Source of the DNA: a virus
Direction: 5' to 3' (one strand)
DNA length: 35,594 bases
Virus record (IMG/VR): IMGVR_UViG_3300046747_000057
Span: 1-35,594 of that record
Positions 1 through 35,594 of this stretch are shown piece by piece. How positions within the stretch are numbered: position 1 is the stretch's first letter; each line of letters opens with the position of its first letter. Both the position numbers and the translations under genes were made by a program. Under the pieces are notes generated by a model. That model searched no databases. It saw only the letters and a program-made list of their open reading frames with translations, and was not told the origin of the DNA.

Positions 1-13
1 ATGCGACGGTCGA

Positions 14-409
14 TCAGCATGACCGCATCCAGAATGTCGTGCCGTCAAAGTCAACGGACATATAATCATCCTTGAGCTGTTCTGCGGCAGATTCCCAATT
101 GATATGGTTGTAAGGCCATGCGGCATTGGGATCGACCGAACAGACGTCTTCAGCCAGTTGTTCAGCGTAGCGCGTGAAGTAACCGTCATTGACCAAGGCT
201 TCGCCATGCTGCCAGTCGCCATAGCCTTCACATTGGATCGCCAAGGTCTTCAAGGACTCCAGTTCGGCGCCGAATTCATCGCACCATGCTTGGCGCGCTT
301 CATCGTCCTGAAACTCTGCGAATTCATCCTGCAGTTCGTCAATCCTCGCGATCACGTCACGCGAGTCGATCACGTCTTGAGTATTCGTAATTTCGTCTGT
401 GCGTACCAT
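14..409 (-). CDS. conserved small phage protein, acidic
   Basis: Complete 131-aa reading frame with GGAG seven bases before the ATG. The protein is acidic with no membrane segment. It resembles a family common in phages and plasmids of proteobacteria, with a central segment rich in LESLK and GYGDW and an end with SVDFDGTTFW. Relatives are sometimes labelled antirestriction-like, but I know of no proven function and see no catalytic motif. It is the last gene of a short minus-strand group. A CTAACTAAC element lies just upstream of its ribosome binding site, which suggests it is translated or transcribed as a unit of its own. Confidence 0.8.
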   Translation of the reverse strand: MVRTDEITNTQDVIDSRDVIARIDELQDEFAEFQDDEARQAWCDEFGAELESLKTLAIQCEGYGDWQHGEALVNDGYFTRYAEQLAEDVCSVDPNAAWPYNHINWESAAEQLKDDYMSVDFDGTTFWMRSC

Positions 410-424
410 GATAATTCTCCAAAA

Positions 425-433
425 GGTTAGTTA
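425..433 (-). promoter_or_regulatory. CTAACTAAC-type leader element, copy 1
   Basis: On the minus strand this reads TAACTAACC, 15 bases before the start codon at 409, followed by TTTTGGAG. It is one of four near-identical elements before minus-strand genes. The role is unknown. Confidence 0.5.
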
Positions 434-452
434 TACCGGTCTGCGACCGCTA

Positions 453-476
453 CTAACCCCGCGCTGGCAGGGTTAG
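453..476 (-). other. inverted repeat CTAACCC/GGGTTAG
   Basis: Seven-base arms (453-459 and 470-476) enclose a ten-base loop, eight bases beyond the stop codon of the gene at 485-715. There is no T run after it, so it is a weak terminator candidate or an RNA structure between the two genes. Confidence 0.3.
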
Positions 477-484
477 AGGCAGTG

Positions 485-715
485 TTAGTCTGCGCTGGAT
501 TCCCGTGCATCGGCCAATGCTTCGGCTTTCGTAGCGAAAGGCCCTACGGCATCGGAGTCCGGCAAGCAGCCAGGAAAGCAGAACCAGTAGAACCATCCGC
601 CGTCCGTGTCCCATCCATCGGCCTTGCAAGCGGTATCGGTGCGATAGAAGACCTCCAGATCGGGCAATGCGTGCTCGTCGGATTCGCGTTCTGGGTTTGA
701 ATATTCTTGTGACAT
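485..715 (-). CDS. small conserved phage protein (GWFYWFC type)
   Basis: A 76-aa acidic protein. I chose the second of two nearby ATGs (715 rather than 721) because AAGGA sits about six bases before it and only one base before the first. The middle is aromatic and cysteine-containing (GGWFYWFCFPGCLPD), and the end is an alanine-rich helix (KAEALADAR). Proteins of this pattern occur in many phages as uncharacterised early genes. No enzyme motif is visible. A CTAACTAAC element precedes it, and the end of one copy of the dispersed AGCGCGAA repeat lies 37 bases upstream of its start. Confidence 0.75.
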   Translation of the reverse strand: MSQEYSNPERESDEHALPDLEVFYRTDTACKADGWDTDGGWFYWFCFPGCLPDSDAVGPFATKAEALADARESSAD

Positions 716-728
716 GGTCATTCCTTCA

Positions 729-738
729 GGTTAGTTAG
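729..738 (-). promoter_or_regulatory. CTAACTAAC-type leader element, copy 2
   Basis: Minus strand CTAACTAACC, followed by TGAAGGA and the start codon at 715. Same arrangement as copies 1, 3 and 4. Confidence 0.5.
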
Positions 739-751
739 TGGGTTGGGTCTT

Positions 752-786
752 TGCCTCAGTGCCAAGGTGTTTCAGCTGTTCGCGCT
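752..786 (-). repeat. dispersed AGCGCGAA...GAGG repeat, copy F
   Basis: On the minus strand it begins AAAGCGCGAACAGCTGAA and ends CACTGAGGCA. It overlaps the last codons of the 772-1008 gene and leads into the 485-715 gene. Confidence 0.5.
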
Positions 787-1008
787 TTTCCCAAATGGCG
801 TCACCTGCTGCGAGCGAAGCGAAATGATGCGGTCAGCCATCTGCCTGACTTCAAACATGCCGGTTTGCGGCCCTGCCCCGAGTGCCGGATTAATCTGCGC
901 CAGATGCATGCGTGTGCGGTGGATGTAACCTGACTTGCGAGCCGCGTCTGCGGCCAATTCCTGACACTGTGCCTCGGTTTCAACGTTGGTAAGCTTTTCG
1001 CGCTTCAT
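772..1008 (-). CDS. hypothetical small phage protein
   Basis: A 78-aa protein with AGGAG eight bases before its ATG. It begins MKREKLTNVE and is otherwise hydrophilic and mixed in charge. I do not recognise a family. Codons 2 to about 13 lie inside one copy of the dispersed AGCGCGAA repeat, and the last codons overlap a second copy. In the first copy the repeat is read as KREKL, a different frame from the EARKS reading seen in other genes, so the shared sequence is a DNA feature and not a protein motif. Confidence 0.7.
   Translation of the reverse strand: MKREKLTNVETEAQCQELAADAARKSGYIHRTRMHLAQINPALGAGPQTGMFEVRQMADRIISLRSQQVTPFGKSANS
971..1006 (-). repeat. dispersed AGCGCGAA...CCGAGG repeat, copy A
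   Basis: Minus strand begins GAAGCGCGAAAAGCTTACC and ends GAAACCGAGGC. It covers the first codons of the gene starting at 1008. Confidence 0.55.
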
Positions 1009-1021
1009 ACAAAGAACTCCT

Positions 1022-1029
1022 GTTAGTTA
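1022..1029 (-). promoter_or_regulatory. CTAACTAAC-type leader element, copy 3
   Basis: Minus strand TAACTAAC followed directly by AGGAG and the start codon at 1008. Confidence 0.5.
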
Positions 1030-1042
1030 TTGCGGGAGGGAA

Positions 1043-1058
1043 TCAGGAATGTTCCTGA
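1043..1058. other. perfect inverted repeat TCAGGAA-TG-TTCCTGA
   Basis: Seven-base arms with a two-base centre, overlapping the stop codon of the 1043-1231 gene. It could be a protein-binding site or a short RNA hairpin. No T run follows on the minus strand. Confidence 0.4.
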
Positions 1059-1231
1059 CCGATACACTTACCCGTGCAGTTCTCAGCAAAGGCTGAACCG
1101 CAGTAATAACAGCGTTCGGCGCTGCGATCCTGATCGGGTACGCTGGCATAGGCCGCAAAAGCACGGTCAACCTGAATAGCGGCCCATTCATTTTTGCTTA
1201 TTGGCTTGGTGTCTGGTTTGTTGCGCTTCAT
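1043..1231 (-). CDS. small cysteine-rich protein, possible zinc binding
   Basis: A 62-aa protein. I start it at 1231 (MKRNKP) because GGAG lies upstream at a workable distance. An in-frame ATG at 1282 has no ribosome binding site. The C-terminal half has CYYC and CTGKC, a CxxC...CxxxC spacing that suggests one bound zinc ion. The first half is basic and polar. It is the first gene of the minus-strand group, and its leader carries the 1291-1310 palindrome, so it is probably the promoter-proximal early gene. Function unknown. Confidence 0.65.
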   Translation of the reverse strand: MKRNKPDTKPISKNEWAAIQVDRAFAAYASVPDQDRSAERCYYCGSAFAENCTGKCIGQEHS

Positions 1232-1290
1232 GGTTTTAAGTCTCCGGTTGCGTTGCGGCAGTATTACCGCATAAAGCAACATAGCATTGC

Positions 1291-1310
1291 TATTAGACCT
1301 TAGTCTAATA
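1291..1310. promoter_or_regulatory. operator-like palindrome TATTAGAC-N4-GTCTAATA
   Basis: Two perfect eight-base arms around CTTA, in the gap between the minus-strand group and the packaging operon. Size and symmetry fit a dimeric phage repressor or a Cro-type protein. I could not place a convincing -35/-10 pair around it in either direction. Confidence 0.6.
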
Positions 1311-1525
1311 CGAACACAACAGTAGACAAGCGGGCAGGAATTGGCGTAGATTCAAGGCTTGCGAAACTTGCGCTTTACCCGTCTGTGAGTGTGTCCCCAC
1401 CAAGCCTAGAGGAGGGGGGGTAGGGGGGGTGTTCCTTTGACTTTGATCGTCTTGATAGTTGACGACAAGCCGCTAGTTGAGGCAAAGTCCGCTGTAACTG
1501 AACCTAAACGGTTTCAACCAGTTAT
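1311..1525. other. intergenic control region before the small terminase gene
   Basis: No gene seen. It contains two G runs (GGGGGGGTAGGGGGGG, about 1414-1429) and several TTGA repeats (1437-1462) before the terminase gene. It is a plausible place for a packaging site or promoter, but neither can be fixed from sequence alone. Confidence 0.3.
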
Positions 1526-1891
1526 ATGGCGAATAACGCTCCTCCACTGCACAAGCCCTTCGGCAACAGCAACGCAGCCAAGGCGAAGACCTGGGAACAT
1601 GCGATACGCAAAGCCCTTGCGAGAGCTTCCCAGGAGCAACCGCTAGCCCTAGGACGTATCGCTGACAAGCTTGTCGCAAGAGCCTTGCAGGGCGATGACT
1701 TCGCAGTCAGGGAGATCGGTGACCGACTCGACGGCAAGCCCAAGGCATCCACCGAGCACACCGGAGCGAACGGCTCTGCACTCTTCCCGGTGACGCACAT
1801 AGCGGTTACAGGTGTAGAGCCGCAGCAGGTAGTTGCTGAGGCGTTGCAGGTAATCGCAGAGTCGGAAGACTCGCAAGCCTTAGACGTTTAG
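1526..1891 (+). CDS. terminase small subunit
   Basis: A 121-aa protein just before the large terminase gene. Residues 40-75 carry the pattern typical of many small terminases: LGRIADKLVARALQGD followed by AVREIGDRLDGKP, meaning a helix, then the RLDGKP turn. It would bind the packaging start site and load DNA onto the large subunit. ATG 1526 is the first in-frame start after a stop at 1505. No clear Shine-Dalgarno sequence is visible before it. The call rests on the RLDGKP signature and position; the C-terminal 40 residues are not diagnostic. Confidence 0.8.
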   Translation: MANNAPPLHKPFGNSNAAKAKTWEHAIRKALARASQEQPLALGRIADKLVARALQGDDFAVREIGDRLDGKPKASTEHTGANGSALFPVTHIAVTGVEPQQVVAEALQVIAESEDSQALDV

Positions 1892-2078
1892 ACGGCTAAA
1901 GAGTGCAGGCTTTCCCTAACCGTGTAGGGAGGGGGTGGGTCAAAAGTAGACCCCTGCCGGGTGGGTGGGACACCAAAGCCAGGCGATGGGACTCCGGTGG
2001 CGCGGAGGGGAGACTTGCGCAGTTCTACCTGCTTTCTTGGCTGTTGCTTACTCACCACATACCGCATAGCATCCACTG
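1892..2078. other. G-rich spacer between terminase genes
   Basis: No convincing gene. The stretch has short G runs and a small GGGTC/GACCC hairpin (1937-1953). Such a long gap is unusual in an operon where almost all other genes overlap, so a packaging (cos or pac) site is possible. Confidence 0.3.
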
Positions 2079-3428
2079 ATGCGAGACAGGCCACTGAACT
2101 TTCAGGTACCGGCAAAGATGTTGCCGTTCGTACAGGTTCAGAAGCGCCATAAGGTGGCACATGGGGGAAGGGGTGGGGCGAAGAGCCAGTCGGTAGCCCG
2201 GATACTCGTGGCGATGGGGGCGGGAAAGCCGATACGGGTGTTGTGTTGCCGCGAGGTTCAGAAGTCGATCAAGCAGAGTTCGCACAGGCTCTTGTGCGAC
2301 ATGATCGGGGAGTTGGGTGTTAGCGACTTGTACACGATTACGGACGCATCCATTCGGTGTGCGAACGGCACCGAGTTCCTGTTTGCCGGGTTGCAGGACC
2401 ATACGGTCGATAGCATCAAGTCGTTCGAGGGTTGTGACTATGCGTGGGTGGAGGAGGCGCATGCCATCTCGGAGAGAAGCGCGGAGGTATTGATTCCGAC
2501 CATCCGCAAGGCGGGGTCTGAAATCTGGTGGACCTATAACCCGACGAACTCCGAGGACTACGTTCACAAGCGGTTCGTTCTCAGGGGTGATCCCAATGCC
2601 CTGGTCGTTGAGATCAACTGGCGGGACAACCAGTGGTTCCCCCCAGAACTCGAATTGGAGAGGCGGGAACTTCAACGAATCAACGACGACCTGTATCAGC
2701 ATGTGTGGGAGGGCAAAGTCCGCTCTGCTGCGGGATTGATGTTCAAAAGAGACCGCTTCAAGTTTTACGATCAAAAGCCTGAGGTTTTATCGAATTATAT
2801 GGCAGCCGATTACGCGGGCGCTCCTGACCCTGATAGCGGGCGTGAGCCTGACTATACGGAATTCGGGACTGGCGGACTTGATAGTTCAGGTGAGCTATAC
2901 ATCCACGATTGGTGGTCAGGTCAGGAGGATGCCTTGGTCTGGATTCCAGCCATGGGAAAGATGGTACGGCGTAACAAACCCAAATACCTTTTCGAAGAAA
3001 AAGGCGTTATTTTGCGTTCTCTGGATGGCTCTATCGCAAAGTACCTCAAGGAGCATAAGGACGTTCATGGGCGTGCTGACCCTATCTATGTTTGTCGGGA
3101 AGCTCTTGCCAGCGCCAGCAACAAGGCGCATAGGGCGCTTGGCTTCAAGGCTATGGTGGATTCCGGGTCAGTGTGGCTACCCCAGAATAAGCCGTGGGCG
3201 GAGCGCCTGATAAATCAACTTTGCGGCTTTACAGGTGAGGCCGGAAGGGTAGATGATGGGGTGGACGTAGTAAGCCTGATGGCTCGCGGGCTGGATGTTA
3301 TGCGGAATGCCAGGGAAAGCAAGACCGAACCTAAGCCCGAGGTGAAGCCCTTCCGCAGGAAGTGGCGGGAGCAGTTGCCAGAGGGCGATGCAGAACTCGA
3401 ACGCAAGCGCAGGAGTTGGTACCAATGA
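2079..3428 (+). CDS. terL: terminase large subunit (packaging ATPase/nuclease)
   Basis: The 449-aa packaging motor. The N-terminal ATPase has a Walker A loop GGRGGAKS (residues 29-36), a Walker B strand with catalytic acids CDYAWVEEAH (119-128), and a WWTYNPT coupling motif (150-156). The C-terminal RNase H-like nuclease starts at MAADYAGAPD (about 241-250) with a metal-binding Asp and continues to DGVDVVSLM near the end. Length and motifs fit the PBSX/Terminase_3 family. The start follows a stop at 2067 without a good ribosome binding site; the ATG giving MLPFVQ is an alternative. It overlaps the next gene by ATGA. Confidence 0.95.
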   Translation: MRDRPLNFQVPAKMLPFVQVQKRHKVAHGGRGGAKSQSVARILVAMGAGKPIRVLCCREVQKSIKQSSHRLLCDMIGELGVSDLYTITDASIRCANGTEFLFAGLQDHTVDSIKSFEGCDYAWVEEAHAISERSAEVLIPTIRKAGSEIWWTYNPTNSEDYVHKRFVLRGDPNALVVEINWRDNQWFPPELELERRELQRINDDLYQHVWEGKVRSAAGLMFKRDRFKFYDQKPEVLSNYMAADYAGAPDPDSGREPDYTEFGTGGLDSSGELYIHDWWSGQEDALVWIPAMGKMVRRNKPKYLFEEKGVILRSLDGSIAKYLKEHKDVHGRADPIYVCREALASASNKAHRALGFKAMVDSGSVWLPQNKPWAERLINQLCGFTGEAGRVDDGVDVVSLMARGLDVMRNARESKTEPKPEVKPFRRKWREQLPEGDAELERKRRSWYQ

Positions 3429-3622
3429 ACACGAAACTCGGTGATGCGATCACGTCCATCAAGAAGACTGGCTCTTTCCAGGGACACTCCAACAAACTCG
3501 GTTTCGGCGGCCGTAGCAGGCAACTCGAAGCCAAGGGCGTTCCAAAGCCAGTCATCGGAATGCTGGCACGTCGAGCGCATGCCGCTCCGGGCCAAGCCAA
3601 CTTCCACGGCGGCAAGAAGTGA
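3425..3622 (+). CDS. small conserved virion-region protein
   Basis: A 65-aa basic protein, MNTKLGDAITS at the start and FHGGKK at the end. It overlaps the terminase stop by ATGA, with CAGGAG upstream. It is glycine- and lysine-rich, with no membrane segment. Genes of this size often sit between terminase and portal in podoviruses, but I cannot assign a role. Confidence 0.7.
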   Translation: MNTKLGDAITSIKKTGSFQGHSNKLGFGGRSRQLEAKGVPKPVIGMLARRAHAAPGQANFHGGKK

Positions 3623-3774
3623 CTGACCCTGAAGTCCAGCGTATCCGCACCTACGACCCCGCATGGCGGGTCACGGCGTGGCAGTTGCACGACCTTCTAT
3701 CGGTAACCCCGAAACTCAATGTCCTCTTCATCGCCGTACAAATCGCAATCCCCGTGATGGTGACGCATGGCTGA
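3619..3774 (+). CDS. 51-aa protein with hydrophobic C-terminus, GTG start
   Basis: Starts with GTG overlapping the previous stop (GTGA) and ends overlapping the next ATG by eight bases, which places it exactly in the operon's pattern of coupled genes. The first half is polar (MTDPEVQRIRTYDPAWR), and the last 20 residues are hydrophobic (LFIAVQIAIPVMV), a possible membrane helix. No family recognised. Confidence 0.55.
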   Translation: MTDPEVQRIRTYDPAWRVTAWQLHDLLSVTPKLNVLFIAVQIAIPVMVTHG

Positions 3775-3994
3775 GTTACACCGATTTTCGGATGGTACCT
3801 TGACGAAACTCGTCGGCGTTCAATCCGGTTCGCTTACCTCGCATACGGTAATGGTCATGGCGAAAGGTTGTTATGTACCGGTAACCATCAGCGTGCCTGA
3901 CGGATACTGCATTGAGTCAATCTTCTCCGACTGGGAAGAAACAAAGAACTGCCCGAAGATTCTCCTGCGCCTTGAAAGGGTTAAAAATGTCTGA
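3767..3994 (+). CDS. hypothetical protein
   Basis: A 75-aa mainly beta-type protein (TLTKLVGVQSGSLTSHTVMVM) between the terminase and portal genes. It overlaps both neighbours by eight bases. No family recognised; position suggests a packaging or head accessory role. Confidence 0.65.
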   Translation: MAELHRFSDGTLTKLVGVQSGSLTSHTVMVMAKGCYVPVTISVPDGYCIESIFSDWEETKNCPKILLRLERVKNV

Positions 3995-6464
3995 CGATGT
4001 AACTGCCTTCCAATCCGGCGCCGACAGCGCGGACGACGACCCCAAGGATACTGCGGCTCTTGAACAAGAGCGCGCCTGTACCAAGCGCTGGCTGGAGAAG
4101 GTCAAGACCGCACGGGACTTCGACAAGCCTATCCGAGAGGCTTATGCCAGAAACCGCAAGTACGCCCGAGGTGACGACGGACAGTTCGATGTCTCCGTCC
4201 CGATTGCTCCAGCCTACATCGACGTATTGAACTCGTTCCTCTTCGCCAAGAACCCGGATGTTTCGGTTGAACCCAGTGCTTCCACCACGCCGCCGCCGAA
4301 GAAGGAACTCGAACTCAAGGCCGAACAAGACGTAAAAACCCAGAACGACCAGCAGGGCCAGCAGTTGATGCAGGGTCTTGCTCCCGCGTTGGGAAGCCTT
4401 GCCGCCAATGGAGCCTTGGGGAACGTCATCTCACAGGTTGCCCCTGTGATTACGCAGGCGATGGCCAACCAGAATCCTGCTCAACAACAGCAGAACCAAG
4501 CCAAGGACATCGCCGCAAAGCAAATCGCTCCCTATACACAACTTCGGAGCGACGCCAAGCAAATCGCCCAGACGATGGAACTGGTGATTGCCCAGTTGTG
4601 GAAGATGGCGGATCTCAAACGTCAGGGACTTCCGTTCGTCCGCTCTGCTTTATCCATCGGCGTGGGCTGGATCAAGTGTACGTGGCAGGAACCGCCTTCG
4701 CAGACGCATCCCATCGCTGCCAGCACCCCAAACACGCAGGAAGACAACCTTGCGATGATTGCGGAGACTCAGGATGAGTTGGCAGAAGGCGAAACGCAAG
4801 ACTCCGACTACCTGAAAGCCGAGTTGGCCCAGCAGATTCAAGGCGTTCAGGCTCACACGGAACCGGCAACGACCCGAGGGTTGGTGATTGACTATATCCG
4901 TGCCGAGAGAATAACCATTCCTGCCGAGTGCGGCTCCATCACGAACTATGTGAACTCGCCGTGGATCGACCACCACGAGTTCATTCCCATCAAGGACGCA
5001 AAAGCCAAGCTCCCCAAGGTCGCAGACAAACTCGATAACGCCCAACTGTATTTCCCGAAGAAAAAACCGAGCCAGAACGAGGGTTTTGGCGGGAACGGGA
5101 ACGATGTTGGGGCGATGGCTAACGTCGATGCAAAGGATGCCGACGACTATACGACTGAAACATCGGGGATGGACAAGGACAATGGAAGTGTCTGTGTCCA
5201 CGAAATATGGGACAAGGATACCGGCGTCATTTTGACCCTCGTTGAGGGCGTGAAAGAGTACGCCAAGCCCACGTACACCCCGGACCCCGGAACCAGCCGT
5301 TTCTACCCGTTCTTCCTCTACCCGATTGGTGTGGTAGACGGTGAACGACACCCGGTTTCCCTGATTACCCGCTCCTACAAGCTTTTGGACGAGTACAACC
5401 GTGCAAGAAGCAACTGGCGCACCGCCCGGAACCGCGCGGTCCCGAAGATGGCCTTCGATTCTCAGGAACTGGACGCCGAGGATGCCGAAAAACTCACTCT
5501 GGGGACGACCCAGGAGATGATTGGCATCAAGTTGACCTCTCCCGAGAAAAAACTGCGGGACATCCTGCAAGAAGTCGAATACGCGGAAATCAACGAAAAA
5601 CTCTACGACACCGCGCCCATCCGGGCGGAGTTGGAAACCAACTGGGGCATACAGGAAGCACTTTCGAGCAGCATCCATACTGCCAAAACCGCGACGGAAG
5701 CCGAAATCCAGCAGACGGGAACGAACTCCCGGACTGCCTATATGAGAGATGGCTTGGACGATGTGTTTACCGAACTCGCCAACTACACAGCCCAAGTGGC
5801 TTTGCAGAAAATGTCCCACGACGATGTCACCCGAATCGCCGGCCCGTACAGCCTGTGGCCGGAAGGATTGGGTATTGACGATCTGGACACCCTGATCGAG
5901 GTCAACATTCGAGCCGGTTCTTCAGGAAAGCCCAATACAGCAGCGAAACAGGCCGTCTGGGCTGCGATTGTCCCTCAGTTGAACCAGATGATTGATCAGG
6001 TGGGTGCTTTACAACAGAGTCCCCCGGAAGAAATCGCCAAGGCGAAGCGGGAACTGATGGCCGAGACGTTCAACCGCACGGGAGAGCACATCGACGTGGA
6101 CCGCTTCCTGCCCGATCCTCCATCAGGAGACACTCCACCGCCTCCACAGGGACCACCGCCCAAGCCGCAGGATCAGGCTCTCGCAGGGCCACAAATCCTC
6201 GCGATGACGCAGGTATGCGATCAGGTGCGGACGATGATGATTTCCCCCACCACCGCCATTGCCGTCCTGACCTCGTGCTTCCCCACGATTCCGGTCAACA
6301 CCATCGAGCAGATGGTCGGTGGCATCGCTCAACTGCCCCCGTCCATGCCCCCAACCGAAGCGGCACTCAAGGCGCAGATGGCCAAGTCCAACGACCAGAC
6401 GAACGGTGCAGAGTTGCCGACCGGCGGCGCACCGCAGGCACCCACCACAGGAACCGTGCAATGA
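3987..6464 (+). CDS. portal protein
   Basis: An 825-aa protein between terminase and scaffold, the usual place of the portal, the dodecameric ring through which DNA enters the head. I use ATG 3987 because GAAAGGG precedes it; an upstream in-frame start lies inside the previous gene. The N-terminus has an ARNRKYARG segment and a VPIAPAYIDVLNSFLF helix. About 80 residues rich in Gln, Ala and Pro (around 120-190) look like an insertion. The middle has the RSYKLLDEYNRARSNWRTARN region, and the C-terminus is long, Pro/Gln-rich and probably flexible. It is larger than a minimal portal, as in other podoviruses. The assignment rests on size, order and general pattern. Confidence 0.8.
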   Translation: MSDDVTAFQSGADSADDDPKDTAALEQERACTKRWLEKVKTARDFDKPIREAYARNRKYARGDDGQFDVSVPIAPAYIDVLNSFLFAKNPDVSVEPSASTTPPPKKELELKAEQDVKTQNDQQGQQLMQGLAPALGSLAANGALGNVISQVAPVITQAMANQNPAQQQQNQAKDIAAKQIAPYTQLRSDAKQIAQTMELVIAQLWKMADLKRQGLPFVRSALSIGVGWIKCTWQEPPSQTHPIAASTPNTQEDNLAMIAETQDELAEGETQDSDYLKAELAQQIQGVQAHTEPATTRGLVIDYIRAERITIPAECGSITNYVNSPWIDHHEFIPIKDAKAKLPKVADKLDNAQLYFPKKKPSQNEGFGGNGNDVGAMANVDAKDADDYTTETSGMDKDNGSVCVHEIWDKDTGVILTLVEGVKEYAKPTYTPDPGTSRFYPFFLYPIGVVDGERHPVSLITRSYKLLDEYNRARSNWRTARNRAVPKMAFDSQELDAEDAEKLTLGTTQEMIGIKLTSPEKKLRDILQEVEYAEINEKLYDTAPIRAELETNWGIQEALSSSIHTAKTATEAEIQQTGTNSRTAYMRDGLDDVFTELANYTAQVALQKMSHDDVTRIAGPYSLWPEGLGIDDLDTLIEVNIRAGSSGKPNTAAKQAVWAAIVPQLNQMIDQVGALQQSPPEEIAKAKRELMAETFNRTGEHIDVDRFLPDPPSGDTPPPPQGPPPKPQDQALAGPQILAMTQVCDQVRTMMISPTTAIAVLTSCFPTIPVNTIEQMVGGIAQLPPSMPPTEAALKAQMAKSNDQTNGAELPTGGAPQAPTTGTVQ

Positions 6465-6646
6465 CCTCAAGAGAGCACATCGAGTCGGTGATCAAGAAGC
6501 CGTTTGACGACGAGTTGTTCGATCTGGCTCGCAACGACGATTACGTTCGTATCTACGAGGTCATTCTGGGGCGCCTTCAGACGAAAATCTACGGCGTCCC
6601 GCAGAACATCACCGACGCACATGCCGAAGCACTGGGAATAGACTAA
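6461..6646 (+). CDS. small hypothetical protein
   Basis: A 61-aa protein starting at the ATG that overlaps the portal stop (ATGA) and ending in TAATG with the next gene. It is predicted helical and acidic (KKPFDDELFDLARNDDY). No family recognised. Likely co-translated with portal and scaffold. Confidence 0.7.
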   Translation: MTSREHIESVIKKPFDDELFDLARNDDYVRIYEVILGRLQTKIYGVPQNITDAHAEALGID

Positions 6647-6870
6647 TGAAGTCCAAAGACTTGCCCATGACGCTGCACATCAAGGTTTCGGAGGCGGATT
6701 ACCTCGCCTTCATGCGTATCAGGAACTCATTGCCCGAGAGCAACAAGTACAGCCATCAGGCGAACTATTCTGACACGCTGCACCGGCTGATTGAGGCGTA
6801 TGGCGTCTTCCCGCCCGTGCGCAAGGAAGACATAGCCGAGTTCGCCGCCTATAGTGGAGCGATTCAATGA
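6646..6870 (+). CDS. small hypothetical protein
   Basis: A 74-aa protein between portal and scaffold genes, joined at both ends by one- to four-base overlaps. It begins MKSKDLPMTLHIKVSEADY; a short beta strand followed by helices could be a ribbon-helix-helix-like fold, but the evidence is thin. Role unknown. Confidence 0.7.
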   Translation: MKSKDLPMTLHIKVSEADYLAFMRIRNSLPESNKYSHQANYSDTLHRLIEAYGVFPPVRKEDIAEFAAYSGAIQ

Positions 6871-8015
6871 GTGACGACACCGCAACCCCGATTACTTCCG
6901 CCGATGCCTCCACGATGGCCGACTTTGGGGGTGGCACATCAGTTCCCGAATCCTCAACGGAGACGGCTAACGAAGTGGCGTCACCCCCTCCTTCTCGCGA
7001 AGAATTGCAGGCCAAAGATGTCGAAGCCTTCACCAAAGCCGTCGAAGAGGTCACGCCAAAATCCGACGATGTTCCACATGGAACCAAGGCTGAGGCGAAG
7101 GAACCTGCGGCTAAGGTTGAAGCACCTGTTGAGGCGGCAACGCCTGCGCCTGCTGAGACTGATCCTGCGGCGCTCCAGAAGGCCGAAGTCGATGCCGATA
7201 TCCGCAAGATCAACGACGACCTCAAGGCCCAGGGCCGGAAAGGTCTTACAAAAGCCGCGGAAGAACAGTTCCGCAAGCTCGCCTCAAGGCCGAAACCCGA
7301 GGAAGTCGAGAAAATCGTCGCTCCCTTGAGAGAACAGGCCGAGCGCATGGCCAAGTGGGACACGGCGATTGAACAAACCCGTGCGTCGGGAGAACAAATC
7401 CAGACGGCCCTGCAATACATCGCTGCTTACAACTCGGGCGACCCGAACCTGATGGGCCAAGCCGCCGATCTCATGTTCAAGGAGGTGTCCGGCATGTTCA
7501 AGGCGCTGGGGAGAGAACTTCCCGGCACGATTGACGCCCTGCAAGACCACCCCGACCTCGCCGCCGCTGTTGAAGACGGCTCCGTAACCCGTAAATTCGC
7601 GCTGGAAACCGCACAAGCCAGAGCCTTGCAGGCAAGAAACGCCGAGCAGAGCCAGCGCACCCAAGAGCAGCAGCAGTACCAGCAGTCCGAGAGCGACGCG
7701 AAGGCACGGTTGAACACGCTGGGCGAAACGCTCTACAAAGCCGACCCGGCGATGTACCAAGCCAAGTACGCCGCCCTCCTTCCCGCGATGAAGGTCATCC
7801 GCGAATCTCTTCACCCGAGCGCATGGGAAGCGGCGGTATTCCGCGTCTATCAGGAACTGCCGTACACGCCTGCCCCACAAGTACAGGCACCGCCACAGCC
7901 CAAGGTCGGCAGCGTCCCGCTAAGGCCCACGGGTGGAAACGGCGCACAGTTGCGCCCGCAGGTGCCGAATGACCCGGTAGCCGCGTTCAAATTTGGAGCG
8001 GGGATAACGACTTGA
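6867..8015 (+). CDS. capsid scaffolding protein
   Basis: A 382-aa protein directly before the major capsid gene. The first 100 residues are low-complexity, rich in Ala, Pro, Glu and Thr. Residues about 100-280 are strongly helical with Gln-rich coiled coil (EQQQYQQSESDAKA). The end is Pro/Gln-rich and then basic. High charge, lack of globular motifs and position are classic for scaffolds that shape the procapsid and then leave. It starts by ATGA overlap. Confidence 0.8.
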   Translation: MSDDTATPITSADASTMADFGGGTSVPESSTETANEVASPPPSREELQAKDVEAFTKAVEEVTPKSDDVPHGTKAEAKEPAAKVEAPVEAATPAPAETDPAALQKAEVDADIRKINDDLKAQGRKGLTKAAEEQFRKLASRPKPEEVEKIVAPLREQAERMAKWDTAIEQTRASGEQIQTALQYIAAYNSGDPNLMGQAADLMFKEVSGMFKALGRELPGTIDALQDHPDLAAAVEDGSVTRKFALETAQARALQARNAEQSQRTQEQQQYQQSESDAKARLNTLGETLYKADPAMYQAKYAALLPAMKVIRESLHPSAWEAAVFRVYQELPYTPAPQVQAPPQPKVGSVPLRPTGGNGAQLRPQVPNDPVAAFKFGAGITT

Positions 8016-8179
8016 ACTACCATCGCAATTACACCAAGACGATGGAATTGTCTCAGGAGAAGTTCTACAACATGTCCAAACGGCGCAGGAAGAAGGCGCG
8101 TGCATTCGTAACGGAAAACAAAATGCGCGAAGACCTATTCCGGCGGGTTTGGAACCTTACGTGGATGGATGTTGCGTAA
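8012..8179 (+). CDS. small basic protein, TTG start
   Basis: A 55-aa frame starting with TTG that overlaps the scaffold stop (TTGA), with GGAG about 13 bases upstream; an internal ATG would give 45 aa. It is very basic (SKRRRKKARAF) and aromatic. The coupled start mirrors its neighbours and supports a real gene. It could bind DNA or RNA or the acidic scaffold. No family recognised. Confidence 0.55.
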   Translation: MNYHRNYTKTMELSQEKFYNMSKRRRKKARAFVTENKMREDLFRRVWNLTWMDVA

Positions 8180-8200
8180 GAGAGACAATTGGCGTATATA
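8172..8200 (+). promoter_or_regulatory. candidate promoter for the capsid gene
   Basis: TTGCGT (8172-8177), 17 bases, TATATA (8195-8200). Three and four of six bases match the sigma-70 consensus. It lies at the only long gap in the head operon. Confidence 0.35.
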
Positions 8201-8206
8201 GCAGAC

Positions 8207-8366
8207 GTGGCTTAACGCAACCGGCTTCGTAACCGGGACCACATCGCGAAGACGTAAGACGGATTCGTCACCGTTAGCACGTACATCAGGCCCCGTGCTC
8301 CTGAGACGCGAAAGACGTTGACCTACGGGTCATTACCTTTCCCTATCTCTACAGGAGTGCACGCCC
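8207..8366 (+). promoter_or_regulatory. structured leader upstream of the capsid gene
   Basis: Noncoding. It has an AGCACG/CGTGCT hairpin (8276-8299), a GACG-GATT-CGTC hairpin (8258-8269), a direct repeat AACCGG (8219, 8231), and a 15-base imperfect repeat GCGAAGACGTAAGAC / GCGAAAGACGTTGAC (8246, 8308). It probably affects capsid mRNA stability or translation. Confidence 0.4.
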
Positions 8367-9440
8367 GTGCCTATGACAGCAGCTCAGTTGGTCGCCGGGG
8401 CCAACACACAGCTCATGACCTATGCGAAAAACGACCCGATTGACAACTATTCGACCAAGCGGCCCTTCGCCAAATGGCTGATGGACAATTCGGATGCCTC
8501 CATCTTCGGCAACGGTACGTTCAACGAGAAAATCCTGATTGGTGACTCGTCCAACTACCAGAACTACACAGGTGACGATGCCGTCACCTACAACCGCAAA
8601 GACAACTACCGCCTTGCCCCGTTTTACCACTACGAGGCGCATGACGGCTTTGCCCTGAACGAAACCGAGTTGCAGAACAACGGTATCGTGATGACGGACG
8701 ACAAGGAATCCATGCCCACGGAGGCCGAGGTCATCCAGATCGTCAATATCCTCAAGGGCAATCGGGCAACGCTCAAGACGGGTTTCCAGCGCAACTGGGA
8801 CGTTGAGGTTCATCGCGACGGTACGCAGAACTCCAAGGCCGTTCCCGGCCTCGATCTTCTCGTTACCACGACCCCCACGGCCAACACGGTCGTCGGCGGC
8901 ATCAACCAGAGCACGTCCCCTTACTGGCAGAACTTCGCCAGCTTGAACATCAGTACCTCAAGTGCTGACGCCTTCTGTTCGGAAATCGAGCGCGTATTCC
9001 GCCTGTGCATCACCTACGGTGAAGGCGAGCCGGATGCGTTCTTTGCCGGTTCTGCGTTCATTGATGCTTTGGCCCTGGCCTACCGCAAGCAGTCGGGCAC
9101 CCTGATCCAGATTTCCGCCCCGATGACCGGTGGCGTGAAGTTGGACGGTTCCCGTGCCGAGATGAACGGTTCGGGTGTGTACATCAAGGGTATCCCGGTG
9201 CAGTGGGACCCGACGTTCGATGTGCTCCAGACACTCGACGCCCCGACGATCAACTGGACCAAGCGCCTGTACATGCTCAACAGCAAAAACATGCGCCTTC
9301 GCCCCGTCAAGGGACGCTGGATGATCCCGCGAACGCCGCCGCGCATCTACGACCGCTACACCCACTATTTCGGCCTCACCGCCGACTATGGGCTGACGGT
9401 CAACAAGCGCAACGGCATGGCCGTCCTTTCCATCGCCTGA
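8367..9440 (+). CDS. major capsid protein
   Basis: A 357-aa protein following the scaffold, the position of the HK97-fold major capsid protein. I use the GTG start at 8367 because AGGAG ends nine bases before it; the next ATG is six bases further. The N-terminus is an extended arm with charged helix (YAKNDPIDNYSTKRPFAKWLMDNSD). The middle carries long helices (EAEVIQIVNILKGNRATLKTGFQRN), and the end has the Pro-rich KGRWMIPRTPPRIYDRY strand region. No signal peptide or enzyme motif. It probably has its own promoter and leader to allow high expression. Confidence 0.85.
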   Translation: MPMTAAQLVAGANTQLMTYAKNDPIDNYSTKRPFAKWLMDNSDASIFGNGTFNEKILIGDSSNYQNYTGDDAVTYNRKDNYRLAPFYHYEAHDGFALNETELQNNGIVMTDDKESMPTEAEVIQIVNILKGNRATLKTGFQRNWDVEVHRDGTQNSKAVPGLDLLVTTTPTANTVVGGINQSTSPYWQNFASLNISTSSADAFCSEIERVFRLCITYGEGEPDAFFAGSAFIDALALAYRKQSGTLIQISAPMTGGVKLDGSRAEMNGSGVYIKGIPVQWDPTFDVLQTLDAPTINWTKRLYMLNSKNMRLRPVKGRWMIPRTPPRIYDRYTHYFGLTADYGLTVNKRNGMAVLSIA

Positions 9441-9453
9441 CCCGGAGAACCCC

Positions 9454-10149
9454 ATGAGCCTGTACTTCCAAGCTGTAAATATCACGGGTGCCGCTCCGGT
9501 CCTGACCTACGCGAGCACCGCCTCTACGGGTGGAACCCTTGCCGATTCCACCACGTACTTCTACCGCGTTTCCGCGATCATGGAATCCGGTTCCGATGGT
9601 ACGACCTACGAAACCCTGGCGGTTGCACAGGGTGCCGGACAGGCCGTTTCGTCCGGTACCGCAACCAACACGGTGACGATTACGTGGACCGCCGTTCCGG
9701 GCGCCACGGGCTATCGCGTCTACGGTCGTTTGACCGGTGCGGCGAAGCTCATCGCCACACTCGGAAACGTCCTGACGTTCACGGACACGGGCGCCACGGC
9801 TTACCCGCTTTCGACCACGGTGGTGCCGGTTGCCAGTACCTTCCTGGCCGGTAACTACTTCGGTCCGGGTGTGAGGGGCTTCACCCCAATCACGGCAGCG
9901 GCAACGCCGGACCTGACCTTGCCTGTTGCCGGGGCCTCGGCCCAGAGCCAGTTGCTGGCAGGCCAGCCCGGTACGCTGTTGAACCTGACCTCGGGAACCC
10001 TGACGTTCCACCTGTCCCCGGACAATGTGACGTTCAACGGGACGGGGTATGCCGATGTGGCGGTCCTGACCAACACGTTCGCGCAGATAACGATTCCGAA
10101 CTTCATGTATGCTTCTGCTGCCGGAGGCTATTTGCTCTCCAGTACCTAA
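9454..10149 (+). CDS. head decoration-like protein with FN3-like domain
   Basis: A 231-aa beta-rich protein just after the capsid gene, with GGAG before its ATG. Residues 30-110 form a fibronectin type III-like domain: TYFYRVSAI, then VTITWTAVPGATGYRVYGR, then TFTDTG. A second beta domain fills residues 130-231. Position and composition fit a protein displayed on the capsid surface or a head fibre. A similar FN3-like domain lies inside the adaptor encoded 3 kb downstream. The decoration role is inferred. Confidence 0.65.
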   Translation: MSLYFQAVNITGAAPVLTYASTASTGGTLADSTTYFYRVSAIMESGSDGTTYETLAVAQGAGQAVSSGTATNTVTITWTAVPGATGYRVYGRLTGAAKLIATLGNVLTFTDTGATAYPLSTTVVPVASTFLAGNYFGPGVRGFTPITAAATPDLTLPVAGASAQSQLLAGQPGTLLNLTSGTLTFHLSPDNVTFNGTGYADVAVLTNTFAQITIPNFMYASAAGGYLLSST

Positions 10150-10159
10150 AGGAGAACGC

Positions 10160-10540
10160 ATGAAAGTCAGAAACGTAACGGTACGCATATCCCGACACGC
10201 CGGAGTGGAAATTGAAAAGTCCGTCCCGGCGTGGGAGGTTCGTGTGTTGAATACGATCTTCGGTGACGCCGAGGTCACTCAGGTCGGAAGTGAGGAAGTC
10301 GAACTGGTCAACGAGCAGGGAAAGCCCATCGACTTCAATGCCCGCGATCAGTACGAGGTTCTGGTAAGGCGTTATGGAACCGCCACGGACAGCGAAGGCG
10401 ACAAGCTTTTGACCAAGGCCTATCGGGATGCCTACGAGCTGGAAAGTGCGTTCAACCGCATGAAACAGGCGTGGGAGCAAGACACGCCGCCACCGCCGAA
10501 GAAAGTCGGGCGTCCTGCGCGTGCCGTCGTGATCCCGTAA
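10160..10540 (+). CDS. small head-region protein
   Basis: A 126-aa protein with GGAG six bases before ATG 10160. The first half is beta-type (VRNVTVRISRHAGVEIEKS), and the second is helical with a Pro tail and a basic GRPAR end. No family recognised. It is the last gene before a hairpin that separates head and neck genes. Confidence 0.7.
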   Translation: MKVRNVTVRISRHAGVEIEKSVPAWEVRVLNTIFGDAEVTQVGSEEVELVNEQGKPIDFNARDQYEVLVRRYGTATDSEGDKLLTKAYRDAYELESAFNRMKQAWEQDTPPPPKKVGRPARAVVIP

Positions 10541-10546
10541 CAACAC

Positions 10547-10566
10547 AGGGCCGGCAACGGCCCTTT
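10547..10566 (+). terminator. GCAA-tetraloop hairpin, probable weak terminator
   Basis: A perfect seven-base stem AGGGCCG/CGGCCCT with a GCAA loop, followed by TTCAC rather than a long T run. It sits six bases after a stop codon, so it probably trims or attenuates transcripts between head and neck genes. Confidence 0.5.
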
Positions 10567-10585
10567 CACTATTGGAGTCGTGCCC

Positions 10586-13402
10586 GTGACGCTGCAACTG
10601 AACCCCGACACCACGGACGACTATGAAAGTAAAACCTTTGCCGAAATGCGGCAGATGGTCTTCGACGGTCTGGGGTTCATCGACCCCCTGTCGAACGACA
10701 ACCGGACACTTCTGATGATTCGGACCAGCATCGTCAACCGGCTGGGGCTGGCGGTTGCTCTTTTGGTGGGTGGAGATACCTTCGCCACCGTTCTTACGAA
10801 CACCTACAACGCCTGCGGCTTTGCCGCTCTGGGAACCCACCCACCCGGTGTGGACACGCTCCTGACCGATTTCATAAACCAAGCCCAGCAGATGCTCTTC
10901 CGACGCATCGAGTTGGACAAGGGTTCGGCAACCCTTCCCGTCGCAGGAACGATTTCCATTGATTCGGCTCTGGTACAGAGTGCCGCTATCGCTCTGGCCA
11001 AAGCCCACTTCGGACAACCCGACGCGCAGAGTTACGGGCAGCAGGCGGAACGCTATCTGGCCGACCTCACTCAAAGAACTCCCCCGAACATCGTCGGGCA
11101 GATCAACGCGGCGGTCATCGATGCACACAACACCATCCTGAGACGGTACGAGCTTGGACGCTCTGCCTTGGGCGCCCCGAGTTTCGGCACGGCCATTCTG
11201 GGGAACTACACCTCGACCGCGGCAGATGGAAACACAACCATTGCCGACGACCAGCCTGTTGAGTTACTGGCTTTGGCGAACCTCAAGACCAAGATCGGCC
11301 AGCCCGACGCCAAGGCGATGTTCGAGCAGTACGAGCAGTACATGTCGGACGTGACAAGACGCCAGCCGCCAAACGCGACGAGCATCGTCAACAACCAGTT
11401 GAAGATCACCCAGCAGACGCTCTACCGGAAGTATGACCTCTTTCGGATGGAGCGCTGGTGGACGTGGAGTCTGGTGGCTGGACAGCGGTTCTATGGCACG
11501 TTCGGGGCCGACGATGCACGTTCCATAGCTCCCACGGGGCTGACGGCTCTTGAGGGAACGCCGGGTGGTGTCGTATCTCACAATACCAGCGTCCCGCACG
11601 CGCGCCCTGCCTACGTTCTTCTAAACGATGGCCGCGCACTGATTGCCGGCGGCTATACGAGCCGGTCAACCATCGCAACCAATATCGCGGAGATATTCGA
11701 CCCGGCGACCGGGGTTTTTACGTTGACGGCGCCGATGAATGTTGCACGAACGTGGTCAGCGTTTTGCCTTTTGCAGAATGGGACGGTTCTCGTCACAGGC
11801 GGCGGTCCATTTGGCTATGACGTGGTGGCCTCCGCAGAGATTTACGACCCCGCGCAAGATACATGGACCCTTCTCGCCAACAGCATGACAACGCCCCGCG
11901 CCGAGCATTCGTGCGTGTTGTTGGGCAACGGGTCTGTGCTGATTTCCGGTGGCGTCGGGGCTGACCTGACGACCGCGATTGGTACAAGCGAACTGTACAA
12001 CCCGCAGTTAGGCACATTCACCGCAGGACCGGCCATGGTCACTGCCAGAAAAGCATTCGGCATGACCTTGCTGGCGAATGGCAAGGTTCTGCTCAATGGT
12101 GGATTGAATGCCGCCTCCGCCGTAACAGATCATGCGGAACTTTACGATCCTGTCGCCAATACATTCACCGCAACCGGAGCAATGGTTGTCGGCAGGGCCT
12201 CCATGACGCCTGTCCTGATGCCGGATGGTCGCGTGCTGGTGGCCGGTGGCGTTTCCACACTCAACGGTGCTGAACTCACGGCCGAGGTCTACCAGCCAAG
12301 CACGGGAACCTGGGCTGCGACAGGCAGCATGACGGACAAGCGGTTTTTCTATACCGCAATCCTGATGCCGAATGAGAACGTCCTTGTTGCAAGCGGCGGA
12401 GACGGGACAGTTACGCCGCAGGTCACGGCCGAGATTTTCGATCCCGTGACGAACACCTTTTCGCTCTCCGCCGGAACAATGCCGACCGGAGCGATGGAGG
12501 GCGCCGTCTACTCGTTGCATGATGGGCGCATCCTGATCGCCAACGGACATCCCGGTGTCAATAACTTCGCCATCAACACGGCGATGTTCTACGACCCAGA
12601 TACTGACGCCTTTTCGGCTACGGGTTCACTGACGGCTGGATCGACATTCTATGTCGTGACTGCCGCGACCGCCAATGGAGAAAGTCTGCCGAGTAACGAA
12701 GCGTTCGTTCTGACCGTGCCTGTTGATACAGCCATTGACCTGTCATGGACCCCGACGCCGAAACAGCCGTTCGTGAAGTGGTTCAATATCTATCGGGGAA
12801 AGACTTCTGGTGCAGAAGGCTATATCGACAGGGTTCCTGCCTCGCAAACGACGTACACGGATGATGGAACCATCCCGCAGGGTCGCGCGGTGCCCACGGA
12901 GAACAACACCCAAGGCCCGGGGAGCATTGATCCCAGACACGTCACTTGGGTAGGGCTTTCCTTCAACGACAACGTGTGGAATCCCTTGATCAAGGGCATC
13001 CCTCCAATGGCGTTCGGACAGAACATCAACGGCGTTCCGACGAACTACGAGATTCGTCAGGCTCTGGAAATCTGGCCTGCTCCGACCACCACGGACTGGA
13101 AGGTTCAGATCAAGGGTTACTTCGAACCCCAAGTCTTTGAAACCGATGACGACACCACGACGCTGGACTGGCAGGCGATTTACCTGTGGACGCTCGCTGA
13201 CGCGATGCCGCGCTTCCGAAACCAACGGGGCCAGCCGTGGTTCAACCAGTTGGAAATTTCTCAGGCACAAGCCAACGCGATGCAGTACATCAAGCATCTC
13301 GTCGCGGGAACGCACATGACCGCTAGGTACGTTCCGGGCGTGATTCTTGAAAGGAACGCGGTCAGACCTGTCCTTGTCGGACCGTATGTTGGGTATCCAT
13401 GA
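10586..13402 (+). CDS. head-tail adaptor with inserted kelch propeller and FN3-like domain
   Basis: A 938-aa protein. GTG 10586 is preferred to GTG 10580 because GGAG is eight bases before it. Residues about 90-300 contain three copies of a helical unit: PP, then an aliphatic helix ending LxRRYEL or LYRKYDL, then GQPDA and a YLADLTQR-type helix. The third copy runs into ERWWTWSLVAGQRFYG, the usual adaptor core. Residues about 335-685 are seven kelch blades of about 50 residues, each with G-x-VLV-x-GG, an AEIYDP-like strand and a W/F-T-x-x-x-M ending. An FN3-like domain follows (about 685-762), and the adaptor resumes at RHVTWVGLSFNDN and LEIWPAP to the end. It joins portal to nozzle; the inserted domains probably project outward. 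Confidence 0.8.
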   Translation: MTLQLNPDTTDDYESKTFAEMRQMVFDGLGFIDPLSNDNRTLLMIRTSIVNRLGLAVALLVGGDTFATVLTNTYNACGFAALGTHPPGVDTLLTDFINQAQQMLFRRIELDKGSATLPVAGTISIDSALVQSAAIALAKAHFGQPDAQSYGQQAERYLADLTQRTPPNIVGQINAAVIDAHNTILRRYELGRSALGAPSFGTAILGNYTSTAADGNTTIADDQPVELLALANLKTKIGQPDAKAMFEQYEQYMSDVTRRQPPNATSIVNNQLKITQQTLYRKYDLFRMERWWTWSLVAGQRFYGTFGADDARSIAPTGLTALEGTPGGVVSHNTSVPHARPAYVLLNDGRALIAGGYTSRSTIATNIAEIFDPATGVFTLTAPMNVARTWSAFCLLQNGTVLVTGGGPFGYDVVASAEIYDPAQDTWTLLANSMTTPRAEHSCVLLGNGSVLISGGVGADLTTAIGTSELYNPQLGTFTAGPAMVTARKAFGMTLLANGKVLLNGGLNAASAVTDHAELYDPVANTFTATGAMVVGRASMTPVLMPDGRVLVAGGVSTLNGAELTAEVYQPSTGTWAATGSMTDKRFFYTAILMPNENVLVASGGDGTVTPQVTAEIFDPVTNTFSLSAGTMPTGAMEGAVYSLHDGRILIANGHPGVNNFAINTAMFYDPDTDAFSATGSLTAGSTFYVVTAATANGESLPSNEAFVLTVPVDTAIDLSWTPTPKQPFVKWFNIYRGKTSGAEGYIDRVPASQTTYTDDGTIPQGRAVPTENNTQGPGSIDPRHVTWVGLSFNDNVWNPLIKGIPPMAFGQNINGVPTNYEIRQALEIWPAPTTTDWKVQIKGYFEPQVFETDDDTTTLDWQAIYLWTLADAMPRFRNQRGQPWFNQLEISQAQANAMQYIKHLVAGTHMTARYVPGVILERNAVRPVLVGPYVGYP

Positions 13403-14187
13403 GAGCCGTCGTCCTCAATACATCAGCCGCAGGCATGACGCGGCTGCGGGGCAAGGGTGGGGCGAGTCCTGAAACCCTGTATGAGGCAACAAATTGCTAT
13501 GTAAACGCATCAAGGGCCATCCAACAACGCCCGGCGATGCAGTATTACACCATCTTTCCCAGCACCAGCCGGGGAATGACGGTCTTCAACGGGGTGATGT
13601 ACACCTTCACGGCTCACGCAGTCAGTAATCCCGGCAGCGCCACGGTCAAGGTTCTGATTCACCCCACCCCCGGTTTTACCGGAGAGTTATATCGGATTCA
13701 TTTCGCCCAGCCCTTCATGGGCCTGTTGTACGTGGTGGCGGAATTTGACGACCATGTGATTGCGCATTACTGGCTTCAGGAACCGGCGACATGGCAGCCG
13801 CTGACGATCTACAACGTCAATGACCTCGTACAACCAACCGTGCCGAATGGGTTCTACTACAAGGCCGTGATAAACAATCCGCCCCCCGCATGGCAGCCGA
13901 ACACGCTGTACAAGTTGGGCGATGAGGTCCAGCCGACCACGTACACCGGGTACTCGTTCCTCGCGACGAACCTGTTGCCACAAAGTCCGACGACTTCGAG
14001 TGGCACCGAGCCGACGTGGGTCAATATTCCCGGCGCGCTCGTTCTTGAATCCTCGTCTGGTCCGGCATCGAATGTCGGGACTACGGCCCCCCCGACACCA
14101 CCGGATACAAAACCGGTCGGCATCCTTCCGGGTGGAAAGTACAGCAATCCCGGTGGGCGGTTTGGTTCGGGGACTTTGACCCCATGA
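13399..14187 (+). CDS. tail nozzle protein, N-terminal part, with carbohydrate-binding-like repeats
   Basis: A 262-aa protein overlapping the adaptor by ATGA. The first 60 residues match the start of T7 gp12-type nozzles: a [23 protein letters not shown]-like segment and an QQRPAMQYY end. After a beta region come two copies of a small module ([15 protein letters not shown] and [15 protein letters not shown], about 132-215), resembling chitin-binding CBM5/12-like folds. The tail is Pro/Gly-rich. The rest of the nozzle is in the next gene, so the nozzle is encoded in two pieces joined by ATGA. Confidence 0.7.
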
Positions 14188-16358
14188 CGAACAACCTTGT
14201 CAATACCTGGACTCCGGGTACCACCTACCCGCCGAACTCCGTCGTAAGACCGACCTACGTCACCGGTTCCAGCTCTGACCCGCCGATCAACGCGAGTTTC
14301 GAGTCTGGGGCACTACTCACCACGGCTGTCGTCACCGCATCCATCGCAGCGTTTACCCTAACGGTGACGGGCGTCACGTCCGGTGTTCTGGCTCTTGGGA
14401 TGACGCTCAGTGGCACGAGTGTCACCGCCAACACCCGAATCGTTGCTTTCCTCACGGGCACCGGTGGAGCGGGCACCTACACGGTCGATATCTCGCAGAC
14501 AACCGCTTCGACCACCGTCACGGGTTCGGGGGGCTTTACTTCCAGCGGCGGGTTCACGATTGTCAGTTCCGGGGCGTACTCGGGGACGTACTGCGCTTCC
14601 CTGCCCATCTCCTCGGGAAACCAGACGCTCATCAACACCAATCAGGCACCCACCCCCACGGGTGTACACCTGAGTGCGTCGGCTTACGTGAACTTCGGCA
14701 ATGTCATTTCCAGTGCTTCGGCAAGAATGACGCTGACGGTCTACGACAACACCCACGCCTTCATTGCCACCTATACGGGGAACTTCGCCAATCCCGCTTC
14801 CACCGCAGCAGGAAACGGCTGGAGAAAGATCACGATAGACGACGTGCCGATGTTGATCGGAACGGCTTTCGTATCGGTCGGTATCAGCGTCATCAACAAC
14901 TCCACTGCCGGACCGATCCTGGTTGACTACTTCGCGTGGGACTTGCTGGCAAACCCGTTCAACGCGAACCAGCTTTTCTATGCTGTTCAAACCGGCACGG
15001 GAAAGTCGGGTCAGACGGAACCCGTGTGGGCGACTACTCCCCCGAACATCACGGACGGCACGGTCACTTGGTCCAGCCAAGTCCCGACCTCGATTCTGTG
15101 GGTAGGCGAGCCGATGCTGAAATCCGGCACGGTGGAACCCGGAGGTTTCGGCGGTCCTGCGGCATGGCCGACCCAGCCCGGTTTGTCGGTTCTGGACACG
15201 CTGAGCGTCAACCAGAACTTAAGCTGGGTGGCCTTAACCCCCCAAGTGGTGGACCCGAACGATTCCACACTGCCTCCGGCTTCTCCCTACGTGATGATTG
15301 CGAGTAGCAAAATCTTCGTGGCCAACACGGACATCGTGAACTTCTGCGCCACGACGAATCCGTTGGACTGGACGACCGAGGGGAATGCCGGCTATCTCCC
15401 CACCGGACTCCAGACCTACGGCGGGAACCCGTTCCAAGCCATCGGTCTATACCGAAGCAACGGGGTTTTCTTCAACGCCCAAGGCATGCAGATGTGGCAG
15501 CTGGACGAAGACCCGGCCAACATGGCGCTTCTTGAAGCTATTCCCATCGGCAGCACGCAGCACAGAGCCTTGGCCCCGGTGAACAACGACCTGTTCTTCC
15601 TAGCCGCCCAAGGGGTAAGAACCATGGGCATTTCCGCAGGGTCGGGAAATCTCCAAGCCGGTGACGTGGGCATGCCGATTGATCCGCTCGTCCAAGCCGC
15701 GGTGGCTTACGCCGCAGCGAACAGTCTTCCGTGTATCGGAACGTACTTCCCGAGCGCGGGGCAGTATTGGCTGGGGATTCCGAATTTCGCCGCTGCGAAC
15801 GGAACCTACGTCAGCCCTCCGACAGACGGAAATGGCACCACGACCATCTTCGTCTACACCATGTCGAGAGTCGGTGAAGTAGGGGCTTGGAGCCGCTACG
15901 TCATCCCCATCGTGATGCAGGACTTCGCCCAGTTCGGGAACGACATGTACGTGAGGGGTCTTGATTCTCACAGTGCCCAGATCGCGGTGAAAGTGGCTCT
16001 GGGCATCTTCGTGGATACGGTATCCACCGGAACACAAACGACCTTCAACGGCATCATCCAGTGGCCGTGGCTCGATGACGGGCAGCCGGGTGCGACGAAA
16101 CAGTTGGTCGGTGTAGATTTCGCGGTGACGCTCACCAATGCCGGAAGTGGCTATACCTTCCAGGTCGGCTACGACCAGTCGGATACCACCGCGTTCACGG
16201 CCACCTGTACTTTGACCGGAGACACCATCCCCGGATTCATCATCCCGATGGCCATGATGGCGCCGACGTTTAGCTTGAGAATGACGATGGATTCCGCCAC
16301 GGGATGGTCCGTGCAGGAAGCCAATCTTTACTTGCAAGACCAGCGGCTGACCTCCTGA
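14184..16358 (+). CDS. tail nozzle protein, main part, with nested inserted domains
   Basis: A 724-aa protein. Residues 8-25 begin another W-x-P-GTTY module whose end ([18 protein letters not shown], then DGTVTW) lies near residue 280. Between them are a jelly-roll-like CBM segment (NASFESG near 31; resumes [16 protein letters not shown] near 120; closes VDYFAWDL near 255) and, inside that, a G-x-x-L-S-G-T / [11 protein letters not shown] module (about 40-110). From about 300 the nozzle propeller resumes: [44 protein letters not shown], then beta domains to the end. It forms the tube tip together with the preceding gene product. Domain names rest on pattern only. Confidence 0.75.
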
Positions 16359-16882
16359 TGCTTTCCAAAGAACCCGTCATCCGCCTGCCTTCAAACACGG
16401 TGCAATGCAATCTGTTGCACTTGCACTACATCTGCCATCACATGCGTAGCGATGAAATCGAGCAGTACCTGTGTTTCATGGGTCTGGATACTTACAATCC
16501 CGACCTCGCCGCGTGCTACTTCAACGGTCTGGCAGGACCAAGGCTTACGGTTATTGGACCTGACGGGTTTCCAGCGGCGGCTGGCGGGTACTACGAAATA
16601 TTCCCCGGTGTCTACAATTCATGGATGGCGGGCACTCAAGCAGGGTGGGATACGAGTTGGCGCAGCCTTACCAAAGCCACCCGCTGGCTGATGGATCATC
16701 TGTTCGACCAGTGCATGGCTCGCAGGCTACAGACATCGGTGTTAGCATCGCGCGTGAAGACGATGGAGTGGTATGTCAAGAGCCTGAAGATGAAACCACA
16801 GGGACAGTGGGAAGGTTACGGACGTAATGGGGAAGGGATGAGTCACTTTGCTCGACTGGCTCCAAAAGTCGAGGAGGATTAG
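16358..16882 (+). CDS. GNAT-fold internal core protein (T7 gp13/DUF2833-like)
   Basis: A 174-aa protein starting in TGATG overlap with the nozzle. Its order of elements fits the acetyltransferase-like internal proteins of podoviruses: a DEIEQYLCFMG helix, a PRLTVIGPDG strand, the YNSWMAGTQAGWDTSWRSLT region, a TRWLMDHLFDQ helix, and an end GQWEGYGRNGEGMSHFARL. In T7 the equivalent protein is needed for core assembly, not for known acetylation, and I see no clear acetyl-CoA loop. Confidence 0.65.
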   Translation: MLSKEPVIRLPSNTVQCNLLHLHYICHHMRSDEIEQYLCFMGLDTYNPDLAACYFNGLAGPRLTVIGPDGFPAAAGGYYEIFPGVYNSWMAGTQAGWDTSWRSLTKATRWLMDHLFDQCMARRLQTSVLASRVKTMEWYVKSLKMKPQGQWEGYGRNGEGMSHFARLAPKVEED

Positions 16883-16885
16883 GTT

Positions 16886-17554
16886 ATGTGCTTCGGTGGG
16901 TCAAGTAACAGCGCGCAAAAAGAAGCGGACGCACAGGAGGCCCAGCGTCAGGCACAGATCAAGGCCACGACCGCCAAGATCGAGTCCATCTTTTCCGACC
17001 CCGCCCGTCAGGCGCAGTACGACAAATTAGGTCAGGACACGACGGCCTACTACACCTCCGACCTCGACAAGCAGCAGAAACAAGCCAGCCAGAAACTGGA
17101 TTTCTCGCTCGCCCGAAGCGGGCTGACCGGTGGTAGCGAGCAGGCATACCAAGGAAAGTTGCTGGGGCAGGATTACACCCGAGGGTTAAATCAAGCCTCA
17201 ACTCAGGGTCAACAAGCCGCCGCAAACCTCCAGAACGCTGACGAACAGACCAAGCAGGGCCTTATTGCGATGGCCCAAGCCGGTCTGGACACGACCACGG
17301 CGAGTTCCGAGGCGTCGAGCGCCCTGCGCAGCAACTTGCAGTCCGGGCAGGCAGGGGCAACGGCTCAAGGGTTGGGCGATGCCTTCAGTAACTTGAACAA
17401 CGTCTATCAGAGTTCGCAGGACGCGAAAGCCGCTCGCCAAGGCCAACTCTACGGCTATGGTTCCATCTTCGCCCCGACCTACGGCTCCATCGGTTCTGTC
17501 CAACAACCGCAAGGCTTCAACTACGGGCCACCACAAACTCAGGGAGGTTACTGA
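16886..17554 (+). CDS. internal virion (ejection) protein, gp14-like
   Basis: A 222-aa protein with strong GAGGAGG before its ATG. It starts MCFGGSSNSAQ and is an almost uninterrupted Gln/Ala helix (KQQKQASQKLDF), followed by a Gly/Tyr/Gln-rich tail. Cys-Phe-Gly-Gly at the start and Gln-rich helices are common in ejection proteins that form the channel through the cell envelope. Inferred from composition and position. Confidence 0.6.
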   Translation: MCFGGSSNSAQKEADAQEAQRQAQIKATTAKIESIFSDPARQAQYDKLGQDTTAYYTSDLDKQQKQASQKLDFSLARSGLTGGSEQAYQGKLLGQDYTRGLNQASTQGQQAAANLQNADEQTKQGLIAMAQAGLDTTTASSEASSALRSNLQSGQAGATAQGLGDAFSNLNNVYQSSQDAKAARQGQLYGYGSIFAPTYGSIGSVQQPQGFNYGPPQTQGGY

Positions 17555-17555
17555 C

Positions 17556-18260
17556 ATGGGTGTAGTCGCTCCCTTCATTCCCTACATCGTTGCTGCTGTC
17601 GGTGCTGCCGCGACCGTCGTCAACCAGCGCAACGTCGCCCACCAGCAGGACCAAACCCTTGCTGCGCAAATCCGTGCGCAGGGTCAGAAACAGCAGCAGG
17701 CGGATGCGCGGACCTCCCAACTGATCAACCAGGAGGCCACATCCACCGACACGGCTGACAAGGCCAAGTCCCAAGCCGCCTACGCGACACAACTCGCCCA
17801 ACATGCTCCGCAGGCAACGGAAGCCCTGAACGCTCCGCCCTCTGCCTCACAGGCTTTCGCCAAGAGCAAGCAGGATGCGGCTTTGGGAGTGGCAGATTAT
17901 GGAAATCAGCAGGCCGATTGGCTCTCAAGTATCGCCGCGCCGACGCTCCAGAGACAGCGGGATGTCCGAGAGAACATCGACCCGTACAAGACCGATATTG
18001 GCCTGATTTCCCGTGCGAATGCCGGTGACAATTTCCTGTCGAACATGAGGCTCAGAAACATCCAGCCCAACCCGTGGCTGTCGCTGGTTTCCGGTGTGGC
18101 CGGTGGTGCCTCAACCGCGATGGCCAAGGGCGGTTATGGAAGTGACGCCGGTACAGGCGCTCCCTATACCGCGTACAACGGACAGTACGGCGATTTGCCG
18201 GACGTGACGGGAATCTTCAAGCCGCCTCCGTCGAACTTCAGTTACTACCCGAGTCAGTGA
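17556..18260 (+). CDS. internal virion (ejection) protein with N-terminal membrane segment
   Basis: A 234-aa protein with GGGAGG before ATG 17556. Residues 4-20 are hydrophobic (PFIPYIVAAVGAAATVV), followed by a long Gln/Ala coiled coil. The arrangement resembles the previous protein, and both may come from one gp14-like ancestor. Likely part of the ejected core. Confidence 0.6.
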   Translation: MGVVAPFIPYIVAAVGAAATVVNQRNVAHQQDQTLAAQIRAQGQKQQQADARTSQLINQEATSTDTADKAKSQAAYATQLAQHAPQATEALNAPPSASQAFAKSKQDAALGVADYGNQQADWLSSIAAPTLQRQRDVRENIDPYKTDIGLISRANAGDNFLSNMRLRNIQPNPWLSLVSGVAGGASTAMAKGGYGSDAGTGAPYTAYNGQYGDLPDVTGIFKPPPSNFSYYPSQ

Positions 18261-18261
18261 C

Positions 18262-19389
18262 ATGGCCAATGACGAATACGCTGCTGCTGACGAACTGTTG
18301 CCTTCATATAACAGGCTGAACACGCCGTCGTTCGAGGAACTTCAGCGCGCTCGCACGGGCAACGGATTCCAGCATCTGGGCAACGCCATTGGTGGCGCTC
18401 TGGGTGGCGGGGCATATCGTGACTTGAGGGGGCAGCAGGTATTCAACCAAGCCGCTACGGGCAGCGCAAAGTTGCAGGATATTCTGTTTCAGGCGAACCA
18501 GAGACGGGACGCAGAGATTGGGCGCAGAGCTGCGGCGGCTGATGCGGCTGCGAAGGGTCGTCCTGACCTCGCCAACGCCATCCTGAACTCCCCGAATGCA
18601 GCGTCTGCGGCTACTGCTGGACTTGGGCTGCAAAAGTTCCAGAACATCGGGGATGCGATGGACTTGGCCAATCAGACGAACCCTGACCTGAATCATCTGA
18701 ACCGGCAATTGATGGTGATTGGTGGCAAGCCTGTCCAAATCGCCAAGGAGGAGGGACAGAACGTCCTGAATCCGTATGTCACGCCGGACTCGCAAGTTAT
18801 CTCGCCAACCGATATCGGCACGGCAATGATTGGCACGCAACACGCTACCGCAGCCGAGAGAAACGCGCAGGCCGGAACCGCCAACGCCAGAACTGCGTAT
18901 GTCCAAGGCCCGCAGACCGACCTTGCCAACGCGCACATCGATCAAGTTACTTCGAAGATTGGCTCCCCTGACCACCCAGCGTCTCTGAAAGCCTCGCGCC
19001 TTACGGTTCCTGAGATGACGACCGCGTTGGGCGGCGATCCGAATGACAAGGGCATTCGCCACATCGACCCGAAACGGTTGCAGCATTTCAATACCTTGCA
19101 GCAGGGCATGATCGAGGCGGGCGATCCGAACGCGAAGAACTCGCAATACGTTCTAAATCAATTCGAGAACTCTCTGGGTAACGACCCGAACGAAGTTCCT
19201 GAAGGCGCGATGGACGTTCCGCCCGACTTGCAGGCAGGCTTCGACTATGCCGCCAAGCACGGTGGACGTGTGCCCCCTGTGACTAGCCCGAAAGGCGTAG
19301 CCACACCCAAGAACAAGGCGGACTATGACGCCCTTCCCTCGGGGACGACGTTCATCGCCAGTGACGGGACGACGCGGGTCAAGCCGTAA
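18262..19389 (+). CDS. putative ejection protein
   Basis: A 375-aa, Ala/Asn/Gln-rich, mostly helical protein one base after its neighbour. It has a glycine-rich patch (GNAIGGALGGGAYRDL, about 40-55). No catalytic motif. It sits among ejection proteins, before the two largest ones, so a core role is likely. Confidence 0.6.
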   Translation: MANDEYAAADELLPSYNRLNTPSFEELQRARTGNGFQHLGNAIGGALGGGAYRDLRGQQVFNQAATGSAKLQDILFQANQRRDAEIGRRAAAADAAAKGRPDLANAILNSPNAASAATAGLGLQKFQNIGDAMDLANQTNPDLNHLNRQLMVIGGKPVQIAKEEGQNVLNPYVTPDSQVISPTDIGTAMIGTQHATAAERNAQAGTANARTAYVQGPQTDLANAHIDQVTSKIGSPDHPASLKASRLTVPEMTTALGGDPNDKGIRHIDPKRLQHFNTLQQGMIEAGDPNAKNSQYVLNQFENSLGNDPNEVPEGAMDVPPDLQAGFDYAAKHGGRVPPVTSPKGVATPKNKADYDALPSGTTFIASDGTTRVKP

Positions 19390-21278
19390 TGGCCGATTCC
19401 TTTGGACTCGATGCCCCACTGGCCAAGGAACAACACTTCGGCCTTGATGCGCCAATTGTCTCTCTGGGCGATGTTGCTGCGACTCCAGATGTCTTTACGG
19501 AAGGCGCGGCACAGGCTGCGGCTACGCCAACGCCATTGGCTCCGCAACTCGCCGGAATTGGCCGTGGCATCGTCGGTGTGGGTGAGGCAGGACTGAATCT
19601 CGGCACGCAGATGGTGTCACCGGTCGTGGCCGGATTGGGCGGTCTGACCGCTCTAGGGACGAACGCGCTTGGCCTGACCAACGCCAACCCGGCCGACGTG
19701 GTAGCCGGGGTCAACGACACACTGAACTACCAGCCGCAGACCGAAGCAGGACAGATTGCCACCAATGCCGCGACCTATCCATTCCAGAAACTAGCCGAAG
19801 CAGGACGTTTTGCCGGCGAACACGTACAGGACGCGACAGGCAGCCCCGTAGCAGCCACCGCAGTAGATACCCTCATCAACGCCATGCCCATCCTCGCAGG
19901 CGTCCGTGGTGGCTTGCGTCGAGGCGCAGAGGCTGAGACGCCAGAACCCGTTGTTGCGGAAACGCCGCCCGTAGACACGACGGCTATCAAGGTCGAGCCA
20001 CCCCTACCGCCAGCCACGGCGGAACCACCTCCAGTTATACCCCCAGAGCCTGCCGTGGCGGCGACCCTACCGGAGACTCCTAATGCGCCTGTTGAACGAC
20101 CCGAAGTTCCTCCCGAAGTACCTGGCGGCGACACTGGCGAACGGGCTTCTTCTCCAGTTGATGGACAAGGAGAAGTTGCGGCACCAGAAGGAGCAAAGCC
20201 GCCTCCAAACTGGACCTTCGACGCCACAAAGGAGATCGACGGACTTCCCGCCGCCGATGCCCCTGCTGCGCATGATGTGGCTGAACTGGCTGCTAGGGCG
20301 CAGGACGCCGGACTGAAAGAGTCCGATATCGAGCCTTTCCACGACGAAACGGACGCGGAGTACACTGACCGCATCGCTTCAGAACTCACCGCTTACGAGG
20401 AACGCCAACGTGGCACTGAACCCGCTGCAAATGAGGCAGATAATCGACAAGACGTTCGCGGGCAAGCTGGTCCCGGCGAGCCGCCAAGTGAACCTGCAAG
20501 TACCCCCGTTGGCGAAAGTGTCCAAGCCAGCGACATTCCCCGGAGCGAAACCCAGCCTGCCGCAGCCGCCAATGCCGAAACTGCGGTAGCCGAAAGACCG
20601 GTAACCGTAGCAACCAAGGCGGCGACTGACGAGGCGCGGGCTGCCAGAGGCGTCTACGAACTGCCGCAAGCCGAACGCCACGAGTGGGCGGCTGCCGATT
20701 CCGAGGCTAAGGACCGTCTGGCGAAAGACCCGACCTACGGCTCTACCTTGGCTGCCGAGGTGGTCAAGTCGAAGCGTCCCGTAGATGATGTGGAGTCAAT
20801 GGCGCTCCTGAACGACCGCGTGCGCTTGCAGGGCGAACATGCCAAAGCGGTCGATGCCGTGACGAAGGCCGAGGGCGACCCTGTGGCCTCTACGGCAGCG
20901 AAGATCAGGATGGCTCAGATTGAGGAAGCACTGACGACCAACGAAAAGGCGGGAAGGCAGAGCAAGAGTTCCGTAGCTCGCTCCCTCAACGCAACGAAGG
21001 CTGGCATGACGGAAGACTACTCCTTGGCACACACCATTGCCCGCGCAAAGATTGCCTTTGGCGACAAGTTCGGGGAGGCGACGAGAAAGACGATGGAAGA
21101 CCTAGCCCAGAAACTCAAGGATGCCGAGGCGGAAGTCGAGGCGCTGAAGAAGAAGTCTGAAAAGCCACCGAAAGAAGCGAAGAAATCGCCTGACGAGAAA
21201 ATGCAGGCTAAACTAAACAAGGAAATGGAAAAACTGGAGGGGCAAATCAAGCAGCGTCTGACTGCCTGCCCGATCTGA
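19389..21278 (+). CDS. large internal virion protein, disordered-rich
   Basis: A 629-aa protein in TAATG overlap. Residues 50-180 are hydrophobic and Gly/Ala-rich (GRGIVGVGEAGLNLGTQMV), possibly membrane-active. Residues about 195-420 are Pro/Glu/Ala low complexity. The C-terminus is charged coiled coil (KDAEAEVEALKKKSEKPPKE). The next gene begins with the same kind of coiled coil in TGATG overlap, so the two may correspond to one very large ejection protein in relatives. No enzyme motif such as a transglycosylase was seen. Confidence 0.6.
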   Translation: MADSFGLDAPLAKEQHFGLDAPIVSLGDVAATPDVFTEGAAQAAATPTPLAPQLAGIGRGIVGVGEAGLNLGTQMVSPVVAGLGGLTALGTNALGLTNANPADVVAGVNDTLNYQPQTEAGQIATNAATYPFQKLAEAGRFAGEHVQDATGSPVAATAVDTLINAMPILAGVRGGLRRGAEAETPEPVVAETPPVDTTAIKVEPPLPPATAEPPPVIPPEPAVAATLPETPNAPVERPEVPPEVPGGDTGERASSPVDGQGEVAAPEGAKPPPNWTFDATKEIDGLPAADAPAAHDVAELAARAQDAGLKESDIEPFHDETDAEYTDRIASELTAYEERQRGTEPAANEADNRQDVRGQAGPGEPPSEPASTPVGESVQASDIPRSETQPAAAANAETAVAERPVTVATKAATDEARAARGVYELPQAERHEWAAADSEAKDRLAKDPTYGSTLAAEVVKSKRPVDDVESMALLNDRVRLQGEHAKAVDAVTKAEGDPVASTAAKIRMAQIEEALTTNEKAGRQSKSSVARSLNATKAGMTEDYSLAHTIARAKIAFGDKFGEATRKTMEDLAQKLKDAEAEVEALKKKSEKPPKEAKKSPDEKMQAKLNKEMEKLEGQIKQRLTACPI

Positions 21279-23752
21279 TGGCCAAGTGTTCACCCGAGTA
21301 CAACGACGAAACGCGACGGCTCAAGGCCCATGTCGCGGACCTTCGTCGTGTCGCAAAAGGCGCGGAGTCCGGTGACTTCGGGGAAGCCATTCGCGCCAAG
21401 GCCAACGAAACCATCGACTCCGGCGTGACGGACCCGACCAAGGTCGTCGAGGCCGCGCACGAGTTCATCAACAAGTACGCCCCGCACGAAAAGGCTGATG
21501 TAGCCGCCAAGATTGCCGAGAAGCCCAAGGCGGCGACTCAGAGCGAAGCATCCAAGCAACGTGCGGCTGTCCGTGCGGAGATTCGCGACCTGGAGAAGGT
21601 GCAGAAAGGTCTGGACGCAGACGCGGCTGAAAGAGCCAAGCAGTCCGAGAAGCAGTCCAACGCTGCGCTGGACAGGCACATTGCCGACCTTGAGCGGCAG
21701 ATTGAGACGAACGTCAACACGGAGCAGCAGCGAGGAAAGCCGGACACGCCGGAGATTGCTGCCAAACGCGCCAAGTTGGCCGATTTGCGCGAACAGAAAA
21801 AGATGCAGACGAATCCACCGCCTGCTGTCTTTCCCGAAAAAGCCAAGGGGCGACCCAAGGACGTTCAGGCAGAGCGCGAGAAACAGGAACGCAATCGCCT
21901 GACGAACGACATCAAGAAACTCGATGAGCAAATCGCCAAGGGACAGGCAGAGGCCAAGAAAGGCGATGTCCAGCGCGCCGACACGGCGGAAGTGGCGAAA
22001 CTAAAGGCCGAACGGGCCGCGAAGCAGCAAGAGGTCGATAACCTTCGCCCGTCGCCGGAAGCCACGCGCCCGGTTGACCCGAACGTCGCCAAGAACAAAG
22101 CGGCCTTGAATCGCCTGAAGGCGAAAGAGGCCGAACTCACCCGTCAGTTGGAAACCAACGACTTCCCCGAGCCGCAGAAACGCAGCACTCGGGGACAAAG
22201 CGAGGATGTCAAGCAGGCGCAGCAGAAGGTTGAGGCCATCAAGCGACAGACCGACGCGGCCATCGAGAAAGGCAACCGACTGAATCAGGGCTGGTTCAAG
22301 ACCGCTCTGGAATTGGCCCACATCGAGTACCTGTTCTCCATCTTCACGTCGCCCAAAGTCATCCCGAAACTGCTGTACGCCGTGGCGGGAGGGCATATCC
22401 ATTCGTTCCTGTCGGACGCCACCATCAGCCTTGCTCGCACCGTTCCAAGGTTGCGCAAGATTCTGGATCAGGCGCCGCAGTACGGCGTTGGGCTAACGAC
22501 AAGGGGCCTCAAGGCCCGTTATGGCGAGGGCGTCAAAGCCATCCCCAAGGCGATGAAGGAAACGATTCAACAAGGGGCAACGCACGAGGAAATTGCTGAG
22601 GGGAACCCCGCGCATCAGTCCGACTCGTTCCTCTTCCACATCGGCACAATGACCGACGCATTGAACACCGCAGGAAAGGCGAACAGGGCGCTGGAAGTGG
22701 CGCGGGTGGTTTCGTCCTACCCCGCGAGATTCCACGGTGTCGAAAAGACGATGCTGTCGGTTCCTGCCATGTTTGAATCCCGAGTCAAGCAGACCATCCA
22801 GATTGAACGTTCCATGAAATCCGCTGGAAAGACCGATGCGGAGATTCACGAATTCCTCAACCGTCCCTCCACTGCCGCTTCCATCAATGGCCGTGCCGTA
22901 GCCAAGGGCTACGAGGAAAAGATGCAGGGCGCCAACAAGTTCAACGACATGCTCTTGGCCGGTATTCGTGCCGCAGACAAGTCCAAGAACATCGGCGCGA
23001 ACATAATCGGGGCGATTTTCAAGAGACTCCTGCCCGTCACTCGTGTTGGTCCGAATGTCTTCAAGCAAGGCGTCGAGATGGTGCCGTTGGTAGGTACGCT
23101 GAAGGCCGCGTTCAAGGGCATGGAAGGCGGCGAGATGACGCCGGAACGTGCCGACTACATCGCTCGCAACATCGGCGCACAGGGTAGCGGAGCGCTATTG
23201 ATGATGGCTCTGGGCATGGTCTTCCACAAATACTTCGGCGGCGTTCCGGGAGCGGCCATCAAGAAAGACCCGAATGCCGAGATACAGGAAGGCCAAGCGA
23301 AGTTCGGTGGTCTGGATGTCGGTGGAGAAGCCTTCCACGGCTCGCCCTTCGCCATGCCGGAAATCGGCGCCGGGATCGTCAAAGTCTACGAGGAAGACAG
23401 GAAACTGTTTCCTCAAGACACGGCAGTCGATGCTGCGCTGTACTCCATTTTCAGCAACCTGAAAAACTGGGGTGAGCGTACACTTCCTTACACGGACCTC
23501 ATGCGCAGAACGGAAAACACCTTGGAATACGGGCGCAACCACGGGAAAGACCAAAGCCCGTGGATGGAGGTCTTGGGTGGCCAGTTGCGGGGAAGCATTC
23601 CACAGGTCATTCAGCAGGAAGCGGCACGCGAAGACCCGAACAAGAATTACCTTCGCCCGAGAAACATCACCGAAGACATGATGGCGGGGATACCCGGCCA
23701 GAGACAGAAAGTCCCTCACTCCAACAAAGGTCCACCGGGAGCAAAACCATGA
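21278..23752 (+). CDS. large internal virion protein (ejection), coiled-coil and C-terminal hydrophobic domain
   Basis: An 824-aa protein. Residues 1-330 are charged Ala/Lys/Glu coiled coil. From about 340 it becomes a folded helical domain with aromatic and hydrophobic stretches (HIEYLFSIFTSPKVIPKLL; GSGALLMMALGMVFHKYF near 640-660) and a conserved-looking WGERTLPYTDLMRR near 730. The pattern resembles the C-terminal regions of giant phage ejection or polyvalent proteins. It would travel into the cell with the DNA. The function is inferred. Confidence 0.6.
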   Translation: MAKCSPEYNDETRRLKAHVADLRRVAKGAESGDFGEAIRAKANETIDSGVTDPTKVVEAAHEFINKYAPHEKADVAAKIAEKPKAATQSEASKQRAAVRAEIRDLEKVQKGLDADAAERAKQSEKQSNAALDRHIADLERQIETNVNTEQQRGKPDTPEIAAKRAKLADLREQKKMQTNPPPAVFPEKAKGRPKDVQAEREKQERNRLTNDIKKLDEQIAKGQAEAKKGDVQRADTAEVAKLKAERAAKQQEVDNLRPSPEATRPVDPNVAKNKAALNRLKAKEAELTRQLETNDFPEPQKRSTRGQSEDVKQAQQKVEAIKRQTDAAIEKGNRLNQGWFKTALELAHIEYLFSIFTSPKVIPKLLYAVAGGHIHSFLSDATISLARTVPRLRKILDQAPQYGVGLTTRGLKARYGEGVKAIPKAMKETIQQGATHEEIAEGNPAHQSDSFLFHIGTMTDALNTAGKANRALEVARVVSSYPARFHGVEKTMLSVPAMFESRVKQTIQIERSMKSAGKTDAEIHEFLNRPSTAASINGRAVAKGYEEKMQGANKFNDMLLAGIRAADKSKNIGANIIGAIFKRLLPVTRVGPNVFKQGVEMVPLVGTLKAAFKGMEGGEMTPERADYIARNIGAQGSGALLMMALGMVFHKYFGGVPGAAIKKDPNAEIQEGQAKFGGLDVGGEAFHGSPFAMPEIGAGIVKVYEEDRKLFPQDTAVDAALYSIFSNLKNWGERTLPYTDLMRRTENTLEYGRNHGKDQSPWMEVLGGQLRGSIPQVIQQEAAREDPNKNYLRPRNITEDMMAGIPGQRQKVPHSNKGPPGAKP

Positions 23753-24588
23753 CACAGTTCGGTTCACAGATTCAGACCGCCGTCCACGTCCGGCTTGCCA
23801 CGGCAGCCGCGCTGGATACCTGCACCTACTCCGACACGACCGCCCTCGTTCCTGCCAACCAGGACTTGGGTGCCAAGCTCGTCGCCACCGTCGCTGGAGC
23901 GCTTACCGTCGATAGCGTGGCTGCCGCAGTAGATGACGATATATTAGTAAAAGACCAGTCCTCGACCCTCCAGAACGGCGTGTATCGCGTTCGTAGCGCT
24001 GGCAGCACGACTACCGTATGGTCGCTTGAGAGAAGCCGTCAGGCCCGTGACAGTGGGCAGTTCGATGGCATGATAGTCACAACGGGACCGGACGGCACGG
24101 CCAATGCCAGCACCACCTACCTCTATGGCGGTGTGGTAGCACCGGTGATTGGAACGGATGCCATCCTGTACGTCCACAACACCGCTCCTGCGGGGACGGC
24201 GACGACACAACCTGCCGGTACTTCCAACACCACAGTCGCCACGACCGAGTTCGTCATCCTGAACGAGTCGAACACGCTGACGGTCTTTTCCACGATCAGC
24301 CCAGGGGATACGATTTCCCCAGTGGCCAACGGCTACACCCGGAACATCCTCGCGTTTGACCCCGGTGGAACCATAGCAACGCTGACCATCGTCATGCCGG
24401 ATGGCGCGTTCGACGGACAGGACTACCAGTTGTCCTTCAGCAGCATTGTCACGGCGCTGACCTTGAACGGCACGTTTACCTCGTCGGGGGATGGGCTGGC
24501 CAAGCCCACGGTCACGACCGCCACGTCGAACTTTGGGTTTACGTGGGATGTCGTGACAGCCACCCCGGCATGGCGGCGTTATCGGTAA
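23749..24588 (+). CDS. tail fibre protein, N-terminal adaptor type
   Basis: A 279-aa protein starting by ATGA overlap. Residues 14-105 match a common tail-fibre module: VRLATAAAL, CTYSDTT, LTVDSVAAAVDDDILVKDQ, LQNGVYRV, WSLERSRQARD. A PAGTSNTTVATTEFV segment (about 155-170), also typical of fibres, follows. The C-terminal beta domain is unfamiliar. It probably attaches distal fibre parts to the tail. Confidence 0.7.
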   Translation: MTQFGSQIQTAVHVRLATAAALDTCTYSDTTALVPANQDLGAKLVATVAGALTVDSVAAAVDDDILVKDQSSTLQNGVYRVRSAGSTTTVWSLERSRQARDSGQFDGMIVTTGPDGTANASTTYLYGGVVAPVIGTDAILYVHNTAPAGTATTQPAGTSNTTVATTEFVILNESNTLTVFSTISPGDTISPVANGYTRNILAFDPGGTIATLTIVMPDGAFDGQDYQLSFSSIVTALTLNGTFTSSGDGLAKPTVTTATSNFGFTWDVVTATPAWRRYR

Positions 24589-25737
24589 ATGTCCCGTGCG
24601 TTCGTCCAGCTGTGGAAGACCACCCTTAAAGGCGTCTCGATTGACGTAGACGCCACGGAAGGCGCCATCATTGGCGAAAACCTGTTCATCCGTCAGTCGG
24701 ACGGAACACTGGCGTTGTTTGAGCCGTCCAGCGGTGTCGTCACACCGTCTGTCGGGAATGCCGTCACCGTCAGCATCACCACGTCGGGGATGTCCACGAG
24801 CACTCAGCAGGTAGGTGGAAGCAATTCCGGGTATCAACAGGACATTTCCCCTGCCGCAGCGCCCACCAACTTCGACCTCGACGCCTCGATGATTGCGGGG
24901 CTGAACAACCCCGAGTTCCCGACGCTGAACTACATCCTGGTGGGCAACGGGGTGAGTTGGGTTGCCGTGCCGATGACGGGGGATGCGACCATCCTGGCCA
25001 GCGGGGCTATCACGGCGAACGTCGTCAGCAAGACGGCGACAGCGAGTGGTACGAATACCTACACGGCAACGTTCAATCCGGTCGCCTTCATCACGGGCGT
25101 TGTCTACACCGTCACGTTTACGAACGGCAACACCACGGCAGCGACGCTCAACACCAAAGCCATCAAGTTCAAGGGCAGTGCGTTGGTGTCCGGTGACATC
25201 CCGGCAAGCTCGACGCTGGCCCTGCTCTACGATGGAACTAACCTTCAGATCGTCGGGCCAAGCCTTGGGGCGGGTTCCGGGTTCCTGCTCGCTGCAAACA
25301 ACCTGTCTGATGTCGTCAGTGCGATTGCCTCGATTGACCACATCAGCAAGATCAGTACGACGATTGCAGCAGCAGCGACGACGGACCTGACAACAGCGAC
25401 CGGTGACTCGGTCACGATTACGGGTGCTGCCACTATTTCATCGCTTGGAAACGGGGCTGCCGGTATCCGCCGGGTCACGAGTTTTTCTGGCGGCGGGTGC
25501 GTGCTTGTCCATAACGTAGCGTCAATGGACCTGATCACCCAAGCCAACATCACTACGGTCATCGGGGACAAGTGCGAGTGGGTTTCAGTCGGTTCCAGCC
25601 AATGGGTGATGGTGTGGTACACACGCTATGATGGAACGGCGCTCGTTGGTGGTAGTTCTGTTACCGCAGGAACAGGCTTGGTCGATACCTCCAACGTGAT
25701 ATCCCTTGCGCATTCGGTTTACGTCTACTTCGGGTGA
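24589..25737 (+). CDS. tail fibre or receptor-binding protein
   Basis: A 382-aa beta-rich protein that begins directly after the previous stop. Low in charge, rich in Thr, Ser, Gly and Ala. Residues about 155-223 form a domain also found in the 26199-27110 protein: YTATFNP, Y-x-V-T-F, NTTAATLN, then YDGTNLQ. The C-terminus (SVTAGTGLVDTSNVISL) is like trimeric fibre ends. Likely distal fibre part. Confidence 0.65.
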   Translation: MSRAFVQLWKTTLKGVSIDVDATEGAIIGENLFIRQSDGTLALFEPSSGVVTPSVGNAVTVSITTSGMSTSTQQVGGSNSGYQQDISPAAAPTNFDLDASMIAGLNNPEFPTLNYILVGNGVSWVAVPMTGDATILASGAITANVVSKTATASGTNTYTATFNPVAFITGVVYTVTFTNGNTTAATLNTKAIKFKGSALVSGDIPASSTLALLYDGTNLQIVGPSLGAGSGFLLAANNLSDVVSAIASIDHISKISTTIAAAATTDLTTATGDSVTITGAATISSLGNGAAGIRRVTSFSGGGCVLVHNVASMDLITQANITTVIGDKCEWVSVGSSQWVMVWYTRYDGTALVGGSSVTAGTGLVDTSNVISLAHSVYVYFG

Positions 25738-25740
25738 CTT

Positions 25741-26199
25741 ATGGCTGGCAATAACCTGCAAATCTTCTCCAAGGTCGGCGTCATCGGGATTTCCTCGACC
25801 ATCACAGCGGCCAATACAGCGACCGATGGAACGGGAACCTGCCCGACCATCTTCACTGCGGATGCCACCAACGGCGGCAGGGTGGAGCGAATTCGCTTCA
25901 TGGCCCAAGGCACGAACGTGGCAACCGTGGCACGCATCTTCATCAACAACGGAAGCACGGCGGGAACCTCGACGAACAACGTCCTGTACGCGGAGGTGGC
26001 GCTTCCGGCAACGACCGCCAGCAACAGCGCAGCCATCAATGCCCAGGTCTACGAACTGCCCTATCAGTACGCCTCCCAATCTCCACCGGACACGACGGCA
26101 TTCCCCATCGTGCTGCCACCGGGATACAAGCTGATCTTCTGCATCGGCACGGCGGTTGCCGGTGGTTGGGCCTGTGCGGCTCTGGGTGGGTCGTACTGA
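25741..26199 (+). CDS. virion-associated protein, probably tail fibre region
   Basis: A 152-aa beta-type protein between two fibre genes. Patterns such as GRVERIRFMAQGTN and ATVARIFINNGS suggest a beta-sandwich. Similar small proteins occur next to fibre genes and may form a structural plug or spike. No certain family. Confidence 0.55.
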   Translation: MAGNNLQIFSKVGVIGISSTITAANTATDGTGTCPTIFTADATNGGRVERIRFMAQGTNVATVARIFINNGSTAGTSTNNVLYAEVALPATTASNSAAINAQVYELPYQYASQSPPDTTAFPIVLPPGYKLIFCIGTAVAGGWACAALGGSY

Positions 26200-27110
26200 T
26201 GTCGCACCGTCCCTACTATCCGGGGGACATGGCGGGGTTTCCAGAACCCGGTGTGCCGGTTCGGGTCAAGCCGCTGGTCGGGGTGAAGAACGACAAGTTG
26301 GCCGATATGGCCGATGGGACAGTCAAGAGCAATTTCTCTGGACGCCTGGACGCGCCCAGTGACAACACGCCCGATGCCGCCCTGATCCAGCGCACCTACT
26401 ACGCATCCAGTACATCGGGGACCGCGACCTACACGGCAACCGTTTCCCCGGTGCCGACCGGCTACGTAACCGGAGCGCAATACGCCGTCACGGTAACCAG
26501 CGCCAATACCGGCGCGTCCACGATGAACTTCAACTCGTTGGGAGCCAAGACGATACAGGCCAATGGCGCTGCGCTGCTTGCCGGACAACTGCAGGCGGGC
26601 GTGACGTACCAGATGATCTACGATGGTACGAATCTTCAGGTGACCAACAACGTCATCCTGGTGACGCAGACGTTCAAGAACCTGATCGTAAAGCCAGCCG
26701 ATGAGGCTAGGTTCAGCAATGTAACGCCCGCTGATGATACGGACCTGAAGGTTACTCTGCTGTCAGGAAAGACCTACAATATCACCATTGTCGCATCATT
26801 CAACGCAGCCACCACTGGCATGCACTTGAAGGCCAATTCCGCCTTTACTGGAACGACCTCTCAATTGTGGGTGAACGGAACACTGTCAGTCACATCGAAC
26901 ATCGTCTCGGCAGGACGAGCGGCATTGAACAATCACCTTTCCTATACCCCCGGCACGGTTGATGCCAATACCCCAGTCTGCGCGATATTCAACGCCATGC
27001 TGATCACGACATCCACTGGAGTGTTTTCCATGCAGTGGTCGCAGGGTATAACAAGTGTTTCAAATCTTACCTGTCTGGCCGGCAGCTACTTGTGGGCCAT
27101 CTCCAACTGA
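26199..27110 (+). CDS. tail fibre protein
   Basis: A 303-aa protein in TGATG overlap, GGTGGG upstream. Residues about 15-65 are an N-terminal linker. Residues about 70-145 carry the module shared with the 24589-25737 protein (YTATVSP ... YDGTNLQ). The C-terminal 150 residues are a beta-rich domain (YNITIVASFNAATTGMHL), possibly receptor binding. It ends 51 bases inside the convergent minus-strand gene, with no terminator seen. Confidence 0.65.
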   Translation: MSHRPYYPGDMAGFPEPGVPVRVKPLVGVKNDKLADMADGTVKSNFSGRLDAPSDNTPDAALIQRTYYASSTSGTATYTATVSPVPTGYVTGAQYAVTVTSANTGASTMNFNSLGAKTIQANGAALLAGQLQAGVTYQMIYDGTNLQVTNNVILVTQTFKNLIVKPADEARFSNVTPADDTDLKVTLLSGKTYNITIVASFNAATTGMHLKANSAFTGTTSQLWVNGTLSVTSNIVSAGRAALNNHLSYTPGTVDANTPVCAIFNAMLITTSTGVFSMQWSQGITSVSNLTCLAGSYLWAISN

Positions 27111-27458
27111 CTGCGCGCTGGCAAGGGCGGCGATACGGTTAGCCCAATCCTCGACAACTAGTTTCCCGATCCAATCCTGATCGGTACACCGAAATCGCAT
27201 GTCGGTTTCCAACTCCGCCAGCGCAGCACCTTGCTCGGCGTTTTTGTCGATCAGTTTTTCTACTGCCTTAGTCGCAGTCTTGATAGCTGCCTCTTGCTCG
27301 GCGACGGTTGCGCGGAGGGTGTCCAGTTCGGCGAGCATTATTTCGCCGCCACGAAGAACCTGTATCAGACGTTCCTCTATGGGAGTCAACCGCTCGACTT
27401 CCGCGAGAAGGGTTCCACGTTCGCGCAATAGGTCAGCGCACTGTTGGCAGTAGCTCAT
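27060..27458 (-). CDS. hypothetical coiled-coil protein
   Basis: A 132-aa protein: an N-terminal CQQC pair, then long helices (LLAEVERLTPIEERLIQVL; TVAEQEAAIKTATKAVEKLID), ending in a less ordered tail. Its 3' end overlaps the plus-strand fibre gene by 51 bases. It is the last gene of the minus-strand early operon. A 14-codon frame (27499-27455) links it to the gene upstream by ATGA. Function unknown. Confidence 0.65.
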   Translation of the reverse strand: MSYCQQCADLLRERGTLLAEVERLTPIEERLIQVLRGGEIMLAELDTLRATVAEQEAAIKTATKAVEKLIDKNAEQGAALAELETDMRFRCTDQDWIGKLVVEDWANRIAALASAQSVGDGPQVAAGQTGKI

Positions 27459-27499
27459 GGCACCGCCTCGCGGCTTGGAACAGGGGTTGTGTCAGTCAT
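27455..27499 (-). CDS. possible 14-aa linker peptide
   Basis: MTDTTPVPSREAVP, ending in ATGA overlap with the next gene. It fills the gap between two operon genes but has no ribosome binding site. It may only serve ribosome transfer, or be chance. Confidence 0.2.
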   Translation of the reverse strand: MTDTTPVPSREAVP

Positions 27500-27503
27500 G
27501 GGG

Positions 27504-27869
27504 TTATTCATCGTAGTGGGCCATTGCGCGGTCATTTGCAGATGATGGCTCCGGTGCGGCGTCGATCATCGCATCGAACTTGTCAGGACGAACTGGCACG
27601 ATGGAATCGGCATCAAGTCGCAGGCGCATTTTTCTCGCCTTCCGATACCTTGCTGCGTCACGCTGCCATCCATCCTTCGGACTGGCATCCTGCGCACTGA
27701 GTTCGGCGGCGCGGATAGAGGCGATTACTTTGTCTGCTCTGGCAGCCGACTCAAGCGATCCGTACTGGTCCAGTTCCCTAGCGCACTTTATGAGTTCCTT
27801 AATCGCCGTTTGCAACAGCGCCTCGGTCTCAGACACTTCGGCTTTTCGCGCTTCTCCCATCTTGTTCAT
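27504..27869 (-). CDS. conserved small phage protein (RYRKARK type)
   Basis: A 121-aa helical protein. I choose ATG 27869 because GGAG lies eight bases before it. The C-terminal half has WQRDAARYRKARKM and DKFDAMIDAAPE, a pattern seen in many phage early proteins of unknown function. Codons 4 to 16 coincide with one copy of the dispersed AGCGCGAA repeat (read as GEARKAEVSETEA). Confidence 0.7.
   Translation of the reverse strand: MNKMGEARKAEVSETEALLQTAIKELIKCARELDQYGSLESAARADKVIASIRAAELSAQDASPKDGWQRDAARYRKARKMRLRLDADSIVPVRPDKFDAMIDAAPEPSSANDRAMAHYDE
27820..27857 (-). repeat. dispersed AGCGCGAA...CCGAGG repeat, copy B
   Basis: Minus strand GAAGCGCGAAAAGCCGAA ... GAGACCGAGGC, at the 5' end of the gene starting at 27869. 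Confidence 0.55.
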
Positions 27870-27952
27870 ATCGTCCACTCCAGTATCAGTAGAAGCAAAG
27901 GTACAGACCAGGACAGCAGGAGTAAGATCAGGTTACGTTGAATGGTAGTCAT
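27866..27952 (-). CDS. tiny one-pass membrane protein (28 aa)
   Basis: MTTIQRNLILLLLSWSVPLL and so on: almost wholly hydrophobic after a short polar start, a single membrane helix. It starts inside the previous gene and ends by ATGA with the next, exactly filling a gap of 63 bases, which supports a real gene. Role unknown; tiny membrane proteins of phages often alter host membrane functions. Confidence 0.55.
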   Translation of the reverse strand: MTTIQRNLILLLLSWSVPLLLLILEWTI

Positions 27953-28187
27953 AGATAGCCACAAATCGTTCAACAGGCATGCGCTCATCCTTGAAGATGT
28001 AATCGCCAATCTTGTAGCGAACCCAGCCTTCCTTCACGTCGAGAATCTTCACGGGTGGATATTTGTTGCCGCCCCACGGGTCCGTTTTGTCAACGTGCAA
28101 AATCCATTTCTCTCCGGCGACAGGTTCGATGCTGGTCTTCACGGGGGTTTTCCAGCAGGACAGCAGGAGGATGGCTAGGCGGCGCAT
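27933..28187 (-). CDS. small protein with lipoprotein-like N-terminus
   Basis: An 84-aa protein from ATG 28187 (MRRLAILLLSCWK). LLSC could be a lipobox, but with this start the signal is very short. A GTG at 28220 would give a normal length signal ending at the same Cys, though it lies inside the gene upstream. The rest (DPWGGNKYPPVKILDVKEGWVRY) is a small beta domain common in phage early genes. Which start is used is unsettled. Confidence 0.6.
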   Translation of the reverse strand: MRRLAILLLSCWKTPVKTSIEPVAGEKWILHVDKTDPWGGNKYPPVKILDVKEGWVRYKIGDYIFKDERMPVERFVAIYDYHST

Positions 28188-28189
28188 GG

Positions 28190-28450
28190 CTAAAATGGGG
28201 GTAAATCCGAGTCTTCCCACACATCGGTAGATGATGCAGGGGCTGGCTTAATTGGTGCAGGCTTCCTTTCTCCCTTCGGCTTGATGGACAGGCTCAGGAA
28301 CTTCCCCTTGCTGCCATCCTTCGTCCACCCGACGATTTCGTAGAGGACGCCACCCACGTTCATGTCGCCCTTGTAGTCGGGACGCTTGGGGTTGTCGCCC
28401 TTGTCATTGCGGAACAGGGTGCCACTGCCTTCACGCTGCTGGAATGCCAT
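28190..28450 (-). CDS. SSB-like protein, partner of the annealing protein
   Basis: An 86-aa protein. The body (GTLFRNDKGDN, PDYKGDMNVGGVLYEIVGW, GKFLSLSIKPK) is a small beta fold, and the end is EDSDLPPF (79-86), much like the acidic DDDIPF tail with which bacterial SSB recruits repair proteins. It directly follows the annealing protein gene (TAATG overlap). Single-strand binding is inferred from the tail and context; the fold is not a classical full-length SSB. Confidence 0.55.
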   Translation of the reverse strand: MAFQQREGSGTLFRNDKGDNPKRPDYKGDMNVGGVLYEIVGWTKDGSKGKFLSLSIKPKGERKPAPIKPAPASSTDVWEDSDLPPF

Positions 28451-29151
28451 TACGCCACCACCTTCTGTGTCTCGATAAGTCTCTTAATAGCCGTCGTCAG
28501 TTTGACGTTGCCGTGCTGCTGCGTCCCCAGCAGGAACCACACCGCTGTCTTGGCCTCATTCTCCAGGTCGCAGTCCTTCCAATGCTTGACCGCTCTCAGT
28601 AAGTCATCTTCCTCGGCGGCTTTCTTGATGTCGTTGGCCCATGCGGTGATTTCCATCTGCATGGCGGGCGGGAAGTCCTGTAGGCTCATGCCGTCTTTGG
28701 GCTTGCCAAGTCCTGCGAGTTGCTTTGGTTCTTCCTTCTCGGCGTGCCCAGACTCCAGCGGCATGCGCGCCCAGAGTTCGTAGGCGAGTCCAAAGGTGAA
28801 GGCTGCGGCTTTGCAGACTCCACGGACGTGCGTATCGGTAATGTCGCGGGCGTCGATCTGGTCCATCGGAATGGCCGCATTCTTCTGGTCCATTACCGCC
28901 TGCGGAACCGGAGGTGTCATGGACCCATCAGCGTGTCGGAACCCAATCAACAGGTAGCCGCCTACGGGCGCCTTGTTGACGATCCCGCCATCAGCCGTAT
29001 GGATCAACTCAGGCATCCAGCCGGGCGCGTGGACGTGCAGCAGGTGCAGCGTGCGTGCCCAGTTGATGTACGATGCTTGGAATGATCCGCCACCGATCTT
29101 CTGAACGAGGTCGTCCGTGGCAATACCTGCGAGGTTGGGGATATCAGCCAT
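28450..29151 (-). CDS. single-strand annealing protein, DUF1071/Sak3-like
   Basis: A 233-aa protein resembling DUF1071 (Sak3-type) annealing proteins: an ASYINWARTL start (26-35), GGYLLIGFRH, the VMDQKNAAIPMDQIDARDITDTHVRG stretch in pieces (87-111) and KAAAFTFGLAYELWARM (114-130). These proteins coat single strands and promote annealing for phage recombination. It pairs with the SSB-like gene downstream. No exonuclease gene was recognised nearby. Confidence 0.7.
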   Translation of the reverse strand: MADIPNLAGIATDDLVQKIGGGSFQASYINWARTLHLLHVHAPGWMPELIHTADGGIVNKAPVGGYLLIGFRHADGSMTPPVPQAVMDQKNAAIPMDQIDARDITDTHVRGVCKAAAFTFGLAYELWARMPLESGHAEKEEPKQLAGLGKPKDGMSLQDFPPAMQMEITAWANDIKKAAEEDDLLRAVKHWKDCDLENEAKTAVWFLLGTQQHGNVKLTTAIKRLIETQKVVA

Positions 29152-29350
29152 TGTTGAGCCTCTTGTCGATTTCTTCGGAAGTCATCGCCGGGATGTCGAA
29201 CAGGTGTTCTTCCTTCATCCGGTCCCGCGCCATGTCGATGTGGTAGGCCGCCTGATCGCGCATGGCCTCCAGAACCTGTTCGTCAGTCGGCTCAACGCCT
29301 TCGGGCAGGAAGAATGCCAGCCGTTCCATTGTCTCAACGTATCCGCGCAT
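29144..29350 (-). CDS. hypothetical acidic protein
   Basis: A 68-aa protein. I choose ATG 29350 because GGAG is seven bases upstream; ATG 29356 is only one or two bases from it. Helical and acidic (PEGVEPTDEQVLEAMRDQA). It overlaps the annealing protein gene by eight bases, so the two are likely co-translated. Unknown function. Confidence 0.65.
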   Translation of the reverse strand: MRGYVETMERLAFFLPEGVEPTDEQVLEAMRDQAAYHIDMARDRMKEEHLFDIPAMTSEEIDKRLNNG

Positions 29351-29375
29351 TTTCATTCTCCATAGTCAAAGGTGA

Positions 29376-29444
29376 AGTCTGTCGCCACGCAGAGGGCACC
29401 ACATCGTTAATCCCCTCCGGTCGCAAATTACGCGACGACAGACT
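29376..29444 (-). other. long-arm inverted repeat in intercistronic gap
   Basis: AGTCTGTCG (29376-29384) pairs with CGACAGACT (29436-29444), and a GTCGC/GCGAC hairpin (29420-29436) lies inside. On the minus strand the gap also holds GGAGGGG followed seven bases later by ATG and a 12-codon frame (MWCPLRGDRLHL). It could be an RNA processing or leader-peptide element. Confidence 0.4.
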
Positions 29445-29453
29445 CCATTGTGG

Positions 29454-29744
29454 TTATCTCCGGTAGCGAGATTCTTTATATTGATGATCGGCCATCTCGG
29501 CCCTCGCGTAGCTTTCGTAGGTTTCAGGCTTCAGCGGCATCTGCATGAGAGCAGCATAAGCGGCAGCGAGGATTTCATTGAACTGTTCGTTGTCGTCTGT
29601 ATCGCCTTTAGTGGGTTGCACGGTTACTCCAATGTCGGCGTTCTCTGCAATTCGTTTCTGCAACAATTCGTAAGCACTGTCATTGCCAAAGATTGCTGCG
29701 AGGCCAAGGTTCTGCCGCAAACTGTCTTCTTTCGGGCTAATCAT
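29454..29744 (-). CDS. hypothetical protein
   Basis: A 96-aa acidic, helical protein (LAAIFGNDSAYELLQKRIAE; FNEILAAAYAALMQMP). Start overlaps the stop of the gene upstream by ATGA. No family recognised. Confidence 0.65.
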   Translation of the reverse strand: MISPKEDSLRQNLGLAAIFGNDSAYELLQKRIAENADIGVTVQPTKGDTDDNEQFNEILAAAYAALMQMPLKPETYESYARAEMADHQYKESRYRR

Positions 29745-29965
29745 GGCTGCACCTTCTGGGTTATGGGAGTCACATTCGACTTACGACGATTGATTCGCTT
29801 CCGATACGCAGGACACGAATAACCATCCGTACTGAACGTAGGCTTTAGCTTCACCAGCCAGCCGGACAGGCTGACGGGGAGGGGTGCCTTACATTGCCCG
29901 TAGTCGTTCGTGATGTTGGGGCGCCAGTGCCTACAGGCGAGGCAGGATTGGTCTTTGAGTTTCAT
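29741..29965 (-). CDS. small four-cysteine protein, probable zinc binding
   Basis: A 74-aa protein from ATG 29965 (AAGGA upstream). CLACRHW, then GQCKAP and YSCPAY: a CxxC...C...C set fitting one zinc site, with a basic C-terminus (KRINRRKSN). This type is common in phage early regions. Nucleic acid binding is plausible but not shown. Confidence 0.65.
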   Translation of the reverse strand: MKLKDQSCLACRHWRPNITNDYGQCKAPLPVSLSGWLVKLKPTFSTDGYSCPAYRKRINRRKSNVTPITQKVQP

Positions 29966-30180
29966 GCTTGCTTGTCCTTTTGCTGGCAGCTTTCCTGCTG
30001 AAGTATCCACGGCTCTGCGGTCATCGTTGCGTGCTGGCCTTGCTGCATTGCGTGTTTCATCAACAGCATTGCGTGTTCAATCGAATGGCAGCACGTCCCC
30101 ATGCCGTTTCCCCACCGGACGACGTACATAGTCGGAGGCCCGCTGCATAGCATGTTCTGATTCATTTCCTGAGCGTTCAT
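29962..30180 (-). CDS. hypothetical Met/His/Gln-rich protein
   Basis: A 72-aa protein joined at both ends by ATGA overlaps. The middle is rich in His and Met (CCHSIEHAMLLMKHAMQQGQH), with several Cys. Metal binding is possible. No family recognised. Confidence 0.6.
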   Translation of the reverse strand: MNAQEMNQNMLCSGPPTMYVVRWGNGMGTCCHSIEHAMLLMKHAMQQGQHATMTAEPWILQQESCQQKDKQA

Positions 30181-30419
30181 GCTTTCCTCTTGAACTTGAG
30201 TACGTTGTCATTCGGAAGTTTAGGAGTAACCTTCGGCTGCACCGTGGCGCGGCTGTCGAACACCTGGGCTATCCGCTGGTTCCTCAACCACTGCTTGGCC
30301 TTATGCTGCCCCAGCCGTATCTCATAGGCTGCGAGGCGGTCGTAGTCCGAAGGTGCATCGCACCCTGACCACTTGCTGGGCGGGAACAGGAAGCGGTTGA
30401 AACGCTGCCAGAGGGTCAT
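30177..30419 (-). CDS. hypothetical basic protein
   Basis: An 80-aa basic protein (FNRFLFPPSKW start; KAKQWLRNQRIAQVF; KFKRKA end). ATGA overlaps on both sides. The basic, aromatic make-up fits a nucleic acid- or membrane-surface-binding peptide. No family recognised. Confidence 0.65.
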   Translation of the reverse strand: MTLWQRFNRFLFPPSKWSGCDAPSDYDRLAAYEIRLGQHKAKQWLRNQRIAQVFDSRATVQPKVTPKLPNDNVLKFKRKA

Positions 30420-30694
30420 TCGTCATTGTCCTTTTCGTCAACGTAGAATGCGATTTGAAATTGGCCGGTTCTTTTACGTCTTACCGTGAAGCCGCCGGTT
30501 GACATGGATGTAATTTGGTTGCCAGCGAGATTGCCGCATAATTCATCAACCGTAGCGCGCAACTCGCTCTTCGTGGGCGGTGATTTGTTGCCACCCCAAG
30601 TCCAGCGCAACGCCCACATGGCCTGTTCAATCCTTGAGTAATCCAAACGGTCTGCGATGCCTTTCAATGCAGCTAAGTCTGATTCCTTGCTCAT
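30416..30694 (-). CDS. hypothetical protein
   Basis: A 92-aa protein from ATG 30694, which overlaps the stop of the tiny membrane protein gene. A longer reading from further upstream would run through that gene and is less likely. Pattern: helix (LAALKGIADRLDY), WTWGGNKSPP loop, helix (ELRATVDELCGNL), then a beta hairpin (GGFTVRRKRTGQFQIAFYV). No family recognised. Confidence 0.65.
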   Translation of the reverse strand: MSKESDLAALKGIADRLDYSRIEQAMWALRWTWGGNKSPPTKSELRATVDELCGNLAGNQITSMSTGGFTVRRKRTGQFQIAFYVDEKDNDE

Positions 30695-30795
30695 GTCCAC
30701 CACCCCACCAGCGCAATCTTGAACACCCAGCCCACGACACACGCCAGCAGCACTCCGGTGATGAACTCCATGGGCGTTTCGCGCTGGTCACTCAT
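30691..30795 (-). CDS. tiny one-pass membrane protein (34 aa)
   Basis: MSDQRETPMEFITGVLLACV then VGWVFKIALVGWWT: a polar start, then one membrane helix. ATGA overlaps on both sides show it belongs to the operon. Its 5' codons carry AGCGCGAA, perhaps a degraded copy of the dispersed repeat. Unknown role. Confidence 0.65.
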   Translation of the reverse strand: MSDQRETPMEFITGVLLACVVGWVFKIALVGWWT

Positions 30796-31013
30796 GGTTT
30801 TTCTCTCCGATAACGCGACTTTGGCTGAACAGAAAGAGGAATCGTTACAACTCGTAAGACTTTCTGCGTAGCAGCCTCAAAGATGGCTTCACAGATTTGA
30901 TCGTTCTCATCCTCGCCGTCGTCACAAAGAATATCCAAAGCCTGAGAAATATTCGGGGCCATCGTCACAGATACCGTGCGCTCTTTGTAGAACCGCAAAT
31001 GCTTGATGTTCAT
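30792..31013 (-). CDS. hypothetical protein
   Basis: A 73-aa protein: beta start (HLRFYKERTVSVTMAP), an acidic helix (ILCDDGEDENDQICEAIFEAA), then a basic end (KSRYRREKP). Coupled by ATGA at both sides. No family recognised. Confidence 0.65.
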   Translation of the reverse strand: MNIKHLRFYKERTVSVTMAPNISQALDILCDDGEDENDQICEAIFEAATQKVLRVVTIPLSVQPKSRYRREKP

Positions 31014-31219
31014 GTCCGCACCTTCGCCAGTTCTTGAGCTTTCCGCGTCCCGGTCGCTACGCTGTAAGCGATACTCCTAGCCCGCTTCCACCATTCATCC
31101 AGCCCTGCATTCTCCGCTTCCGCCTGATGTTCCGGCGACAGTTTCAGCGCACGGCATCTCACGGCTACCTGTGCTCTGATGACGGCAGCAGGGGTGTTCT
31201 CGGGGGAGTCCATGTTCAT
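31010..31219 (-). CDS. hypothetical protein
   Basis: A 69-aa helical protein. Start set at ATG 31219, which overlaps the previous stop (TGATG); the next in-frame ATG is six bases further. Sequence such as VAVRCRALKLSPEHQAEAE and DEWWKRARSIAYSV suggests two or three helices. No family recognised. Confidence 0.6.
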   Translation of the reverse strand: MNMDSPENTPAAVIRAQVAVRCRALKLSPEHQAEAENAGLDEWWKRARSIAYSVATGTRKAQELAKVRT

Positions 31220-31590
31220 CAGAGCCACCCGTTTGCGAAGCCTGTTGAACGCCAAACTTGGATGACTTCCGCGTGGGAGTGGGAATCGTTGAACTTGATT
31301 ACGCCCTTACCTGAGTCCCAAGCTTTGCCGCCCATCGCAACTGAAAGCGCATTCATTTGCTTGATCCAACCGTTGACTGCTCCTTTGCCTTTCGAGGCAA
31401 CATGCAGCGCGCCGAGACTGCACAACTTGGGGCCTGACATGCGGGCGCAATTTGCCCAACGCTTTTCCTCGGCAATCAGCGCCAGCGCCTTGCGAAACAA
31501 CACGCCTTCCGGCGAGTGGTAGCGCGGATCAACACGGCCAATCTCTGCGATGGCGTCTGCGACTTCGGGGGTAACTTCGATATCGAACAT
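31219..31590 (-). CDS. DUF6197-like small protein
   Basis: A 123-aa protein with GAGGAA before its ATG. KLCSLGALHVASKG (55-68) and VIKFNDSHSHAEVIQVW (97-113) recall DUF6197 proteins, in which a C-x-x-GAL helix is followed by a FND-x-x-x-x-AEV motif. Function of that family is unknown. A copy of the dispersed repeat lies directly before the start codon. Confidence 0.55.
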   Translation of the reverse strand: MFDIEVTPEVADAIAEIGRVDPRYHSPEGVLFRKALALIAEEKRWANCARMSGPKLCSLGALHVASKGKGAVNGWIKQMNALSVAMGGKAWDSGKGVIKFNDSHSHAEVIQVWRSTGFANGWL

Positions 31591-31595
31591 GATGG

Positions 31596-31635
31596 TTCCT
31601 CGGTTTCAATGTTGAGAGATGTTCGCGCTTCTACC
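31596..31635 (-). repeat. dispersed AGCGCGAA...CCGAGG repeat, copy C
   Basis: Minus strand GAAGCGCGAACATCTCTCAA ... GAAACCGAGGAA. It fills the gap between two genes and supplies the ribosome binding site (GAGGAA) of the gene starting at 31590. Confidence 0.6.
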
Positions 31636-31815
31636 CTAAGCCCGCACCACGATGCAGAGGGTGATGGCTGCAACCAGTGCCAGCCAGTAGTACCAGCGGA
31701 CCTCACCGACCCATTCCCACGTAAAAGGCGAGTCTTCGCGCTGTTCTCTCCGGTACTGCCTGCGCAAATCCTTTCTGCTCATGGGGTCCATCACAAGAAT
31801 CTCCGGTTCGTTCAC
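31636..31815 (-). CDS. 59-aa protein with C-terminal membrane helix, GTG start
   Basis: Starts with GTG overlapping the previous stop (GTGA). The N-terminal 38 residues are highly charged (SRKDLRRQYRREQRED), followed by WEWVGEVRWYYWLALVAAI and further hydrophobic residues, one membrane helix with its tail outside. The frame fills an otherwise empty 220-base gap, which supports it. Unknown role. Confidence 0.6.
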   Translation of the reverse strand: MNEPEILVMDPMSRKDLRRQYRREQREDSPFTWEWVGEVRWYYWLALVAAITLCIVVRA

Positions 31816-31994
31816 AGCAGTTGCTCCTTGATGCGCTTGAGGTGAAGACGTGCGTCGGCCAGGGAGTTCTCCAACCGCTCACGCTTCGCTATGGTGTCTG
31901 GGTTCCTGCTGCCCTTGGAGGCAATGCACAGGGTTGTGTAAAGGTCGATGGCTTGCTGCATGGCAGCTGCCTCAGCTCTCAGGGTGTCAATCAC
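31812..31994 (-). CDS. small coiled-coil protein
   Basis: A 60-aa helical protein (MIDTLRAEAAAMQQAIDLY; ERLENSLADARLHLKRIKEQ). It overlaps the genes on both sides. No family recognised. Confidence 0.6.
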   Translation of the reverse strand: MIDTLRAEAAAMQQAIDLYTTLCIASKGSRNPDTIAKRERLENSLADARLHLKRIKEQLL

Positions 31995-32166
31995 GGGACT
32001 TCTCCTTGGCTATCTGAAGCGCACGCTCGGCAATCTGCTCCTGCGTTATTACTTCGTCCCCACCATCACTCTCGGCAATCAGTTCCAGCATGGCAGCGTT
32101 CCAATAGCGGTCCAGCGCTGCGCTGATCGCGTCATCGTCTTTGAAGGGTTCGTAGAGGATGTTCAT
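31987..32166 (-). CDS. small acidic protein
   Basis: A 59-aa acidic helical protein from ATG 32166, which overlaps the previous stop by ATGA; upstream in-frame codons would run through the first gene of the operon. ISAALDRYWNAAMLELIAES is the main helix. No family recognised. Confidence 0.6.
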   Translation of the reverse strand: MNILYEPFKDDDAISAALDRYWNAAMLELIAESDGGDEVITQEQIAERALQIAKEKSRD

Positions 32167-32414
32167 GGCAGTTCCACTCCGGCGGCTTCCAAGGCAGCGC
32201 GAGCTTCGTCGGCCAGTTCTGGCAAGAGGTCGCCGTAGCGCAGGCAGCGAGTCAGCGCGTTCACCAGCGCATTCTCCTGTTCCTCGTAACCGGTGATGAT
32301 CTCGTGCTGAGAGGCGCACAGGGACTTGTAGGTGTCGCGCTCAGTCTTGATGCGGCGTGCGGCGTCTTCGAAGGTTTCGTCGTCGAGCAAACCAAATTCT
32401 ACTTGCAGGCTCAT
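32163..32414 (-). CDS. first gene of the minus-strand early operon, hypothetical
   Basis: An 83-aa acidic, helical protein (FEDAARRIKTERDTYKSLC; LLPELADEARAALEAAG). It has GGAG six bases before ATG and a CTAACTAAC element directly before that. Its leader runs about 170 bases from the divergent operator. No family recognised. Confidence 0.65.
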   Translation of the reverse strand: MSLQVEFGLLDDETFEDAARRIKTERDTYKSLCASQHEIITGYEEQENALVNALTRCLRYGDLLPELADEARAALEAAGVELP

Positions 32415-32604
32415 GGTGTACTCCGTTAGTTAGAGGGGCGGTGGCCGGGACGGTCCCCCCGGCTTCCTTTCTGTTCGTCAATGCAAGTCGTTCGTGCAAA
32501 GAACCTGCATGCTGACTTTTAGGGGCCTGTTTGCACCAGACTGCGTGTCTCCGATTTTCCACGCCTCACCGCCTTGATGCAGACGGTATCGTATCAACAC
32601 GAGC
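32415..32604 (-). other. leader of the minus-strand operon
   Basis: No gene seen. Contains the CTAACTAAC element, a GCCGGG/CCCGGC hairpin (32444-32463) and two GTTCGT...GCAA repeats (about 32475-32498) of unknown meaning. Confidence 0.4.
32425..32433 (-). promoter_or_regulatory. CTAACTAAC-type leader element, copy 4
   Basis: Minus strand CTAACTAAC followed directly by GGAG and the start codon at 32414. It lies 31 kb from the other three copies. Confidence 0.5.
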
Positions 32605-32611
32605 TTGTCAA
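32583..32611 (-). promoter_or_regulatory. candidate early promoter, minus strand
   Basis: TTGACA (32611-32606), 17 bases, TACCGT (32588-32583). The -35 is perfect but the -10 is poor, so it may need activation or use another -10. Confidence 0.35.
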
Positions 32612-32625
32612 CAACTATTTGACAA
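32605..32625. promoter_or_regulatory. operator palindrome TTGTCAA-N7-TTGACAA
   Basis: Two perfect seven-base arms around CAACTAT. Each arm contains TTGACA reading outward, so one bound dimer would cover both divergent -35 boxes. The Cro/YdaS-like protein encoded 29 bases downstream is the natural candidate ligand (inference). Confidence 0.65.
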
Positions 32626-32647
32626 CGCCCCGTAGATATGCGTTAAT
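32619..32647 (+). promoter_or_regulatory. promoter of the Cro-like gene, possibly leaderless transcript
   Basis: TTGACA (32619-32624), 17 bases, GTTAAT (32642-32647). Only six bases separate the -10 from ATG 32654, so transcription would start at or next to the start codon. No ribosome binding site is present. Confidence 0.55.
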
Positions 32648-32653
32648 CGCTCC

Positions 32654-32851
32654 ATGGACACACTCAGCAAGGTACTACGCAAGGCGAACCATACTCAGGC
32701 CAGCCTGTCTCGGGAATTAGGATTCACGTCCCAGCGGGTAAACAACTGGTTCAAGCGTGGCCGCATCCCGCCCGAATGGGCGCCCAGAGTCGCCAAGATT
32801 CTCGGCACCACCCCTCAAATCCTAGCGCCGGAGTTCCCGTGGCCAAAGTAA
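32654..32851 (+). CDS. Cro/YdaS-like helix-turn-helix regulator
   Basis: A 65-aa protein. Residues 13-40 form a helix-turn-helix (HTQASLSRELGFTSQRVNNW), followed by KRGRIPPEWAPRVAKILG, the pattern of Cro and YdaS-type phage regulators. It sits right beside the divergent operator and heads the plus-strand early operon, as cro does in lambdoid phages. The transcript may be leaderless. No CI-type repressor is found on the other side, where a lambdoid phage would have it. Confidence 0.75.
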   Translation: MDTLSKVLRKANHTQASLSRELGFTSQRVNNWFKRGRIPPEWAPRVAKILGTTPQILAPEFPWPK

Positions 32852-33261
32852 AACCATTCCACCATTTGGATAAGAACGGTGACGTGATCTGCATGTGTTG
32901 TGGGGAGAGTTTCCGCATGAATTACGCAGCGAAGCGTTGCCGCCCTTGCGCCGATCTTTGGGAGGCGCTGAAGCTCAAGACGCACAACATCATGTACTGG
33001 GCGAAGCGCCTAGGTCGCCTGCCGCGCATCGACAAGGAAACGAAGTGCGTGGACTGTGGGAAACCGGCCTACGGCTATGACCACAGAGACTACTTCAAGC
33101 CCCTGGATGTCGTTCCTGTTTGCCGCCCTTGCAACTTTGCGCGAGGCGCAGCAACAGGTCATACGGCGGAAGAGATTCAAGCATACCTCGCCAAACCGCC
33201 TGACCGGCGTCGCTATTCTGAGCGTAACAAATTACTAACCTACATGGAGGCCAAGGCATGA
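32839..33261 (+). CDS. zinc-binding HNH-like small protein
   Basis: A 140-aa protein from GTG 32839 (GGAG upstream, overlapping the regulator gene by 13 bases). Cysteine pairs: CMCC (18-21), CRPC (34-37), CVDC (70-73) and CRPC (95-98), with DHRDY (81-85) and PLDVVPVCRPCN between. The CVDCG...DHRDY...CRxCN order recalls HNH/zinc-ribbon proteins common in phages. Some may be inactive nucleases used as regulators. Activity unproven. Confidence 0.65.
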   Translation: MAKVKPFHHLDKNGDVICMCCGESFRMNYAAKRCRPCADLWEALKLKTHNIMYWAKRLGRLPRIDKETKCVDCGKPAYGYDHRDYFKPLDVVPVCRPCNFARGAATGHTAEEIQAYLAKPPDRRRYSERNKLLTYMEAKA

Positions 33262-33563
33262 AAGAGATTATCTATATCAACTCACGGGAAGATGCCCGGC
33301 AGTTTTCGAACTGTTCGGCCATGACCGTGAAACAGCTAGACATCTTCGGGAGCCAGCCGCAGTTCAAGGGAGAGACGTTTGTTCCTGAACGCGATGGCGA
33401 ACGACTCAAGGCGCAGCTAGGCCGCGTCAGGAACGTGACGAAGGATGGTCAGTGGAGAACCCTGCGCCGCATTGCCGACCTCACGGGCGACCCGGAGGCT
33501 TCGGTATCTGCGCGGTTGCGCCAGTTGCGCAAGGAAGGGCTGAAAGTTAAACGCCGCTACTAG
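33258..33563 (+). CDS. winged-helix DNA-binding protein
   Basis: A 101-aa protein, ATGA overlap. The C-terminal half (DGQWRTLRRIADLTGDPEASVSARLRQLRKEG) is a clear winged helix of the type in many phage proteins of this region. The N-terminal TVKQLDIFG segment matches the shorter form of the family, so ATG 33321 is a possible second start, though it lacks a ribosome binding site. Probably a regulator or replication accessory. Confidence 0.7.
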   Translation: MKEIIYINSREDARQFSNCSAMTVKQLDIFGSQPQFKGETFVPERDGERLKAQLGRVRNVTKDGQWRTLRRIADLTGDPEASVSARLRQLRKEGLKVKRRY

Positions 33564-33595
33564 ATGAACGGTATCTGGGAATACAGGGTAGCTCC

Positions 33596-33790
33596 ATGAA
33601 CTGGCAGCCGATTATCACGTATCGCCCATTCACTGTTGCCATTGGCATTCACTACATCCAGGTATTCGCTGCCGTGGAATACAAGGAAGAGGCAGAAGAA
33701 CTCATACGAGTTCTTGAGTTCTGCAAAGCCTCATTCACGCAGCCAGATCGGGCAGAATCACAGGCACAGCAGGACGATCAAGATGGATGA
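33596..33790 (+). CDS. hypothetical small protein
   Basis: A 64-aa protein with a hydrophobic beta start (ITYRPFTVAIGIHYIQVFAAV), a charged helix (KEEAEELIRVLEF) and a Gln/Asp-rich tail. It overlaps the next gene by eight bases. No family recognised. Confidence 0.6.
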   Translation: MNWQPIITYRPFTVAIGIHYIQVFAAVEYKEEAEELIRVLEFCKASFTQPDRAESQAQQDDQDG

Positions 33791-34055
33791 AGCGCGAAAA
33801 TCTCGTGGAGTTGTGACCGAGGCAGCGGAGTGGTTGCCGATCAGCACAGCGCCGAAGAATTGCAAGATTCTTCTAGGTTATCCGCATATGCCAAGGGCGG
33901 TTATCGGGGAATGGCGCGATGACCGATATGCTAGGAAACCACGCCCTTATTGGTGCTGGGATTGGTTTAGGGTTGGAGCACAGCGAGAGAATCAGCCAAC
34001 CCACTGGATGCCCCTGCCTACGCCGCCAACTTCTCCTCCGGCAGCACAATCGTGA
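33783..34055 (+). CDS. DUF551-like protein
   Basis: A 90-aa protein with the two hallmarks of DUF551: EWLPISTAPKN (16-26) and PTHWMPLP (72-79), with tryptophans between (WCWDWF). The family is frequent in phages and prophages; its function is unknown. Codons 3-14 lie in a copy of the dispersed repeat (EARKSRGVVTEA). Confidence 0.75.
   Translation: MDEARKSRGVVTEAAEWLPISTAPKNCKILLGYPHMPRAVIGEWRDDRYARKPRPYWCWDWFRVGAQRENQPTHWMPLPTPPTSPPAAQS
33789..33823 (+). repeat. dispersed AGCGCGAA...CCGAGG repeat, copy D
   Basis: GAAGCGCGAAAATCTCGTGG ... GTGACCGAGGC at the 5' end of the DUF551 gene. Confidence 0.55.
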
Positions 34056-34306
34056 AGCACAGGCTCTTGGGAAGAGCGCGAAAATCTCTCGCCATCTGGA
34101 CCGAGGAACGGTTTGAGCGTGTGGCGAGGCTTCTGGGTACCGACAAGGCAGAGCGGTGGTTCACCACGCCCAATCCAGCGTTCGGCAATGCCTCGCCGGG
34201 TCAAATGATCCTTCTGGGCCGAGGCCGCAAGGTTGACGCATTCATCGCTGCCGCCGAGAAGTCTACGCCGCCAGCGGCCACGTCTCCGGCAGAACCACAG
34301 GCATGA
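34052..34306 (+). CDS. orphan antitoxin-like protein with MbcA/ParS/Xre (DUF2384) domain
   Basis: An 84-aa protein, GTG start overlapping the previous stop (GTGA). Residues 30-68 match the toxin-binding domain of MbcA/ParS/Xre antitoxins: TDKAERWFTTPNPAFGNASPGQMILLGRGRK in pieces, i.e. A-x-x-W, PNPAFG, SP, then G-x-x-VDAF. No DNA-binding domain precedes it and no RES-type toxin gene is adjacent. It could neutralise a host toxin used for defence (inference). Codons 6-18 lie in a copy of the dispersed repeat. Confidence 0.65.
   Translation: MKHRLLGRARKSLAIWTEERFERVARLLGTDKAERWFTTPNPAFGNASPGQMILLGRGRKVDAFIAAAEKSTPPAATSPAEPQA
34071..34110 (+). repeat. dispersed AGCGCGAA...CCGAGG repeat, copy E
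   Basis: GAAGAGCGCGAAAATCTCTC ... GGACCGAGGAACG near the 5' end of the antitoxin-like gene. It matches copy C closely at both ends. Confidence 0.55.
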
Positions 34307-34391
34307 CCAGCTCGCACTCATCGTCCGCCTCAAGCGGATCAGTCACGAGTTCCAAGCCCTGTGGGGTCTGCTTGAACAGTAAGAGGATCAT
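34263..34391 (-). CDS. possible 42-aa acidic antisense protein
   Basis: Minus-strand frame from ATG 34391: MILLLFKQTPQGLELVTDPL, then acidic residues and LPETWPLAA. Its make-up is protein-like, more so than the Ser-rich plus-strand frame over the same bases. It opposes the surrounding plus-strand genes, overlaps the end of the antitoxin gene, and has no clear ribosome binding site. Confidence 0.35.
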   Translation of the reverse strand: MILLLFKQTPQGLELVTDPLEADDECELVMPVVLPETWPLAA

Positions 34392-34439
34392 GGCCGGTTC
34401 TGGGTTCACGGCGCGAGAGTATCACAACAAGCGATACAT

Positions 34440-34488
34440 GTAACAGTAGTAACGCAAAACGTGTTACCATGGGTTACCTGAGGTTAAC
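34440..34488. repeat. GTTAC/GTAAC pentamer array upstream of the replication gene
   Basis: GTAAC at 34440 and 34449; GTTACC at 34463 and 34473 and GTTAAC at 34483, the last three exactly ten bases apart, one helical turn. It ends two bases before ATG 34491. It may be an operator or initiator-binding iterons. Confidence 0.55.
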
Positions 34489-34490
34489 GG

Positions 34491-35036
34491 ATGGCCGACG
34501 TGTACAACAAGCTGTTCACAAAGATATTGGATTCAAGTATTTGGCTTGAATCTACGCCGAGTCGTATTGTCTGGGTGACGCTCTTGGCAGCGATGGATCA
34601 GGACGGATACGCGCACTTTTCGGCCATCGGAAACCTCGCCGCAAGGGCGCGAGTGACCGAGGAAGAGGCGCAGGCAGCCGTGGAATGCTTCCTTGCGCCG
34701 GACAAGACCTCGGGCGATGAGGAGTTCGAAGGCCGCAGAATTGAGCGGGTTCCCGGTGGGTTTATCGTCCTAAACGCCGTCAAATATAGGGAGTTGGTCA
34801 CCAGCGCAGTCATACGCGAGCGCACACGCCTCAGGGTTCAGAAGTACCGCTCCGGCAAGTCTGGTAACGGTGACGTGTTACCTGTAACACCATCAGTAGC
34901 AGTAGCAAATACATATAAGAGCTTTAAGGAAAAGCCCAAGAAACAGCCTGCCAAGCCCAAGCGTCTGAGCGCATCCGAACGAGAGAGTAACCAGAAAAGA
35001 ATCGGTGAACTGCTGAACGGGATTATCAAGCCATAG
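34491..35036 (+). CDS. replication initiator-like protein (winged-helix N-terminus)
   Basis: A 181-aa protein. Residues 1-100 follow the common phage pattern: VYNKLFTKILDSSIWLES, RIVWVTLLAAMDQDGYA, FSAIGNLAARARVTEEEA, GRRIERVPGGFIVLNAVKY. That is a winged helix seen in phage O- or DnaD-like replication proteins. The C-terminus is Lys/Pro-rich (EKPKKQPAKPKRLSA). It is shorter than lambda O and no helicase loader follows. GTTAC repeats upstream and inside the gene suggest it binds its own locus, as O does at the lambda origin. Role inferred. Confidence 0.6.
   Translation: MADVYNKLFTKILDSSIWLESTPSRIVWVTLLAAMDQDGYAHFSAIGNLAARARVTEEEAQAAVECFLAPDKTSGDEEFEGRRIERVPGGFIVLNAVKYRELVTSAVIRERTRLRVQKYRSGKSGNGDVLPVTPSVAVANTYKSFKEKPKKQPAKPKRLSASERESNQKRIGELLNGIIKP
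34863..34890. repeat. intragenic GTTAC inverted repeats (candidate origin element)
   Basis: GGTAAC (34863-34868) faces GTTACC (34877-34882), and GTGTTAC-CT-GTAACAC is a perfect palindrome (34875-34890). ACGTGTTACC here is identical to 34459-34468 upstream of the gene. Confidence 0.5.
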
Positions 35037-35044
35037 GAGGCTAT

Positions 35045-35434
35045 GTGGATACGAATAAGCTAGAAGATACGGTAAACCAGATTCTCCAGTCAGCGATAGA
35101 GAAAGCCTCACAAGGGGCGGAGTTCCTGAAGGACCAGATTCCAGACGTGGTTCAGCAACTTATTCACTGGAAGATAGCCTCAAACTCCCTGACCGTATGC
35201 CTGTCCATCTTGGCCATCCTCGCGTCCTACCGTATCGCGACAAAGTGGGTTGATCTAACCCCGGATGAGTTTGGCTTTTGGAGAATCCCCAGAACTTTGG
35301 CGGTAATTGGTGGGATGGGTGTCTCTCTGCTTGCCGCGCTCGTTGGCATTGATGCGTCTTTCAATCTGCTGGAGCTTTTCTTTGCGCCGAAGGTATGGCT
35401 ACTCGAATACGCCGCGCATCTTGTGCGCCATTAG
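35045..35434 (+). CDS. holin-like membrane protein
   Basis: A 129-aa protein, GTG start with AGGAGG upstream. An amphipathic start (residues 5-45, with QIPDVVQQLIHWK) is followed by two membrane helices (about 46-64 and 82-102) and a hydrophobic C-terminal helix (105-123). Several phage holins show this QIPDVVQQ-then-two-helix pattern. It would form membrane lesions at lysis. No endolysin gene is visible before the window ends, so the call rests on topology and general resemblance. Confidence 0.5.
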   Translation: MDTNKLEDTVNQILQSAIEKASQGAEFLKDQIPDVVQQLIHWKIASNSLTVCLSILAILASYRIATKWVDLTPDEFGFWRIPRTLAVIGGMGVSLLAALVGIDASFNLLELFFAPKVWLLEYAAHLVRH

Positions 35435-35440
35435 GTCTAC

Positions 35441-35479
35441 GGCTCAGCCCCAACCCCTTCGGCTGTTCGCGCTCTTCCC
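35441..35479 (-). repeat. dispersed AGCGCGAA repeat, divergent copy G
   Basis: Minus strand AGAGCGCGAACAGCCGAAGG ... GGCTGAGCC. It resembles copy F most. Oriented against the surrounding plus-strand genes. Confidence 0.4.
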
Positions 35480-35507
35480 AAAACCCACCCAAATGAGGCT
35501 TTAGGAC

Positions 35508-35594
35508 ATGACCTTAATCCCCAACCGCTGTGTCCTTCAGTCTGAAGCTGCGAATCTTGAGAGAGTAGAGGCTTGTCAGAAGCGCGAACAGCTC
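35508..35594 (+). CDS. 5' part of a gene cut by the window end
   Basis: Open from ATG 35508 (GAGG nine bases upstream) to the end, 29 codons: MTLIPNRCVLQSEAANLERV and so on, helical and charged. Too short to identify. By position it could be a lysis gene. The last codons carry the start of an eighth AGCGCGAA repeat (35578-35594). Confidence 0.45.
   Translation, partial: MTLIPNRCVLQSEAANLERVEACQKREQL

Follow-up and report, generated by a model that had tools for sequence, protein, structure and literature searches.

The window analysed here is the whole of the IMG/VR virus record IMGVR_UViG_3300046747_000057, 35,594 bases that encode TerL, a large portal, the MCP and a tail module and that belong to a short-tailed phage. 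An adaptor ORF lies at 10580-13402 on the plus strand, as do all features of the protein described below. Read from the first GTG (10580), it encodes 940 aa; the probable real start is the second GTG (10586), which has better spacing to a GGAG sequence, agrees with the start sites of relatives and yields the 938-aa product given in a preliminary description of this DNA. The gene follows the portal and MCP genes and precedes the downstream tail genes, as is typical of the adaptor family, and the gene order of the window resembles that of OP028995 (portal, MCP, tail tubular protein, DNA stabilisation protein).

Searches with the portal and MCP found no close relatives among annotated phages: the closest were Rhizobium phage RHph_N65 and Microcystis phage Mae-Yong1326-1, at only ~25%, plus two weaker partial MCP matches. 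A tblastn search of phages with the C-terminal part of the adaptor gave no match, and single-protein scans of viral contigs (queries: the adaptor, its C-terminal part and the portal) returned no adaptor relatives, only one unrelated kelch protein. Relatives were taken from profile scans, in which the MCP profile gave 72 contigs and adaptor profiles added many more, and 117 unique adaptor ORFs were surveyed with segment HMMs built from single-copy adaptors.

The flanks of the insert form one adaptor

The two flanks are parts of one adaptor of the SU10 gp11/T7 gp11 type. Upstream of the insert, alignment and segment HMMs identify the canonical alpha-1 helix and the first strand of the fibre-dock beta-domain (...RWWTWSLVAGQRFYG; 11366-11506, residues 263-309). 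Downstream, the rest of the adaptor (12920-13399) comprises the fibre-dock beta-domain (781-850), the canonical alpha-C (853-911) and a C-terminal tail equivalent to the embracing loop, with pLDDT about 83-95 at 781-870 and lower values after. The gene order is similar in RHph_N65 and Mae-Yong1326-1, whose adaptors of 237-238 aa carry no insert; aligned with them, the window protein has ...RWWTWSLVAGQRFYG ahead of the insert and ...IDPRHVTWVGL beyond it. The flanks align to uninserted adaptors (L003/L004), with the order portal-MCP-adaptor conserved. On the window protein, the segment HMMs matched in the order alpha-1, beta (split into 293-313 and 777-848), alpha-C and tail, so that bundle, beta-domain and tail are all present.

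The Pfam profile SU10_adaptor (PF24175) matched the C-terminal flank at E 2.5e-4 and 22.0 bits, below its curated cut-off of 27, a shortfall that the insert probably causes by interrupting the match; in relatives it scored 56.1 (L017), 35.7 (L053) and 35.3 bits (L029), with no match in L096 and L133. A PDB sequence search with a profile of uninserted adaptors gave no convincing match, so that support for the adaptor fold comes only from structure comparison, where the model of L017 matched the solved adaptors of A4 (Z 14.3), SU10 (13.5), T7 (10.3) and P22 (9.1). The window protein thus shares with SU10 gp11 and T7 gp11 the helix bundle, the beta fibre-dock domain, the C-terminal embracing tail and the position after the MCP. 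However, SU10 gp11 has about 230 aa and one helix bundle, with neither FN3 nor kelch domain, whereas the window protein has 940 aa, three bundles and both domains.

A kelch propeller lies within a probable FN3/Ig-like domain

The largest inserted element is a seven-bladed kelch propeller (11585-12634, residues 336-685), with repeated GG and AE-YDP motifs in a closed ring, as in the kelch-repeat propellers of KEAP1/KLHL proteins and galactose oxidase. Pfam assigned it far above cut-off (Kelch_6 E 1e-28, Kelch_1 3e-19), AlphaFold2 built seven blades of four strands each (344-680, pLDDT mostly 60-92) and Foldseek matched the propeller model to solved kelch domains at E about 1e-19. In VIA, the window model matched PLL lectins (Z 29) and galactose oxidase (Z 27, 20% identity); propeller matches took up the list, which is therefore silent on the other parts of the protein. 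The preliminary description had read seven kelch units at 11590-12640 (residues about 338-687) as a complete seven-bladed ring: the units are real, their limits were accurate within a few residues, and the ring is complete in the model.

The propeller is itself flanked by the two parts of a probable FN3/Ig-like domain. The A strand (IAPTGLTALEGTPGG; 11525-11569, residues 316-330) was recognised by alignment with L053, L091 and L228, and the remainder (LTAGSTFYVVTAATANGESLPSN...; 12629-12874, residues 684-765) by blastp to the FN3 domain of L053 (E 6e-6). AlphaFold2 predicted beta-strands in this region, and Pfam detected FN3 in relatives weakly and below cut-off (0.0017 in L091, 0.05 in L053). 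L053 and L091 (Rhodanobacter genome) carry an FN3/Ig-like insert of ~115-120 residues without kelch at the same site (loop of 128-131 residues). Alignment to these proteins makes IAPTGLTALEGTPGG strand A and LTAGSTFYVVTAATANGESLPSN the strand after it in one and the same domain; the propeller, placed between the two, therefore occupies this domain's A-B loop, and the FN3 domain in turn follows the first strand of the adaptor fibre-dock beta-domain. The flank alignment thus bears out the proposal that a domain was inserted in a single adaptor, between its two halves and with the frame intact, except that the propeller is hosted by the FN3 A-B loop and not by the adaptor directly. The FN3 domain and a triplicated helical core are features that the preliminary description had not mentioned.

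Most of the 117 adaptor ORFs are single-copy and uninserted, and about 100 relatives lack the propeller, typically with a loop of 12-14 residues at the insertion point. The same kelch-in-FN3-in-adaptor order was found in an ORF of at least 1012 aa that lacks only its C-terminal end (L228/L251, IMGVR_UViG_3300046817_000813; about 39% identical to the window protein over residues 88-874) and in a full-length 967-aa version on a 46.5-kb IMG/VR contig (L264). A fourth adaptor (L252), whose helical part shares 76% identity with that of L228, agrees as far as it goes and is cut by the end of its contig inside the FN3 A strand. The fusion is rare (3 certain cases and one incomplete among >100 unique adaptors), and a scan of the genomes of one bacterial order with the helical part recovered adaptors that were uninserted or FN3-only and none other; a scan of a second order returned no adaptor at all and carries no weight. 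An assembly join, or a propeller encoded by a separate gene in relatives, either of which had been named as grounds for rejecting the insertion, is ruled out because L228 and L264 independently encode the same fusion.

In an MCP tree, the window groups with L251 and L252 (92/92), with L264 nearby, and the FN3-only phages fall in another clade, so that the site may have acquired FN3 on more than one occasion. One insertion site in three states (empty, FN3-only, FN3 plus kelch) offers a stepwise picture of how phages could add recognition domains to their virions, and marks a place on the phage neck that tolerates a large domain.

The adaptor helix bundle is multiplied

The N-terminal 290 residues of the window protein consist of extra copies of the adaptor helix bundle. 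Three copies of helix alpha-0 (10634-10822; residues 19-33, 43-57 and 67-81) were recognised by alignment with the L017 group, L264 and L228 and correspond to model helices 20-30, 44-62 and 67-78; the segment HMM detected the second copy only, weakly, the others being seen mainly by alignment. They are followed by the innermost extra bundle copy, which has no beta-domain (10841-11074; alpha-1 88-109, E 2e-9; alpha-C 126-165, E 1e-13), and by a second extra copy (11090-11359; alpha-1 171-191, E 0.03; alpha-C 214-260, E 3e-11), clear in the L228/L264 alignment. For the strongest extra copies, E values of 2e-9 to 1e-13 compare with a best value of about 0.006 in 200 shuffles.

Bundle number varies across the family: one in most adaptors, two in L096 and L133, three in the L017 group, L264 and the window, and four in L228 and L252. 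Wherever they could be counted, by HMM or by eye, the numbers of alpha-0, alpha-1 and alpha-C agree, and the elements run as n copies of alpha-0, n-1 pairs of alpha-1 and alpha-C, then alpha-1, beta and alpha-C, an order that fits a nested arrangement in which each bundle sits within the alpha-0/alpha-1 loop of the following one. Compared with the window protein, L228 has an extra second alpha-0 and an extra third alpha-1/alpha-C, which belong to the same layer only under nested pairing. Consistently, in the L017 model, the alignment of the solved adaptors runs from the first alpha-0 to the C-terminal domain (A4: 194 aligned residues, range 35-450), whereas the match to Sf6 gp7 covers just the inner copy 88-195 (Z 8.5), spans that support nested pairing; because Z of 8-13 can be common for helical bundles, according to VIA's notes, the Sf6 gp7 match is supportive only. 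In the AlphaFold2 model of the window protein, pLDDT is low over these N-terminal helices (mostly 24-66). Like the extra copies, P22 gp4 and Sf6 gp7 are helix bundles without a fibre-dock domain; however, they have a single bundle per chain, whereas here the beta-less bundles are nested in a longer adaptor chain.

In both the window protein (13136-13312) and L264, the canonical last alpha-C lacks the family motif KAHxxQPDA, which the inner copies keep in whole or in part. This distribution of the motif points to a working role for the inner bundles in the ring.

The multiplied bundles bear on the number of propellers per virion. A figure of about twelve, as given in the preliminary description, is not established, since with three bundles per chain four chains could fill twelve portal sites, and four chains with four propellers may suffice if each bundle fills one site. 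We tentatively raise the possibility, which we rate below even, of a ring of 12/n chains (n = 1, 2, 3 or 4 bundles; four chains here), each bundle on one portal site; fewer beta-domains would then leave room for propellers shown four or three times rather than twelve. A family with one, two, three and four nested bundles per chain provides a natural test of whether a 12-fold portal ring can be filled by fewer chains. The neck adaptor is usually regarded as a plain coupling ring; in this family, it can be multiplied as well as decorated.

A possible recognition role for the neck propeller

We read the protein as a head-to-tail adaptor of the SU10/T7 gp11 type, from a short-tailed phage, in which domain insertions are stacked. 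By homology, its bundles, including the two extra ones nested in the alpha-0/alpha-1 loop, would hold the portal in a ring of chains whose beta-domains face outward, so that the propeller would be displayed from the neck on an FN3 stalk. We know of no virion of this phage's group that has been imaged. In SU10, the beta-domain is the dock of the long tail fibres and its loops protrude radially (PMC9509320).

Every part of this protein is of a known kind. We found neither a kelch-bearing adaptor nor one with nested bundle copies described in the literature and solved structures searched (subscription journals were mostly outside the search), in agreement with the preliminary description, which knew of no adaptor with a kelch architecture. 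The kelch proteins of Myxococcus phage Mx1 (27% identical over residues 258-662), Pseudomonas phage EL and Paenibacillus phage phiERICV each come from a gene of their own, which may lie close to baseplate or tail genes or at another place, with no adaptor insertion.

With moderate confidence, we interpret the propeller as an accessory recognition domain displayed at the neck: we infer that it would serve as an adhesin surface for a glycan or protein of the host envelope and aid reversible attachment, probably adding gripping surfaces to the virus neck. Among the window, L228 and L264, kelch is the least conserved large domain (32-40% identity, vs 41-52% in the helical part and 50-53% in the C domain). 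Within it, invariant positions make up 8% of the b-c loops, 16% of d-a, 23% of a-b, 29% of c-d and 40% of strand b. The variability of the b-c and d-a loops would fit a recognition surface, an argument tempered by the small comparison of three sequences, by the nature of the a-b and c-d loops as short structural turns, and by strand a, which has no invariant position either. Recognition domains on a virion neck have a precedent in the neck passage structure of lactococcal 936 phages, where carbohydrate-binding modules bind host cells, one having been shown to bind its host; those modules, however, are different proteins of siphophages of a Gram-positive host and involve no adaptor insertion (PMC6669499).

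Kelch propellers have many kinds of binding partner, so that a role in docking fibres or in stabilising the particle could suit this one as well. In the former case, which we consider rather unlikely, the propeller would extend the fibre-dock domain as a docking platform for side fibres or tailspikes of the phage itself, and the fibre, not the propeller, would touch the host. The same beta-domain docks long tail fibres in both SU10 and T7 (PMC9509320), and candidate tail/fibre proteins are encoded downstream in the window (23560-27110). However, uninserted relatives have this beta-domain without kelch, which is thus unnecessary for docking in general, and the variable b-c/d-a face looks, on weak evidence, more like ligand diversification. 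It is less probable still that the propeller stabilises the neck as a structural brace or a decoration of the capsid vertex and plays no part in recognition: although FN3/Ig-like and propeller domains can also be structural in phage tails, the SU10 nozzle having a seven-bladed propeller and Ig-like domains (PMC9509320), most relatives do without the propeller, and its low conservation relative to the C domain points the same way. An active enzyme on host glycans, such as a sialate epimerase or a copper oxidase resembling galactose oxidase, is very improbable. It is suggested by the structural match to galactose oxidase and by weak Pfam matches to Glyoxal_oxid_N and NANM, below cut-off; yet residues 336-690 contain only 5 His and 2 Cys and no YH dipeptide, and copper-oxidase activity was rejected because the Tyr-His pair of copper radical oxidases is missing. 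Finally, a functionless assembly or recombination accident, which the rarity of the fusion might suggest, can for practical purposes be set aside given the intact frame, the same nesting in independent contigs (L228 and L264, which already contradict this reading) with kelch domains as divergent as those above, and an insert GC3 of 0.67, within the range of the phage's other genes.

Additional domains in neighbouring genes and related adaptors

Between the MCP and the adaptor, a 231-aa protein (9454-10149) also contains a stretch of FN3/Ig-like character (GGTLADSTTYFYRVSAI...) that resembles the FN3 of the adaptor in style. Downstream of the adaptor, two genes (13399-14187 and 14184-16358) overlap (ATGA) and both encode short W-x-P-x-T-x-Y motifs; the first, of 262 aa, has a weak CBM_5_12 match and is kept as a separate gene in relatives. 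Together, they are a possible second carbohydrate-binding decoration.

Some adaptors among the relatives (L019 10267-11694, L010 4057-5412, L096 6518-8047) have an extra, beta-rich-looking N-terminal domain of ~100-150 aa (e.g. MANLL..DP..W...), which looks like another decoration of the same neck protein. In others (L173 5539-6810, L175 5122-6831, L177 5128-6813), long beta-rich N-terminal extensions of up to about 300 aa precede a single helix bundle.
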